Positions 1 through 64,000 of a stretch of 64,000 nucleotides of DNA are shown piece by piece. Every line of letters starts with the position of its first letter. The stretch's first letter is position 1. The position numbers and the translations under genes are program-made. The DNA is taken from NCBI RefSeq assembly GCF_022447245.1, contig NZ_JAKVBC010000013.1, positions 1 through 64,000 of the forward strand. Reading direction: 5' to 3'. Origin of the DNA: Kordia sp. GTDB taxonomy: Bacteria > Bacteroidota > Bacteroidia > Flavobacteriales > Flavobacteriaceae. The notes beneath the pieces were generated by a model. That model was not told where the DNA came from and did not search any database. It was given only the letters and a program-made list of their open reading frames with translations.

Positions 1-2019
1 CGCTTTGATGATTGGAGATCTGAAGATATAACTTGCATCCAATGATGTAATCTTTTCTTCAGTTATACCTTGAACAAAATTATTGTTTTCTCTTGAGTTA
101 GAGAATGTATTACGAATTGATGGAGCTTTAGTAATATACCCTGCATTTACATCAAACAAGTGACGACCTGTTAACTTATATGTTAATCCAGCTTTAGCTC
201 CTATACCAGTAAATGATAGTTTTTCACTTTTCCCGAAAGAATTCTCTGGGAAACCACCGTTTCTGTATAATCCTTCACGTTGGTAGGTTGTATTTTTAAC
301 ACTAGCTCCTACAAAGAAATCTACTTTTTTGTATTTGAATTGTGCTTGTGCAAAACCTCCAATAGTGTTAGATCTGATTTCAAAATTATAACGGAAACGA
401 TCTCCTTGTGTTACCAATCTGTTTGGATTGTTTAAATCGTTTTGAACTGCACCTGGATCAGTTACTAAATCGCTAGCAAAAGGATCTACATCTAAATATC
501 CTGTTCCTCCTAATAAATCAACAACTTCTGCAAAATTTTCAGAAACTAATGAAGTGAAGTTTACATTTGCGTTCAAAGTAATATTATCGTTGATTACTGA
601 GTTTAAGATTGAATTTGCGGTAAACTGTCTGTCATCTGCTCTATCTTCATATACAATATTGATAGCGTTTCCACCAGCAGCTAAGTTATTTTGGTTTGCT
701 GTGTATAAAGCTGTCCAATCAATTTGTCCGTCATTTACAAACGCTTCTTGCGCTTGGAAAGCTAACAGTGGATTGTCTGGGAAGTTTCTTCTGAAATAAC
801 TTGGTAGGTTTTGGTAGTATGTTGGACTTGGGTTTGCTGCGTTTCCGATTGGGAAACCACTAGCATCTAAATCTGTTCCACCAAAATCTAAACGACTTCT
901 TCCTTGCTCACCAAATTGATAGGCAACATTTGTGTTTAACGTCGTGTTTTCTGAAATGTCCCAATAGTGATTTAGCATCAAGATTGGCTCAATTACTCTA
1001 CGTACTCTTGAGTTACGCTTTTCACCGTCTTGATATCCCCAAAATTCGTTGTAACGAATTCCTTTTAAATCGTATACCTCTTGAGTGTTTGCAGAAGATA
1101 ATCCTCTTCTGTTTGGCGCGTAAATTCCTGTAAAGTTAATACTGTGATTGTCGTTTAATTGTTTTTCAACTGAAAGAAATAAAGAATTTGCGTCGTAGAA
1201 AGTACCGTCGTTAAAACCTTCATCTCCCCATCTTCTTCCTGCTGAAACTGTGTACGCCCATCCACTTTCTAGTAAACCAGAAGAATATGTTGCCATAAGT
1301 CTATTGGTATAACTTCTATCTGATGACGAATACGTTACTCTACCTCCTTCTCTGTATTGAGAAGCTCTTGTATTGATATTTGTTGTTCCTAAAACACCTC
1401 CAAATGTGTAATCTGAAGCACTTAAACCATTTGTAAGCTCTTGATTTCTTACAACATCATTCAATCCTCCCCAATTACTCCATTGTGGTCTTCCGTTGAA
1501 CATCTTGTTCATTTCAATACCGTTAATAAGTACTGTTCCATTTTCTGAGTCCAATCCTCTTACTCTGAAGAAAGTCGCTCCAAATTCAAAAGCTGCAGTT
1601 CTTAGGAATACATCTCTTGACGATTGTAATAATCCTGAGATGTTGTCTGCTGCTGTTGAATCGTCATTTAATTCATCATCCGTCAATGTTATAAGGGTAA
1701 CATCTTCTTGAATGAACTTTTTTAACAAAATTGTTCCCAAGTCAATTGCTTGACCATCGGCAACCGTTACAGGCATCCTCAATATTGAGTAACCATCTTT
1801 TGTAAACACGATGTCTACTTCCCCTGCTGCAACATTTGTTAACTTAAATATTCCAGATGCATCTGTAACAACTTCTTGTTTGTTGTTACCCGCAACCGAA
1901 ACTAAAACATTTTGAATTGTATCATCTGTATTGGCATCAAGTACGATTCCCGTAATTGAATTTTGTCCGCTGACAAACCAAACCGATAGCAATCCAAATA
2001 AAAAAATAAGTTTTTTCAT
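1..2019 (-). CDS. TonB-dependent receptor, 3' end cut by window edge
   Basis: Outer-membrane active transporter, probably for a siderophore, glycan or peptide; the substrate cannot be read from the sequence. The reading frame is open from the ATG at 2017-2019 to base 1 (673 codons), so the end of the barrel is missing. A signal peptide of about 19 residues (MKKLIFLFGLLSVWFVSGQ) is followed by a carboxypeptidase-like regulatory beta-sandwich (about residues 20-100), a plug domain with the VRGLDSENGTVLINGIEMN stretch, and then barrel strands rich in aromatic and Asn residues. It stands alone, divergent from the endonuclease-family gene to its right. A TAnnTTTG box lies about 57 bases upstream. 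The family call is strong. Confidence 0.9.
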   Translation of the reverse strand, partial: MKKLIFLFGLLSVWFVSGQNSITGIVLDANTDDTIQNVLVSVAGNNKQEVVTDASGIFKLTNVAAGEVDIVFTKDGYSILRMPVTVADGQAIDLGTILLKKFIQEDVTLITLTDDELNDDSTAADNISGLLQSSRDVFLRTAAFEFGATFFRVRGLDSENGTVLINGIEMNKMFNGRPQWSNWGGLNDVVRNQELTNGLSASDYTFGGVLGTTNINTRASQYREGGRVTYSSSDRSYTNRLMATYSSGLLESGWAYTVSAGRRWGDEGFNDGTFYDANSLFLSVEKQLNDNHSINFTGIYAPNRRGLSSANTQEVYDLKGIRYNEFWGYQDGEKRNSRVRRVIEPILMLNHYWDISENTTLNTNVAYQFGEQGRSRLDFGGTDLDASGFPIGNAANPSPTYYQNLPSYFRRNFPDNPLLAFQAQEAFVNDGQIDWTALYTANQNNLAAGGNAINIVYEDRADDRQFTANSILNSVINDNITLNANVNFTSLVSENFAEVVDLLGGTGYLDVDPFASDLVTDPGAVQNDLNNPNRLVTQGDRFRYNFEIRSNTIGGFAQAQFKYKKVDFFVGASVKNTTYQREGLYRNGGFPENSFGKSEKLSFTGIGAKAGLTYKLTGRHLFDVNAGYITKAPSIRNTFSNSRENNNFVQGITEEKITSLDASYIFRSPIIKA

Positions 2020-2075
2020 ACTGTAATTTGCAATTAATTATTATTCGAGTTTAAAAAATCTTTAATAACGACGGG

Positions 2076-2083
2076 CAAATGTA
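2076..2083 (-). promoter_or_regulatory. candidate -7 box for the TonB receptor
   Basis: The minus strand reads TACATTTG, which fits the Bacteroidota -7 consensus TAnnTTTG, 57 bases before the receptor start. No clear TTG -33 element lies 17-23 bases further upstream, so the call rests on one box only. Confidence 0.35.
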
Positions 2084-2157
2084 CATTATTTATAATTAAT
2101 AACTACTTTTGGTCTATCTTTTGTATAGATTGTTTAAGATAACATAACATTCAATAA

Positions 2158-3204
2158 ATGAAAAACCTTAAATCCCTAGTAATACTGGCTTTTTTACTAG
2201 TGTTTACCCATGGTTGGGCACAAAAAAAGAAGCAGTATAAAGTGCAAACAATAGCGTTTTACAATGTAGAAAACCTATTTGACACTGTTAATGATCCGCT
2301 GAAAGATGACGAGAAGAGTCCAATTATGGAAATTCAAGGTGATCGTTCAAAGATTTATGAAGACAAAATTTCGAAACTTGCGCGTGTAATTTCTGATATC
2401 GGATATGATATTTCGAAGACTTCACCTGCTATTTTAGGTGTTGCAGAAATTGAAAACAGAAAAGTTTTGGAAGATTTAGTAAATCATCCAAAGTTAAAAG
2501 ATTCCGATTACGGTATTATCCACTTCGATTCTCCTGATAAGAGAGGAATTGATGTAGGTTTATTGTACAAGCAAGGTGTCTTTCAACCACACAGTTTCTC
2601 AAAACATCCATTGTACATTTATGATGGAGATAGACGTATTTATACGAGAGACCAACTGTTGGTTTCTGGTGTGTTAGATGGTGATGAAGTACACATTATT
2701 GTAAATCACTGGCCATCTCGTAGAGGTGGAGAAGCCAGAAGTAGACCAAAACGTGTAAAAGCTGCTGAGTTGAACAAACGCATTATCGATTCTTTACAAG
2801 ATATTGATAAGAAAGCAAAAATCTTCACTATAGGCGATTTGAATGATGATCCTTTTAACGTAAGTATGAAAGAAGTACTTAAAACGAAAGCTAAACGTGA
2901 AAATGCTAAAGGAAAAGATTTATTCAATCCAATGGAAGGTATGGCTAAAGAAGGTAATGGAACCTTGGCATACAGAGATGGTTGGAATTTGTTTGACCAA
3001 ATTGTAATGTCTGCTCCTTTATTAAAGAAAGACTTTTCGGAATACCGTTATTACAAAGCAGGAATTTACAATAAAACCTATTTATCTAATAAACGAGGAC
3101 GCTATAGAGGTTATCCGTTTAGAAGTTTTGCCGGTGGTTCGTATACGGGTGGTTATAGTGATCACTTCCCAGTATATGTACACTTGATTAAAGAAGTGAA
3201 CTGA
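2158..3204 (+). CDS. endonuclease/exonuclease/phosphatase family protein, secreted
   Basis: A 348-residue member of the Mg2+-dependent endonuclease/exonuclease/phosphatase fold (DNase I-like). Visible family motifs are FYNVENLFDT near residue 35, AEIENR near 96 (metal-binding Glu), NHWPSRRGG near 183, GDLNDDP near 226 and YSDHFPV near 333 (catalytic Asp-His). The first about 21 residues form a signal peptide ending THGWAQ, so it acts in the periplasm or outside the cell. The substrate could be nucleic acid or a phosphoester; the sequence does not decide. It is a single gene, divergent from the receptor on its left and closed by a strong hairpin at 3263. Confidence 0.88.
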   Translation: MKNLKSLVILAFLLVFTHGWAQKKKQYKVQTIAFYNVENLFDTVNDPLKDDEKSPIMEIQGDRSKIYEDKISKLARVISDIGYDISKTSPAILGVAEIENRKVLEDLVNHPKLKDSDYGIIHFDSPDKRGIDVGLLYKQGVFQPHSFSKHPLYIYDGDRRIYTRDQLLVSGVLDGDEVHIIVNHWPSRRGGEARSRPKRVKAAELNKRIIDSLQDIDKKAKIFTIGDLNDDPFNVSMKEVLKTKAKRENAKGKDLFNPMEGMAKEGNGTLAYRDGWNLFDQIVMSAPLLKKDFSEYRYYKAGIYNKTYLSNKRGRYRGYPFRSFAGGSYTGGYSDHFPVYVHLIKEVN

Positions 3205-3262
3205 CATTTGAACATTGCAAATCAGATTCTGCAGATATGTGGAATTCATATAAAAACAAAAA

Positions 3263-3290
3263 ATCCTTATCGTATTTGATAAGGATTTTT
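3263..3290. terminator. bidirectional hairpin terminator
   Basis: AATCCTTATC and GATAAGGATT form a perfect stem around a short loop (GTATTT), with A-runs before and T-runs after, so it can work on both strands. It sits between the convergent genes ending at 3204 (+) and 3315 (-). A nearly identical copy with its flanks lies at 3841-3870. Confidence 0.8.
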
Positions 3291-3314
3291 TATGTCTGAA
3301 TATTTCTTTCTTTA

Positions 3315-3755
3315 TTAGTAAAGATTTAACCAAGTTTTCCAGGGCAGTCTTAAAAGAAGCAACAACAATCCTGTACTATAGAAAAGTATAATTTTCTCGT
3401 AGGCTCTTTTGCCTGTTTCCTGCTTTTTATGTTTAGACCATCCAATAGTGATAAAAACAATTGCTAAGATTCCTACTATCAGATGTTCTATGGTCAATAA
3501 ATGATCTGCACTTTCCAATCTCGTTCCATTCGCCTTAATCGCTTTAAATCCTTTTATAGATGTAAAGCATAAAATGATTTCCATTAGTAATTGTAAGTGT
3601 GAAAAAACGATTGCAAATAACGAAATCCGTAAATCCTTTAGTGTAAACTTTTTATTAGTGAGAAAGCCTATAACAGCATTACCAATTGCTATTAGTAGCA
3701 TTACTACTACACAATACACAAAATATGAATGTAATGTTTTTATAATTTCGTACAT
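3315..3755 (-). CDS. small four-helix membrane protein of unknown function
   Basis: A 146-residue integral membrane protein with about four hydrophobic helices: residues 8-30, 44-66, 88-105 and 122-137. The second half carries the charged stretch SKHKKQETGKRAYEK between helices. I recognise it only as a conserved Flavobacteriaceae membrane protein without an assigned role. The ATG at 3753-3755 follows a noncoding stretch, and the gene ends just before the shared terminator at 3263-3290. It has the same orientation as the membrane protein at 3894-4262 but is separated from it by a second copy of that terminator, so the two are probably transcribed separately. Confidence 0.75.
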   Translation of the reverse strand: MYEIIKTLHSYFVYCVVVMLLIAIGNAVIGFLTNKKFTLKDLRISLFAIVFSHLQLLMEIILCFTSIKGFKAIKANGTRLESADHLLTIEHLIVGILAIVFITIGWSKHKKQETGKRAYEKIILFYSTGLLLLLLRLPWKTWLNLY

Positions 3756-3840
3756 GAGTTTGCTTTTTGTTTATTAAGAAACTTCCTCGATTTTTTGACA
3801 CATTAGTTTAGAAATATAAGATGATTTGTAGAAAACAAAA

Positions 3841-3870
3841 AATCCTTATCGTATTTGATAAGGATTTTTT
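3841..3870 (-). terminator. hairpin terminator, second copy
   Basis: Same stem and loop as at 3263-3290, with nearly the same flanks on both sides (AACAAA before, TATGTCT plus AATATTT after). It lies 24 bases after the stop codon of the minus-strand gene at 3894 and should end that transcript. Confidence 0.8.
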
Positions 3871-3893
3871 TATGTCTAAATATTTTTACCGCG

Positions 3894-4262
3894 TTAGTTA
3901 TTACCTTCTTCTAACTCTCTTTGTTTACGTGCATCAATAAAACTTCTAACAAATGCAATCATCGCGATCATTGTAAAGAGAATCATTATTGAAACTCTGG
4001 CAACACCAACATAATCAGCTGCATCCATTCTTCCCATGAATGGTTTTATAAGGCCAATAAGAATGGCTAAGGTTAACACAACAGCGATATGCGCTATAAT
4101 TTTGTTTTCTTTTTTTACACCTCCATTTAAGACAATTAAAATTGCACCTATAATAACAGGAATTAATGCAGTCATGGATGGATTGTCAGAACCAAAATAT
4201 CCCCAACTTCCTAAACCTATTAATACAATGGCATTTAGTAAACTTGCTACATGGGCTTTCAT
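3894..4262 (-). CDS. small membrane protein of unknown function
   Basis: A 122-residue protein with about four predicted membrane helices: residues 5-24 (one Gly-rich turn), 29-45, 56-74 and 88-108. The C-terminal tail is charged (RSFIDARKQRELEEGNN) and probably cytoplasmic. No family was recognised. The ATG at 4260-4262 is the only early start. The gene ends at a strong terminator (3841-3870). Confidence 0.72.
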   Translation of the reverse strand: MKAHVASLLNAIVLIGLGSWGYFGSDNPSMTALIPVIIGAILIVLNGGVKKENKIIAHIAVVLTLAILIGLIKPFMGRMDAADYVGVARVSIMILFTMIAMIAFVRSFIDARKQRELEEGNN

Positions 4263-4423
4263 AATTATGTTGTTTTTTAAGTTAACTTACTATTTTCACA
4301 AAGATACAGGTTATTAAGTTTAGAATGAAAGCCTTTTTAAAAATAGTATATTGTGTTATTGTTTTGCTAAAGTTTAAAAACCGCAGGTATTCTTGCAGTT
4401 TTTGTGGTAATTTTAGTTTTTAT

Positions 4424-5499
4424 ATGTTATCATACATGATAACTAAAGACAGCCACTCTCAACATATTTTACAAAAGCTTGAACAGCATTCTAATATTGG
4501 AAATGTTGGACTTTTGAATGGACTCGCAGGTGAAAGCTTGTATTATTTTTATAGAAGTGAGTTATTGGATGAAGATGCTTCGTATGATACTGCAGTTTTA
4601 AAACTACAGCAAGTCATGTAAATTATGAGTAGTACTCAAGTACACACCAATTTCTATAATGGCTTAGCAGGCATTGGTTGGTTTATTTGTCATTTAAATG
4701 AAGCTGAAATCGCAGATGTGGATGTAGAAGATTTTTTGGATACTTCTATAGATACGCTTTTGTACGAAGATATGATTCAGTTATTGAATACGAATGTATA
4801 TGATTTCTTTTATGGCGCTACTGGTATTTGCTTTTACTTTTTGAAAGGATTTATAACGACACAAAATCCAGCTATAAAAGAAACATACAGAACGTATATT
4901 ACCCATTTTCTGTTTTATATCGAATACAGAAGTATTACAGATACACATGGCAAGCATTGGAAGCACTCTGGTTATCCTTTTGAAAAGGATCATGTAAATT
5001 ATCAATTGAGCTCAGTGGATAATATTTCTGGTTTAATGCTAGTACTAACAGAAATTGCAAAGACAAACAGCTTTAATACTCTATGTTTACCACTTGCTTA
5101 AAGCATCCAGTAGTTGGCTGTTGCATCAATTGGGAGCGGTACAAGATATACGAATTGATCAGGCATATTGCTTATGGAAAGCTGGTAATGAACTGAACAA
5201 CGATTCGCTTCAAACTAAAGCACTACAGTTTTTTATAACATACTGCAAAGCACCTTTCTGATGAGTATAGTATTTCATTAAGCAAATTTGCGTTGATTTA
5301 TTAAAAGATAAGTCATGAAACTAATGATGCATTCTTCATAGAAAAGGCGCAAGAGAGTTTTAAAATCATCACAGAACGATTTGCTTCAGAAGATATAAAA
5401 GATGCTAGCCTATGGAAAGGATATGCAGGAATTGGACTTGCAGACCTTTCTTTGAAGTTTAACCTGAATACAGATTGGGAAACCTGTATGCTAATCTAA
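4424..5499 (+). pseudogene. lanthionine synthetase C-like (LanC) pseudogene, multiply frameshifted
   Basis: Recognisable pieces of a LanC-type cyclase run in order through changing frames. They are GLLNGLAGESLYYF at about 4500-4560, YNGLAGIGWFICHL at 4652-4692, YDFFYGATGICFYF at about 4798-4840, HWKHSGYPFEKDHVNY near 4955, then after a frameshift near 5095 LHQLGAVQDIRIDQAYCLWK, and after another break near 5262-5313 DASLWKGYAGIGLADLSLK, ending at the stop 5497-5499. A stop after codon VM at 4619 also splits the first two pieces. Intact LanC proteins have about 400 residues and bind zinc through the WCYG Cys and the CHG Cys-His. Here the WCYG block looks deleted (RIDQAYCLW) and CHG reads WKG, so cyclase activity is lost even ignoring the frameshifts. 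The start (4424 or 4436) is uncertain. Confidence 0.85.
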
Positions 5500-5503
5500 T
5501 TTT

Positions 5504-6259
5504 TTGTTTATAGAAAAAGTTTTAGAAAAATTTGTAGTACATTGGAAACAGCAGCTAAATCTACGAGGGATTCTTTTAACGGGAAGTTATGCCGTGGGAT
5601 TACAAAATGAAAATTCGGATGTGGATATTCGTTTGATTCTTAAATACAGTGTTGAGAAATCTTTTAAAGGACTCGAAACTATTGACGAATATTGTTTTTC
5701 GTATATGGGACGAAGTAAGGCAGAAACTATGCAAAAATTCAATCACCAGTTTTTTTCAAATGTAAAGATGGAAGCACGCATTTATGCTGTTGGAAAAATT
5801 GTGCACGATCCGTTTGGTGATATTGCAGAGATTCTAAAAGTTGCCCACGTATATTCAGATACTCCATTGATTAAAAAAGAAGTTTCTAATGAAGATTTGA
5901 AATTGTATATGTATTCGCTTTCTCAAAAGTATCAATTCATAGAAAAAACAACACCAGAAGATGCTTTTTACGATTATAATTATATATTATATTTAAAAAG
6001 TACGCTTGCTTATTATGCAGAAAAATTGAATATAGAAATGAATTATGGGAATGATACGAAGCTTTTTCGTTTTTTAATAGATGAAAAGTACTTAAGTGCC
6101 TATAAGTACCCTGAATTTCAAGACAAAACCTTTAGAAACTTATGGATCAGTGCATTAATAAAAAAAGACAAAAATAGTTTGAATATACTTCATAACTTTT
6201 TAGAAGAAAATTTATGTAATTTTAACAAATCTACAATACGTATTGAATGGAAAAAATGA
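5504..6259 (+). CDS. nucleotidyltransferase-fold protein beside the RiPP precursor
   Basis: A 251-residue protein with a polymerase-beta-type nucleotidyltransferase motif at residues 24-43: GSYAVGL followed by DVDIRL, giving the Gly-Ser and the two metal-binding Asp residues. A helical region follows (about 130-215, many Tyr and Lys). Such enzymes transfer a nucleotide to a small molecule, RNA or protein; the target here is unknown. No ATG is available: the frame opens after a stop at 5492-5494 and the first usable start is TTG at 5504, five bases after the LanC remnant ends. It is the only member of the island with a full-length frame. It lies between the broken cyclase and the precursor peptide, so a role in the former peptide pathway is possible but unproven. 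Confidence 0.7.
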   Translation: MFIEKVLEKFVVHWKQQLNLRGILLTGSYAVGLQNENSDVDIRLILKYSVEKSFKGLETIDEYCFSYMGRSKAETMQKFNHQFFSNVKMEARIYAVGKIVHDPFGDIAEILKVAHVYSDTPLIKKEVSNEDLKLYMYSLSQKYQFIEKTTPEDAFYDYNYILYLKSTLAYYAEKLNIEMNYGNDTKLFRFLIDEKYLSAYKYPEFQDKTFRNLWISALIKKDKNSLNILHNFLEENLCNFNKSTIRIEWKK

Positions 6260-6328
6260 GAAATTTGAGATATAATTTTTAATATATTAATCATAAAAAA
6301 AAGTAAATCAAAGTTAAATCTTAAAAAA

Positions 6329-6499
6329 ATGTCCATCTCCAACTTGGCAGTTGTTAAGGGTGGAGCGACAGTTTGGTGTACCATTGCTATTGGTACAAGC
6401 GGTGTAAGTACTTGTAACTACACAGCTGGATGCCCTCCAACACAAGCTAGTGCTTGTTGTGACACAAGAGGTGATTCATACTGTGATCGTGAAACCTGA
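6329..6499 (+). CDS. Cys-rich RiPP precursor peptide (class I lanthipeptide type), likely start-codon mutant
   Basis: A 56-codon frame from the ATG at 6329 encodes MSISNLAVVKGG followed by a 44-residue core with six Cys (WC, STC, AGC, ACC, YC) and about a dozen Ser/Thr, the composition of a lanthipeptide core. The double Gly marks the expected leader cleavage. The frame stays open upstream and reads KKSKSKLNLKK directly before the Met, so the full leader would contain LNLKK-MSISNL, as in Bacteroidota lanthipeptide leaders. That longer frame begins at an ATA codon (6293-6295) where ATG would be expected. Either translation starts at the internal ATG with a shortened leader, or the gene is silenced. 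A strong terminator follows at 6532. It sits 69 bases after the nucleotidyltransferase and downstream of the LanC remnant. Confidence 0.75.
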   Translation: MSISNLAVVKGGATVWCTIAIGTSGVSTCNYTAGCPPTQASACCDTRGDSYCDRET

Positions 6500-6531
6500 T
6501 TTGTAATTTACATCAATTACAAGATATAAGA

Positions 6532-6560
6532 AAGCCTCGTAAAATTTACGAGGCTTTTTT
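6532..6560. terminator. hairpin terminator after the RiPP precursor
   Basis: AAGCCTCGTAAA and TTTACGAGGCTT pair almost without a loop and are followed by a run of six T. A-rich sequence on the other side lets it also end the leftward receptor transcript that stops at 6588. Confidence 0.85.
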
Positions 6561-6587
6561 ATGTTTTCAACATAGTGTTACTTCATA

Positions 6588-9344
6588 TTAAAATGAATAA
6601 CGCACACTAAAGTTCCATGTTCTTCCAAATCCGAAGAATGCTTTGTTTGCTGTATTAATTCCGTCATACGTATCGTCTCCAGGATTCGCAAAGATGTTTG
6701 TTTGCGATTCTGCAAGATATGTAGTGTTGAACAAGTTGTTGATGTTCAATCTGAAATTAACTTTTTGGTTGTCATCTTTACCAAATAACCATTTGTACGA
6801 GATACCTCCATCAAATAAGTTATATGCTGGTAATTGTAATGAACCATTGTTATCAGCTGTATCAAAGTCTTCTGCTCTAATGTCTGCATATAAATCGTCA
6901 GCTCTAAACCAAGCAATATCAAACTTTAAATTTTCTACAGGCTCAACAATAGCAGCTAAACGCATTGTAGTTTGAGCGGCGTTTCCAACTTTTACATCGT
7001 CTAAGTATAATGTATTTTCACCTACTACACGTTGGTTATCACTGTTAATATCAATTGCAGGTCCGCTTACAGTTCCTCCGTATTCCCAATTACCAAGAGA
7101 CAACATTCCTCTAAATGTTAAGAAGTCTAATGGACGGTATGTAGTTTCAATTTCAAGTCCAGAGTGAATTTGCTCAATTCCTACAACATTTGTACGTCCT
7201 TGCACTTCTTCCATTGGATCGTCTGGATCAGGGAAAGTTCCTGTAATACGTTGGAATCTGTCTTTCCAAGACGTTCTATATAAGTTTACGTTTGCCGATA
7301 ATTTTTCAGACTGATATCCGTATCCTAGTTCAACTCCGAATACTTTTTCATTTCTGTAATCGTCATTCAATTCGTTGGTATTGTTTAAGTATACTGCATC
7401 AAATAAAGGTTGTTTTGAGTAGTATCCTGCATTACCAAAGATGTTGTGATTTTCGTTGATGTTATAATTCAATCCACCTTTGATTGTTCCTCCTAAGATG
7501 TTTTCCCAATCAGTACGTTGCCCTTGTGCAGGCGTTAATAAGAATAAATCTTCTCTACTAAATCCTTGGTTAGATCCAGAGAACTGAACAAACGCTGAGA
7601 TGTCATCTTTTTTATATTCTAATTGACCAAAGATTCCTAACCAACGTACATATCCGATGTTGTAGTAGTTAATTTTATCTTCGTTGTCAATGTCTTTAAA
7701 TACATTTACGATAGAAGAGAAATCAGAAGAATATGTGTTTGTTAATACAACATTAGGATTATTTACATTACTGTTGTCTAAATATCCGTCAGCTCCTAAT
7801 AAGTTGTCTAATCTTCTATAGTGGAAACCTTTGTACGTTCTAGCATCAAATCCAATATCAAACGTAAGGTTATCATTTAACTGTGTGTTTAAATTTGCTA
7901 ATAAACCAAACCAGTTGTGAGAGTTAATAGAAGCTCTACGAACAATACCGTTACTTCTTGAAGTTACAAAGTGATTTCCTTGAGAATCAGGTTGTGTTAA
8001 GGTAATATCATTATCTCCAGTTCCTGTGAAAGAAGTTGTTTGTCCTCCATTCCATTGTGCAATTTCATCAAACTTTACAATTCCAGTAGCTGCATCTCTA
8101 AAAGCTAGGTTTGAAGCAAAAGCAGATCGTCCAGCTCCTGTTCTACCTCTACCGATATCACCAGTTCCACCTCCACGACCGTAAGAAGCATAAAGTACAG
8201 ATGATAATTTTGTTTTTTCAGAAATATTCCAATCCCAGTTTAATGATAATACCGGCTTGTGGTAAAAGTTTCTTCTCCAGTTAAATTCTTCACCATTCAA
8301 AGTACCATTGTTGAAGTTATACTTGTCTCCATACTGTAAGTACTGTGCAATTGTTGCAGCGTTAAAGAAGCTTGTTGTTCTTTGGTTGTGTACCTGTGGT
8401 GCTCCCGTTAAAGTGAACTGAATATCGTGTGTTCTTTTTTCGTTAGACCAACCAAATCCTAAGAAGTAGTTGTATCCTTCAAAAGCAGTACCGTCAATAT
8501 AACCATCTCCTGCTGTTCTGCTGAATAATGTTGTAAAGGCAAAACCATTTTCCATTCTTCCTGTAGAATACGAAGCAATTGTTTTTAAATAGCTATCGTT
8601 ACCTACTGTTGTTCCTACAAATCCACCTTCATTTCTTTCAGTAGTTTTAGTAACAATGTTTAATGTACCACCTACAGAAGAGATTGCTAATTTAGAAGAA
8701 CCTAAACCTCTTTGAACCTGAATTGCAGAAGCTACATCAGCTAAACCTGTCCAGTTACTCCAGAATACACGACCGTTTTCCATATCGTTTACTGGCACAC
8801 CATTTACCAATACAGCAGTGTTTACTTGGTCAAAACCACGAATATTAATTCTTGAATCTCCAAAACCACCACCAGATTTTGTTGCGTATACAGATGGCGT
8901 TGCATTTAACAATTCAGGAAGTTCTTGGTTTCCTAATCTTTCAACGATTTCTGCAGCTCTAATGGTTGATGCAGCTACTGGCGTTTCACGCTCTTTTGCT
9001 ATATCAACAACACCTACAATCACTACTTCATCTAAAGAATTATCAGAAGCCAACGTAATTGTTCCTAAATTTTGCGTTCCTCCGTTTACACTGAAAGGAA
9101 TCGATTTTGTACCAAATCCTACATACGATACCTCGATAGTACCCGTAGTACTGTTGACATTAATTTTAAAATTTCCATCAAAATCTGCTGATGTACCATT
9201 TGTTGTTCCCTTCACTACGACACTTGCTCCAGGTAAAGGACCATTTTCATCTACTACTTTTCCAGTAACTGTACCTTGAGAAAAAGCTACCGATGTTATC
9301 AATATCATCGCTACTGTAAAAAAGAAATTGTACTGTTTTTTCAT
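6588..9344 (-). CDS. TonB-dependent receptor with carboxypeptidase-like regulatory domain
   Basis: A 918-residue outer-membrane transporter. The signal peptide (to about residue 23, SVAFSQ) is followed by a regulatory beta-sandwich (GTVTGKVVDENGPLPGASVV, residues 24-110), a plug with INIRGFDQVNTAVLVNGVPV, and a 22-strand-type barrel. The final residues (TWNFSVRYSF) end in an aromatic, as expected for barrel assembly. The ligand is unknown. Its neighbour at 9478-12051 has the same architecture and nearly the same N-terminal 130 residues, which points to duplication. No SusD partner gene follows either one, so neither is a classical SusCD glycan system. Confidence 0.92.
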   Translation of the reverse strand: MKKQYNFFFTVAMILITSVAFSQGTVTGKVVDENGPLPGASVVVKGTTNGTSADFDGNFKINVNSTTGTIEVSYVGFGTKSIPFSVNGGTQNLGTITLASDNSLDEVVIVGVVDIAKERETPVAASTIRAAEIVERLGNQELPELLNATPSVYATKSGGGFGDSRINIRGFDQVNTAVLVNGVPVNDMENGRVFWSNWTGLADVASAIQVQRGLGSSKLAISSVGGTLNIVTKTTERNEGGFVGTTVGNDSYLKTIASYSTGRMENGFAFTTLFSRTAGDGYIDGTAFEGYNYFLGFGWSNEKRTHDIQFTLTGAPQVHNQRTTSFFNAATIAQYLQYGDKYNFNNGTLNGEEFNWRRNFYHKPVLSLNWDWNISEKTKLSSVLYASYGRGGGTGDIGRGRTGAGRSAFASNLAFRDAATGIVKFDEIAQWNGGQTTSFTGTGDNDITLTQPDSQGNHFVTSRSNGIVRRASINSHNWFGLLANLNTQLNDNLTFDIGFDARTYKGFHYRRLDNLLGADGYLDNSNVNNPNVVLTNTYSSDFSSIVNVFKDIDNEDKINYYNIGYVRWLGIFGQLEYKKDDISAFVQFSGSNQGFSREDLFLLTPAQGQRTDWENILGGTIKGGLNYNINENHNIFGNAGYYSKQPLFDAVYLNNTNELNDDYRNEKVFGVELGYGYQSEKLSANVNLYRTSWKDRFQRITGTFPDPDDPMEEVQGRTNVVGIEQIHSGLEIETTYRPLDFLTFRGMLSLGNWEYGGTVSGPAIDINSDNQRVVGENTLYLDDVKVGNAAQTTMRLAAIVEPVENLKFDIAWFRADDLYADIRAEDFDTADNNGSLQLPAYNLFDGGISYKWLFGKDDNQKVNFRLNINNLFNTTYLAESQTNIFANPGDDTYDGINTANKAFFGFGRTWNFSVRYSF

Positions 9345-9395
9345 ATAATAATTTAATTTATTTAATCTTTTAACAATGAGTCTGTTAAAAGCACT

Positions 9396-9430
9396 AAAAA
9401 AGCCGAACCAAAATGTGGTTTGACTTTTTT
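9396..9430 (-). terminator. imperfect hairpin terminator between the two receptors
   Basis: On the minus strand AAAGTCAAACC pairs with GGTTCGGCTTTTTT around ACATTTT, with a T-run. It lies about 48 bases after the stop of the receptor at 9478, so the two tandem receptors are probably separate transcripts. Confidence 0.6.
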
Positions 9431-9477
9431 AGTTTTTGAGACAATTCTATTTTAGAACTGTTTTATTTTTTCTTCTT

Positions 9478-12051
9478 TTAAAAATGATATCTTAAAGAAG
9501 TATTGAATGTACGTCCAGTAATTGGGAATGATCCAAACTGATCAGTATCTTGAATTCCTCTCTTATCAAATGCGTTGAAAACGTTTGCTCTGAAAGTTAA
9601 CTTATTTTCTCCAATATTGAAGTCATAAGTAACACCTAAGTCAACTAATTCAAAACTATCCAAAGTTGGGAAGTTTCTAGTTTGTGGTGTTCCATCAAAG
9701 TCTCTATCATTTGAATAGTGATTACCAAAGTGCTTGAAGTTTATATCAGCAGATAAACCAGTAATGATTCTTGCTTTCGCCGTAGCACCCGCAGTAAATT
9801 GTGGAGCAGTAGTAACTTTTACACCATCTCTATCAACTCCTTCAGTTGAAGAGATTAATACATTTGTATCGTCATTATATATTTGTACATTACTACTTCC
9901 TTTATATTGCCAGCTACCTGCAGAAACAAATCCTCTTAAGTCTAACCAATCTGTTGGTCTAGCGTCTAACTCTAACTCAACTCCTCTGTGTACTTGACGA
10001 ACTCCTCTTTCAAAAACATTGATGTTTGTTTCAGAACCATCTGTATTTGTGATTGTTCCTCCAGATAATAAAACTCTGTTATCCCAATCTGTGTGGTAGA
10101 AGTTAAAAATAGCTCTGAATACACCTTCAACTTCAAATTGGTAACCAGCTTCAATACCAGTAATTTCTTCGTTTTCTACTTCTGGTTGAACCAACGCATT
10201 AGATCTACGAATGTTTGTGAATACGTTATCTAAATACGGTTGTCTTGAATAGTAACCAGTGTTAAGGTATACCTTGTGATCTTCTGTAAATTCATATCCT
10301 AAACCAGCTTTTAAGTTGTAACCAACTTTGCTTAGGTTGTCGGACTTCCCTAAATCTCCCTGAAAGCGTCCTTCTCTTTGATATGTTTGGTTAGAAACTG
10401 CTCCTTGGAAGAATGCAGAGAATCTGTCTGTAGAGTACTCACCTTGAGCAAATAACCCTTGATATGTAATTGTTTCAGAGTAGTCATAGTCTAATCTATC
10501 ACCTTCATCAGCAAAATTAAATAATGCTGCCCATGGATCTGGATTGTATTCTGTAGTATATGATACACCATCCTCTTCCCAAGCTGTCAATCCATATAAA
10601 TTGGCTACTTGACGGAAGTGATCTCCCACATAATATCTTAAGTCTGTACCAACATTAAACGCAAAGTTTTCATTTACTTCGTGATTAAAGTTAGATACGA
10701 TTCCATACCAAGCATGATTGTTCATAGAAGCTCTACGGATATAACCAGGACCATCATCTCCTCCTGTTGCTACACCTATAGCTTGATTTGACTGTTCAAT
10801 TGCAAAATAATCAATTTGACCATTTGGGTCTCTTAGCCTACCATCACCTCTTGGACCTGTTCCACCTCCACGTCCCCATGAAGCGTATAATACTGTAGAT
10901 AAATCTGATTTTTCACTAATAGTCCAGTCCCAGTTTAAGTTCATTACTGGCTTGTGGTAGAAGTTTCTTCTTTCTGAATCGATATCAGAAGTATAGTTAT
11001 TTCCTTGTAAGTTTGAGGTATATCCCCAGTGTTGGTTAAACTTAGGATCATTAAGTGTTCTATCTACACTTTGAGACCATTTTTGTCCGTGGAACTGAGG
11101 TGCTCCTGTTATTAAGAAGTTGAAGTTATGTCTTTCATTTGGCTTATATCCAACAGAGAAGAAATAGTTTTGTCCTTGTCCAAAAGTTCCTTCAGCCCAT
11201 CTTCTATGTGCTTGCCAGTGGTCAATTAATACAGAAAAAGCCCATCCTTTATCGTTTATACCAGTATTGTACTCAGCAGTTCCTTTAAAATAACTATCGT
11301 TACCTGTTAAGAAACGTACAGATCCACCTTGTTTCTTTTCTGCAGCTTTCATTACAATGTTCACTGTACCACCAACAGAAGATATTGCTAATTTAGAAGC
11401 CCCTAAACCACGTTGTACCTGAACAGCGTTTGCGATATCTGCCATTCCTGCCCAGTTACTCCAGAATACACGTCCATCTTCTTGAGCGTTGATTGGCTGA
11501 CCATTTAAAAGTACAGCAGTGTTAGTGTCGTCAAAACCTCTCACTAATAACCGTCCATCACCAAATCCTGTTTGTCTAGAAACGAATACAGAAGGAGTGT
11601 ACTTAATAATTTCAGGTAATTCAACATTACCAACTGCTCTTTCTTGAATTTCTCTTTTCTTAATTGTAGATACAGCGATAGGAGTTTTTCTATCTTCGGC
11701 TAAATCGATAATTCCGCTACCTACAATAACCACCTCATCAAGAGAGTTGTTTGAAACTAATTTGATAGTTCCTAAATTTTGTGTTCCTCCACTAACATTG
11801 AAAGTAACTGATTTTGTATCAAATCCTACATATGATACTTCAAGAGTTCCGGATGCAGAGTTCACGTCTAATGTGAATTTCCCATCAAAGTCGGTTGATG
11901 TTCCATTGGTCGTCCCTTTCACAACTACACTAGCTCCTGGAAGCGGTCCTGATTCATCTACTACAGTACCTGTAATTGTTCCTTGAGAAAAAGCAACTGA
12001 TGTTACTAAGAACATCGCTACTACAAAAAACAAGTTGTTAAACGTTTTCAT
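9478..12051 (-). CDS. TonB-dependent receptor, tandem paralogue
   Basis: An 857-residue receptor when started at the ATG 12049-12051. The frame is open further upstream to 12108, but the signal peptide (MKTFNNLFFVVAMFLVTSVA) begins at this ATG, so the longer form is rejected. Order: signal peptide, regulatory domain (GTITGTVVDESGPLPGASVV), plug (LLVRGFDDTNTAVLLNGQPI), barrel ending FNTSLRYHF. The first 130 residues closely match the receptor at 6588-9344, while the barrels differ more, as expected when ligand specificity has diverged. A lone TAnnTTTG box at 12140-12147 could be its promoter. Confidence 0.92.
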   Translation of the reverse strand: MKTFNNLFFVVAMFLVTSVAFSQGTITGTVVDESGPLPGASVVVKGTTNGTSTDFDGKFTLDVNSASGTLEVSYVGFDTKSVTFNVSGGTQNLGTIKLVSNNSLDEVVIVGSGIIDLAEDRKTPIAVSTIKKREIQERAVGNVELPEIIKYTPSVFVSRQTGFGDGRLLVRGFDDTNTAVLLNGQPINAQEDGRVFWSNWAGMADIANAVQVQRGLGASKLAISSVGGTVNIVMKAAEKKQGGSVRFLTGNDSYFKGTAEYNTGINDKGWAFSVLIDHWQAHRRWAEGTFGQGQNYFFSVGYKPNERHNFNFLITGAPQFHGQKWSQSVDRTLNDPKFNQHWGYTSNLQGNNYTSDIDSERRNFYHKPVMNLNWDWTISEKSDLSTVLYASWGRGGGTGPRGDGRLRDPNGQIDYFAIEQSNQAIGVATGGDDGPGYIRRASMNNHAWYGIVSNFNHEVNENFAFNVGTDLRYYVGDHFRQVANLYGLTAWEEDGVSYTTEYNPDPWAALFNFADEGDRLDYDYSETITYQGLFAQGEYSTDRFSAFFQGAVSNQTYQREGRFQGDLGKSDNLSKVGYNLKAGLGYEFTEDHKVYLNTGYYSRQPYLDNVFTNIRRSNALVQPEVENEEITGIEAGYQFEVEGVFRAIFNFYHTDWDNRVLLSGGTITNTDGSETNINVFERGVRQVHRGVELELDARPTDWLDLRGFVSAGSWQYKGSSNVQIYNDDTNVLISSTEGVDRDGVKVTTAPQFTAGATAKARIITGLSADINFKHFGNHYSNDRDFDGTPQTRNFPTLDSFELVDLGVTYDFNIGENKLTFRANVFNAFDKRGIQDTDQFGSFPITGRTFNTSLRYHF

Positions 12052-12139
12052 AAGTTTTATTAGTTTATTTAATGCCGCAAAAATCGTATTTATTGTGCAT
12101 GCATACATTAAGCGAATGTTAAATGTTTTAACATTATAC

Positions 12140-12147
12140 CAAATTTA
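12140..12147 (-). promoter_or_regulatory. candidate -7 box for the tandem receptor
   Basis: The minus strand reads TAAATTTG (TAnnTTTG), 89 bases before the receptor start. No good TTG -33 element is visible at the expected distance. Confidence 0.3.
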
Positions 12148-12207
12148 CATTTTTAACCTATTTGATTGTTTTGCAGTGAATTAAGATATAAACTAAATTA
12201 TTAACAT

Positions 12208-13851
12208 TTATTTTCTATTTTTTTTGAAGTATCTTAAAAGATTCGTAGTTGAAGCATCATGTTCTGCAATTTCAGAACTCTTAATGTCTGTTAAAATTTT
12301 TGTCGCCAATTGTTTTCCAAGTTCAACTCCCCATTGATCATAACTAAAAATATTCCAAATTACACCTTGTACAAATATTTTATGTTCGTATAAAGCAATC
12401 AATGCACCTAAACTTTCTGGCGTGAGCTTGTCTATTAAAATGGTGTTTGTAGGTTTGTTGCCTTCAAAGATTTTATATGGAAGGAGTTTTTCTATTTGAG
12501 AAGCCTCCATTCCTTTGGCTGTTAGTTCTGCTAAGACTTCTTCTTTTGTTTTTCCATTTAACAATGCTTCCGTTTGCGCAAAGAAGTTTGCCATTAATTT
12601 TTCATGATGCTCTTTATCTCCATATAATGAATGTACATATCCTATAAAGTCTGCTGGAATGAGCTTGGTTCCTTGGTGTATTAATTGGAAAAATGCATGT
12701 TGTGAATTGGTACCTGGTTCTCCCCAAATTAAGGTTCCCGTTTCATAGTTAACTCGATTTCCTTTTCTGTCTATACTTTTCCCATTACTTTCCATGATTC
12801 CTTGTTGCAAGTATGCCGCAAAACGATGTAAGTATTGTGTATACGGAATGATAGCTTCACTTTCTGCATCATAGAAGTTATTGTACCATACACTTATCAA
12901 TGCCAATACAACCGGAATGTTTTGATCAAAAGCAGCAGTTTTGAAATGTGTATCCATTTCATGTGCTCCCGATAATAGTTTGTCAAAATTATCATATCCA
13001 GTAGCTAAACTAATTGATAAACCAACCGCACTCCACAAAGAGAAACGTCCACCAACCCAATTCCACATTGGAAATACATTTTCTGGCGCTATTCCAAATT
13101 CGTTGATTTTTTCCAAGTTTGTAGACACTGCCACAAAATGTTTAGCAATGGCTTCTTCTGAGGCTTGTGTTAAGAACCATTTACGAATTGTCAACGCATT
13201 GGTTAAGGTTTCTTGCGTAGTAAATGATTTTGAAACAATGACAAATAAAGTAGTTTCAGGATTTACTTTTTTAATCACTTCTTGTACATGATCGCCATCA
13301 ACATTGGATACAAAATGCACTTTTAAGTGATTTTTATAATGTTCTAAAGCTTCCGTTACCATGACAGGCCCTAAATCAGAACCACCAATTCCAATATTTA
13401 CAATATCAGTAAAAGCTTTCTCTGTATGTCCTTTTTGATTTCCAGAAATAATGGCTTCTGAGAATTCTTTTATTTTTTGCTTTACTTCGTATACTTCAGG
13501 GATTACATTTTTACCATCTACATATACTTCGCTACTTTCTTTTTCGCGTAGAGCGGTATGCAACACTGCTCTACCTTCAGTCTCATTAATAATATCGCCG
13601 CTAAAGTATTTTTCTATGTTTTCTTTTAGATTCACCTCAGCTGCCAATTCTAATAGCAAATCCATAGTTTCTTGAGAGATTCTATTTTTCGAATAATCCA
13701 CATAAAAGTCTTTCCACTGAATCGTGAAACGATCTGCTCTTTGAGAATCTGTTGTAAAATAATCTTTTAGCGCAAACGATTTCGTTGCATAGAAGTGCTC
13801 CTGAAGTCTTTTCCAAACTTCAGTTTCTGTAGGGTTTATGTCTGTCAACAT
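12208..13851 (-). CDS. pgi: glucose-6-phosphate isomerase
   Basis: A 547-residue cytoplasmic enzyme that interconverts glucose 6-phosphate and fructose 6-phosphate in glycolysis and gluconeogenesis. Family signatures are clear: [23 protein letters not shown], the pgi signature [14 protein letters not shown] and [11 protein letters not shown]. Length matches the long bacterial form (about 550). It is the last gene of a leftward run with the M23 peptidase gene six bases upstream, so it is probably cotranscribed with it. Confidence 0.97.
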
Positions 13852-13857
13852 GATGTG

Positions 13858-15135
13858 TTAGTTTATTGCAGTTATTGGTGCTTCCTCTATTGGAAGCTCT
13901 ATTTGAATACCATCTAATTGCTGTTTTAATGGCTTAATGAATTCTAAATAAGATTCTTTTAGTTTTAAATCTATCGGATCTGCATCTGGTAGTTTTTGTT
14001 TGAATGGATCTACCTGACGTCCATTTTTCCAGAAACGATAACATACGTGTGGCCCAGAAGTGTTTCCGGTCATTCCAACCCAACCAATGACGTCTCCTTG
14101 TTTTACAAATTCACCTACTTTTGCCTTTCGCTTACTCATATGCAAATATTGTGTGGTGTACGTGCTGTTGTGTTTTACCTTGACATAGTTTCCGTTTCCT
14201 CCTCTACGCGCAGATTCAACCACAACACCGTTTGCTGTTGAAATGATTGGCGTTCCTATTGGCGCGGCAAAATCAGTTCCTTTGTGTGGTCGGATACGAT
14301 TTCCGTATAGCTTGATACGTCTGCGCAAATTGTAACGCGATGATATACGAACATGTTTGTAACGCACAGGCGCTTTTAAGAAAGCACGACGTAAGTTTTT
14401 AGCATTTTCATCATAAAAGTCCACAATTTGCTTTACACTATCAGTTTCAAATTCAAAGGCATAAAACGGTTCTCCATTGTGCTTGAAATACGCCGCATGG
14501 ATTTTATCAATTCCCACGTAAGTGGTATCATTTATATATTTTTCAGTATAGATTAACTTAAATTCATCTCCTTTTTGCAGTCTAAAAAAGTCAATTGTCC
14601 ACGCATAAATATCAGACATATTATACGCCAGTAGCTGACTTAAACCAGCATCATCTAACGAAGCTGACAAAGAACTTAGAATAACTCCTGAAGCTTCTTT
14701 TTCAACAATTTTTACAGGTTTGCTTTCCTTATAGGCATTGATAGAGTCTTTAAAATTGATAACGACATAGTCAATACTATTTTCTTGATAGATGAAACAT
14801 TCTGGTCGTTGAAGCGAATCACCTTTTGTACATAAAAGTGTATAGGGTTTTCCCGCTTTTAATTTTGTAATGTCAAACGTGTCTTTCGTTTTTTCGGCTA
14901 TTTGAAAGATTTTTGAGTAGCCAATATGATTTTTTCCTAATATCTCACCAAAACTATCACCACTTCGTACCGTATCTCGCACCACAACATAGTCATTTAG
15001 ATGGAATCCAAATTCCATCGGATCAGGCGCTGCCGCTTCAACTTGTACAATTTCTTTTTCGTTTTTCTTTTCGCCAGAACATGCGTAAAGAGCTACTAAT
15101 AAGAGTGTAAGCAGTGTGATTTTAGCTATTTTCAT
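13858..15135 (-). CDS. M23 family metallopeptidase (murein endopeptidase-like lipoprotein)
   Basis: A 425-residue envelope protein. The start at 15133-15135 is chosen because it begins a lipoprotein signal (MKIAKITLLTLLLVALYAC, lipobox ending in Cys19) and overlaps the stop of the upstream dioxygenase by four bases (ATGA); the open frame further upstream adds only unlikely residues. A SH3-like/OapA-type middle region is followed by the LytM domain. His284 and Asp288 of the HxxxD motif are present (HKGTDFAAP). The second zinc motif, normally HxH, reads His363-Val-Cys365 (GPHVCYRF), so a zinc ligand is Cys if the enzyme is active. It is expected to cut peptidoglycan cross-links. Confidence 0.9.
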   Translation of the reverse strand: MKIAKITLLTLLLVALYACSGEKKNEKEIVQVEAAAPDPMEFGFHLNDYVVVRDTVRSGDSFGEILGKNHIGYSKIFQIAEKTKDTFDITKLKAGKPYTLLCTKGDSLQRPECFIYQENSIDYVVINFKDSINAYKESKPVKIVEKEASGVILSSLSASLDDAGLSQLLAYNMSDIYAWTIDFFRLQKGDEFKLIYTEKYINDTTYVGIDKIHAAYFKHNGEPFYAFEFETDSVKQIVDFYDENAKNLRRAFLKAPVRYKHVRISSRYNLRRRIKLYGNRIRPHKGTDFAAPIGTPIISTANGVVVESARRGGNGNYVKVKHNSTYTTQYLHMSKRKAKVGEFVKQGDVIGWVGMTGNTSGPHVCYRFWKNGRQVDPFKQKLPDADPIDLKLKESYLEFIKPLKQQLDGIQIELPIEEAPITAIN

Positions 15136-16097
15136 TGTTTTCTTTCTGTATTGAAGATATGGTCTACCCATTCTTTTCCCCATTCGCCTTTTTCATTTTC
15201 GCTCCAAATTTCGGGAAAAAAGATCACTTTTTGAAAACTTGGAGGCAAGTATTCTCTCCAATTTGTTCCTCCAGTGGCTTCAATGGTCTTTTTTTCGCGT
15301 CTTAAATAGCGATATGCTGAGCCCATGTGCATAAGTGGCCAATTGACATTTGCATTGAGGTCTAGCTGTTTTAGGGCTTCAATTAAATTCTTATTTTCTT
15401 TTACCTGTTCAGGCAACGCTAAATAGCGGTGATATATTGTGCTGTGTTGTACTTCTGCAGCAATTCTCATGAAACGTGGTGTGTAACGATACTCAAATTG
15501 TTTGAGTGTTAAAGTTTTTTCGCCTGTTTTGCTATCGGTTGCCCCTTTTTTCCAGTAGATATTTTCATAAAGATCATCTAAAGAGTTGTCTGCTGAAAAT
15601 TGATCACGTACGGTATGATGTACTAAGTTTTCCACAGGTGTTGCATACAATTCAATCATTCGGTACTGCGCTGATTGAAATCCACTTGCTGGCAACAGAG
15701 ACATTCTGTAGTTTAAGAATTGCTCTCTTTCCATTCCATTAATCATGATTTCAAAAGAGGAAATTAATGCTTTAAAATAATTGTTTATTCTATGGATGCG
15801 CTCTGTAAAAAACTTTGCTGTTTGATCTTTGTCGTCAATAATTTGTTTTTGTTCGTGTATGATCAACTTAAAGTATAGTTCTGTAATTTGATGATACATG
15901 ATAAAGATTTCCTCATCAGGAAAAAAGGTACGTGGAATTTGTAGACTTAGTAAGGTATCTAAGTGAATATATTCCCAATATGTTAGATATCGCTGGTGCA
16001 ATAAGCCATCGAGATATGAGCCTAAGTCCTGTCCTGAATTTGTATATTTTTTGTCTAATTTTTCAATTCGCTCTGCAATTTCTGGGGAAATTTTCAT
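15132..16097 (-). CDS. tryptophan 2,3-dioxygenase family protein (paralogue 1)
   Basis: A 321-residue all-helical haem dioxygenase-type protein, started at the ATG 16095-16097 (MKISPEIAERIEKL); 16 further codons upstream are open but do not align with its paralogue at 17960. Family features include FIMYHQITELYFKLII with the distal-His position, SGFQSAQYRMIEL, and EATGGTNWREYL near the C terminus. Known members open the indole ring of tryptophan to N-formylkynurenine. No other kynurenine gene is nearby; the gene is translationally coupled to an M23 peptidase and pgi, so tryptophan catabolism is not assured. It follows DUF3108 by 94 bases. Confidence 0.85.
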   Translation of the reverse strand: MKISPEIAERIEKLDKKYTNSGQDLGSYLDGLLHQRYLTYWEYIHLDTLLSLQIPRTFFPDEEIFIMYHQITELYFKLIIHEQKQIIDDKDQTAKFFTERIHRINNYFKALISSFEIMINGMEREQFLNYRMSLLPASGFQSAQYRMIELYATPVENLVHHTVRDQFSADNSLDDLYENIYWKKGATDSKTGEKTLTLKQFEYRYTPRFMRIAAEVQHSTIYHRYLALPEQVKENKNLIEALKQLDLNANVNWPLMHMGSAYRYLRREKKTIEATGGTNWREYLPPSFQKVIFFPEIWSENEKGEWGKEWVDHIFNTERKQ

Positions 16098-16191
16098 CTG
16101 CTTATTTTTATTTTCGGGATGTATCAGATGAGATTTGCCTTGCAACCTAGTTGAGTATTAACAAATGATTGTTGCGGCTCATTTCACGCTC

Positions 16192-16971
16192 CTAATCTAC
16201 AATAATTTTAAAAGGATGTTTGAATCCTTTGAAGGCATCTAAATCTGCTTTTAGTGAGCCTACCACAAGTTTGGCTTTGATACGAATTGGAATTTTATTC
16301 TCATCATCAGAAACCCAAAGTGTTAAGCTTTCACTTTCTTTAAATACACGTCCGGCTTGTACATACGGTCTGAATTTTAGACAAGGAACTTTTCCAAATT
16401 TAGTTCGCATTGTTTCTCTTCCTAAGAATTTTAACTTGAACTTGAAGTTTTCTTTATCAAAAAACATATTTAGCACTACTTCGTCACCTTCTTTTATTGT
16501 TGACACATCATAATTGTTGCGAAGATAATAAAAAGCTGAAACCATATCTTGAACATTTTTTTCAATGTCGTATTCACTTTTCGTTTTATGCTTTTTATTG
16601 TTTACAAGCGCTTTTTCTTTTTTGTAGTTAAAATCGATTTCAATGTCTTTCGTATGTCCACCTTCATCAATTTTACGAATAAACTTGTATGGCTTTCCTG
16701 TGTCTTTATCAAAATAGCTTTCGTAATTGTCGTCTACTTTGAAAAAAATACTAGCAAAACCTGTTGTTTTTCCTTTTCCAACAACGTGATATACGCTTTT
16801 TCCGTTTAAGTAATCGTCTTTAACTTCGAGCGTAGCATAGCTAGCATTTATAAATCCGTAATGGATTCTAAATTTAAACCATTCGCCCGTTTCAAACGCG
16901 GTATCTTTTTTTTGTGCTTGTCCTGCGAAACAAGCTAACAGTAGGCAAATTATAGAAAGTGTACGTTTCAT
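16192..16971 (-). CDS. DUF3108 domain protein, exported
   Basis: A 259-residue protein with a signal peptide (about 19 residues, ending FAGQAQ) and the beta-rich DUF3108 fold: FKFRIHYGFINASYATLEV near residue 33 and LTLWVSDDENKIPIRIKAKL near residue 215. The domain has no established activity and is usually predicted periplasmic. It is first in the leftward run DUF3108 - dioxygenase-like - M23 - pgi, an order I believe recurs in Flavobacteriaceae; an envelope role alongside the M23 peptidase is an inference. Confidence 0.85.
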   Translation of the reverse strand: MKRTLSIICLLLACFAGQAQKKDTAFETGEWFKFRIHYGFINASYATLEVKDDYLNGKSVYHVVGKGKTTGFASIFFKVDDNYESYFDKDTGKPYKFIRKIDEGGHTKDIEIDFNYKKEKALVNNKKHKTKSEYDIEKNVQDMVSAFYYLRNNYDVSTIKEGDEVVLNMFFDKENFKFKLKFLGRETMRTKFGKVPCLKFRPYVQAGRVFKESESLTLWVSDDENKIPIRIKAKLVVGSLKADLDAFKGFKHPFKIIVD

Positions 16972-17389
16972 GTTCAGTATAATAGGTTTGTAAAAATAGT
17001 AAAATACTAACTACTTTTCTGTTAATTTATGTTAGCAAAACAATTACTATTCCAAAAAAAAATTAATTTTTTGTTAATGTTTGATGAGTCACCTCTTTCA
17101 TTGGTATTTTTTTTACTTACTGGTACGCTAAATCTAACTATCACTTGTTTCTATTATAGAAATACTTGAAAAGTAGGAGAAACCACTTTTAGCTCACTTT
17201 TAGGGAAAATTATTAAATTAAATCTAGTTATCAAGGAGTTTCAACATATTAGGCTTTCCTTTTTACTATTATCTTGGTTCACATAAGTATATCATAGCTT
17301 TATTTATTAACAACGATTGAATAATTATTGAAGGCTGTCAACATATTGGCAGCCTTTTTTATGAATAAGAATCAAAAAGAAAAACTTTA
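16972..17389. other. gene-free stretch with two related hairpins
   Basis: No frame here looks coding. Two similar hairpins on the plus strand are the only structures seen. One at 17234-17265 has AAGGA pairing with TCCTT around TTTCAACATATTAGG and then a T-run. The other at 17332-17360 has AAGGCTG pairing with CAGCCTT around TCAACATATTGG and then six T. The shared loop TCAACATATT suggests the two are duplicated. They might end short rightward transcripts. Confidence 0.45.
17332..17360 (+). terminator. hairpin terminator in gene-free region
   Basis: Perfect seven-base stem AAGGCTG/CAGCCTT with a T-run on the plus strand. No gene precedes it on this strand for more than 10 kb, so it implies an unannotated rightward RNA or is a relic. 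Confidence 0.6.
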
Positions 17390-17502
17390 AAAATAAAGAA
17401 GCTCGATCTTACGACCGAGCTCTTTATTTATTAACCAACCAAAACTTTAAATTATGAAAATCTCTCTTCTTAAAGTTGCAAAAGGAAACCACTCACTTTT
17501 GC
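17390..17502 (-). ncRNA. candidate small RNA, copy 1 of a tandem pair
   Basis: On the minus strand a -7 box TATATTTG (17507-17514) is followed by about 110 bases conserved with copy 2, ending in a GC-rich hairpin (AGCTCG/CGAGCT, 17400-17421) and a T-rich tail. The transcript would open with the short palindrome TTTGCAGTGCAAA. The -33 position reads TAG where copy 2 has TTG, so this copy may be weaker. Ends are estimated from box and hairpin. A 27-codon frame on the opposite strand (17454-17537) covers the same bases; see findings. Confidence 0.6.
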
Positions 17503-17506
17503 ACTG

Positions 17507-17514
17507 CAAATATA
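17507..17514 (-). promoter_or_regulatory. -7 box of small RNA copy 1
   Basis: TATATTTG on the minus strand matches TAnnTTTG. TTTAACACAA on the plus strand lies 36 bases beyond it, at the same distance as in copy 2. Confidence 0.6.
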
Positions 17515-17598
17515 GAACGAGAATTTTATTATGCTAGCATAGTATTTCATTTTAACACAATTTTTATATTCAAAGATGTATTTTGTCGATTTTTAATA

Positions 17599-17610
17599 TT
17601 GAATATTCAA
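17599..17610. promoter_or_regulatory. palindrome upstream of small RNA copy 1
   Basis: TTGAATATTCAA, a perfect 12-base palindrome, 85 bases beyond the -7 box. The same palindrome occurs at the same distance from copy 2. Possible operator; no regulator is known. Confidence 0.45.
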
Positions 17611-17674
17611 CACTTTTTAGTTTTTATTGATGATTTCTCAATAAAAACACACCTACTTCTACAAAAAGAGGTCA

Positions 17675-17788
17675 TAAAAAAAGCTCGATCTTACGATCGA
17701 GCTCTCTTTTTATTTATTAACCAACCAAAACTTTAAATTATGAAAATCTCTCTTCTTAAAGTTGCAAAAGGAAACCACTCGCTTTTGC
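17675..17788 (-). ncRNA. candidate small RNA, copy 2 of a tandem pair
   Basis: Leftward transcript unit with a consensus Bacteroidota promoter (TTG, 19-base spacer, TATATTTG at 17793-17822) and a perfect terminator: nine-base stem AGCTCGATC/GATCGAGCT around TTAC (17682-17703) followed on the minus strand by seven T. The body of about 110 bases matches copy 1. No family was identified by reading; a Bacteroidota RNA family such as those found by comparative searches is possible. It lies downstream of the tryptophan dioxygenase paralogue but has its own promoter, so it is not simply a 3' UTR. Confidence 0.68.
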
Positions 17789-17792
17789 ACTG

Positions 17793-17822
17793 CAAATATA
17801 AAACGAGCTTTACATTGTGCAA
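17793..17822 (-). promoter_or_regulatory. promoter of small RNA copy 2
   Basis: On the minus strand TTG (17820-17822), 19 bases, then TATATTTG (17793-17800). This is the best-matching promoter seen in the window. Confidence 0.7.
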
Positions 17823-17883
17823 TCACAGTAGTTGACTTTAACACAATTATTACATTTAAACATGTATTTCATCGATTATTATT

Positions 17884-17897
17884 ATTGAATATTCAAT
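17884..17897. promoter_or_regulatory. palindrome upstream of small RNA copy 2
   Basis: ATTGAATATTCAAT, a perfect 14-base palindrome whose core matches the one at 17599-17610 and which sits at the same 85-base distance from the -7 box. Confidence 0.45.
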
Positions 17898-17959
17898 GAT
17901 TATTTGTTTTTTATAAGAAATGTGCAACTTTTTAGATTTTAAAGCGTTGGTTTTCTAGG

Positions 17960-18904
17960 TTATTTTAGTGTTTTATAGCCTTCTAAGTTGGTAATTCCCC
18001 AATTTTCAAGTTCTTCTTCGCTCCAAAGTGCTGGAAAGAAAATCCTTTTTTGATATTTTGGATGCATATATTTCTGCCAATCGCTTCCGCCTGTAGCTTC
18101 CGAATTTCCTTGATTTGAGTTTATATACTTTGCTGCTGCATTGTAATGATGCATTACCCAACTAATATTTACCGTATGATCATAATGACGCATAGCATTA
18201 ATGAGTGAAGTATCATTTTGATATTCTCTTGGTAATTGCTTGAATTTTGTCCACAAATTGATGGTATTGTATTCTTTCATCCAAGAAATGAGTTCTTTTT
18301 TATATTTTTCATCAAAGTTGACCATCAATTTACTACGCTTGCCAGTTTTATGATCATGTCCTGCGACTTGCCAGTACATATTGTTATATGCATGCAAATA
18401 CGGTGTTTCACGATCAATGGTAGCTCTAAATCTATAATCAATTAAGTTGATAAGTTCGGTAGAAGCAATTTCTATCTTTCGGTATTGTGCTGATTGAAAC
18501 CCACTGGCAGGTGTTAAGGTATCACGGAATTTCATGTACTGTTCAACCTCCATTCCATCTCCCATAATTTCAAAAGAATTGGACAGTAAATCAAAATAGC
18601 GACTGATACGCATTAAATGCATTACGAACTTTTCTGGTACAATGTTTTCTGTATGCGAAATTTGCTTCATTTCCCACAAAATCATCTTAAAAACCAATTC
18701 ATTTACCTGATGATACATGATAAATACCATTTCATCTGGCAATTGTGTACGTTGCGTTTGTAATCCTAAGAGTGCATCTACTTGAATAAAGTCCCAATAT
18801 TTCATGGGTTCAGCATATAATAATCCTGAAAGGTGTACATCAGGATCTTGTCCCATATCCAAATATTTTTTGTCTATGGCAGCGAGTAATTCTTCTCTGG
18901 TCAT
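17960..18904 (-). CDS. tryptophan 2,3-dioxygenase family protein (paralogue 2)
   Basis: A 314-residue haem dioxygenase-type protein started at the ATG 18902-18904 (MTREELLAAIDKKY); the 12 upstream codons rich in Asn are unlikely. It keeps FIMYHQVNELVFKMIL with the distal-His position, SGFQSAQYRKIEI, WVMHHYNAAAKYI and EATGGSDWQKYM. It lies 81 bases after 4-hydroxyphenylpyruvate dioxygenase in the same direction, though a hairpin (18931-18968) separates them. The company of hppD and hmgA makes aromatic amino acid catabolism its likely role, more so than for the paralogue at 15132. Confidence 0.88.
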   Translation of the reverse strand: MTREELLAAIDKKYLDMGQDPDVHLSGLLYAEPMKYWDFIQVDALLGLQTQRTQLPDEMVFIMYHQVNELVFKMILWEMKQISHTENIVPEKFVMHLMRISRYFDLLSNSFEIMGDGMEVEQYMKFRDTLTPASGFQSAQYRKIEIASTELINLIDYRFRATIDRETPYLHAYNNMYWQVAGHDHKTGKRSKLMVNFDEKYKKELISWMKEYNTINLWTKFKQLPREYQNDTSLINAMRHYDHTVNISWVMHHYNAAAKYINSNQGNSEATGGSDWQKYMHPKYQKRIFFPALWSEEELENWGITNLEGYKTLK

Positions 18905-18930
18905 GTTGTTGTTGTTTTGAAGAGAAAATA

Positions 18931-18968
18931 AAAAACGCACACTTCGACTCCGCTCAGTGTACGTTTTT
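18931..18968. terminator. hairpin between hppD and the tryptophan dioxygenase gene
   Basis: AAAAACG-ACACT pairs with AGTGT-CGTTTTT (one mismatch) around TCGACTCCGCTC. Runs of A and T flank both sides, so it can end transcripts in either direction. It begins 17 bases after the hppD stop. The loop carries a short motif that recurs near 53768 and 61547. Confidence 0.65.
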
Positions 18969-18984
18969 GATAGTTTTTATGTTT

Positions 18985-20148
18985 TTATAACGTTCCGCGT
19001 GCAGCTTGCTCTCTTTCAATAGCTTCAAAGAGTGCTTTAAAGTTTCCTACACCGAACGATTGCGCACCTTTACGTTGAATGATTTCAAAGAACATCGTTG
19101 GTCGGTCTACAATGGTTTTGGTAAACAACTGTAATAAGTATCCTTCTTCATCACGGTCAATTAAGATTCCATGCTTTTTTAGTTCTTCCACATCTTCATC
19201 AATATCTCCAACTCTTTCTAATAAGTCATCATAGTACGTCTCTGGAACATATAAGAATTCCACACCACGTTCGCGCATTTGCGAAACCGTTTCGATAATA
19301 TTATCTGTTGCAACAGCAATATGCTGCACACCTGGACCATTGTAAAAGTCTAAATATTCTTCAATTTGCGATTTCTTTTTTCCTTCTGCCGGTTCGTTGA
19401 TTGGGAATTTGATACGTCCATTACCATTACTCATTACTTTACTCATCAACGCTGTGTAATCTGTAGAAATGTCATCGTCAGTAAAAGAAATGATTTGCGC
19501 AAATCCCATTACTTTCGCATAAAACTCACACCATTCTTGCATTTCTCCCCAACCTACATTTCCTACCATGTGATCGATAAATTTTAATCCTACTGGTGTT
19601 GGATTGTAGTGAGATTCCCATTTTTGATAGCCTGGTAAAAAGATTCCGTTATAGTTTTTACGCTCTATAAAAAGATGCACTGTTTCTCCATATGTGTAAA
19701 TTCCTGAACGCACTACATATCCGTTTTCATCTTCTTCTTTCGTAGGTTCCATATATGGTTTTGCACCTCTTTTGGTAGTTTCTTCAAAAGCTTTTGTTGC
19801 ATCTTCTACCCAAAGTGCAACTACTTTTACACCATCGCCATGTAAATCGATATGCTCATTGATTTCACCTCCTTTTCCCAGTGGAGTTGTCAATACCAAT
19901 CTAATTTTATCTTGTTTTAATACATACGAAACTCTGTCTTTCATTCCTGTTTCTAAACCTGCATAGGCTTCTGATTGAAAACCAAAAGCAGTTTTGTAGA
20001 AATGTGCAGATTGTTTTGCGTTTCCAACATATAATTCCACATAGTCAGTTCCTAACAACGGAAGAAAGTCTTCTGCTTCTTCAAATAATTTTTTGAGTCC
20101 GTATTCTGTATTTTGTAAGTCCTTTAAATTTTTTATTTCTGCTGCCAT
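18985..20148 (-). CDS. hppD: 4-hydroxyphenylpyruvate dioxygenase
   Basis: A 387-residue Fe(II) enzyme that converts 4-hydroxyphenylpyruvate to homogentisate, the second step of tyrosine breakdown. Two vicinal-oxygen-chelate domains are visible: the first from about residue 33 (LGTDYVELYVGNAKQSAHFY), the catalytic second from about 185 (FIDHMVGNVG with an iron-binding His). GPGVQHIAVATDNI supplies the second His and TMFFEIIQRKGAQSFGVGNF the Glu and the closing Phe-rich helix. Length matches bacterial enzymes. The homogentisate-consuming enzyme is encoded just upstream at 20277, so product and substrate genes are paired. Confidence 0.95.
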   Translation of the reverse strand: MAAEIKNLKDLQNTEYGLKKLFEEAEDFLPLLGTDYVELYVGNAKQSAHFYKTAFGFQSEAYAGLETGMKDRVSYVLKQDKIRLVLTTPLGKGGEINEHIDLHGDGVKVVALWVEDATKAFEETTKRGAKPYMEPTKEEDENGYVVRSGIYTYGETVHLFIERKNYNGIFLPGYQKWESHYNPTPVGLKFIDHMVGNVGWGEMQEWCEFYAKVMGFAQIISFTDDDISTDYTALMSKVMSNGNGRIKFPINEPAEGKKKSQIEEYLDFYNGPGVQHIAVATDNIIETVSQMRERGVEFLYVPETYYDDLLERVGDIDEDVEELKKHGILIDRDEEGYLLQLFTKTIVDRPTMFFEIIQRKGAQSFGVGNFKALFEAIEREQAARGTL

Positions 20149-20276
20149 TTTGTTAATTTTTTAATGCATTTGCGAATTCATTTTGTAAATAATCAAGTGT
20201 GATAAATAGTATTTACCACATGGCACGAATATGCGTTGCGATTTTAGTTGTTTGTTGTCTCATTCGTACTATTTTT

Positions 20277-21434
20277 TTATTCTAACCAAGATTTAAAATA
20301 ATCTTCATCAGCAATTTTCATAGCTTCTTCTGTCACTTGCAATGGCTTGAAAGTATCTACCATCACTGCTAATTCTTCGGTTTCTGTTTGACCAATACTG
20401 CGTTCTACTGCTCCAGGATGTGGTCCGTGAGGAATCCCAGCAGGATGTAATGAAATGTGACCAGCATCAATATCATTTCTGCTCATAAAATCACCATCTA
20501 CATAATATAAAACCTCATCACTATCAATATTACTGTGATTGTATGGTGCTGGAATACTTTCTGGATGATAATCGTAGAGTCTTGGCACAAAAGAACATAC
20601 TACAAAAGCATCTGTCTCAAAAGTTTGATGCACTGGTGGCGGTTGATGAATACGCCCTGTAATAGGTTCAAAATCATGGATTGAAAAGGCGTACGGATAG
20701 TTGTAACCATCGTATCCAATTACATCAAAAGGATGCGTAGCGTATACCATTTCAAAAATGTCTCCTTGTTTTTTTACTTTGATTAAAAAGTCTCCTTTCT
20801 CATCATTCGTTTCTAGTTCGTACGGTCTTCTAATATCGCGTTCACAGAATGGCGAATGTTCTAACAATTGTCCAAACCAGTTACGGTAGCGTTTTGGTGT
20901 ATATATTGGTCGATACGACTCTACGATGAATAATCGGTTATCGTCTGTATCGAAATCTATTTTGTAAATAATTCCGCGTGGCACTAATAGATAATCTCCA
21001 TATTTAAAATCAAGATTTCCGAGCATTGTACGGAGTTTTCCTGTTCCTTTATGGATAAATATTAATTCGTCAGCGTCTGTATTTTTATAAAAATAATCAC
21101 GAGTAGATTCTTGCGGAGCTGCCAAAATGATGTTACAATCACTATTGGTCAATACTACTTTTCTACTTTCTAAATAATCTGCTTCTGGTGGCACTTGAAA
21201 TCCGCGAAAGCGATACGATTGCATATTATTTGCTTTAGCAATTGTAGGTTTTACACTGTATTGCTTGCGTATTTCTTTGACTTGTGTTGGTCTGTGTTCG
21301 TGGTAGCTGTTGGTAGACATTCCATCAAAACCGATGGTTCCAAACAATTGTTCGTAATATAAATCGCCGTTTGGCTTTCTAAAAATGGTATGACGTTTTG
21401 GTGGAATATTTCCTAATTTATGGTAAAAAGGCAT
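20277..21434 (-). CDS. hmgA: homogentisate 1,2-dioxygenase
   Basis: A 385-residue cupin-type Fe(II) dioxygenase that opens the ring of homogentisate to maleylacetoacetate. The start at 21432-21434 (MPFYHKLGNIPPKRHTIF) is typical; the longer open frame adds a non-conserved N terminus. Characteristic blocks are GFDGMSTNSYHEHRPTQV, GDYLLVPRGIIYKI, and ISLHPAGIPHGPHPGAVERS near residue 340 with the metal and active-site His residues. It is shorter than the about 430-residue proteobacterial form, as I expect for Bacteroidota. It precedes hppD by 128 bases on the same strand. No maleylacetoacetate isomerase or fumarylacetoacetase gene is in the window. Confidence 0.93.
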   Translation of the reverse strand: MPFYHKLGNIPPKRHTIFRKPNGDLYYEQLFGTIGFDGMSTNSYHEHRPTQVKEIRKQYSVKPTIAKANNMQSYRFRGFQVPPEADYLESRKVVLTNSDCNIILAAPQESTRDYFYKNTDADELIFIHKGTGKLRTMLGNLDFKYGDYLLVPRGIIYKIDFDTDDNRLFIVESYRPIYTPKRYRNWFGQLLEHSPFCERDIRRPYELETNDEKGDFLIKVKKQGDIFEMVYATHPFDVIGYDGYNYPYAFSIHDFEPITGRIHQPPPVHQTFETDAFVVCSFVPRLYDYHPESIPAPYNHSNIDSDEVLYYVDGDFMSRNDIDAGHISLHPAGIPHGPHPGAVERSIGQTETEELAVMVDTFKPLQVTEEAMKIADEDYFKSWLE

Positions 21435-21716
21435 AGTGTTATTTTTTTGTAATCGTAAAATTGATGTAAAAAGATATAGAAAAATGTGATGAATTGAGTT
21501 CACATTTAGCAAAAAAACAACGCTTTCTTATTCAGGATTTCGCTTGATAAGATAGTGTAAATGCGCTAATAAGTCGTTCCAAAAAGGTTTCACTTGTATA
21601 AATTTAGCAGATGATTTTTCTTCATCTGTACACAAATATCGTAATTATTTGGAGATTTTTTATGATTGAAGTCATGTTTGACCTTTTTTCTGCATAAAAT
21701 CAAGCAATTTTCAACC

Positions 21717-23939
21717 TTAAAACCAAAAACCGGTACTAAAAAAAACTGTATCTTTTTTAATATCTGGTGACCAAGAATATTTGACTTGCAATGGTCCAAA
21801 AAAAGTTTCTAAACCGTAGCCAATGGCATATCCATTAAAATTTGGTGTCGTAAACCATTCACCTGAATCAAAAATATTGTTTCCTGCATTAGCATAATTT
21901 GCTGTAAAATTTAGGTGATGTTTAGTCAGAAAATTATAATCTAATGTAATTGTTCCTTTAACAAAACTATCACCAGCAATGCTTAAAAAATCATACCCAA
22001 CAAAAGGAATATAATTGTTGATGAAGTCATTTCCAAAACCTCCTAAAACAAAATCTAACGACGTTGTTCCAGGTTCTCCTAATTTAAAGCCTCCTTCTGA
22101 AATTAAATTCAATGAAAAGTTATCAATTAATGTCACTGCATAGCCAATTTTTGCTCTTGCAAAAGAAAATGGCTCAAAGTTTTTATTAAAGTTCGAAGAA
22201 AGAAGATACCAATGAAAATCTCCTGAAAAGAACAATCCATCAGATGGAAAATATTTATTATTATAAGTATCTAATTTTAGGAATCCGAAGGCACTTCCAA
22301 AGTCACTTCGTTCAAAAATAGTCTCATCACTGTTATTCTGGCTGATGGTTTCAGAGGCAATTTTTAGGCGTTTATGTTCTGCCCCAAGACCAAATACAAA
22401 TTCTTCTTGTAAAACCGTTTGAATATAGAGTCGATTGGTTAGATCAGAAACTTCAACATCAATTCTATTTAAATCTGGATTGGATGTATCATCAGAAATC
22501 AGATCATAATTCACACCATGTTCAAATTTATTGAACTGTGATTTTAGACCAATACTCCAGTAGTATCCTTTATCAATATAGTATTCAAAATTATAACGTG
22601 TGTTATCACCTACAATAAAATCTAATGAAGCCACATCATTATTGAATAGTAATTTTTTCTTCGTTACATTAATTAAACCTGCTGTTTTGTATACATCATC
22701 ATAATGTGCTGCCAAGCGCAAGAAGAGTGTATTTGGTTTTTCTCTTAAATTTAAGATGATAGCATCTTTACCATCGCTACTTTTTATTCTTTGGTACCGA
22801 ATTCCTGTAAAATTTCCTGTGGCTGCTAAATTCCCAATCCCTTCTGTAAATTTTTTGAATGGTATTTTGGTAGGTGTTTTAAAACGAAGTTTCCCTCTCA
22901 CATAGGAACGCGTAAAGTTGTCGGTTCCACGTAAGTGAATATAATTAATAGCAATAGAGTCTTTTCGTTTTACAGGTGACAAGTTTCGTTTTTGTTGTTG
23001 TTGTTCCGCAACTGACTTTAAAACTTCTATTTGTGCTCTTCCTGCAGCTTCACCTCTATCAATAAGTTCGCGCCCTTTGTCAAAAGCAATTACAGAAAAC
23101 CCTTTGATATTTGGGCGAATGTAGATATCTGTTTGCTTGCTTTTCACCTTCATAGCATTGATGGTTCTGAAGTTATTGATTTGCGTTAGAATGCTTGGTG
23201 CTGACTGTAGTTTTTCTCTATCCGCCAAACCATCTTGTACATCGACACCAATTATGATATCTACATTTTTAGCTTTGATTTCGTCGATTGGATAGTTGTT
23301 TGTTACGCCACCATCAATGAGTAAACGCTCGCCCATTGGAATGGGCTCAAATAATGACGGAAACGCACCACTGGCCGTAATGGCATCTGGCAAATATCCT
23401 TTTTCTAGCACTACTTGCTCGCCTTTTTCTATGTCGGAAGCAATGCAAAGAAATGGAATTGGCAGCTTGCTAAAATCATCTACGTTTTCTACATGTAAGA
23501 GTAATTCTGCTAGTTTATTGTATACGTTTTGCCCTTTGGAAATAGACGATGGAAACGTGACTTTGAAACTATCAAACGGTAAGGTAATTGCATAACGTTC
23601 GGCATCTTCTTTTTCGTAAAATGTTTTTGCAGAACGTGGTAATTCATCTTGAATCAGTTCGTTTAAGTCTGTTTTTTTGAAGATTGAATCAATTTGTTCT
23701 CCTGTATATCCTGAAGAATATAATGAACCAATGATTGCTCCCATACTGGTTCCACCGACATAATCGACTCTAATTCCTAAACTATCAATGATTTTTAACG
23801 CGCCAATGTGTGCCAATCCTTTTGCACCACCACCACTGAGTACTAAACCTACTTTTAGGTCGCGCTTTTCAGATTCTTCCTGAGCAGAAACTGTTAAGAA
23901 ACAAAACATTGATATGCAGATGAAAATCCATCGTTTCAT
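21717..23939 (-). CDS. patatin-like phospholipase fused to outer-membrane barrel
   Basis: A 740-residue protein with signal peptide (to about residue 19, VSAQ), a patatin domain (residues 28-220), a POTRA-like linker (about 330-400) and a BamA/TamA-type 16-strand barrel to the C terminus (DTVFFSTGFWF). The patatin catalytic parts are intact: oxyanion hole GGGAKGLAHIG, nucleophile motif GGTSMGAIIG and the dyad Asp in LIDGGVTNNYP. The layout is that of PlpD-type two-partner-like autotransported lipases, so a lipase carried to the cell surface is the likely function. It begins only 11 bases after uvrC ends and may be cotranscribed with it. Confidence 0.92.
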   Translation of the reverse strand: MKRWIFICISMFCFLTVSAQEESEKRDLKVGLVLSGGGAKGLAHIGALKIIDSLGIRVDYVGGTSMGAIIGSLYSSGYTGEQIDSIFKKTDLNELIQDELPRSAKTFYEKEDAERYAITLPFDSFKVTFPSSISKGQNVYNKLAELLLHVENVDDFSKLPIPFLCIASDIEKGEQVVLEKGYLPDAITASGAFPSLFEPIPMGERLLIDGGVTNNYPIDEIKAKNVDIIIGVDVQDGLADREKLQSAPSILTQINNFRTINAMKVKSKQTDIYIRPNIKGFSVIAFDKGRELIDRGEAAGRAQIEVLKSVAEQQQQKRNLSPVKRKDSIAINYIHLRGTDNFTRSYVRGKLRFKTPTKIPFKKFTEGIGNLAATGNFTGIRYQRIKSSDGKDAIILNLREKPNTLFLRLAAHYDDVYKTAGLINVTKKKLLFNNDVASLDFIVGDNTRYNFEYYIDKGYYWSIGLKSQFNKFEHGVNYDLISDDTSNPDLNRIDVEVSDLTNRLYIQTVLQEEFVFGLGAEHKRLKIASETISQNNSDETIFERSDFGSAFGFLKLDTYNNKYFPSDGLFFSGDFHWYLLSSNFNKNFEPFSFARAKIGYAVTLIDNFSLNLISEGGFKLGEPGTTSLDFVLGGFGNDFINNYIPFVGYDFLSIAGDSFVKGTITLDYNFLTKHHLNFTANYANAGNNIFDSGEWFTTPNFNGYAIGYGLETFFGPLQVKYSWSPDIKKDTVFFSTGFWF

Positions 23940-23950
23940 AATTTGGGCAC

Positions 23951-25741
23951 TTATTTTTTATGAAAGTTATCGTATATTTTTTTTGCTCTACTATGACCAA
24001 CAACTGCCGAAATTTCTTCGAGTGAAGCTGCCGAAATTCGCTTTACGGATTTGAACTTTTTTAGCAGTTCTACAATCGTTTTTTCGCCAATTCCCGGAAT
24101 GGTTTCTAACGCTGAATTTAACGCACTATTGCTTCTTTTATTACGATGGAATGTAATTCCGAATCGGTGTGCTTCATTTCGTAAATGCTGAATAATTTTG
24201 AGCGATTCACTTTTTTTATCTAAATATAACGGAATAGAATCGCCTGGATAGTATATTTCTTCCAAACGTTTTGCAATTCCGATAATTGCTATTTTTCCAC
24301 GTAAATTTAAGACATCTAAACTTTTTAACGCAGAAGAAAGTTGCCCTTTTCCACCATCAATGACAATTAATTGTGGTAAAGGTTGCTCCTCTTCTACTAA
24401 TCTTTTGTATCTGCGATAAACAACTTCTTCCATAGAAGCAAAATCGTCAGGACCCACAACGGTTTTTATATTGAAATGTCGGTATTCTTTTTTGCTCGGT
24501 TTTCCGTTTTTGAATACTACGCAAGCTGCTACAGGATTGGTTCCTTGAATATTGGAGTTGTCAAAACATTCAATATGTCGCGGTTCTTCTGAAAGACGCA
24601 AATCTTTTTTCATTTGAGCCATGATACGATTGACATGTTTGTCAGGATCCGTCAATTTAATTTGTTTGAAACGCTCCATTCTGTGATATTTTGCGTTTCG
24701 TAACGACAGTTCTAAGATGCGCTTTTTGTCTCCTAGTTTTGGAACTGTGATTTTAAATTTTTCGCCTACTTCGACTTCAAAAGGCACATAGAGTTCTTTG
24801 GAATTTGTTTTGAAGCGCTGATGAATTTCCGTGATTGCCAACTCTAAAAGTTCCTTATCGGTTTCATCTAGTTTTTTCTTGATTTCCATAGTATGTGAAC
24901 GTACAATAGAACCAAGTGAAAGCTGCAAGAAGTTGATGTAACCAAAGCTTTCATCTGAAATGATAGAAAAGACATCTACATTGTTGATCTTTGGGTTTAC
25001 AATCGTAGATTTTGCTTGATAATTTTCTAAGATTTCGACTTTTTCCTTGACTTTTTGTGCTTGTTCAAATTCCATCGCTTCTGCATACGCTTTCATTTGT
25101 GCTTTGAATTGATGCAAAGAGTCTTTGAAATTTCCTTTTAGAATTTTTCGAATCGCAACAATTTGCTCATCATAACTTTGTACGGTTTGATAACCTTCAC
25201 ACGGACCTAAACAGTTTCCTAAGTGATATTCGAGGCAGACTTTGTATTTGCCTGCGTTTATTTTTTCTTGTGATAAATCGTAATTACAGGTTCGTAACGG
25301 ATAGAGTCCTTTGATTAGATCTAATAGTGTTCGAACTGTTTTCACGCTAGTGTATGGCCCAAAGTATTCTGAACCATCTTTGATGACTCTGCGTGTTTGA
25401 AATACTCTTGGAAAACGTTCATTTTTGATACAAATCCACGGATACGATTTGTCATCTTTTAGCATGACATTGTAACGTGGTTGGTATTTTTTGATCAGAT
25501 TGTTTTCGAGCAATAACGCATCTGTTTCTGTAGCAACAATAATGTGTTTTATAGAAGCAATCTTTTTGACGAGCACACGTGTTTTTCCATACTCATGATT
25601 TTTGGTAAAGTAGGAGGAAACTCGTTTTTTCAAATTTTTAGCTTTTCCTACATATAATAACTTTCCTTCTTTATCATAGTATTGATAAACTCCAGGATTG
25701 GTTGGTAAGGTTTTGAGTTGTAATTGTAGGGCTTCCGTCAT
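23951..25741 (-). CDS. uvrC: excinuclease ABC subunit C
   Basis: A 596-residue nucleotide excision repair nuclease that makes both incisions around a UvrAB-marked lesion. Visible parts in order are the GIY-YIG domain at residues 14-90 (NPGVYQYYDKEGKLLYVGKA), a Cys cluster (CNYDL, CLEYHLGNCLGPC) at about 160-180, the UVR helix pair at about 210-240, the RNase H-like domain with ECFDNSNIQGTNPVAACVVF and VIDGGKGQLSSA, and tandem HhH motifs (ETIPGIGEKTIVELLKKF) at the end. Length is typical. The patatin gene follows closely. Confidence 0.97.
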   Translation of the reverse strand: MTEALQLQLKTLPTNPGVYQYYDKEGKLLYVGKAKNLKKRVSSYFTKNHEYGKTRVLVKKIASIKHIIVATETDALLLENNLIKKYQPRYNVMLKDDKSYPWICIKNERFPRVFQTRRVIKDGSEYFGPYTSVKTVRTLLDLIKGLYPLRTCNYDLSQEKINAGKYKVCLEYHLGNCLGPCEGYQTVQSYDEQIVAIRKILKGNFKDSLHQFKAQMKAYAEAMEFEQAQKVKEKVEILENYQAKSTIVNPKINNVDVFSIISDESFGYINFLQLSLGSIVRSHTMEIKKKLDETDKELLELAITEIHQRFKTNSKELYVPFEVEVGEKFKITVPKLGDKKRILELSLRNAKYHRMERFKQIKLTDPDKHVNRIMAQMKKDLRLSEEPRHIECFDNSNIQGTNPVAACVVFKNGKPSKKEYRHFNIKTVVGPDDFASMEEVVYRRYKRLVEEEQPLPQLIVIDGGKGQLSSALKSLDVLNLRGKIAIIGIAKRLEEIYYPGDSIPLYLDKKSESLKIIQHLRNEAHRFGITFHRNKRSNSALNSALETIPGIGEKTIVELLKKFKSVKRISAASLEEISAVVGHSRAKKIYDNFHKK

Positions 25742-26001
25742 TGTTGGGTATTGGCTCTTAGGTTTTAGGTCGCTTCGCTTTTTGTTATGGACTTGTCTTT
25801 TTATTAATTCGTTTTTGTGGATTTGTTAATTTGCGTATCTAGTTTTTTTTAGCAACATGAACCGCTATTAATTACGAATTTTAAACTCAACATTTCCAAT
25901 TTAGCATTTCAATGTTTCATCCACAAAGTTACTGGCAATTATTCCAAAAACAAAGGTGTATCTAAGTTACAATTTTTATTTTTGTTGTAAATCTTTTTAT
26001 A

Positions 26002-26565
26002 ATGTCAAAATCTGCTTTACGGAAGAAGTATAAAGCCTTGCGAAATGAACTGACTATTGCACAGTTAGACACGTTTAGCATGGCAATTGCCAACAACTTG
26101 TTGAAGCTTCCTATTTGGGAAAAACGCTATTACCATTTGTTTTTGACCATTGCCGAACAGAAAGAGATTGATACAGAGTTTATTTTGAATATTCTCTTAG
26201 GAAAAGATAAAGATGTGATTTTGTCTAAAAGCAATTTTGATGATTATTCTTTGACGCATTTTCTACTTACAGACAATACAGTTATTAAAAAAAACACCTA
26301 TAATATTCCTGAACCTGTGGATGGCATTGAAGTTTTTTCCAATAAAATTGATGTGGTTTTTGTGCCTTTATTAGCCTATAATACAGAAGGAAATCGTATT
26401 GGTTATGGCAAAGGTTTTTACGATCGTTTTTTAGCAGAGTGTAAAAAAGATGTGGTCAAAATTGGGGTATCTTTTTTTCCGCCAGAAACTACTGATTTTG
26501 AAACTAATCAGAATGATATTCCTTTAGATTTTTGTGTGACGCCTGAACGGATTTTTGAGTTTTAA
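26002..26565 (+). CDS. 5-formyltetrahydrofolate cyclo-ligase
   Basis: A 187-residue cytoplasmic enzyme that uses ATP to turn 5-formyl-THF into 5,10-methenyl-THF. The N-terminal basic KSALRKKYKALRNEL region and the signature GNRIGYGKGFYDRFL near residue 133-147 with PLLAYN just before are diagnostic. The start follows TTTTTATA, common for this AT-rich genome. It is divergent from uvrC and followed 9 bases later by a small lipoprotein gene, so the two may form an operon. Confidence 0.93.
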   Translation: MSKSALRKKYKALRNELTIAQLDTFSMAIANNLLKLPIWEKRYYHLFLTIAEQKEIDTEFILNILLGKDKDVILSKSNFDDYSLTHFLLTDNTVIKKNTYNIPEPVDGIEVFSNKIDVVFVPLLAYNTEGNRIGYGKGFYDRFLAECKKDVVKIGVSFFPPETTDFETNQNDIPLDFCVTPERIFEF

Positions 26566-26574
26566 ACAAGCTGT

Positions 26575-27057
26575 ATGAAGGTAAAAATTCCTTTTATATT
26601 CATAATTATTCTTTGCATGTTTGGTTGTACTAGTGCAAAAAGAAAATATTATAGAGCTATTGGGGAAAAATATGTATGTGCTTATGAAGGACATAAAGAT
26701 GATATAGCCTATTTGCTAAATAAACGTTCTAGTTATAAGCAAGACAGCATTAGATTAGACGTATTTTTACAGACCACATATACCTTTTACAATCAAAACT
26801 ATAGATACAAGAATTTTTATACATATTTAGAAGATGAACAGAACCTAACAAATAATTCAATGAGACTATCTTCTACTGGTGATTGGTACAGAAACTATAC
26901 AATGCTAATCAATGAAAATGACAATGGGATTATTCTGAAAATAATGTCCCCTGGAGATTTTGTAATGACAAGAATGAAAAGAGCCATCATTCTAAAATGT
27001 ACCAAAGAAAATGAAGTCACCGTTCAGGAGTTTCTAAATAAGGGAACTAGAGAATAA
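26575..27057 (+). CDS. small lipoprotein of unknown function
   Basis: A 160-residue protein with a lipoprotein signal peptide: MKVKIPFIFIIILCMFGC ends in a lipobox with Cys18, so it should be lipid-anchored in the envelope. The mature part is rich in Tyr, Lys and Asn without a recognised fold. It starts 9 bases after the folate enzyme and ends 17 bases before the convergent lspA stop. Nothing in the sequence reveals its role. Confidence 0.75.
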   Translation: MKVKIPFIFIIILCMFGCTSAKRKYYRAIGEKYVCAYEGHKDDIAYLLNKRSSYKQDSIRLDVFLQTTYTFYNQNYRYKNFYTYLEDEQNLTNNSMRLSSTGDWYRNYTMLINENDNGIILKIMSPGDFVMTRMKRAIILKCTKENEVTVQEFLNKGTRE

Positions 27058-27074
27058 CTAAATGTATACTTCAA

Positions 27075-27746
27075 TTAGTAAATCCCTGTATATTCTTCCT
27101 CTGCTGAAGCTTTCTCGCTTTCCGTTTCTGGGTTTTTATCTTCTTTTTTCTTTTTAGGAAATGCTTTCTTATTGAAGATGATTAATAGTGCTACTCCAAC
27201 CGTAATGGCAGAATCAGCGATATTGAATACTGGCGCAAAGAATCGTAAGCGATCGCCGCCAACCCATGGAACCCATTCTGGCCAAGTTGAGTCAATTAAT
27301 GGAAAATGAAGCATATCTACTACATGTCCATGAAACACAGGTGCATATCCACCACTTTCTGGCATAAATGTAGCCAGTTGTCCTTCGCTTCCGTTGAAGA
27401 TAATTCCATAGAAAACAGAATCGATGATATTCCCTAAAGCACCTGCAAAGATGAGCGAAATGGCAATAATAAGAATGCGAGTACTGTGTTTTTTTACTGC
27501 ATCATATAACCAATATCCAATAGCAGTAATGGCAAATAAGCGGAATAAGGTAAGGAATAGTTTTCCATAGCTTCCTGGAATTTCTGCACCCCAAGCCATT
27601 CCTTTATTTTCTACAAAAAGAATTTTAAACCAACTAAAAACCTCAACTTCTTCTCCTAATACAAAGTTGGTTTTGATATATATCTTACTGATTTGGTCGA
27701 TTAATAAGACCAAAACAATGATTCCAATAGCTTTTTTTAATGACAT
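27075..27746 (-). CDS. lspA: lipoprotein signal peptidase
   Basis: A 223-residue inner-membrane aspartyl protease (signal peptidase II) that removes lipoprotein signal peptides. Four membrane helices are visible. Family blocks are KILFVENKGMAWG near residue 50, GALGNIIDSVFYG near 101 with the first catalytic Asp, and FNIADSAITVGVALL near 175 with the second. It is longer than the about 160-residue enterobacterial protein because of a loop (108-160) and a charged tail; Bacteroidota enzymes share this. It is downstream of the secreted protein gene at 27799 by 52 bases. Confidence 0.95.
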   Translation of the reverse strand: MSLKKAIGIIVLVLLIDQISKIYIKTNFVLGEEVEVFSWFKILFVENKGMAWGAEIPGSYGKLFLTLFRLFAITAIGYWLYDAVKKHSTRILIIAISLIFAGALGNIIDSVFYGIIFNGSEGQLATFMPESGGYAPVFHGHVVDMLHFPLIDSTWPEWVPWVGGDRLRFFAPVFNIADSAITVGVALLIIFNKKAFPKKKKEDKNPETESEKASAEEEYTGIY

Positions 27747-27798
27747 TTGTCGTACAATTTTCGTTTTGAAAATAATTGCCCGCTAAAATACTAATATT

Positions 27799-28428
27799 TT
27801 ATCCTTTATCCGCAGAATATGTAATCTTTCCGTTGTCTGCTTTTAATTCTACTTTTTTTCCTTTTTCATAGAAGACTAGTTCTCGATCTGATTGAGTTTC
27901 AAAAGTTGGCAATTTTTGTTTGATATAATGAATGTTTCCCTTTTTGGTCTGAAGTTTTGCTTCACCTTCTAATTCATAGAGTTTGTAATTTCCTGAGATG
28001 AGCATTCCCCAAAGTTTTTTGTAGCTTCCTTGAATGTATACTTGGGTTTCATCGCCTTCAAACTGCACTTTGAGATGCTTGGGAATGTATATGTTCATCG
28101 TAATTGAAAATACTTTGTGCGCACTTAGCTTGTCATTTGGCAATTCAAAATCTTCTGCCAATTGACATGAGAGTTGTAATTGTTTGTTTTTTGTTGCCGT
28201 AATTACATTGACATCACGATAGTATTCGCCTTCCATCTTGGTTTCAATCTCCAAAACATTAGCATTTGTACTTACGATATTGAGTTCAAATACTTTTGCT
28301 GTGTTGATACGAATTTCTTCTATACCATGAATCGTTAGCATTTGTTTCGTTACTTTTTGCGCAAAACAATAACTGCTTAAAAGCAACACTAGCAATGATA
28401 TTTGTATTCGTTTTAGCATTTTTGACAT
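27799..28428 (-). CDS. exported beta-rich protein of unknown function
   Basis: About 209 residues when started at the ATG 28426-28428; an ATG three codons later (28417-28419, MLKRIQISLL) is equally possible. Both give a signal peptide ending CFAQ. The rest alternates hydrophobic and polar residues in short strands with repeated turns (GNYKLYELEGEAKLQTKKGN), like putative auto-transporter adhesin-type beta-helices, but I cannot assign a family. The longer frame to 28470 would overlap the terminator of the DksA-type gene and is rejected. The gene lies between that terminator and lspA. Confidence 0.7.
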   Translation of the reverse strand: MSKMLKRIQISLLVLLLSSYCFAQKVTKQMLTIHGIEEIRINTAKVFELNIVSTNANVLEIETKMEGEYYRDVNVITATKNKQLQLSCQLAEDFELPNDKLSAHKVFSITMNIYIPKHLKVQFEGDETQVYIQGSYKKLWGMLISGNYKLYELEGEAKLQTKKGNIHYIKQKLPTFETQSDRELVFYEKGKKVELKADNGKITYSADKG

Positions 28429-28470
28429 TTGACAAGCTTGTACACTTTCATACGCAAAATTATAAACCAA

Positions 28471-28495
28471 AAAAGCGCTCCTATAGAGCGCTCTT
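28471..28495 (-). terminator. hairpin terminator after the DksA-type gene
   Basis: On the minus strand AGAGCGCTC and GAGCGCTTTT pair around TATAG and run into six T. It starts 19 bases after the stop of the gene at 28514. Confidence 0.8.
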
Positions 28496-28513
28496 TGCGA
28501 AATATATAGTTAT

Positions 28514-28894
28514 TTACTTCTGCATATTTTTTGCTTCAATGCTTAACGTAGCATGAGGAACGAGTTTTAAACGTTCTGGATTGATCAATTTACCAGTTAC
28601 TCGACAAATTCCGTATGTTTTGTTTTCAATACGAATAATTGCATTTTTAAGGTCGCGAATAAACTTTTCTTGACGAATTGCTAATTGCATATTCTTCTCT
28701 TTTGACATCGTGGTAGACCCTTCTTCAAAAGCTTTGAATGTTGGTGACGTATCATCAGTTCCATTGTTATGGTCGTTCATATACGCACTTTTTAATAATT
28801 CTAAGTCTTTTTGTGCTTGGTCTATCTTATCTTGTATGATCTGTTTGAACTCTGCAAGTTGCTTGTCTGAGTATCTGATTTTTGTATCTTCCAT
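28514..28894 (-). CDS. TraR/DksA family transcription regulator
   Basis: A 126-residue cytoplasmic protein with a long coiled-coil helix pair (residues 10-85, rich in Lys, Gln and Glu) and a C-terminal zinc-finger-like module, YGICRVTGKLINPERLKLVP. DksA relatives reach into the RNA polymerase secondary channel and act with ppGpp on stable RNA promoters. The usual four zinc Cys are reduced to one (Cys in GICRVTG); the others are Thr and non-ligand residues, as seen in other Bacteroidota members. It starts 7 bases after ileS ends and probably shares its transcript, which would end at 28471-28495. Confidence 0.88.
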   Translation of the reverse strand: MEDTKIRYSDKQLAEFKQIIQDKIDQAQKDLELLKSAYMNDHNNGTDDTSPTFKAFEEGSTTMSKEKNMQLAIRQEKFIRDLKNAIIRIENKTYGICRVTGKLINPERLKLVPHATLSIEAKNMQK

Positions 28895-28900
28895 GGTATA

Positions 28901-31900
28901 CTACATTTTTTTAATAAACAATACGGTATTCACTTCATCGAAAGTAATTTCTGTACCATTTTCTAGCTGATCTACAAATTCTAATTTGGCTGTTAACGTT
29001 TCCGTTGTCAGATAGTCCAAATTACTATTGATAGCATCGACTAAATGTTCATCTTTTTGTAGTGTTACATGGATTTTATCCGTGACTTCAAACCCTGAAT
29101 CTTTACGTGCATTTTGAATTCTATTTACGAGTTCCCTTGCAATTCCTTCCTTTCGTAATTCATCAGTTATGGTAACGTCTAACGCTACGGTAATTCCTCC
29201 CGAATTGGCTACTAACCAACCTTCTATATCTTGTGAAGTGATTTCCACTTCTGTAATCCCTAAAGTACTACTTTTTCCGTTAATTTCTATAGTGATTTTT
29301 CCTGTTTTTTCAATTTTGGCAATTTCTTCTTGCCCAAACTGCATAATTGCTGCTGCAGCCGCCTTCATATCTTTTCCAAATTTTGGACCTAAGACCTTGA
29401 AATTAGGCTTTATTTGCTTCACCAATATTCCAGAAGCATCGTCTAAAAGTTCTACTTCTTTTACGTTTACTTCCGATTTAATTAAATCTGCAACAGCTGT
29501 AATATCAGCTTTAGTTTCTACATCTAATACAGGAATCATTACACGTTGTAACGGTTGACGCACTTTAATCTTCTCCTTAGCTCTTAACGACAATACTAAC
29601 GAGGATATGGTTTGCGCTTTTTCCATTTTACGTTCTAATGACTTATCGACGAACGATTTGTCATAAACTGGAAACTGAGCTAAATGTACACTTTCAAAGT
29701 TTTCTTTTCCTGTAGTTTGGATTAAATCTTTGTAAAGTCTGTCCATATAAAAAGGCGCAATTGGTGCACCAAGCTTGGCAACTGTCAACATACAAGTATA
29801 CAATGTTTGATATGCTGATATTTTATCGTGCTGATAATCTCCTTTCCAGTATCTTCTTCTACTTAAACGTACAAACCAATTACTTAGGTTTTCTTGTACG
29901 AATTCTGAGATGGCTCTTGCTGCTTTTGTTGGCTCATAATCCGCATAACTTTCATCTACAAATTTGATGAGTGTATGCAATTCTGAAAGTATCCAACGAT
30001 CAATCTCTGGTCGCTCTGTTAATGGGATTTCAGCTTCACTGTATGTAAAATTGTCAATGTTTGCATATAAACAGAAGAATGAGTAAGTATTATATAATGT
30101 TCCGAAGAATTTACGACGTACTTCGGCAATTCCTTCTAGGTCAAATTTTAAGTTGTCCCAAGGATTTGCGTTTGAAATCATGTACCAACGCGTAGCATCT
30201 GGTCCGTAAGTGTCTAATGTTGTAAATGGATCTATAGTATTTCCTAAACTCTTAGACATTTTTTGACCATTTTTGTCTAATACCAAACCGTTTGATACTA
30301 CATTTTTATAGGCTACCGAATCAAATACCATAGTTCCTATTGCGTGAAGTGTGTAAAACCAACCACGTGTTTGATCGACACCTTCAGCAATAAAGTTTGC
30401 TGGATAGTTTTCGTTTTTATCTATGAGTTCTTTGTTTTCAAATGGATAGTGCCATTGTGCATACGGCATAGAACCTGAGTCAAACCACACATCAATTAAG
30501 TCACTTTCACGCTTCATAGGCTTTCCTGAGGGCGACACCAACGTAATTTGATCTACAACATGTTTGTGTAAGTCTACTTTTTCATAGTTTTCTTCAGACA
30601 TATTTCCAACTTCAAAATCGGCATATACGTCTTTATTTTCTACACCAGCATCAATTGCTTTTTTAATTTCCGCTTTGAGTTCTTCCAGAGAACCTACAAT
30701 GAGCTCTTCTTTTCCGTCTTCTGTACGCCAGATTGGTAATGGAATTCCCCAGAAACGTGATCTGGATAAGTTCCAATCATTTGCGCCAGCAATCCAGTTT
30801 CCAAAACGTCCTTCTCCTGTTGATTTTGGCTTCCAGTTAATGGTTTGATTCAATCTGTGCATTCTGTCTTTTACATCCGTAATTTTGATAAACCAAGAAT
30901 CTAATGGATAGTATAAAATTGGTTTGTTCGTACGCCAACAATGTGGATAACTATGGACATATTTTTCAACCTTAAAGGCTTTGTTTTCAGTTTTTAGCTT
31001 GATCGCCAATTCAACATCGATAGATTTTTCTGGAGTTTCACCATCTGTATAGTATTCATTCTTTACATATTTTCCTCCAAATTCGCCCATTTCTGGTCTA
31101 AAGCGTCCTTGTAAGTTTACAAGTGGCGCAGGGTTTCCTTCTTCATCCAATACTAATAGCGGCGGAACTTCTGGTGTTGCTTCTTTGGCAACTTTAGCAT
31201 CATCTGCTCCAAATGTTGGCGCTGTGTGAACAATTCCTGTTCCATCTTCTGTAGTTACAAAATCACCTGAAATGACTCTAAATGCATTTTCAGGATTTTG
31301 ATAAGGTAATACATAGTCAAGCAATTGCTCATATTTGATTCCTACTAAGTCACTTCCTTTGTGTTCTGTTGTGACTAAGTATGGTATTTTTTTATCTCCT
31401 TGTTGGTATGCTTCTAATTCTTCTGATGTTTCCACTTTCGTGAATTTCCCTGCGAATTGTTTTCCAACCAAATTCTTAGCCAATACTACATTGATTGGTT
31501 CAAACGTGTACTGATTGTATGATTTTACAACAACATACTCAATTTTTGGTCCAACCGTTAATGCTGTGTTCGATGGCAATGTCCAAGGTGTTGTCGTCCA
31601 CGCTAAGAAATGTAAATCACCATCTATATTTTGCAATACTTCTGGCAAGGTTTCCTTGATGGTTTTAAACTGCGCAACTACTGTTGTATCAGTTACATCT
31701 TGATACGCTCCAGGCTGATTTACCTCGTGCGAACTTAATCCTGTTCCTGCTTTTGGAGAATATGGCTGGATTGTATAACCTTTGTACATTAAATCTTTAT
31801 CATAGATTTGCTTTAGCAACCACCAAACACTTTCCATATACTTAGATTTATAAGTAATGTATGGTGTTTCCATATCTACCCAATATCCAGTTCTACGGGT

Positions 31901-32308
31901 CATGTTGTTCCAGATGTCCGTATAGCGCATTACCGCTTTTTTACAAGCTTCGTTGTATTCTACGATAGAAATTTTCTTCCCGATGTCCTCTTTGGTGATT
32001 TTCAATTCTTTTTCTACACCTAATTCTATCGGAAGTCCATGAGTATCCCAACCTGCTTTACGCTTTACCTGGTATCCTTTTTGAGTTTTGTAACGGCAGA
32101 AAATATCTTTAATAGCTCTTGCCAATACGTGGTGAATACCTGGTAATCCATTTGCTGAAGGTGGTCCTTCAAAAAACACAAATGATTCAGCACCTTCACG
32201 CGAGGTTACACTTTTTTCAAAGATGTTGTTTTCTTCCCAATAGCTGAGTATTTCTTCAGCAACTACGGGTAAGTTTAGTCCTTTGTACTCTGTAAATTTA
32301 TTAGCCAT
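28901..32308 (-). CDS. ileS: isoleucyl-tRNA synthetase
   Basis: A 1135-residue class I synthetase that charges tRNA-Ile, with an editing domain against valine. The HIGH-type motif appears as PSANGLPGIHHVLAR near residue 50-65, the KMSKS loop is KNGQKMSKSLGN at about 680-690, and the editing domain has LAWTTTPWTLPSNTAL. It is the long bacterial/eukaryote-like type without the C-terminal zinc Cys cluster of E. coli IleS; such long forms occur in Bacteroidota. The downstream DksA-type gene is 7 bases away. Confidence 0.97.
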   Translation of the reverse strand: MANKFTEYKGLNLPVVAEEILSYWEENNIFEKSVTSREGAESFVFFEGPPSANGLPGIHHVLARAIKDIFCRYKTQKGYQVKRKAGWDTHGLPIELGVEKELKITKEDIGKKISIVEYNEACKKAVMRYTDIWNNMTRRTGYWVDMETPYITYKSKYMESVWWLLKQIYDKDLMYKGYTIQPYSPKAGTGLSSHEVNQPGAYQDVTDTTVVAQFKTIKETLPEVLQNIDGDLHFLAWTTTPWTLPSNTALTVGPKIEYVVVKSYNQYTFEPINVVLAKNLVGKQFAGKFTKVETSEELEAYQQGDKKIPYLVTTEHKGSDLVGIKYEQLLDYVLPYQNPENAFRVISGDFVTTEDGTGIVHTAPTFGADDAKVAKEATPEVPPLLVLDEEGNPAPLVNLQGRFRPEMGEFGGKYVKNEYYTDGETPEKSIDVELAIKLKTENKAFKVEKYVHSYPHCWRTNKPILYYPLDSWFIKITDVKDRMHRLNQTINWKPKSTGEGRFGNWIAGANDWNLSRSRFWGIPLPIWRTEDGKEELIVGSLEELKAEIKKAIDAGVENKDVYADFEVGNMSEENYEKVDLHKHVVDQITLVSPSGKPMKRESDLIDVWFDSGSMPYAQWHYPFENKELIDKNENYPANFIAEGVDQTRGWFYTLHAIGTMVFDSVAYKNVVSNGLVLDKNGQKMSKSLGNTIDPFTTLDTYGPDATRWYMISNANPWDNLKFDLEGIAEVRRKFFGTLYNTYSFFCLYANIDNFTYSEAEIPLTERPEIDRWILSELHTLIKFVDESYADYEPTKAARAISEFVQENLSNWFVRLSRRRYWKGDYQHDKISAYQTLYTCMLTVAKLGAPIAPFYMDRLYKDLIQTTGKENFESVHLAQFPVYDKSFVDKSLERKMEKAQTISSLVLSLRAKEKIKVRQPLQRVMIPVLDVETKADITAVADLIKSEVNVKEVELLDDASGILVKQIKPNFKVLGPKFGKDMKAAAAAIMQFGQEEIAKIEKTGKITIEINGKSSTLGITEVEITSQDIEGWLVANSGGITVALDVTITDELRKEGIARELVNRIQNARKDSGFEVTDKIHVTLQKDEHLVDAINSNLDYLTTETLTAKLEFVDQLENGTEITFDEVNTVLFIKKM

Positions 32309-32376
32309 TTTTTCTGCTCTGTATTGAATTTGCGAAATTAATGAATTTCATTGAATTGTAATGTGTTAAATAAAAA

Positions 32377-32408
32377 AAGACCACTTGGTTTTCAAGTGGT
32401 CTTTGTAT
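32377..32408 (-). terminator. hairpin terminator after the giant T9SS protein
   Basis: GACCACTTG and CAAGTGGTC pair perfectly around GTTTT; on the minus strand it is followed by seven T. It starts about 20 bases after the stop at 32425 and lies before the ileS promoter region. Confidence 0.85.
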
Positions 32409-32424
32409 TGTGTGTGATTCTGTG

Positions 32425-35400
32425 TTATTGGATGACTAGCTTTTTACTAATTTTTCCTGTTTCAGAATAAATGCTCACTACGTAAATACCACTTGCGGCA
32501 TTGTCAATAGGAATTCGAATGGTTTTTTTATCAATTTCCTCATTGATTGAAATTAATTGCTGTCCAAGAATACTATGTATATCAATTCTTTCAAGCTTGA
32601 AGTTTGTATTGTTAGTAACTACAATTTCATCAGCTTTTGTGTCATTGTATAGTACAATACCATTTTCTAGAATATTGTTATTAATACTCAATAAACTATG
32701 TGGCTTGAATACTAATGAATATTTATCATTGGTTTCTCCTGAAGGAATGTCTATTTGGAAATCACCTTCTCTTAAGTCGTATGTTGCTCCTGTATAGTTG
32801 TTTTTAATATATATACCTATATTATCACTTACATTTTCAAGAGCATCAATCATTACTGTTCCGCCACCTGAGAATTCTGAAGTAAAACCAAGTGATACTT
32901 CTCTATCGTCATAATAATTTTCTACTGCTTGAATTACATATTTTCCACCCTCTAATGCCCAATACATATCATCTTCAGTAGCTCCTATAGATTCTCCATC
33001 ATATCCTAAATCGATTGCATCCGTTGCCTTTCTATCGAATGTTAGTAATATTTGACGGTGGAATCCTTCAGTGTTTCTGTATCCTAAACGAATTTTTTGT
33101 CTATTATCTCTACGAATGTTAGCAGGTGTTGGCTCCGTATCAAATAAAAGATTATTAGCTTCTGTTGAAGCATTTTCAGCACTCTGATTGATTCCAGATA
33201 CATCTAATTCATCTTCTTCACCATTTCTTAAGAAGATAGATAGTACAGAACTTGGGTTTTCTATAACCAACCCTGCAGAGTTTCCACGTTGTGAATTATT
33301 AAATTCTACAGTAGTAGATAATCCATTACCAGCGTTAGAATCTCCTTGCACGTAGAACCCTTGACCAACAGGGACAAATCTTCTTGGCGTTTTTACACCT
33401 GAACCTGTTTGATCAACTGTTGGGTGAGATAAGGCAGAAACTCCTCCACTTAGTGTATAGGTTGCATATCCTCCTTGGTATTCTAAAAGCGTATGTGTTC
33501 CTCCTCCCCAATGTTCCCAGAAGAATAAGGTTCCTGTAGTAGCACCATTTGCAATATTATCATTGATAAATTCATTTGCATCTAAAGCTGATAAGTATGG
33601 ATTTCCAACTAAATAGATATTTGTATCATCTAAAGGTCCTACCGTAATTACTCCATTATTTGGTTTACCTCTAAAGACATAGTTTTGCTCTTCCAGTTCA
33701 TCTAAGGCAGCAACTCCTTTCATTGTATATCCTTCACCAGGAGATATATTTCCTGTTTGCTGGATAAATTGCCATGCGTCATAATCTTCATCTGCCCCAT
33801 TTACAAATTTGTAAATCCAACGTGTACTAATTGTAAATGGTGATGTAGCTCCATCTGCATTTGCAGGAACTGTCCAAGTAATTGCTCCTGGAGAGCTTGG
33901 GTTTGTTCCATCTAATAAGACATCAGCAAGTGTAAAGTCTTGATTGTTTGCTGTTGTATTTATATCACTTACTGGCGATGACCAATAGTTATAGGTATAT
34001 CTATTTGCCGTTCCTTGTTGATCTCTTTCTACGTAACCAGCACTAGAAGTTGCCAGATCACTTCGTTCTGTTTGTCGAAACTGGCTTTCTCCATTAAGAT
34101 CAATGATTCCGTCTAATTCTGTATACCATGTGTTTATAAGTTCAAATCCTGTTCCATTAGTTACTGTATACGGAGCTGTACTTGTTACCACAGGATTAGT
34201 TCCTGTAAATGTTAATCTAGCTCCACTATCGACCGTTAATCCTAATGTAGAATAACTTGCACTAGCAGTTACGTTATTTCGTATTTGCACAATTGACCAG
34301 TTAATACTATTTGCAGAAGGTGTATCCCAAACGGTTCCAAATTCCCAAGTAGCATCGTCTGTCCAGTTACCATCAGCTACACTTATGTAAGGCATTGGTG
34401 CTGTTTGCGGAGCAATAGTAGACATGTTTTTTATGTATAAATTATCGCTATTACCAGTTAGATCGAGAACACGGTTACCAGTTATTGAAGACATATCATA
34501 ATAAGCCACTAATGAGGACCAAGCAACATTATGTCCACTGGTAAAATCTTCTATATCTTTAGGTATCACACTTCCACGAACATTTGATCCATTTTGCTCA
34601 ATTTCTTGATGCACCATTTCTCGGAGTTGATCTTCCGTAAGTGCAATATCAAAAACTCTGACTTCATCTATAAACCCTGTAAAAAAGTTTAGATCATCAA
34701 AGGTTCCCATACGCAATGGATTTGTATTCGAACCTAATGGATCTATTCCTCCTCCTCCAATAAGGAATCCATTGAGATAGAAGTTGGCTCTTCCTGTACT
34801 AGTATCAGTTATGATTGCAAAATGCACCCAATCAGTCAGTGATCCTGTTCCGGCTCTTGGTGTCCCACCTGTTTGTCCTTCTTGGATAGAAAGTAATCCT
34901 CCACTTAAATAAAACCTAAACTGACCTTGTACTCCTAAGATATCTCTATCTGCAGTTGGGATTGATTGTCCTGGATTACGAATCCACCCCATTACAGTGT
35001 AGTCTGTTAAACCTACTGATACTGGTGATTTTTCTTCTGCATAATCATCAACTCCATCAAAGAAAAGAGCATTTGTTCCTGTTACAGTTTGCGGTTCTCC
35101 TAAAGTAAAGTATTGACCATCTTCTAGGTTCACTCCTGCAAACGTTAATACGCCTCCTACATTTGTTCCTGTATAGTTTTCGTATGCCGCAAAACTAGTA
35201 TCGTCTGCAATATATAATTCTAAGTCATCGAGGTTCGTTAGTCCACTACTACTCATATCAAACTCTAATTCTACAGTTCCTACATCCGTAGCACTTTCGT
35301 GGGCATGCCATATTTTATTAAGCATTCCTGCAGTACGTTGTGGCAACGTAGTTGTTTGAATTGATTCTGTTAAACCATTGTTTCCAATAACTAGGTAACT

Positions 35401-37335
35401 TAGGTTTGAAGCGAAAGAACCTGATTCTTTTCGTATAGTTAATACATCTGCAGGTGCTATATTTACACTTCTTGATTCTGTTTGTTCAAATACAGAATTA
35501 TCATCTCTTGCTATTCCAAATACATTATATCCAAATCCTGCATTGGCAGATCCGTCCCAAATAACAGTTCCGTTTGTATCTATGTAATCTTCACTAGTTC
35601 CTGCATATCCAAAAGGAGAAGAAGTATTTGTATTACTATCCCAGTTTTCATCATTAGATCCTAGTGTAATTCCATATTTTAGTGCTAAATACGACTCAAC
35701 TCTTTGAACTTCTGTCGCAGTTAAAGCTCTGTCATACAGAATAACTTCTGCAATATCTCCATTGTATAGATATCCTGAATCTGTATTGTATCCTGCATTT
35801 CCAAAGGTATCTTCATTTCTACGTGCTCCAATCAATACATCAACATTATTGCTTCCGCTATTAATTCCATTATTAGTAAATGCTGGATCATTTACTCCAT
35901 TCACATTTGTTGATAATCGCAGAAAAGGATCTACATTTGTAGCAACAACTCCTGTTGTAATTTTTGGTTCGTTTAACGCATAAATAGTACCAAATCTTTC
36001 CGAAGTATCAATATTATTAGGTCGCCCCAGAGTGTAATGTACAACTCTGTCTGTAGTCCCTAGCCACAATTGGTAATTTCGCATACTATTTGTTGCTTTG
36101 GAAATTACCGTTCCTGTACTTCCTCCTCCAGAAATAATTACAGACATTATAGTCATTTCCTCTGTTAAAGGATCAATATCCAATACAGCAGGATTCCCTA
36201 GACTTAAATATTGAGCTCCTGAAAAGCGCAATACAGGATTAAAGTTTAATGCATTAGTTATGAATTGGGCATCTGAAGCTCCTCCTGAATTTGCTGTAAA
36301 TCCATTTGGTGACTGATCTGTCCAACTATCTACATCTGCTCCTGTCAATGAAGTTCCTGCATCTGCCTTGAGCCATAATTGCAGGTTGGTTGATATGTTT
36401 CCTGGACTTGGAACAGGTACAATTCCCGTACCAGCAATATTGAAAGTATACGATTGTTCTGCAACATCAGGATCGTTATTGGAAATTATTATTTCAGCAG
36501 AAGCAGCACCTACTATTGTAGGAGCAAATTGCACCGTAAATGTTGTGGTTTCTCCGGGCGATAACGAAAGATCAGTGGGTTGAGTCAAAATTGTAAAAGC
36601 CGCATTACTACCTACTCCGAAACTTACTGGACTTGCGGGCAACGTTAAGTCTGTTGTAGTTCCTACGTTTTCTATCGTGAAGGTCCGAACAACGGTTCCA
36701 CTAGATATTGTTGTAGATTCAAAGTCTGTATGATCGGTAGTAGATGGAACGTTTATAGAACCGTCTGCTATTTCAACTGAGTTCCCTGACACATAAATAT
36801 CAGGTGGCAAAGAGGAACTTGTAATATTAACCGTATAATCTTCTACTTCTCCATAATCATATCCAGTACCTACTACATCACAGGGATCGTTCACGGAATT
36901 GTCCCCTTGCATTTGTATACGCATTCGCGTATTTCCAAGAGTTGCTCCTAATGGAACCGTGAAGTTTCCTGAAACAGGTGTTGTGGTATTGGGCGAATCA
37001 TTATACACAAACTCTCCAGCATCAAAGAAATCTCCATCTTGATTATAGTCAATCCAAACACCAATTCCTTCGTTGTATGGACCTCCAAAACCTGCTGGCC
37101 AAAATTTTGTGATCGTTATAGTATAGTTTGTACTTATCTCCAAATCTGTTGGAGTATCACCAGTAAAATCTGTGTAGCCAGTTGCTGGTGTAGATGGGCT
37201 AGAATTGTCCAAGGTATTTAATTGAACTCTACTTATATACTCAGCGGTTGGATCACTCGCTGAAGATGTACAATATTGTGCACTCGCATAAGTAAAGGAT
37301 AGCAATAAAGCTAATAACGAGTAGGTTTTTTTCAT
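32425..37335 (-). CDS. giant secreted T9SS cargo with GEVED, LamG-like and C-terminal sorting domains
   Basis: A 1636-residue protein started at the ATG 37333-37335 that opens the signal peptide (MKKTYSLLALLLSFTYASAQ). Domains in order: GEVED domain (about residues 55-170; GVWIDYNQDGDFFDAGEF and DYGEVEDYTVNI), an ASPM/SPD-2/Hydin-like immunoglobulin domain (about 180-305; FTVQFAPTIVGAAS), a lectin-like jelly roll (about 315-560; LQLWLKADAG), a second LamG module (about 755-935; NALFFDGVDDYAEEKSPVSV) and a type IX sorting domain in the last about 80 residues (SILGQQLISI, ASGIYVVSIYS, KISKKLVIQ). It should be exported by T9SS to the surface or medium, probably to bind glycans or other cells. 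It is a single gene with its own terminator. Confidence 0.9.
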   Translation of the reverse strand: MKKTYSLLALLLSFTYASAQYCTSSASDPTAEYISRVQLNTLDNSSPSTPATGYTDFTGDTPTDLEISTNYTITITKFWPAGFGGPYNEGIGVWIDYNQDGDFFDAGEFVYNDSPNTTTPVSGNFTVPLGATLGNTRMRIQMQGDNSVNDPCDVVGTGYDYGEVEDYTVNITSSSLPPDIYVSGNSVEIADGSINVPSTTDHTDFESTTISSGTVVRTFTIENVGTTTDLTLPASPVSFGVGSNAAFTILTQPTDLSLSPGETTTFTVQFAPTIVGAASAEIIISNNDPDVAEQSYTFNIAGTGIVPVPSPGNISTNLQLWLKADAGTSLTGADVDSWTDQSPNGFTANSGGASDAQFITNALNFNPVLRFSGAQYLSLGNPAVLDIDPLTEEMTIMSVIISGGGSTGTVISKATNSMRNYQLWLGTTDRVVHYTLGRPNNIDTSERFGTIYALNEPKITTGVVATNVDPFLRLSTNVNGVNDPAFTNNGINSGSNNVDVLIGARRNEDTFGNAGYNTDSGYLYNGDIAEVILYDRALTATEVQRVESYLALKYGITLGSNDENWDSNTNTSSPFGYAGTSEDYIDTNGTVIWDGSANAGFGYNVFGIARDDNSVFEQTESRSVNIAPADVLTIRKESGSFASNLSYLVIGNNGLTESIQTTTLPQRTAGMLNKIWHAHESATDVGTVELEFDMSSSGLTNLDDLELYIADDTSFAAYENYTGTNVGGVLTFAGVNLEDGQYFTLGEPQTVTGTNALFFDGVDDYAEEKSPVSVGLTDYTVMGWIRNPGQSIPTADRDILGVQGQFRFYLSGGLLSIQEGQTGGTPRAGTGSLTDWVHFAIITDTSTGRANFYLNGFLIGGGGIDPLGSNTNPLRMGTFDDLNFFTGFIDEVRVFDIALTEDQLREMVHQEIEQNGSNVRGSVIPKDIEDFTSGHNVAWSSLVAYYDMSSITGNRVLDLTGNSDNLYIKNMSTIAPQTAPMPYISVADGNWTDDATWEFGTVWDTPSANSINWSIVQIRNNVTASASYSTLGLTVDSGARLTFTGTNPVVTSTAPYTVTNGTGFELINTWYTELDGIIDLNGESQFRQTERSDLATSSAGYVERDQQGTANRYTYNYWSSPVSDINTTANNQDFTLADVLLDGTNPSSPGAITWTVPANADGATSPFTISTRWIYKFVNGADEDYDAWQFIQQTGNISPGEGYTMKGVAALDELEEQNYVFRGKPNNGVITVGPLDDTNIYLVGNPYLSALDANEFINDNIANGATTGTLFFWEHWGGGTHTLLEYQGGYATYTLSGGVSALSHPTVDQTGSGVKTPRRFVPVGQGFYVQGDSNAGNGLSTTVEFNNSQRGNSAGLVIENPSSVLSIFLRNGEEDELDVSGINQSAENASTEANNLLFDTEPTPANIRRDNRQKIRLGYRNTEGFHRQILLTFDRKATDAIDLGYDGESIGATEDDMYWALEGGKYVIQAVENYYDDREVSLGFTSEFSGGGTVMIDALENVSDNIGIYIKNNYTGATYDLREGDFQIDIPSGETNDKYSLVFKPHSLLSINNNILENGIVLYNDTKADEIVVTNNTNFKLERIDIHSILGQQLISINEEIDKKTIRIPIDNAASGIYVVSIYSETGKISKKLVIQ

Positions 37336-37509
37336 GTGTGAAAGCATTTTTAAGGCAAGGTAATTTTTTTCAATTTTAACTTTTTTTATTCATTTCTTTG
37401 GTATATTAATCCATTAAATTAGATGAAATCTATGAATTTGTCGATATAAAAGTCATAAAATTTCAAAAAGGGTAATTTTCCGTAGTATATTTCTTGCTGT
37501 TTTTTAGCG

Positions 37510-39930
37510 CTAGAAGCTGTAATTTAAGGCTAAAATCAGGTTTCTTCCTGGCGAAGAAATTCCTGAAGAGTATACTCGATAACGTCTATCTGTTATATTT
37601 TCAAGTGAAGCTGTTAAGTTAATTTTTTCGGTGATTTCAAAATTTGATTTTGCATTTATAGTGACCCAAGATGGCGAATATGGATTTCCATTTTCATCCA
37701 TTGCATATAAGTATGCTTTACTACGTTCTGAAGGAGCTAAATCTTCAAATCTTATGGAGCTATTGAAGTTTGTAAAAAAATCTAAATTCCATCTTTCGTT
37801 TTTGTAGATAAAATGAAAGTTTCCAAAAATAGGCGATACATGTCGCAACGGAACTTTTGTTCCATCTACTTGTTCTTCTTCTCCGTTAGGAATTGTTAAA
37901 TCGGCTGTAATTTTTGTCCTTTTATCAAATTTTGCAGAAAAACCAAATTCGAAACCATAAGTATATACTTTTGAAGCATTTTGAATGGCTTGCACATTAC
38001 TCAATTCACCATTGTATATGATTTCTGTTTCACCATTCAAATTAAAGTCTTTACGAATGAGCGCATCGTCCAATAATGTATAAAAAGCATTAAAACTTAA
38101 GTCAAAACTACTCCCTATCCTTTTTTGAATTCCAAATTCAGCACTGTATGCATGTTCTGGTGTCAAATTTGGATTTGGCACTACTACAGATCCTGGTTCA
38201 GAATCGAATACTTTTCCAATATCATCAATGTTTGGCGCTCTAAAAGCTGTACCAATGTTTGCGGTAATTTGCCAGTTTTTTGGTAACCAACTATATCCTA
38301 GACTTCCTGTATACGCACGTGTATTAGTACTTGATTCTGTATATGGAAACGGAAAATAAGTAGTGTCATAATCTGTATCAATTAAAATATGATTGTAGCG
38401 CAATCCCGACTGAAGCGTAAATTTAGGATTTGGTTTGTACTCTAAACTTGCATATGCTGCCATAGACTGCCAAGAAGCTCCATCAGGATAACGAGAAGGT
38501 GCATCCGTGATTTGTCCTGTGTTGACATTTCTATTAAATCCGTTTGAATGTACTTTGTTGTACACGTACTCTAAACCATAGAAGGTTTTGATTTGCGGGT
38601 TGAATCTTTTTTCAAAATCCAAACTTGATGAGATTGCATCTACTTTTTCCTCTGTAACATTGAGAATATCATCTTGGAAGTTACGTTTGTTTCTACTTTC
38701 CTCAAATCTTTGATATGCATTGGTAAATTTTACATTATCGTAATAGGTGTTGTTTCCTTTTTTCTGAGTTTGAAAATTCCCCATAAACCAACGTTGCGGT
38801 CCATAAAACCAATCACCATATCGAAGCGATCCGTCTCTGTACTGTATTAAACGATCGTATCGCGGATAGTTTGAAGTCGCAGAATAATGCAATCCTAAGT
38901 CAAATTCCCATATATCATCAGTAACTAGTTTTATACGTTGAGCTAGGCTGATTTGACTATATCCTGTAAAGCGTTGATTTATTGGATTTGCATTTTCTAC
39001 AACAGTATCTTCTCCGTTAAGGTTTGCTACAAATTCTGATCGAAGATATTCATCTTTACCATTTTTACCCATGCGTAAATCATCAAAATCACTATAACTT
39101 ACACTCGTTAAAAACGCCCATTTTTTTAGTCCGATATTGACATCAAAATGACCTGTTTTTTCAGTATTTGCAGATGCGTAGCGCATGTTTGCATTTCCTG
39201 AAATCAGCGTTTCTTCATTCCATGAAAGCTTTGGTGTTTTTGTATAAAAATTCATGACACCACCAATAGCATCACTTCCGTAAATAACAGATCCTGGACC
39301 TAATATAACCTCTGTATTGTTAACATTGAAAGGATCTATTGAAATCACATTTTGCACGTTTCCGCCTCGAAATATGGCATTGTTCATTCGCACACCATCT
39401 ACAGAAAGCAACAATCGGTTAGTAGAAAAACCTCTAATCATAGGGCTTCCGCCTCCTAATTGACTCTTTTGAACAAACACTTTTCCACTTTTTTCTAACA
39501 AATCGGCTGCGGTTTGCGGTGCTGAGTATATGATTTGCTTGCTATCAATACTCACAATTTTTTTAGGAACTTCTTTTTTGTTTTGTTGCCACTTAGAAAC
39601 AGATATTACAATTTTAGTCAACTCCGCCGTTCTTTTGACTAAGTAGACAATATTTTTGTTTTCGAGAATTTGTTGTTTTGTGAATGTAACTGGCAAATAG
39701 GAAATATGCTGAAATGTAATTTTTTCATCTTCAGAGAACATAGAAATATTTATCTTGCCTCTTGCATTGGTAATTCCGCCTTTAGATTGATCAGCATTAT
39801 ATACATTTACGTTAGAGATGTTTCTATCGTTAACAATATCTTTTACTTGAATTTCTTGACAAAAAAGCGCTTGGGAAAAAATAAAAGAGATTATACCAAC
39901 AATGCCTTTTATTTTATTTGAATACTTCAT
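37510..39930 (-). CDS. TonB-dependent receptor (vitamin/siderophore type)
   Basis: An 806-residue outer-membrane receptor started at the ATG 39928-39930, which opens the signal peptide (KGIVGIISFIFSQALFCQ); the open frame to 40011 runs into recO and is rejected. A short regulatory domain (EIQVKDIVNDRNISNVNVY) is followed by a plug with GGGSPMIRGFSTNRLLLSVD and a barrel ending RNLILALNYSF. Plug and barrel resemble haem or vitamin receptors more than SusC proteins, but the ligand is not proven. Its first 17 bases overlap the end of recO, so the two may be translated together. Confidence 0.9.
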   Translation of the reverse strand: MKYSNKIKGIVGIISFIFSQALFCQEIQVKDIVNDRNISNVNVYNADQSKGGITNARGKINISMFSEDEKITFQHISYLPVTFTKQQILENKNIVYLVKRTAELTKIVISVSKWQQNKKEVPKKIVSIDSKQIIYSAPQTAADLLEKSGKVFVQKSQLGGGSPMIRGFSTNRLLLSVDGVRMNNAIFRGGNVQNVISIDPFNVNNTEVILGPGSVIYGSDAIGGVMNFYTKTPKLSWNEETLISGNANMRYASANTEKTGHFDVNIGLKKWAFLTSVSYSDFDDLRMGKNGKDEYLRSEFVANLNGEDTVVENANPINQRFTGYSQISLAQRIKLVTDDIWEFDLGLHYSATSNYPRYDRLIQYRDGSLRYGDWFYGPQRWFMGNFQTQKKGNNTYYDNVKFTNAYQRFEESRNKRNFQDDILNVTEEKVDAISSSLDFEKRFNPQIKTFYGLEYVYNKVHSNGFNRNVNTGQITDAPSRYPDGASWQSMAAYASLEYKPNPKFTLQSGLRYNHILIDTDYDTTYFPFPYTESSTNTRAYTGSLGYSWLPKNWQITANIGTAFRAPNIDDIGKVFDSEPGSVVVPNPNLTPEHAYSAEFGIQKRIGSSFDLSFNAFYTLLDDALIRKDFNLNGETEIIYNGELSNVQAIQNASKVYTYGFEFGFSAKFDKRTKITADLTIPNGEEEQVDGTKVPLRHVSPIFGNFHFIYKNERWNLDFFTNFNSSIRFEDLAPSERSKAYLYAMDENGNPYSPSWVTINAKSNFEITEKINLTASLENITDRRYRVYSSGISSPGRNLILALNYSF

Positions 39931-40633
39931 GTAACACTTCCATTGATTTTGGTTCCCTAAATCCCTGCAAATGTAATTTAAAATATTGAATGAATATTGC
40001 AAGAATTTCATTTCTTCTGAACGAAGATAACATTATGGTATTTTGTGCATCAAATTTTATGCCTAATAGCTGTTTAAAAAACGTTAAATTTTCACCTGTC
40101 ACACATTCGTTCATCGTACTATTATCAAAGAATTGGCCTTCTTGCAAGTCAAAATACTCTTTATGGATATGTTTAGTTTCTGGATAGAACCCTAAATACT
40201 TCGTTAAGTTGGTTAAAAATACGAGGTGAAAGTTCGCAATTTCATCGTTCATATCAAGCCATTGTAGTGCATTTTCAATAAATTGAAATAAGGCATCATT
40301 TTTTTCTTCTTCTTGAATAGAATAGTTAAGGATTTCTGATAAGAATAATACAATGGCACTTTTAGCTATTTGCGTATGAATTGAAGTGTATGGATATACT
40401 GTTTTAACGTCTTTAATGTATTCTAAACTTCCTTTGTTTTTATGATTAGCAACAATTTCTAGTTGCATTAATGGTTGAAAGTAAGCAATTTTTAACTTGC
40501 CTTTTTTTGATTTTAAAATTCCGCGTAATAAATAACTTTTGATTCCATCAGAAGCTGTAAAGCATTTTGCTATAACACCAGCATCACCATATTTTATGGT
40601 TGAGATTACAATAGCTTTGGTTGTGACTAGCAT
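39914..40633 (-). CDS. recO: DNA repair protein RecO
   Basis: A 239-residue protein that helps load RecA on SSB-coated DNA with RecR. The start at 40631-40633 (MLVTTKAIVISTIKYGDAGV) is chosen because it gives the usual N-terminal OB fold (residues 1-80; SYLLRGILKSKKGKLKIAYF); it lies one base after the stop of the PorZ-like gene. The helical C-terminal half (residues 90-235) has NFHLVFLTNLTKYLGFYPE. Zinc Cys of some RecO proteins are absent. Tight spacing on both sides suggests an operon porZ - recO - receptor. Confidence 0.93.
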   Translation of the reverse strand: MLVTTKAIVISTIKYGDAGVIAKCFTASDGIKSYLLRGILKSKKGKLKIAYFQPLMQLEIVANHKNKGSLEYIKDVKTVYPYTSIHTQIAKSAIVLFLSEILNYSIQEEEKNDALFQFIENALQWLDMNDEIANFHLVFLTNLTKYLGFYPETKHIHKEYFDLQEGQFFDNSTMNECVTGENLTFFKQLLGIKFDAQNTIMLSSFRRNEILAIFIQYFKLHLQGFREPKSMEVLHEVFK

Positions 40634-40634
40634 T

Positions 40635-42944
40635 TTAACGAACAATCATCACTTTCGTGACTTTAGTCTCAGTACCATCTGCACTTGCTATTAGAACAAG
40701 ATATACACCCGTAGCAACTTTGTGTCTGCCAAACGCTGTTAAATCCCAAAGCAAGGTTCCACCTTCAGAAGTTGTTTCATATACTAGGTTTCCTTCAATA
40801 TCTGTTATTTTTACGTTTGCATTATTTGTTAAACCAGTAATTGTTAAGTCTCCACTAAATCCAGGTCGTACAGGATTTGGATATGCATATACATTTTCTA
40901 AAGTTTCTTTTGGTGCTGTTGCAGTTCCCTGAAAAGACAGTAGTCCTTTCGCCGTAGCGATATACACTCTTCCAGACTCTGCATCAATTTCAATATTATT
41001 TACCGTGTTTGTGGGTAATGGCGAGTTATCTTTTGTAAAGTGCGCTAGTGTTTCCGTAGCATCTGGTGACATATAAAATACACCGGAAGCCGAAGTTGCG
41101 ATCCATTTGTTATTAGAACCATCTACTTCAATATCAGTAACCGTTTGTTCAAATAATAATTCTTTTGGCACACCATCTTCATCTACAATAATAATATCGT
41201 TGGATTGCGGGTCATCATCTTCAAAAATACCTGCTGCACCAAAGTACACACGAATTCCTTTTACGGTTCCAATCCATAGATTTCCCGATTTATCAATACG
41301 TACAGCACGCACATCCGTTGTTGGTAAGTTTCCTGATTCTTCTTCACTTATGGCAACAAATTGAGAACCTTCACTACGTGTTTCATCAAAGGCTAGCACT
41401 CCATGTGATTGTGTTGCTATGAATTTGATATTGTTGTTACTGATTTCTACTTTAGAAAGTCCATTTTCACCAAAAACTGGATCACTGATAGCTTCCGATA
41501 CAGAATATGAATCCCATTGCCCACTACTTCGCAATACTTTGATTCCGTTTTCAATCTTTGAATTTAGTACCCAAAGATCGCCATTGGCATCAAATTTTGT
41601 TTCACCAATTCTAATGTCTATATATGTTGGAATTCCAATATCTAATGATTCAAGCCCACTATTCGTATGATTTAAAATCTCAACAGGCACATTGTCTTCA
41701 ATTTTTAGTATTCCAGAAAAAAATGAACTCAAGAATACTTCATTTTGGTTTGATGGATTTACTGTTGCATGCACAATACTTTTTGCATCATAATGTGGCG
41801 AATAAGGAATATTTACCCAAGCCATATCTTGCAAGTGACTTACACCTCTATCATCAAGTGGATATGGATCGTATCCAGCAGTGTAATCACCATACACTAC
41901 CCATAATTCATTTGGAATTGCAGTAATAGAAAATGTGTTATTTAATAGAGGACCATCTGGTAATATTTGATTTGCCGTCATTGGCATAGGAAATGCAGTT
42001 TCTAAAATACCTTCTGTTTCTGTACCTATGTATAAAGTATTCCCTATAAGCAAGGCAGAATTAAATTCAAGATCTGGATAATCTTCTAAAGACTGAACTC
42101 CTACAACTTCGTTAAGCTCAGTATCATACACATGTACTTCTTGATCATGCGCTACAATCATATAGTTTTCTGACACTTTCAGGTCTTCCGTAAACGTGGC
42201 ATACTGTGGTATTTGAGACAAGAATGAAAAGCCAGTACCATTAAATCGAAACATTCTTCTTGTCAGAGAGATTGCATATAACTCTTCACCAAATGCAATA
42301 ACTCCTCGCCAATTAGAAGAATTAATACGTTCCCACTCTTCGAAATCAATCAAATTATCATTATCCACAATGGCTCTAAACATACCTATGTCTGTAGCTG
42401 CATAAATATATTCTCCAAAAATAGTTGTTTGACGCACTTCTATTTGACTTCCGTTAGGTCCAATAAAATAGGTATCTCCAAATTCTAATGCATTGATATC
42501 ATATAGCGAGATTCCAAAGTCAGTAGCTATATATAGTATGTTGTTGTATTCTAATATATGATTGATATTTTTTTGATTTGGCGGAATTGTCGGTTTGTCA
42601 ACAATATCTACTACTTTATTTATTTCACCTGAAGAAGGATCAAATACTTCCAAAAGTCCATTCCCATATCCTAAGACATATTTATCGCCTGATTGACTGT
42701 AGTATGCTGTACTTATTTCTTCACCAGAAAGTCCATTGATCGTAGAATACTTAGCCAATTCATTTGTTTGTAAGTCGTATGTAAAAAAAGAATTGTCACA
42801 AGCGGCATAAATTTTATCCGCACTTCGTGAAATATCAACTACATTATTATAGGAATAGTGTCCTAACCAAGAATTGTTTGCAGATTGTCCATGTACCGAA
42901 ACATAACTTATTAGCAGTAGCAAATACAAAAAACTTTTCTTCAT
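40635..42944 (-). CDS. PorZ-like two-propeller protein with T9SS sorting domain
   Basis: A 769-residue exported protein started at the ATG 42942-42944 (signal peptide MKKSFLYLLLLISYVSVHGQ). Repeated blade motifs fill two beta-propellers, about residues 25-330 (NSWLGHYSYNNVVDISRS, NNILYIATDFGISLYDI) and 330-680 (DKSGNLWIGTVKGIRVYFG, NNKWIATSASGVFYMS). The final about 85 residues are a type A sorting domain (NVYAYPNPVRPGFSGDLTI, GVYLVLIASADG, VTKVMIVR). This is the layout of PorZ, a surface part of the T9SS attachment complex that presents A-LPS to the sortase. Linkage to recO is, to my knowledge, common in this phylum. A TATATTTG box lies 108 bases upstream. Confidence 0.85.
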   Translation of the reverse strand: MKKSFLYLLLLISYVSVHGQSANNSWLGHYSYNNVVDISRSADKIYAACDNSFFTYDLQTNELAKYSTINGLSGEEISTAYYSQSGDKYVLGYGNGLLEVFDPSSGEINKVVDIVDKPTIPPNQKNINHILEYNNILYIATDFGISLYDINALEFGDTYFIGPNGSQIEVRQTTIFGEYIYAATDIGMFRAIVDNDNLIDFEEWERINSSNWRGVIAFGEELYAISLTRRMFRFNGTGFSFLSQIPQYATFTEDLKVSENYMIVAHDQEVHVYDTELNEVVGVQSLEDYPDLEFNSALLIGNTLYIGTETEGILETAFPMPMTANQILPDGPLLNNTFSITAIPNELWVVYGDYTAGYDPYPLDDRGVSHLQDMAWVNIPYSPHYDAKSIVHATVNPSNQNEVFLSSFFSGILKIEDNVPVEILNHTNSGLESLDIGIPTYIDIRIGETKFDANGDLWVLNSKIENGIKVLRSSGQWDSYSVSEAISDPVFGENGLSKVEISNNNIKFIATQSHGVLAFDETRSEGSQFVAISEEESGNLPTTDVRAVRIDKSGNLWIGTVKGIRVYFGAAGIFEDDDPQSNDIIIVDEDGVPKELLFEQTVTDIEVDGSNNKWIATSASGVFYMSPDATETLAHFTKDNSPLPTNTVNNIEIDAESGRVYIATAKGLLSFQGTATAPKETLENVYAYPNPVRPGFSGDLTITGLTNNANVKITDIEGNLVYETTSEGGTLLWDLTAFGRHKVATGVYLVLIASADGTETKVTKVMIVR

Positions 42945-43051
42945 CTGTCTATTTTTAATTTTATGCTCTTTAAATAGAACTTTCGCATTTATTTTTGAAC
43001 ACTTAACCACAACTAAATGTGTTGCAGTCTCTTATTGTTAGAATATTTTAC

Positions 43052-43059
43052 CAAATATA
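43052..43059 (-). promoter_or_regulatory. candidate -7 box for the porZ operon
   Basis: Minus strand TATATTTG matches TAnnTTTG, 108 bases before the PorZ-like start. A TTG -33 is not visible at 17-23 bases. Confidence 0.35.
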
Positions 43060-43107
43060 TTTAATAATAACGTAAATGAATTGGTTATCATATATTATTG
43101 TTACAAA

Positions 43108-43140
43108 AAAAGCTTCCTGCCGTATGGGCAGAAAGCTTTT
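43108..43140 (-). terminator. hairpin terminator after gdhA
   Basis: AAAAGCTT(T)CTGCCC and GG(C)AG(G)AAGCTTTT pair on the minus strand around ATAC, ending in seven T, about 25 bases after the gdhA stop. Confidence 0.8.
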
Positions 43141-43162
43141 ATATGTGATTTTAGGATTTTAA

Positions 43163-44506
43163 TTACACAACTCCTTGTGCAATCATAGCATCTGCTACCT
43201 TAACAAAACCAGCAATATTGGCTCCTTTTACATAGTCGATAAATCCATTTTCGTCTTTTCCGTATTCTTCACAAGATTGGTGAATATCACTCATGATTTG
43301 CTTTAATTTAGCATCAACTTCTTCACGAGTCCAGTTGTAACGTAATGAGTTTTGTGTCATTTCTAAACCAGAAGTTGCAACTCCACCAGCATTTGATGCT
43401 TTTCCAGGTGCAAATAAAATCTTGTTTTTTAAGAAGATTTCAATTGCTTCAGGCGTAGATGGCATGTTTGCTCCTTCACTTACACAAATACAACCATTAT
43501 TTACTAATACTTGTGCTTCGTCTCCGTTTAATTCGTTTTGAGTTGCACATGGCAATGCTACATCACAAGCTACACTCCAAGGTCTTTCACCTTTGTGGAA
43601 TGTTGCAGAAGGGTATTTTTCTACGTATTCGTGAATTCTTCCTCTCTTTACATTTTTAAGCTCCATGATGAAGGCTAATTTCTCAGCATCAATTCCATCA
43701 GCATCGTGAATATATCCTGAAGAATCAGACATTGTCACAACTTTTGCACCTAATTCTGTTGCTTTCTCAGCAGCATATTGTGCTACATTTCCAGAACCAG
43801 AGATTGTTACTGTCTTTCCTTCAAAAGATGTTCCTTTAGTACCTAACATGCTTTGTGCAAAGTACACATTTCCGTACCCTGTAGCTTCTGGACGAATTAA
43901 CGATCCTCCCCAAGTAATTCCTTTTCCTGTAAGAACTCCTGTGAATTCGTTTCTTAGTTTCTTATACATTCCAAACATGTATCCAATCTCACGACCTCCC
44001 ACACCGATATCTCCAGCAGGAACATCAGTATTTGGTCCAATATGTCTGAATAATTCTGACATGAATGCTTGGCAGAAACGCATAATTTCTAAATCTGATT
44101 TTCCTTTTGGATTAAAATCAGATCCTCCTTTTCCACCACCCATTGGAAGTGTTGTTAAACTATTTTTAAATACTTGCTCAAATGCTAAAAATTTAAGAAT
44201 ACTTAAATTTACACTTGAATGAAAACGCAATCCACCTTTGTAAGGTCCGATAGCCGAATTCATTTCAATTCTATATCCGCGATTTACTTGAGTTTCACCA
44301 TTATCATCAACCCATGGAACTCTGAACATAATTACGCGCTCAGGTTCTACCATTCTCTCAAGAATCTTAGTTCCTTTGTACTTTTCCTTACCTTTTATGT
44401 AAGGTATTACAGCTTCCGCAACTTCCTGAACTGCTTGTAGAAATTCAGATTCGTGTCCGTTCGTCTGCTTTACCAAGTCTAAAAACTCTTTTACTTTTGC
44501 TTCCAT
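43163..44506 (-). CDS. gdhA: NADP-specific glutamate dehydrogenase
   Basis: A 447-residue hexameric enzyme that makes glutamate from 2-oxoglutarate, ammonia and NADPH. The catalytic block LPMGGGKGGSDFNPKGKSD near residue 120 holds the active Lys; upstream GPYKGGLRFHSSVNLSILKF binds substrate and VTISGSGNVAQYAAEKATEL near 235 is the dinucleotide fold. Length matches class I bacterial enzymes (about 447), and the sequence PAGDIGVGGREIGYMFG supports NADP type. The gene stands alone with its own terminator; a TATATTTG box at 44556-44563 (minus strand) may be part of its promoter. Confidence 0.97.
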   Translation of the reverse strand: MEAKVKEFLDLVKQTNGHESEFLQAVQEVAEAVIPYIKGKEKYKGTKILERMVEPERVIMFRVPWVDDNGETQVNRGYRIEMNSAIGPYKGGLRFHSSVNLSILKFLAFEQVFKNSLTTLPMGGGKGGSDFNPKGKSDLEIMRFCQAFMSELFRHIGPNTDVPAGDIGVGGREIGYMFGMYKKLRNEFTGVLTGKGITWGGSLIRPEATGYGNVYFAQSMLGTKGTSFEGKTVTISGSGNVAQYAAEKATELGAKVVTMSDSSGYIHDADGIDAEKLAFIMELKNVKRGRIHEYVEKYPSATFHKGERPWSVACDVALPCATQNELNGDEAQVLVNNGCICVSEGANMPSTPEAIEIFLKNKILFAPGKASNAGGVATSGLEMTQNSLRYNWTREEVDAKLKQIMSDIHQSCEEYGKDENGFIDYVKGANIAGFVKVADAMIAQGVV

Positions 44507-44555
44507 AAACGAAGTTTGATTAACAAATTTTTATTAATATCATTATTTGACCATG

Positions 44556-44563
44556 CAAATATA
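44556..44563 (-). promoter_or_regulatory. candidate -7 box for gdhA
   Basis: Minus strand TATATTTG, 50 bases before the gdhA start. The nearest TTG is 32 bases upstream, too far for a normal -33 box. Confidence 0.35.
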
Positions 44564-44689
44564 CATTTAATTAAAAAAAAACATTCTTTTTTTTACAATT
44601 TGGCAATTTCAACTTTTAACTAGATGAATGAGCCTTTTATCTATTACATATGACATCTTGAAGATAATAAAGGTTAGATATTACACTTT

Positions 44690-44723
44690 TTGTTTTTTTG
44701 TTTTGAGGGTTTTTATATATTTG
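44690..44723 (+). promoter_or_regulatory. candidate promoter for the gene at 44757
   Basis: TTG at 44690-44692, 23-base spacer, TATATTTG at 44716-44723, which fits the Bacteroidota pattern at the upper spacer limit. The gene starts 33 bases later. Confidence 0.5.
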
Positions 44724-44756
44724 CTGTATAGCCTCATATAAATACTGGTTTATAAC

Positions 44757-45545
44757 ATGTTAAACAGAATCCGCCCTATCCTCCTACTTTTCATGCTGAT
44801 GTGTGTCGGTACAACATATGCTCAGTTTGGGTTTTCCCATGAAATTGGCTTTGTCGTTGGACCAAATGCATTTCAGTCTGACTATGGAGAACGTAATGAC
44901 TTTGAAACCAACATTGGAAATGTTGGTGCCGAGTTTGGTATCGTACATTATTTAAACTTCTCTTATCGTGCAGAATGTAACTGTTTCACACGTTACACAT
45001 ATTTTAATGACCATTTTAAGGTAAGAAACGAACTTACATACACAACTGTTAACCTTGAACATTTTGGAAGATTTGTTGGAGATGATAAAGTTTCTATAAC
45101 TGCTGATCAGCTTCGTGCTATGACTGGAAGTACGCGTGTTTTAAACTTAGGAACACAATTAGAATTCTTCCCAAGAAGTATTAGAGAGTTTGAAAGTGGT
45201 GGTTATTTATTAGCACCTTACGCAGCTCTAGGAGCGCAATACCATTATTATACCCCAACTGTTCAATCAGATCGAGGTCCGTTAGCTAGTCCAGGTGTTT
45301 TACCTATAAAGTATCAAGATGCTTACAGAAATGAATCTAGTTCTACTTGGTCTATTGTAGCTAGTGTTGGTACACGATACAAGTTTACAGAAACATCCGA
45401 TTTATTGCTTGATTTACGTTGGAGATACTATTTTTCTAACTGGGTTGACGGATTAAATCCAGATGAAAACCTATATCCTGAAAACAAAGCAAATGACTGG
45501 AGTTTTGTAATTAGCGTAGGATATATTTATTATTTAAACTTTTAA
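44757..45545 (+). CDS. THC0290_0291-like outer-membrane-type protein
   Basis: A 262-residue exported protein with signal peptide (to about residue 22, GTTYAQ). The mature part has alternating beta strands with Tyr and Phe and ends VISVGYIYYLNF, so a small outer-membrane barrel is likely. Landmarks are FSHEIGFVVGPNAFQSDYGE near the start and FRYYFSNWVDGLNPDENLY-like WRYYFSNWVDGLNP near residue 222. I recognise it as a Flavobacteriaceae-restricted family known only by the name THC0290_0291; no function is established. It is a single gene with its own promoter candidate and terminator. Confidence 0.8.
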   Translation: MLNRIRPILLLFMLMCVGTTYAQFGFSHEIGFVVGPNAFQSDYGERNDFETNIGNVGAEFGIVHYLNFSYRAECNCFTRYTYFNDHFKVRNELTYTTVNLEHFGRFVGDDKVSITADQLRAMTGSTRVLNLGTQLEFFPRSIREFESGGYLLAPYAALGAQYHYYTPTVQSDRGPLASPGVLPIKYQDAYRNESSSTWSIVASVGTRYKFTETSDLLLDLRWRYYFSNWVDGLNPDENLYPENKANDWSFVISVGYIYYLNF

Positions 45546-45564
45546 TATATACATTACATATTTG

Positions 45565-45596
45565 AAAAGTCATTCTGATGAGAATGGCTTTTTTTT
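45565..45596. terminator. hairpin terminator between convergent genes
   Basis: AAAAG-CATTC and GAATG-CTTTT pair around TGATGA with eight T following on the plus strand. It lies between the stops at 45545 (+) and 45611 (-). Confidence 0.75.
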
Positions 45597-45610
45597 GTGA
45601 CTTAGAATTT

Positions 45611-46753
45611 TTATTTGGATAATGCTTGCGCTAAATCTTCAATAAGATCATCAACATCTTCAATTCCTATACTTAAACGAATCAACGCATCTACTACACC
45701 TATTTTTTCTCGCGTTGCTTTTGGAATACTTGCATGTGTCATACTTGCGGGATGACCTGCTAGAGATTCTACACCACCTAAAGATTCTGCTAAGGTGAAA
45801 ACTTTTAAATTTTCTACAATTTTTATTGCCTGATCATAATCGTCTCCTTTCGTTACAAACGAAATCATCCCACCAAAGTCATCCATTTGCCTTTTTGCTA
45901 TATCATGATTTGGATGATCTTCAAGTCCTGGCCAGTATACTTTTTCTACTTTTGGATGTGCCGCTAAATATTCAGCAATAGCTTTTCCATTTTCACAATG
46001 TCGTTGCATACGCACATGCAAGGTTTTAATCCCTCGTAATGCCAAAAAACTATCCATAGGTCCACAAATAGCACCACTTGCATTTTGGATAAAGTATAAT
46101 TTATCTGCAATTTCTTTGTCCTTTACTACCAAAGCTCCCATTACCAAATCACTATGTCCGCCAATATATTTGGTAGCAGAATGCATCACAATATCGGCAC
46201 CTAAATCTAACGGACGTTGCAAAAACGGAGTTGCAAAAGTATTATCAACAGCCAATATGATATTATGTTTTTTAGCAATTGCAGCAGTCACTTCAATATC
46301 AATAACATTCATCATCGGATTCGTTGGTGTTTCTGTCCAAATGAGTCTAGTGTTTTCATTGATATATGCTTCAATATTGCTTGCATTTTCCATTCTGATA
46401 AAATGAAATTTAATTCCATAATTTTCAAAAACCTTTGTAAATAAACGATACGTTCCTCCATACAAATCACTGGTAGAAATAACCTCGTCACCCGATTTTA
46501 ATAATTTAATTATGGCATCAATAGCTGCTAAACCTGAACCAAAAGCCAATCCATAGTTTCCATTTTCTAGACTTGCCAATGCGTTTTCTAGCGGAGTTCT
46601 GGTTTGATTATGTGTTCGTCCATATTCATACCCTTTATGACCACCGGGCGTGCTTTGTGCAAACGTAGATGTTTGATATATTGGTGGCATTACAGCTCCA
46701 TAAGCTTTGTCTGGTTGCTGTCCGCCATGAATGGTTTTAGTGTTGAATTTCAT
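45611..46753 (-). CDS. cystathionine gamma-synthase/lyase-type PLP enzyme
   Basis: A 380-residue cytoplasmic enzyme of the Cys/Met metabolism PLP family. The PLP-binding Lys is Lys195 in MHSATKYIGGHSDLVMG. Other family blocks are YEYGRTHNQTRTPLENALA near residue 43, SGLAAIDAIIKLL near 75, SLGGVESLAGHPASMTHA near 326 and RLSIGIEDVDDLIEDL at the C terminus. Sequence alone does not separate gamma-synthase (transsulfuration towards methionine), gamma-lyase and beta-lyase. It stands alone, divergent from the M1 peptidase gene. Confidence 0.9.
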   Translation of the reverse strand: MKFNTKTIHGGQQPDKAYGAVMPPIYQTSTFAQSTPGGHKGYEYGRTHNQTRTPLENALASLENGNYGLAFGSGLAAIDAIIKLLKSGDEVISTSDLYGGTYRLFTKVFENYGIKFHFIRMENASNIEAYINENTRLIWTETPTNPMMNVIDIEVTAAIAKKHNIILAVDNTFATPFLQRPLDLGADIVMHSATKYIGGHSDLVMGALVVKDKEIADKLYFIQNASGAICGPMDSFLALRGIKTLHVRMQRHCENGKAIAEYLAAHPKVEKVYWPGLEDHPNHDIAKRQMDDFGGMISFVTKGDDYDQAIKIVENLKVFTLAESLGGVESLAGHPASMTHASIPKATREKIGVVDALIRLSIGIEDVDDLIEDLAQALSK

Positions 46754-46937
46754 AAGTATTCTTCTTTAATATAAAACTAGATTCAGAAATCATCAATACG
46801 CTTACATATTCTTAAAATCGCGAATTGTTGCTTGTATTACATTCTCGTTCCTGTGAGTTGTATACAAATTTAACTTTTCATTTATTAGTTTTCAGATTAT
46901 AGCTGTACCTTTATCAATACGTAACTTTTTTATCAAA

Positions 46938-48584
46938 ATGATACATAAAAATAACAACTTCTCCGCATATCTTCTTTTAGTATTTGCATTTACTAGCTTG
47001 CAAGCATTTTCACAGAATTTTACAAAACAAGATACATTACGGGGTTCCATCACGCCAGAACGTGCTTGGTGGGATTTGACACATTATCATTTAGATATTA
47101 CTGTTGATCCTGACGAAAAAACCATCAAAGGAAGCAATACCATTCAATATAAAGTACTGGAAAAAGGACAAAAGACGCTTCAGGTAGATTTGCAACCGCC
47201 ATTACGAATAATTAAAGCTATTCAAAATGGTAAAGAATTAGAGATTACTCATGAAGGAAATGCACATTTTATTCACCTAACTAAAAGACAAAAAAAAGGA
47301 AAAATATATAATATAAAAGTTTTTTATGAAGGAAAGCCAAAAGTAGCTAAACGTCCACCGTGGGATGGCGGAATTACATGGTCTAAAGATGCTAATGGTT
47401 TACCATTTATAGCTTCTTCTTGTCAAGGGCTAGGTGCGAGCGTTTGGTGGCCTTGTAAAGACCACATGTACGATGAAGTAGACAGCATGAAGATTAGCGT
47501 GAATGTTCCAAAGAATTTAATGAATGTTTCTAACGGACGACTCATAAAAGTGGAAGAAAAAGATAATACTACTACAACTTATCATTGGAATGTTGTGAAT
47601 CCTATTAATAATTACGGTGTAAATATCAATATTGGTGATTATGTACATTTTGGCGAAAAGTACAAAGGCGAAAATGGCATGTTGGATATGGATTATTATG
47701 TGCTTCGAGATCATTTAGACAAAGCCAAAAAACAGTTTAAAGATGCAACTCGAACACTGGAAGCTTTTGAACATTGGTTTGGTCCATATCCGTTTTATGA
47801 AGATAGCTTTAAGCTTGTAGAAGCGCCATATTTAGGTATGGAACATCAAAGTTCGGTAACGTATGGAAATGGATATAAAAACGGTTACAGAGGCACTGAT
47901 TTGAGCGGTTCAGGTTGGGGATTGAAGTTTGACTTTATCATTATTCACGAATCAGGGCATGAATGGTTTGCCAATAATATTACCAATATTGATATTGCTG
48001 ATATGTGGATTCACGAGAGTTTCACAGCCTATTCTGAGAACTTATTTTTAGATTATTTTTATGGGAAGAAAGCAAGTGCAGAATATGTGATTGGTACACG
48101 TGCAAATGTTCAAAATGACCGTCCGATTATTGGCATTTATAATGTAAATCATGAAGGTTCGGGCGATATGTATTACAAAGGTGCCAACATGTTACATACA
48201 ATTCGTCAGTTGATTGATAATGACAAAAAATGGCGTAGTATTTTGCGAGGATTGAATAAAGATTTTTACCATCAAACAGTAACGACACAACAGGTTGAAC
48301 GTTATATAATAGAAAAGTCAGGGATTGATTTTTCTTCTGTGTTTGACCAATACTTACGAACTACTGACATTCCTGTATTGCATTATAAAAAAGATGGTAA
48401 AAAGCTCATGTATCGTTGGGAAAAAGCAGTAGTCCATTTTGATATGAAAGTCCGCGTTGCTATTAACGATACTATTATGCTAGTTTCACCAACCACCAAG
48501 TGGCAAACTAAGGAAATGCCTTCCAATGTTTCGAAAGTTGTGGTAGATCCTAATTTTTATGTGATTGCTAAGGAAACAGAATAG
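46938..48584 (+). CDS. M1 family metallopeptidase (aminopeptidase-like)
   Basis: A 548-residue zinc peptidase with signal peptide (to about residue 25, AFSQ). An N-terminal beta domain (RAWWDLTHYHLDITVDPDEK) is followed by the catalytic domain: YLGMEHQSSVTYGN near residue 297, zinc motif HESGHEW at 337-343, and the third ligand Glu in WIHESFTAYSE. The catalytic Tyr lies in GDMYYKGANMLHTI. It is shorter than PepN because the C-terminal helical domain is missing, leaving a beta-sandwich end (KWQTKEMPSNVSKVVVDPNF). It should trim peptides in the periplasm or outside. Exopeptidase GxMEN is changed to GMEHQ. Confidence 0.93.
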   Translation: MIHKNNNFSAYLLLVFAFTSLQAFSQNFTKQDTLRGSITPERAWWDLTHYHLDITVDPDEKTIKGSNTIQYKVLEKGQKTLQVDLQPPLRIIKAIQNGKELEITHEGNAHFIHLTKRQKKGKIYNIKVFYEGKPKVAKRPPWDGGITWSKDANGLPFIASSCQGLGASVWWPCKDHMYDEVDSMKISVNVPKNLMNVSNGRLIKVEEKDNTTTTYHWNVVNPINNYGVNINIGDYVHFGEKYKGENGMLDMDYYVLRDHLDKAKKQFKDATRTLEAFEHWFGPYPFYEDSFKLVEAPYLGMEHQSSVTYGNGYKNGYRGTDLSGSGWGLKFDFIIIHESGHEWFANNITNIDIADMWIHESFTAYSENLFLDYFYGKKASAEYVIGTRANVQNDRPIIGIYNVNHEGSGDMYYKGANMLHTIRQLIDNDKKWRSILRGLNKDFYHQTVTTQQVERYIIEKSGIDFSSVFDQYLRTTDIPVLHYKKDGKKLMYRWEKAVVHFDMKVRVAINDTIMLVSPTTKWQTKEMPSNVSKVVVDPNFYVIAKETE

Positions 48585-48661
48585 GTTTTTAGTTGCTTTA
48601 TTTCGACTCTATTCATTTCCACTATGCTTAATGTGTATAACAAAAAGACAAAATTAACCAA

Positions 48662-50515
48662 CTAAGCAGGAGTCAAAATTTCTTCTACAAAGTCCATAAA
48701 AACTTCTTCATGTCGTTGTAAATTCATATTTGGAGATAGTGCAACACGTGCAATATAATCTTTGTCGCCTTCTTTTGTTGTTCCTTGTGTAGATGTTGCC
48801 GGAATCGTCCAATAACAACCTTTTAATTGCCCATAACTTACACAATACTTACTTTCATTTGGAATTTCGGCAATCATCATGTTGATTAATCTCAGATTCA
48901 ACGCTCTTTTATACGCTTCTCTTTCTTCATTGGTATCTCCTTTGGTAGGAAGATCTAATGAGAATACCGAAGGTGTAAATCCTTCCGCAGCAAGTTCTTC
49001 AGAAACAAAATTGATTTTTGCAGTAGGTAATGTTGTTTTTATAAAATTCACAAACTCACGCGTATTTTTATAAGCAGCTGCAATTCGTTGATTCATAGAA
49101 GGCATTTGCTCCGCTAATATCTCATACTGTAGGTCAGTTGCTTCGTTATCACACAGAATTAGGTGTTTTTCAATAGTGTCAAACACACTTGCTACTTTTT
49201 CATTTCCAATACAGTATCCAGCTGTACACAATCCACCACTTGGGAATTTTGATCCACTAGAATACGAAATAGCACGAACTGTTGACAGTATTTTTCCTTC
49301 TCCTAAAAAGTGGACATTTGGACAAAAAGTTTGATCTAAAATAAATACAGGCTCTATGGCAGTTTCACCAGTTGCAGTTATACGTTTTTTGCTTAATGTT
49401 TCTTTTAGTTGCATTAAATCTGGAACTTCCACTCTAGGATTCGTTGGAATTTCTGCAATGATATACGGAATGGCATCTTCGTGAGCAACTTTAGCTAAAA
49501 TTACATCTATACTTTGCACCATATCACTATCGCCATCTACATGTAAATCGACAACTTCAACATTATCAATACAAGCAGCTACACGTCTTGCTTGATCGTT
49601 TGTTCCTCCATAACAATTTGTAGGCACAATAAACTTAATTGCTTTTCCAGAATGATTTTCAAACGCATCCTCAATCAAGCCCATCATAATAGCATATTGA
49701 ATAGAAAGTCCACTAGAACCTACTAAAGCTTTTGTGCTGACGTCCGTAATTTTCCGAATGGTCTTTGTTACCAAGGCTTTGTCATTAGCAACATTACGTA
49801 TTTTTTTGCCTAAAGTATTTCCTAACATCGTACTTAAAGCTACAACACAATTTACAGGTGTCATTGCAACCGTTTCTCTTCTACGAACATGCTGAATTTC
49901 TGAAACATAACTTGCATCTTGTTGATTGTTTACCAATAAAATGCTTCCCAATTTTGAATGTATATTCACTACAAAATCAATTGTTGAAGCAAAATTCACC
50001 ATACTTAATTCGTCTTGCTGATCTATTAAAACTGTGCTTCCATCAAACGGAGAAAGGCTTTCCAGATTTTCTACTTGTTGCAATTCAAAATTATAGTTAT
50101 ATACATGCTTCAATAAAGCTTCGTCAAAAATACTTGGCAATGTATCTGTATAAACAATTCTTGTATTTTTATTAGCTAATAGATTTTTTCTCAAAATTGC
50201 CATCACAGGAATGATGATCGATTGAAAACTGATGACATTTTCAGGTTTTATATTATTCAACTTTGCAATTCCCCATTCCAACACACAAGATAATGGATGT
50301 CCTAAACGAATATAGTCGTATGCAGTTGGCAATTCATTTAACGTTGCTCTATCATACGTATTACTTTCATATAAGTTTTCAAATTGGTCTAAAAACTCAA
50401 CTTTTGCTAGTTTTTCCGTGTAAATATCTAATCGATGCGTAGTTAGTCGCAACCAACTATCAGGCATATTCTCTAAGATATTTTTTATATGTGTGAGTGC
50501 TGTATTGCCTTCCAT
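48662..50515 (-). CDS. Cys/Met metabolism-type PLP-dependent enzyme, N terminus uncertain
   Basis: A 617-residue PLP enzyme related to cystathionine gamma-synthase-type proteins but with an extended N-terminal domain. The likely PLP Lys is Lys423 in SYSSGSKFPSGGLCTAGY; FILDQTFCPNVHFLGEGK precedes it with the cofactor Asp. The reaction is not known. The first ATG is at 50513-50515, but the frame remains open for 33 codons upstream and reads like protein (LGKLTKDLEETINNISAQ, then LDCRVDR), ending at a TAG at 50615-50617 with no ATG, GTG or TTG. The true start is therefore unclear: a lost start, an upstream lesion or a rare start codon. It is a lone leftward gene. Confidence 0.85.
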   Translation of the reverse strand: MEGNTALTHIKNILENMPDSWLRLTTHRLDIYTEKLAKVEFLDQFENLYESNTYDRATLNELPTAYDYIRLGHPLSCVLEWGIAKLNNIKPENVISFQSIIIPVMAILRKNLLANKNTRIVYTDTLPSIFDEALLKHVYNYNFELQQVENLESLSPFDGSTVLIDQQDELSMVNFASTIDFVVNIHSKLGSILLVNNQQDASYVSEIQHVRRRETVAMTPVNCVVALSTMLGNTLGKKIRNVANDKALVTKTIRKITDVSTKALVGSSGLSIQYAIMMGLIEDAFENHSGKAIKFIVPTNCYGGTNDQARRVAACIDNVEVVDLHVDGDSDMVQSIDVILAKVAHEDAIPYIIAEIPTNPRVEVPDLMQLKETLSKKRITATGETAIEPVFILDQTFCPNVHFLGEGKILSTVRAISYSSGSKFPSGGLCTAGYCIGNEKVASVFDTIEKHLILCDNEATDLQYEILAEQMPSMNQRIAAAYKNTREFVNFIKTTLPTAKINFVSEELAAEGFTPSVFSLDLPTKGDTNEEREAYKRALNLRLINMMIAEIPNESKYCVSYGQLKGCYWTIPATSTQGTTKEGDKDYIARVALSPNMNLQRHEEVFMDFVEEILTPA

Positions 50516-50732
50516 TCTGTCTACTCGACAATCGAGATTTAAATCCTCCGACGATTGTGCCGAAATGTTATTAATTGTTTCCTCTAAGTCCTTCGTTAGC
50601 TTTCCTAAAAGTCGCTAACTCAGATAGGTGGTAAATATACGATAATTGTACCTTTTTAAGGTGTTATGAGTCGCATTAAAGTATCAATACTTTCTAAACA
50701 TCATGTTAAAAATTTAATCTTACAAAATTTAC

Positions 50733-51184
50733 TTACAACGCCTTTTTTAACGCCAAAATATATCCGTAATGCATCCCTTCGTGTATATTGTTGAATTCAA
50801 TAGCTTCATACACATTGCTTAAGGTAGTTCCTAAGCTAAGGGTATATTCAGTATAGTTTTTAAATATTCCTGCTGCCAAATCTTCTTCTGTTTTTATCAA
50901 TAAATTATCTAACTGATCATAGACTTCATCTACTTGTTCTTGAGTAACATCAGCTTCTGGTTCTGTTCCTTTTTTGTATTTAGAAACCATTTCATCCGAT
51001 ACATGCATTGGTAAATTTGACAGTCGATATACTAACAATTGCTGCGCAACTACAATGTGTGCAATATTCCAAAATATATTTGGAAATCCCTCTGGGATTT
51101 ATTTAAATCTTCTTAACTGATCTCTTTTAAAAGTCGTTTTATGACATTTCTATTATTTTGAGTAACGGTCCTTGTAAAATTCAT
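50733..51184 (-). pseudogene. DinB-family protein pseudogene (nonsense plus frameshift)
   Basis: The C-terminal 101 codons (50733-51038) read as a DinB/YfiT-like four-helix protein (HVSDEMVSKYKKG, IHEGMHYGYILAL). The rest of the N terminus is present upstream in pieces: from an ATG at 51182-51184, MNFTRTVTQNNRNVIKRLL-type coding runs 23 codons to a TAA at 51113-51115 (probably once TTA, Leu), continues as EDLNK, then needs one missing base at about 51098 to go on as IPEGFPNIFWNIAHIVVAQQ. Fixing both lesions gives one 150-residue protein. Members of this superfamily are usually metal-dependent thiol-linked enzymes; the metal His in NIAHIVV and HEGMH are still encoded. Sequencing error is an alternative. 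Confidence 0.82.
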
Positions 51185-51288
51185 TTGCTATATTTTTATT
51201 AAAAGTATTCATTTTTGATGGAAATGAATTTTCTTTGTAAAAATTATCACAATTAATAAAAAATAACTTCTTTTAAAACTCCAACCCT

Positions 51289-51639
51289 GTGAAAAAAATA
51301 TATCACTTAAAAACTTGCAATACTTGTCAACGAATTATTAAAGAGATTCAACCAACACCTGACTTTGTATTACAAGGAATTAAAGAAGAAGTAATTACTG
51401 TAAAGCAATTGGAAGAAATGCATGCCCTTTCTGGAAGTTATGAAGTATTGTTTAGCAAGCGCGCAAAGCTTTACAAAGAAATGGACTTAAAAAACCAAGA
51501 GTTAAGCGAACAAGATTACAAGCAATACATTTTAGAGCATTATACATTTTTAAAACGTCCTGTGATTATTGTAGATGACCAAATTTTTATTGGAAATTCT
51601 ACAAAAACTGTTGCCGCAGCTAAAGAAGCAATATCCTAA
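51289..51639 (+). CDS. ArsC/Spx-family thioredoxin-fold protein
   Basis: A 116-residue cytoplasmic protein beginning with GTG. KTCNTCQRII at residues 7-16 holds a CxxC motif in the ArsC/Spx position, and FLKRPVIIVDDQIFIGN near residue 85 is the family's Arg-Pro block. Members are arsenate reductase-like oxidoreductases or regulators; no arsenic gene is nearby, so a redox role is all that can be said. Its stop overlaps the start of the EamA transporter by one base, so the three genes 51289-53677 form an operon. Confidence 0.85.
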   Translation: MKKIYHLKTCNTCQRIIKEIQPTPDFVLQGIKEEVITVKQLEEMHALSGSYEVLFSKRAKLYKEMDLKNQELSEQDYKQYILEHYTFLKRPVIIVDDQIFIGNSTKTVAAAKEAIS

Positions 51640-52538
51640 TGTTATCTAAAAAAGCCTTTGCCTTTATTGCTGCCTTTATGGTGCAAGTTTTTTATGGTGT
51701 AACATTTACGTTTGCTTCCGATGTGATAAAAGGCGGTCATATTGAACCTTATGGATTTATACTATTACGCGTAGCTGCAGCAGGTGTTTTATTTTGGCTA
51801 TTCAGTTTTTTCGGCCCAAAAGAAAAGATTGATCGTAAAGATTATATCACTTTCTTTTTAGGTGCTGTCTTTGGAATTACCATAAACATGCTTTGTTTTT
51901 TCAAAGGTTTCGAATATACAACGCCAATTCACGCTTCTGTGATTATGGTGGTTGTCCCGATTATTGTACTGATACTCTCTGCCATTTTCTTAAAAGAAAA
52001 AATAATTCCCACCAAAATCATCGGGATTGTTTTAGGACTTTCAGGAGCTGTTATTCTTAGTATTTATGGAAAAGCTACAGCAGATTCTACTAATATTCCA
52101 CTTGGAAACTTTCTTGTGTTTATCAATGCGGTTTCGTACAGTATTTATATCATCATCATTAAAAAGCTGACGTATAAGTACCATCCGATGACTTTTATAA
52201 AGTGGCTGTTTTTGTTTGGAACATTCTTAGTACTACCATTCGGTTATTCACAATTAAGCGTGGTAGATTGGGCTAGTTTTTCACCATATATATTTTTTGA
52301 AGTTGGATTTGTAATTGTTGGTGCTACTTTTGCGACGTATTTATTAAATCCATTGGCATTGCGTGAATTAAAAGCTTCAACTGTTACAACATTTTTATAT
52401 CTTCAACCTGTAATTGCAGGAATTTTTGCGGTTCTCGTAGGTAGTGATTCGCTAGATATTGTTAAAATTGTTGCTGCAATTCTCATTTTTGCTGGAGTAT
52501 ATCTGGTTACCCTTAATAAAGTCAAAAAACGTACATGA
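51639..52538 (+). CDS. EamA/DMT-family transporter
   Basis: A 299-residue inner-membrane protein with about ten helices in two repeated EamA halves (residues 8-140 and 152-292). Characteristic pieces are GFILLRVAAAGVLFWLF, the TTPIHASVIMVVVPIIVLIL helix and a second-half equivalent KASTVTTFLYLQPVIAGIFA. Members export amino acids or other metabolites; the substrate is unknown. Start and stop overlap both neighbours (1 base before, ATGA after), so translation is coupled. Confidence 0.93.
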   Translation: MLSKKAFAFIAAFMVQVFYGVTFTFASDVIKGGHIEPYGFILLRVAAAGVLFWLFSFFGPKEKIDRKDYITFFLGAVFGITINMLCFFKGFEYTTPIHASVIMVVVPIIVLILSAIFLKEKIIPTKIIGIVLGLSGAVILSIYGKATADSTNIPLGNFLVFINAVSYSIYIIIIKKLTYKYHPMTFIKWLFLFGTFLVLPFGYSQLSVVDWASFSPYIFFEVGFVIVGATFATYLLNPLALRELKASTVTTFLYLQPVIAGIFAVLVGSDSLDIVKIVAAILIFAGVYLVTLNKVKKRT

Positions 52539-53677
52539 GTTACGCTCCGCCTATTTTTTATAATAGTATCAACGATATTCCTTCGGCTTATTGGGAGCAG
52601 TTAGGTTGCGGAAAAAATACGTACTATACACCTGAATTTCTTCGTGCGTACGAACTTGCAAATGACGACATTGTGTTTCGGTATATTATCATTGTCAACG
52701 ATCAAAAAAAAGCGGTTGGTTTTGCCGCTACACAGACAGTGACGATTCCCATAGAAACCATTACACAAAATATTAAAATTGCAGAATGGATCAAAAAAAC
52801 AATCAATAGTTTGTTTTGCAACGATTCGCCTAAAATTATGTTTTGCGGAAATGTCTTTTTAAGTGGCGAATACGGTACTTTCATTAAAGATGGAGAAGAT
52901 TTAAATGCCGTATTTCATGAATTGGCTGCTGCATTAAAAGTTGTCATGAAAGACACAAAACGATTGCATGCAGTTTTTGTAAAAGATTTTAAAGAAACAT
53001 CATTGAAACTAACCGATCAACTGAAAGATTACGGTTACACTCCCATGAAGGTAGAACCTAATATGATTATTATGCTCAAACCTGAATGGACATCTTTTGA
53101 TGATTATAAAAATGAGTTGAAATCTAAATACAGAGTCAAAGCCAATAGAGCAGATAGCAAAAGTGAACATTTGGTTGCAAAAGAATTTACTTATCAAGAA
53201 ATTGAACAATATAAAGATGAATTGCAAGCTTTGTATGAAAACACCATTGCCAATGCAAATTTTAATGCGCAAGTGCTCGATTTAGATACATATATGCTAT
53301 TGAAAAGAACTTATGGCGATCAATTTATTGTAAAAGGATATTTTTTAGAAGATAAGCTCGTTGGTTTCTTATCTGCCATACGCAATGGACACAATTTGGA
53401 TGCACATTTTATCGGATTGAATTATGCACTAAATAAAGACTATTCTATTTATCCACGAATCTTAAACGATTATGTGCGTTTGGGAATTTTGTATGGTTCA
53501 AAACGTATCAACTTAGGAAGAACCGCTTCCGAAATTAAAAGCACACTTGGCGCCAAACCACAAGATTTAACTTGCTATATCCGACACAAAAGACCTTTTA
53601 TTAATAGTTTGATGAAGCCTTTTATCAAAAACATTAGAATTAAGTCGTTTAAAGAACATGCTCCTTTTAAGAAGTAG
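52535..53677 (+). CDS. GNAT-superfamily acyltransferase-like protein
   Basis: A 380-residue cytoplasmic protein. The C-terminal half (about 180-345) has a GNAT/FemAB-like fold: KSKYRVKANRADSK near residue 195, KGYFLEDKLVGFLSAIRNG near 265 and KRINLGRTASEIKSTLGAK near 325. The N-terminal half (PPIFYNSINDIPSAYWEQL) resembles the first domain of two-domain FemAB-type proteins. The acyl donor and acceptor are unknown. It begins inside the transporter stop (ATGA) as the third gene of the operon. Confidence 0.8.
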   Translation: MSYAPPIFYNSINDIPSAYWEQLGCGKNTYYTPEFLRAYELANDDIVFRYIIIVNDQKKAVGFAATQTVTIPIETITQNIKIAEWIKKTINSLFCNDSPKIMFCGNVFLSGEYGTFIKDGEDLNAVFHELAAALKVVMKDTKRLHAVFVKDFKETSLKLTDQLKDYGYTPMKVEPNMIIMLKPEWTSFDDYKNELKSKYRVKANRADSKSEHLVAKEFTYQEIEQYKDELQALYENTIANANFNAQVLDLDTYMLLKRTYGDQFIVKGYFLEDKLVGFLSAIRNGHNLDAHFIGLNYALNKDYSIYPRILNDYVRLGILYGSKRINLGRTASEIKSTLGAKPQDLTCYIRHKRPFINSLMKPFIKNIRIKSFKEHAPFKK

Positions 53678-54129
53678 GCTTCTAGACTTTCTTAGATTTG
53701 CTTCGCGCTTAGATTGTTAGACTGGTTTCGTTACATTGAGTAATTAAACTCATCATTTTCAACTAAATCTCGACTGTGCTCAATTTGACACGCAAAAGTG
53801 ACAACTAATAAACATCACTTCGAATGATTTTTCGAAGAAAAATAGTATCGAGAACTACTTTGAAGCAGCAACGGCATTTACATAAATATTCTTTTTGCAG
53901 AATTCACTTTATAAACTATTTATTGTCATACACTCAAAAACCGCTTTCATAGCAATTTATTCTTGCTCCATGGTATTTTATTAAAATTGTGTATCATATT
54001 TTATCAATTTTGACTTGTAATCAAAGACAAACAATTCGATTTAGCAGCTACAATTTTGTTTTTGCATTTCAGGCGAAATCCGAAAAGCCATTATAAATAG
54101 AGCATAGGAATCATTTAACAATAAATATC
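53678..54129. other. gene-free stretch
   Basis: No coding frame, terminator or clear promoter was seen. The only recognisable item is a short motif, TCTCGACTGTGCTCAATTTG at 53768-53787, related to elements in the hairpin at 18931 and the inverted repeat at 61534. Confidence 0.6.
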
Positions 54130-54441
54130 ATGGCAAACGCAACAGCAAGCTCAAAAGACGGAGTATGTACTATCACATTACCTCCAAATGTATCAAACAT
54201 AATTTTACAACCAAAAACAAGCGGCACAGCTGCATGGGTGAATTATTGTTCATGGAATGGAAAATGGAGTTTATCTGAACCTACCGCTACTCCTCATCAT
54301 CATCCACTTGAAGAATGGTCTGCACATCAAACGAATTTAGAAATTTTATCCAACCATTTTAACTTGATCAATAGTACCACAAAGCATGGAACTATAACAA
54401 CAGGCACAAATCCTTCAATAGCAAATATGACAAGTATGTAG
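54130..54441 (+). CDS. small protein of unknown function, possibly truncated by stop codons
   Basis: A 103-residue frame with no signal peptide, no helix and no recognised family. It is rich in Thr, Ser, Asn and His (PTATPHHHPLEEW) and has two Cys, in KDGVCTITLP and NYCSWNGKW. A possible start context is ATAAATATCATG. It ends in two consecutive TAG codons (54439-54444), after which the same frame continues open for another 55 codons to 54612. Nothing shows what it does. It may be an intact small gene or the first part of a broken longer one. Confidence 0.6.
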   Translation: MANATASSKDGVCTITLPPNVSNIILQPKTSGTAAWVNYCSWNGKWSLSEPTATPHHHPLEEWSAHQTNLEILSNHFNLINSTTKHGTITTGTNPSIANMTSM

Positions 54442-54477
54442 TAGACCTTTACGCATCAAGAAGATCCATCAAAAACT

Positions 54478-54612
54478 ATGTTATCAGATAAACTAGATAT
54501 TAGCACAACAGATGTAAACGATAACCTAAATGTAATTACAATTATGGCAGAAGATGGAGACGATCAAAATTACTTAGATTTCCAGATGGTCATTACAATC
54601 ACAGATAATTAA
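54478..54612 (+). CDS. 44-residue frame in the same phase, likely the C-terminal part of the gene at 54130
   Basis: An ATG at 54478 opens a 44-residue acidic frame (LDISTTDVNDNLNVI, MAEDGDDQNYLDFQM). Reading back in phase gives TFTHQEDPSKT up to the double TAG at 54439-54444. It ends 28 bases before a strong terminator. The shared frame and terminator suggest one former gene of about 160 codons, though a two-gene arrangement cannot be excluded. Confidence 0.45.
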   Translation: MLSDKLDISTTDVNDNLNVITIMAEDGDDQNYLDFQMVITITDN

Positions 54613-54639
54613 AATCACAAATTCTAAGTAACTATATAT

Positions 54640-54679
54640 AAAGTTTCCTTCATAACTTATGAATTTGAAGGAAACTTTA
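54640..54679. terminator. hairpin terminator between convergent genes
   Basis: AAAGTTTCCTTC and GAAGGAAACTTT pair perfectly around a 15-base loop. The T-run is weak. It lies between 54612 (+) and the GapN-like stop at 54698 (-). Confidence 0.65.
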
Positions 54680-54697
54680 TGCTATTCTAATTATACT

Positions 54698-56275
54698 TTA
54701 AAGAATATAATCTGTACTTACGAAATTAGAAGCTCTGGTTTGCAACAATTCCGTTAAGATTTCATTGTTATAGTCATTGTCTTTGGAAGCTACAAACGTT
54801 CTGATTGAGAACGAACGCAAAGCATCATGCACACTTAAGGTCGCTACTGCAGAATCTTTTCTTCCCGTAAACGGATACACATCTGGACCGCGTTGACACG
54901 AACTGTTTAAATTTACTCTACATACCAAATTTACCAACGTATCAATTAATGGAGCTAGTGTTTTGATGTCTTTTCCAAACAAACTTACTTGCTGCCCATA
55001 ATTGGATTCCGCCATATCATCCAACGGTTGTTCAATGTCTGAAAATGGAATCACAGGAATGACTGGACCAAATTGTTCTTCTTCATACACTCGCATATCT
55101 TTTGTCACAGGATATAACACAGCTGGAAATATATAATTATCGGTAGTTTCTCCACCTTTTGCATTGATAATGTTTGCACCTTTTTCGGAAGCATCATCAA
55201 TTAATTCTTGAATATATGCTGGCTTGTCTGGCTCAGGTAATGGCGTTAATTTTGCGCCATCCTCCCAAGGATTTCCAAATTGCAGAGCATCTACTTTTGC
55301 AGAGAAACGCTTGTTGAATTCGTCTACAATGTCTTCATGTACATATAACACCTTTAATGCCGTACAACGTTGCCCATTAAACGAAGTAGTTCCGGCAATA
55401 CACTCACTGATTGCCAAATCTAAATCAGCATCTTTCAATACAATCGCAGGATTTTTGGCTTCCAAACCTAATACCATACGCAAACGGTTACTTTTTGGAT
55501 GTACATTTTGCAAAGCATACGCAGATTTACTATTTCCAATCAACGCTAAGACATCTACACGACCATCTTTCATAATTGGTGTTGCTACTGTTCTTCCACG
55601 TCCGTAAATGATGTTTACAACACCTTTTGGAAAACTATTTTGAAATGCCTCTAATAATGGTGATAGTAATAACACACCAAATTTAGCAGGTTTGAAAATT
55701 GTTGTATTTCCCATGATTATCGCAGGAATCAACAAAGCAAATGTTTCATTTAGCGGATAATTATACGGCCCAAGACATAATACAACACCTAAAGGTCCAC
55801 GACGAATATGCGCATTGACACCACCATATTTTTCAAACTTCGCACTGTCACGATCCATTTGTGTATAATCTTCAATAGTATCATAGATATACTGAACCGT
55901 TCTGTCAAACTCTTTTTCTGAATCTGCTAAGTTTTTACCTATTTCCCACATGAGCAATTTCACAACTTCATCGCGTTTGGTTTTCATTTGTTCTACAAAC
56001 TTTTCCATACACGCAATTCGATCAACCACTTTCAACGTTGGCCACAATCCTTGCCCTTTGTTATAAGCAGAAACCGCAGAATTTAAGGCTTCTAAGGCTT
56101 CTGTTTCTCCTAAAGTTGGAATGGTTCCAAGTAATGTGGGTTGATAGTTTTCTGTGGAAGAAATCGTAGAATAGACTTCAGAGGTTTGTCCTGACCATTC
56201 TTTTAATTCACCATCTACTAAATATGTATTTTGAGTAAGTGTTTTTTTAATTTGATACTGTTCGGGAATGTTCAT
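54698..56275 (-). CDS. NADP-dependent glyceraldehyde-3-phosphate dehydrogenase-like aldehyde dehydrogenase
   Basis: A 525-residue aldehyde dehydrogenase. The catalytic Cys is Cys304 in [12 protein letters not shown] and the general base Glu sits in [37 protein letters not shown] and [18 protein letters not shown] form the cofactor site. Compared with ordinary family members, the set [21 protein letters not shown] near residue 455 resembles non-phosphorylating GapN, which oxidises glyceraldehyde 3-phosphate to 3-phosphoglycerate with NADP. The substrate is therefore probable, not certain. It ends the leftward ilv run, 11 bases after ilvA, and may share its transcript. Confidence 0.85.
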
Positions 56276-56286
56276 TGTTTTTTTAT

Positions 56287-57552
56287 TTAAACTAAGAATT
56301 GAAATAAATCGGGTTTATCATTTAAGTAGTCGCCGTAAAAGTTTCTTAATTTCATTTTTGTGATTAATGCTTCTAAATCGTCTGCGTTTTTTAGCTGCAA
56401 TCCTACAACTGCTGCACCGTTTTCACGATTGGTTTTTTTGGTATATTCAAAATGTGTGATATCATCCGTTGGACCTAAAATTTCAGCTACAAATTCGCGC
56501 AAAGCACCTGCACGCTGTGGAAATTTGATAATGAAGTAATGCTTCAAGTTTGCGTAGAGCAATGCACGTTCTTTGATTTCCGCAGTTCGTGTAATGTCAT
56601 TATTGCTTCCACTCACTACACATACTACATTTTTTCCTTTTATCTCATTTTGATATTGCGGTAATGCACTTAAACTTAAAGCTCCAGCAGGCTCTACTAC
56701 AATTGCTTGACGATTGTATAGATCTAAAATTGTTTGACATACATTGCCTTCATCAACCGCAATCATCTGATGTAAATTTTCTTTGCAAATCGCAAAATTC
56801 AAATCGCCGACACGTTTTACTGCCGCACCATCCACAAAGTTTTCAATGTTTTTTAACGTGGTATTTCTATCTTTTTGAATAGAAGTTGACATCGAAGGCG
56901 CACCTTTCGGTTCTACACCAATAATTTTTGTGTTTGGAGACAACATTTTGAATACAGAAGATAATCCTGCCGACAATCCGCCACCGCCAACTGGCACAAA
57001 TACATAATCAATTGGAGTTTCTAGTTGGTTTAAAATTTCCAATCCTGTAGTAGCTTGCCCTTCAATAACTTTTTCATCATTGAACGGATGAATAAATGTT
57101 TTGTTTAAGCGTTCTGATTCCTCCATAGCTGCATGATACGCATCATCAAACGTATCGCCAACCAAGACAACATCAACATATTCCTCACCAAACATTTTGA
57201 CTTGCTCAATTTTTTGATTTGGTGTTGGTGTTGGCATGAAGATCGTACCTTTTATTTGCAATAGTTTACACGACAAGGCAACACCTTGCGCATGATTTCC
57301 AGCACTAGCGCACACAATTTCGTTTTCAATTTGTGTCGCTGTCAACGATGCTATTTTATTGTAAGCACCACGAATTTTATAAGAACGAACTTGTTGTAAA
57401 TCTTCTCGTTTTAGGTAGACATTACAATTCCATTGTTTTGAGTAGTAATCATTATAACTCAAAGGCGTTACCGAAGCAATGCCTTTGAGTGTTTTCGCAG
57501 CTCTTTTGATAGCTGCTAACGTTGGAGCGTATGTTTTTGCAGTAAGTTCCAT
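56287..57552 (-). CDS. ilvA: threonine ammonia-lyase (isoleucine biosynthesis)
   Basis: A 421-residue PLP enzyme that turns threonine into 2-oxobutanoate, the first committed step to isoleucine. Lys59 in [13 protein letters not shown] binds [15 protein letters not shown] and [14 protein letters not shown] are the cofactor loops. The C terminus holds one ACT-like domain (about 335-421; [20 protein letters not shown]), shorter than the two in E. coli IlvA, so feedback control may differ. It starts 2 bases after ilvC ends. Confidence 0.95.
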
Positions 57553-57554
57553 TT

Positions 57555-59057
57555 TTATACTGTGACTGGATTTTCTTTTTTGACAGCTGTTTTAATAGTT
57601 TTCATTGCTGTCATTGCGGCTCTGAGTCGTTTTCCAACAGCTTCTATTGGATGATTTCGAATTGCATCGTTTACCTTAATTAAATCTAAGTTATCTACAC
57701 CTTTTGACGTTGAAAATTCTTTTCCTATCACTGAAGTGTTCACTGTTTTCATGAATTCTTCTAATAATGGTTTTGCAGCATGATCAAATAAGTAACAACC
57801 ATATTCTGCTGTATCAGAAATGACTCTATTCATTTCAAAAAGCTTCTTTCTGGCAATGGTATTAGCGATTAATGGCAATTCATGTAATGATTCGTAGTAC
57901 GCAGAATCTTCAATAATTCCAGCATTTACCATCGTTTCAAACGCCAATTCCACACCCGATTTTACAAAAGCAACCAATAACACACCATGATCAAAGTATT
58001 CTTGTTCCGAAATATGATCCGTGGTTAACGCTGTTTTTTCAAAAGCTGTTTCACCAGTAGCTTCGCGCCACTTTAATAGGTTTTTATCATCATTTGCCCA
58101 GTCTTCCATCATCGTTTTAGAGAAATATCCTGAAATGATATCATCCATGTGTTTCTCAAATAATGGTTTCAAAATTCCTTTTAACTGTTCAGACAATTCA
58201 AAGGCTTTTATTTTTGCAGGATTCGATAAACGATCCATCATATTGGTAATTCCTCCATGTTTCAACGCTTCCGTAATCGTTTCCCAACCTAATTGAATTA
58301 ATTTTGCAGCATAATTAGCATCAACTCCTTCAGCGACCATTTTATCAAAAGCCAAAATAGATCCTGTTTGCAACACACCACATAAAATAGTTTGCTCTCC
58401 CATTAAATCACTTTTTACTTCTGCAATAAATGACGATGCCAATACACCAGCTCTGTGTCCACCTGTTGCAACGGCATATGCTTTCGCTTGATCCCAACCT
58501 TTGTTTTCTGGATCATTTTCAGGATGTACTGCAATTAAGGTTGGCACACCAAATCCACGTTTGTATTCTTCACGTACTTCCGTTCCTGGACATTTTGGTG
58601 CCACCATGATTACGGTAATGTCTTCACGAATTTGAGTCCCTTCTTCCACAATGTTAAAACCGTGCGAATAACTTAAGGTTGCTCCTTTTTTCATTAACGG
58701 CATCACAGCTTGTACTACATTTGTATGTTGTTTATCTGGTGTAAGATTTAACACTAAATCAGCCGTTGGAATCAATTGTTTGTAGGTTCCAACTTTAAAA
58801 CCATGTGATGTTGCGCTTTGGTATGAATTGCGTTCTTCGTCAATAGCAGCTTGACGCAATGCATACGAAATATCTAATCCTGAATCGCGCATGTTTAACC
58901 CTTGGTTGAGTCCTTGTGCACCGCAACCTACGATGACTATTTTTTTGCCTTTTAATGCCTTGACACCATCTGTAAATTCAGAAGCATTCATGAATCTACA
59001 TTTTGCTAATTGCGCTAACTGTTCTCGTAATGATAAAGTGTTGAAATAATTTGACAT
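57555..59057 (-). CDS. ilvC: ketol-acid reductoisomerase, class II
   Basis: A 500-residue enzyme that isomerises and reduces acetolactate or acetohydroxybutyrate with NADPH. The N-terminal dinucleotide fold is [20 protein letters not shown] near residue 34, followed by [20 protein letters not shown]. The two knotted C-terminal domains (from about 215; [20 protein letters not shown]) make it the long, class II form. It is separated from the upstream ilvN by 193 bases without a clear terminator or promoter. Confidence 0.96.
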
Positions 59058-59250
59058 GACTTTGTTTTTTTTGAAGCAAGAACCAAGACATTTAGCATCT
59101 AGATTTTCTCACTCTTATGTTTTTTTGTTTGTTTTTAATTGAATTTATTTTGATTGTTTCCTCTTGAATCAAAAAATTGGAATTCATTGTTTTACTTTTT
59201 TAACTATCAATTTTATATGAAACAATCTAAAATCTTGGCTCTTACCCTGA

Positions 59251-59781
59251 TTAATGATTGATTGCTTTGAGTATGCTTGAAATTTTCATTTCTTCTTTGG
59301 AAACTGCAATGCGTCCTGAACGTGTAAATTGCATGATTCCGAAGACACTGAGTTCTCTATACAACAATTCGATTTCTTCTTTACGTCCTGATTTTTCTAT
59401 TACAAAAAATTGTTTGTTTACCGTGACGATTCGTGCATTACTATCTTTAATGATGTTTTGAATTTGACGTTCATCAAACAATAAATCTGACTTCATTTTA
59501 AAGATGCAAGATTCTTGATAGATGATTTCTTCTTCAGTGTGATAGTATGCTTTAATGACTTCGACTTGTTTTTCGATTTGACCGATGATTTTTTTAACTT
59601 TTTCTTCGGTCATCATGACAACAATGGTAAATCTGGAAACACCTTCAATTTCAGAAACAGAGATGTTCATGCTTTCAATATTGATGTGTCTTCGTTGAAA
59701 GATCGCTGAAATTCTATTCAACAATCCGATGTTATTTTCGGTGTATACCGAAATCGTAAATAGTTTGCTTGTTGTTTCCAT
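59251..59781 (-). CDS. ilvN: acetolactate synthase small subunit
   Basis: A 176-residue regulatory subunit with an N-terminal ACT domain (residues 7-80; FTISVYTENNIGLLNRISAI) that binds valine in known systems and a C-terminal ALS-small domain (about 90-165). It follows ilvB after a single base, so coupled translation is expected, as needed for a subunit pair. Called ilvN; ilvH would be the alternative isozyme name. Confidence 0.94.
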   Translation of the reverse strand: METTSKLFTISVYTENNIGLLNRISAIFQRRHINIESMNISVSEIEGVSRFTIVVMMTEEKVKKIIGQIEKQVEVIKAYYHTEEEIIYQESCIFKMKSDLLFDERQIQNIIKDSNARIVTVNKQFFVIEKSGRKEEIELLYRELSVFGIMQFTRSGRIAVSKEEMKISSILKAINH

Positions 59782-59782
59782 A

Positions 59783-61516
59783 CTACGATAATCTTATGTC
59801 TGAAACCGATGCTCCTGTTGGAATCATTGGAAATACGTTATCTTCTTTTTCTACACATACTTCAAGGAAGTATGCTTCTTTGCTTTGCATCATTTCTGCA
59901 ACTGCTTCTGCTAATTCTTCTCGTTTGGTTACACGACGTGCATTTAGATGGTATCCTTTGGCAATAGCTACAAAATCTGGATTTGTCATTTCGGTAGATG
60001 CATAGCGTTTGTCAAAAAATAATTGTTGCCACTGACGCACCATTCCCAAGAAATCGTTGTTTAATACCACTATCTTAACCGCGGCTCTTTGCTGAAAAAT
60101 GGTTCCTAATTCCTGAATCGTCATTTGGTAGCCACCATCACCACATACACAAACTACTTCGCGTTCTGGCGCTGCCATTTTTGCTCCAATCGCTGCTGGT
60201 AAGCCAAATCCCATTGTTCCTAATCCGCCCGAAGTAATATTACTTTTAGTTTGATTGAAATTTGCATAACGACAGGCAATCATTTGATGCTGACCAACAT
60301 CAGAAACAATGGCAGCTTCACCTTTACTTTGTATATTAATTTCTTTTAATACTTCTCCCATCGTTAGACCTTCTTTTGTTGGATGTAGATCGTTTTTGAT
60401 GACTTTTTCATATTCTATAGCATACAAATCGTCGAACGCGCGTCTCCTAATTGGATGTTCGTTTTTGTTGATTAATGATAAAATCGCAGCTAAACTCGTT
60501 TTGGCATCACCCAAAACTGCCACATCGGTTTTTACATTTTTATCAATTTCCGCAGGATCAATTTCGAAGTGAATTACTTTTGCTTGTTTGGCGTATGTTG
60601 CTAGGTTTCCTGTAACACGATCATCGAAACGCATTCCGATAGCAATCAGCACATCACATTCATTTGTTAATATATTTGGCGCATAATTTCCGTGCATTCC
60701 CACCATTCCTACATTTAATGGATGTTCTGTTGGAATTGCAGAAGCTCCCATGATCGTCCATGTTGAAGGAATTCCTGCTTTTTCAATGAAGTTTTTGAAT
60801 TCTTGTTCGGCTTCACCCAAAATCACACCTTGTCCCCAAACTACCAAAGGTTTTTTAGCGCTATTGATCAATTTTGCAGCAGCTTTTAAAGAATCTTCAT
60901 CCGTTTCAGGAACTGCTTTGTAACTACGAACTGCTGTGCACTTTTCATAAGCAAAATCGAACTCTTCAAATTGTGCATCTTTTGTAATGTCAATTAAAAC
61001 TGGTCCTGGACGACCACTTCTAGCAATGTAAAATGCTTTTGCCATGACTTCTGGAATTTCAGAAGCTTTGGTAATTTGATGATTCCATTTGGTGACTGGT
61101 GTAGAAATACCCACAATATCTGTTTCTTGAAAGGCATCGCTTCCTAATAAATGAGAAGCTACTTGCCCGGTAATACATACCATTGGTGTGGAATCGATTT
61201 GTGCATCGGCAATTCCAGTAATTAAATTTGTTGCTCCTGGACCAGAAGTTGCAATGGCAACTCCAACTTCTCCAGAGATTCTCGCATATCCTTGTGCTGC
61301 ATGTGTAGCACCTTGTTCATGACGCGTTAATACATGATGAATTTTATCTTGATACTTGTATAATTCGTCATATACTGGCATAATTGCTCCACCAGGATAT
61401 CCGTATAATACATTTACACCTTCTGCTAGTAAACAACGAACGATAGCTTCGCTTCCTGTAAGATGTTCTGTTTTTTGAAGTGTTTCTTTTGTTTTTTGTA
61501 TGGTTTTTGTCTCCAT
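59783..61516 (-). CDS. ilvB: acetolactate synthase large subunit
   Basis: A 577-residue thiamine diphosphate enzyme started at the ATG 61514-61516 (METKTIQKTKETLQK); ten further codons upstream are open. It condenses pyruvate with pyruvate or 2-oxobutanoate. Key pieces are LYGYPGGAIMPVYDELY, the activating Glu in TRHEQGATHAAQGYARISG, and the ThDP/Mg block GDGGYQMTIQELGTIFQQ with NNDFLGMVRQWQQLF. It is 75 bases after ilvD with an inverted repeat in the gap and directly before ilvN. Confidence 0.96.
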   Translation of the reverse strand: METKTIQKTKETLQKTEHLTGSEAIVRCLLAEGVNVLYGYPGGAIMPVYDELYKYQDKIHHVLTRHEQGATHAAQGYARISGEVGVAIATSGPGATNLITGIADAQIDSTPMVCITGQVASHLLGSDAFQETDIVGISTPVTKWNHQITKASEIPEVMAKAFYIARSGRPGPVLIDITKDAQFEEFDFAYEKCTAVRSYKAVPETDEDSLKAAAKLINSAKKPLVVWGQGVILGEAEQEFKNFIEKAGIPSTWTIMGASAIPTEHPLNVGMVGMHGNYAPNILTNECDVLIAIGMRFDDRVTGNLATYAKQAKVIHFEIDPAEIDKNVKTDVAVLGDAKTSLAAILSLINKNEHPIRRRAFDDLYAIEYEKVIKNDLHPTKEGLTMGEVLKEINIQSKGEAAIVSDVGQHQMIACRYANFNQTKSNITSGGLGTMGFGLPAAIGAKMAAPEREVVCVCGDGGYQMTIQELGTIFQQRAAVKIVVLNNDFLGMVRQWQQLFFDKRYASTEMTNPDFVAIAKGYHLNARRVTKREELAEAVAEMMQSKEAYFLEVCVEKEDNVFPMIPTGASVSDIRLS

Positions 61517-61533
61517 AATTTTATTTTTTTTGG

Positions 61534-61575
61534 ATTCCTGCTTCATCTCGACTGCGCTCGATGTGATATAGGAAT
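61534..61575. repeat. inverted repeat between ilvD and ilvB
   Basis: ATTCCT (61534-61539) pairs with AGGAAT (61570-61575) and, inside, CATCTCGA with TCGATG around CTGCGC. There is no T-run, so it is more likely a dispersed palindromic element or RNA-processing site than a terminator. The centre TCGACTGCGCTC matches the loop of the hairpin at 18931. Confidence 0.5.
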
Positions 61576-61591
61576 AGCAACGCTTTTTGTT

Positions 61592-63271
61592 CTAAAACTC
61601 ATCAGTAACGCAACCTTTGGATGCTGATGAAACTGTTTTTGCATATTTATATAAAACACCTCGTTCAAATTTGAGTTCTGGTGCTTTCCATTGTTTTCTA
61701 CGTTCTTGAAGTTCTTCTTCATTAACTTCTAATCGTATGGTGTTCGTTTCGGCATCAATTGTGATGATATCACCATCTTTCACCAATGCAATTGTTCCTC
61801 CTTCTTGTGCTTCTGGCGTAATGTGCCCTACAACAAAACCGTGTGTTCCACCAGAAAATCGTCCATCTGTAATTAATGCAACATCTTTTCCTAAGCCTGC
61901 ACCCATAATTGCTGCAGTTGGTTTGAGCATTTCTGGCATTCCTGGCCCACCTTTTGGTCCTTCATAACGAATGACAACGACATCTCCTTTTTGGACTTTT
62001 CCATCACGGATTCCATCATTAGCTTCGTATTCACCTTCAAACACTTTGGCTTTCCCAGAGAATTTTAGACCTTCTTTTCCTGTTATTTTTGCCACACTTC
62101 CTTCGCTTGCTAAGTTTCCATAGAGCATGCGTAAGTGTCCTGATATTTTTATAGGATTTTCTAATGGTTTGATGACATCTTGACCTTCCGTTAAGTCGTC
62201 AACATCTAGTAAGTTTTCTGCAATGGTTTTTCCTGTTACGGTTAAACAATCGCCATGTAATAATCCTTTCTTTAGTAAATATTTTAATACGGCTGGAATT
62301 CCACCAACAGCATGCACATCTTCCATCAAGTACTTTCCGCTAGGTTTTAAGTCTGCTAAAAATGGTGTTGTATCGCTGATTCTTTGAAAGTCTTGTAAGG
62401 TAAAATCAATTTGTGCTGCTCTAGCAATGGCTAAAAAGTGCAATACTGCATTGGTTGATCCTCCTAAAATTGTTACCAAACGCACTGCATTTTCTAATGA
62501 TTTGCGCGTAGTGATATCTGATGGTTTGATGTCTTTTTCAAGCAATACACGTATGGCTTCGCCTGCTGCTATTGATTCTTGTTTTTTAGCATCACTCAAT
62601 GCAGGATTTGAAGAATTGAACGGCAATGTCATTCCCAATGCTTCTATAGCAGAAGCCATGGTATTTGCAGTGTACATTCCGCCACAAGCGCCAGCACCTG
62701 GACATGCTTTTTCAACGATATTTTGATATTCTGTTTCGTCCATTGTACCAGCAACTTTGCTTCCCCAAGCTTCAAAGGCGGACACTACATCGAGTTTTTT
62801 TCCATTGTGACAACCTGAATCAATGGTTCCTCCATAGACCAAAATACTTGGACGATTTAAACGAATCATTGCCATGAGTGCTCCTGGCATGTTTTTGTCG
62901 CAACCTACCACTGTGATAAGTCCGTCATAACTCATGGCCTGCACCACTGTTTCCATAGAGTCTGCAATGATATCACGTGATGGTAACGAATAACGCATTC
63001 CTGGTGTTCCCATCGAGATTCCATCACTCACACCAATGGTATTGAAGATTAATCCAACTACATCTTCGTTTTTGGTTCCTTGCTTGGCTAGCTTTGCCAA
63101 ATCGTTTAAGTGCATGTTACATGGGTTTCCTTCATATCCTGTACTTGCAATTCCAATGATAGGTTTGTAAAAGTCTTCTTTGGTTAATCCGATTGCGTGC
63201 AACATAGCTTGTGCTGCTGGTTGCGTAGGATCTTGCGTGACTGTTTTACTGTATTTATTCAGATTGTTCAT
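61592..63271 (-). CDS. ilvD: dihydroxy-acid dehydratase
   Basis: A 559-residue iron-sulfur dehydratase, third common step of valine and isoleucine synthesis. Cluster and active-site blocks are visible: [54 protein letters not shown] and [19 protein letters not shown]. Length matches the family. It starts 2 bases after ilvE ends, in the leftward operon. Confidence 0.97.
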
Positions 63272-63273
63272 AT

Positions 63274-64000
63274 TTATACTGCTTCTGATAGTTTTTTAGA
63301 GCGTTCGCATACTACTTCTTGCTTGTAAAGCTTCATGAGTTTGTAACCTAGAGACGATTCCCACGAAAGTGGAAACTTATAATCATCTAACGATTCCAAA
63401 CCAACTACTTCAGCAGCGGTTCCTGTAAAGAATGCACTGTCTGCTTGTTTTAGTTCGTCAAGTGTAAAATGCTTTTCTTCTACCGAGAAACCTTCTTCTT
63501 TACAGATTTCAAGAATTGTAGAACGCGTAATTCCTGCCATGATATGTCCACGTTTTGGCGTGTAGAGTTTACCGTCTTTTTCCATGAATACATTTGCACC
63601 AGAACATTCTGCTACGTTTCCGTTCATGTCTAACAGTAAAGCTTCATCGTAACCTGCATTTTTAGCCTCGTTTGTAGATAAGATTGAATTTGTATAATGC
63701 CCTGTTACTTTTGCTTCTACAAAGCACGATTTTGGATTCGGTCTTTGAAAACGTGAAGTTTTTACTTTTAGGAGTTTATCTCCCATATATTTTCCCCATT
63801 CCCAACATTGAATCGTTAGGGACGACTCTTTAGCAGTTAATAAGCTCATGTTTGCTCCTGTGGTAAGCAATGGACGAATATAGGCGTCTTCTAAATTGTT
63901 TTTTTCTAATAGTTTATATGTAATCGCCACTAATTCTTCTACGGAATAGTTACATGGAATTCCCATGACTTGCGCTCCATATTTTAGGCGCTCATAGTGT
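63274..64000 (-). CDS. ilvE: branched-chain amino acid aminotransferase, 5' end cut by window edge
   Basis: A fold-type IV PLP transaminase that makes or degrades leucine, isoleucine and valine. The frame stays open through the right edge (residues HYERLKYG-type before MGIPCNYS), so the N terminus with part of the cofactor site is missing. Visible are ARNTRMVE-like region absent, the [20 protein letters not shown] block, [15 protein letters not shown] with the PLP phosphate site, and [17 protein letters not shown]. It heads the part of the ilv operon seen here and precedes ilvD by 2 bases. Confidence 0.94.

Follow-up and report, generated by a model that had tools for sequence, protein, structure and literature searches.

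The window analysed here, 64,000 nucleotides from the genome of a Kordia species, contains a block (17390-17800) built of two minus-strand units. Each unit comprises a TATATTTG box, a three-hairpin RNA body of roughly 115 nt, and an intrinsic terminator. Copy 2 (17676..17791; about 116 nt, with the 5' end placed from the promoter) scores 139.1 bits against the covariance model described below; copy 1 (17390..17505) shares 94% identity with copy 2 across the query and scores 133.8 bits. The tandem duplication proposed in a first-pass annotation is borne out by two direct repeats: 17420-17625 with 17706-17911 (206 nt, 87% identity, spacing 286), and 17395-17442 with 17677-17724 (48 nt, 85% identity).

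The individual elements described in that annotation are likewise all present in the sequence. On the minus strand, TATATTTG forms the -7 box of copy 2 (17793..17800) and of copy 1 (17507..17514). The -33 element of copy 2 is a TTG (17820..17822), 19 nt before the -7 box; at the corresponding position, copy 1 has TAG (17534-17536). Farther upstream on the same strand are GTTAAAGT in copy 2 (17835..17842) and its counterpart GTTAAAAT in copy 1 (17549..17556), each 42 nt before the -7 box, a spacing common to other copies. (Over the whole window GTTAAAGT is not in excess: 3 occurrences versus 4.2 expected.)

Both units end in a minus-strand terminator hairpin: in copy 1 at 17399..17422, identified by a terminator scan; in copy 2 at 17682..17703, identified from sequence and fold, with a perfect 9-bp stem. 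The scan of the window returned both hairpins (2 found versus 0.2 expected in shuffles), that of copy 2 on the plus strand only. Open reading frames of 86, 44, and 45 residues are present in the block.

Two paralogous tryptophan-2,3-dioxygenase-family genes (15132-16145 and 17960-18940, by Pfam) flank a DUF3108 gene and the sRNA pair. Beside the locus are an HPPD-like gene (18985-20148) and a homogentisate dioxygenase gene (20277-21512), also by Pfam; in the former, glyoxalase domains score above the Pfam cut-off, and the HPPD model itself reaches 21.8 bits against a cut-off of 27.

Conservation and structure of the RNA

The sRNA gene is present in all 11 Kordia genomes examined, in 22 complete copies: three in G009, one in G010, and two in every other genome, with an extra 31-nt fragment at a contig edge in G004. 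The distance between copies is a few hundred bases, or 4.3 kb in G003. In the alignment of these copies the RNA is nearly fixed, the terminator is variable, and the promoter is conserved. The loss of TTG from copy 1, noted in the first-pass annotation, is a rare one, since 20 of the 22 copies retain it; the other loss is in the G010 copy.

No Rfam family reaches threshold in the window. A covariance model of the 22 Kordia copies found matches in 206 of 397 family genomes at E<=0.01, with E-values that are rough and chance matches among the weak end; 92 of the 397 reached E<1e-8 by hand count, three of them Kordia. Among the matches listed from the open-licence literature, there is no description of this RNA.

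A core of about 30 nt, UUUUCAUAAUUUAAAGUUU(U)GGUUGGUUAWU, hardly varies. It lies on the minus strand at 17717..17746 in copy 2, where alignment and pairing tests mark it as complementary to a leader plus start codon, and at 17431..17460 in copy 1, by pattern match. Outside Kordia, the 27 loci that score best against the model contain 28 copies, and 27 of these have the core unaltered. Its pattern also identifies at least 120 named loci, in Arenibacter, Maribacter, Zobellia, Muricauda, Robiginitalea, Cellulophaga, Galbibacter, Capnocytophaga, and others; these loci were chosen by the core and so carry no information on its constancy. When 55 of them were run through the model, 58 matches resulted at E<=1e-7.

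Both window copies fold far better than shuffled sequences on the RNA strand (z -4.95 for copy 2, -5.70 for copy 1), and the plus strand folds equally well against shuffles (z -5.79 and -7.35). Folding alone thus does not pick the strand, which was chosen from the promoter elements and the U-tract.

The compensatory changes sought by the first-pass annotation are abundant in the wider family. Across the 58 model matches (55 distinct), 98.3% of cells pair, and two-sided changes occur in 18 of 28 pairs (13.0 in shuffles) and 226 cells (56.2 in shuffles), in an alignment that was fitted to the covariance model and is hence biased in favor of covariation. This signal collapses once partners are slid by one column. 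A MAFFT alignment of the Kordia copies only gives two-sided changes in 6 pairs and 12 cells (1.9 and 2.0 in shuffles). Compensation is seen at 8 of 10 pairs in helix 1, whose hairpin contains a conserved GUGGU, and at 10 of 10 in the terminator. Helix 2 overlaps the core; it has no two-sided change among the 58 matches, and covariation therefore gives it no support. The minimum-energy structures of the two window copies lengthen helix 2 by partial pairing of UUUUC with GAAGA, which tells against the start-codon pairing proposed below; the consensus fold leaves the UUUUC loop of hairpin 2 open.

Neighbors and promoters

The order of genes around the RNA is widely kept. A DUF3108 gene in the same orientation begins no more than 1.5 kb downstream in 96 of the 99 named loci among the matches listed (by tblastn with the window proteins in loci of up to 8 kb, counting DUF3108 only where enough sequence was present); the distance from core to DUF3108 ATG has a median of 159 nt over 108 of the loci listed. 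Upstream, also among the matches listed, an HPPD-like gene or dioxygenase ends within 1.5 kb in 49 of 97 named loci, and the HPPD-like gene is found in 53 of 120.

This arrangement invites a different reading of the RNA, as a cis-acting leader (an attenuator or riboswitch) of the DUF3108-dioxygenase operon instead of a free sRNA. The short distance to the gene is what such a leader would have, and a terminator ahead of the gene suits attenuation. Moreover, TAnnTTTG occurs between sRNA and DUF3108 in only 13 of 108 loci among the matches listed. The gap often holds another element, however: TTTGG[AT][AG]-N5-9-TTGTTT lies within 160 nt after the core in 84 of 115 loci among the matches listed, versus 0 of 514 control windows, and could perhaps be the DUF3108 operon's own promoter, possibly an RpoN-like one. 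Since the core is fixed but each of the 10 terminator-stem pairs varies, no conserved antiterminator can pair with the terminator. Nor does a leader account well for tandem copies that each have a promoter and a terminator, or for the G003 copy that lies 4.3 kb from the other and not beside DUF3108. As a partner of the core, the DUF3108 start region shows no excess over shuffles (27 of 60 as good). A cis-acting leader is, in our judgment, quite unlikely.

The promoter elements indicate the direction of the gene. Of 114 named loci among the matches listed, 96 have GTTAAARt and 86 have TAnnTTTG, versus 5 and 34, respectively, of 508 control windows; in 72 of the 73 listed loci with both, they are spaced by 41-43 nt. 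In Kordia, GTTAAARt precedes the -7 box by 42-43 nt in 22 of 22 copies. In Flavobacterium psychrophilum, TAnnTTTG has been described as the consensus for sigma-A (PMC9723704). TTG at -33 was found in 19 of 86 named loci among the matches listed; with TTG so scarce outside Kordia, the sRNA promoter there probably depends on an activator at GTTAAARt.

The same elements bear on a reading in which the gene lies on the opposite strand. In the window, the plus strand reads a leader, ATG, and about 30 codons (ATGAAAATCTCTCTTC...), such that the hairpin might be the leader of a small-peptide gene. Among the matches listed, at least 25 codons are kept in 12 of 120 named loci, but a stop follows within 8 codons in 96 of 120. 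The stem changes are compensatory, and it is on the minus strand that TAnnTTTG and GTTAAARt keep their fixed spacing. The peptide gene was rejected, since the frame from the core ATG is not kept; we give it almost no credence. The first-pass annotation had called the block free of protein genes and had named codon conservation on the opposite strand as one observation that would count against an RNA; the former claim agrees with these results, and the latter pattern was not found across the named loci listed.

The RNA gene is thus real, conserved, and non-coding, and judged from its sequence it may well encode an antisense regulator used throughout the family. Features generally looked for in antisense sRNAs are present at this level: its own promoter, an intrinsic terminator, and no conserved open reading frame, together with a fixed seed in a variable, covarying scaffold.

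Complementarity of the core to start regions

Taken as its reverse complement, the core reads UUAACCAACC-N12/13-AUGAAAA. This suggests a model, to which we assign a probability of about two in three, in which a trans-acting non-coding sRNA with its own promoter and terminator uses its core to pair with the leader and AUG of target mRNAs and blocks their translation. We infer that the two copies are separate genes, each read leftward from a housekeeping promoter and ended by a terminator of its own. The loop of hairpin 2 would display UUUUCAU (anti-AUG), and GGUUGGUUAAU would lie in single strand after the hairpin; the two could pair in register with an A/C/U-rich leader and the start codon (UUAACCAACC...AUGAAAA), keeping ribosomes off the mRNA. 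Likely targets family-wide include SusC-type outer-membrane transporters; the window's genome in addition encodes a large family of lanthipeptide-like precursors, whose leaders fit the same core. Paralogous trans-acting sRNAs in tandem, as the first-pass annotation read the block, remain the best interpretation, with regulation as their candidate function.

Pairing tests, with start codons assigned by rule, lend statistical support to a match between the core and start regions, as well as the leaders of SusC and precursor genes. A 464-kb sample of the window's genome supplied 316 genes; for the 250 of them used in a first test, core complementarity peaks at start codons. All 316 genes give -10.73, versus -9.17 for shuffles, a value that 0 of 60 full shuffles reach. 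If UUUUCAU is held fixed, 11 of 60 shuffles reach it (3 of 60 when the difference from an upstream control is scored), so this general complementarity comes mostly from the anti-start loop and is not specific. A weaker excess appears inside genes, from +60 to +105 (4 of 60 shuffles).

Precursor leaders show more. NF038153, a model for class I lanthipeptide leaders, has 101 matches at E<=1 in the window's genome, 20 of them above the curated cut-off. From a first set of 30 precursors with loci, 28 had usable starts (L440 and L454 were dropped); their leaders average -14.94 kcal/mol, and 0 of 300 shuffled sRNAs with the anti-start loop kept are as low. Leaders of 40 other precursors, with weaker matches, average -14.55 kcal/mol (0 of 200 sRNA shuffles; 0 of 60 leader shuffles). 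For 44 other AUGAAAA genes, 19 of 200 sRNA shuffles and 0 of 60 leader shuffles do as well; the gain over shuffled leaders is 3.3 kcal/mol for the 40 precursors versus 0.7 for these other genes.

SusC leaders behave similarly. Thirty of them from six genomes give -14.29 (2 of 200 sRNA shuffles; 1 of 60 leader shuffles). A further 40, from G031 and G152, give -15.39 versus -11.30 for 320 background genes; 4 of 100 sRNA shuffles and 0 of 40 leader shuffles match the SusC value, and 86 of 100 sRNA shuffles match that of the background genes. Beyond shuffled controls, the precursor excess is the stronger. Against genes that start with AUGAAA(A) the margins are smaller, with p-values of 2.5e-4 (28 precursors), 0.004 (40 precursors), and 0.014 (40 SusC) that are too good, because both precursors and SusC genes are paralogous families and their leaders are not independent.

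At E<=0.01, NF038153 has 37 matches in the window's genome and 3, all in one genome, among 34 non-Kordia genomes. Precursors are thus nearly absent from these non-Kordia genomes and cannot explain an old core; SusC-like or other targets must. In the window's genome (G000), many of the lanthipeptide-like precursors (L439-L508) share a G-poor leader before the ATG; the precursor frames L102, L442, and L446 look interrupted.

A single, highly complementary target was also considered and rejected. Allowing 3 mismatches, a search of 38 genomes gave 29 sites, 27 of which are sRNA cores; the two others precede genes for a 367-residue repeat protein (L157) and a lanthipeptide-like precursor (L158). 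(In 20 of the 38 genomes the pattern missed the genome's own sRNA, because the core there lacks one U.) A shorter core searched in 30 genomes gave 31 sites, every one an sRNA core.

Sortilin/Vps10-type genes (Pfam) in Kordia (L389-L399) have ACCAACC just before the ATG in 8 of 11 genomes, in a count for which the G001 start was misplaced. They were rejected as a target: among the 19 other-genus orthologues in the matches listed, only L417 has AACCAACC, and L418 has AACCAAC. Further candidates with core sites, from 20 sites chosen among the matches listed, are presumably esterase, MFS, and permease genes.

A near-perfect target is absent from the genomes searched and the core is far longer than a typical seed, as might be expected if the RNA played a structural part or titrated a protein (like 6S or CsrB), with its core maintained for that protein and its match to leaders a by-product of their A-richness. 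GUGGU, conserved in hairpin 1, would fit such a role, and the sRNA FopS itself binds a protein, RbpB (PMC11697453). Yet the complementarity in both target classes disappears when the sRNA or the leaders are shuffled with their composition preserved, and the anti-AUG and anti-leader parts are ordered as in FopS. We consider a structural or titrating role unlikely, and prefer an sRNA that pairs with start regions.

To our knowledge, a function is known for few sRNAs of Bacteroidota other than those of Bacteroides. In the sea, polymers are degraded to a large extent by Flavobacteriaceae. A one-locus sRNA gene present in many genera, with a fixed anti-start-codon core, would offer a handle on post-transcriptional control of nutrient transporters.

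Known sRNAs provide parallels in design. FopS (RF04319) of Bacteroides, as described in PMC11697453, blocks translation at susC start codons and is bound by RbpB, an RRM-1 protein. Like the RNA described here it occurs as paralogs, and its UUUUUCAU ... GGUUAAUAAA followed by the terminator aligns in order with the core: the FopS consensus opens with GUGUUUUUCAU and continues with GGUUAAuAAA, the order found in Kordia. The Kordia RNA nonetheless scores 24.2 bits against the FopS model, whose gathering score is 56. FopS comprises a single-stranded 5' part and one terminator, whereas the Kordia RNA has three hairpins, two of them upstream of the terminator; and FopS is present in 12-15 copies per genome in Bacteroidaceae (PMC11697453), versus 1-3 per Kordia genome. 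By analogy, the RNA may work like FopS; homology to FopS is established by neither score nor fold.

GibS (RF04182), also of Bacteroides, acts as a repressor through a conserved seed that base-pairs at start codons, in the translation initiation regions of its targets; this RNA of about 145 nt is mostly unfolded (PMC7366714), unlike the Kordia RNA, which scores 26.2 bits against a gathering score of 115. The likeness to FopS and GibS raises the question of whether a design that combines anti-start and anti-leader parts is ancestral in the phylum or evolved twice.

Rfp18 of F. psychrophilum resembles the Kordia RNA by description only: a Flavobacteriaceae sRNA with strong predicted structure, conserved beyond the species. 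Its reported pairing region, however, is the third stem-loop; in an Rfp18 mutant, two metalloprotease mRNAs fall (PMC9723704). The best raw Rfam score belongs to MicC (RF00121), at 36.5 bits (E 0.0012) or 35.7 bits (E 0.00034); far under its gathering score of 90, this was taken as chance. Membership in a known Rfam family was rejected, all low-stringency matches (45 and 44 rows) being below gathering.

A palindrome over the Kordia promoter

Kordia copies have a palindrome, TACTATGCTTGCATARTA or variants, over the -33 region. In copy 1 of the window the operator-like element is TACTATGCTAGCATAATA (17527..17544, minus strand; pattern and Kordia alignment); the diverged palindrome of copy 2, TACTGTGATTGCACAATG (17813..17830, minus strand), was missed by the pattern and identified from sequence and alignment. 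As a family-wide feature the MarR-type palindrome was rejected: the strict pattern is present in only 5 of 114 named loci among the matches listed, a set with two Kordia loci.

Elsewhere in the window's genome, six further sites match the palindrome with up to 2 mismatches; with up to 3, there are 20+14 matches versus 8+7 for the reversed pattern. Five of the six have named downstream genes (from Pfam on the first 110 residues); for the sixth, L048, Pfam assigned no function. L047 precedes a MarR gene followed by a 3-hydroxyacyl-CoA dehydrogenase gene; L049, an ETF subunit gene; L052, an FMN oxidoreductase gene; L051, a gene for a chalcone-isomerase-like protein; and L050, a gene for a FadL-like protein (below the Pfam cut-off). 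Together these six sites outline a candidate Kordia regulon for fatty acids. The sRNA promoter of Kordia is probably under the control of a MarR-type regulator of fatty-acid degradation as well, through the putative operator over the -33 region.

A bolder scenario joins these threads, and we offer it tentatively, as possible rather than probable. An old SusC-repressing sRNA would have become, in Kordia, a switch for dozens, perhaps a hundred, precursor genes, their leaders having been drawn to the core. The MarR-type operator would tie the promoter to fatty-acid degradation, and thereby couple peptide secondary metabolism to carbon source. The sRNA might then serve Kordia as a single switch for a large peptide repertoire.

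Sites like TACTATGC-NN-GCATAGTA are at G000:C9:54171, C12:95730, C12:197465, C64:3358, C78:151469, and C78:51302.
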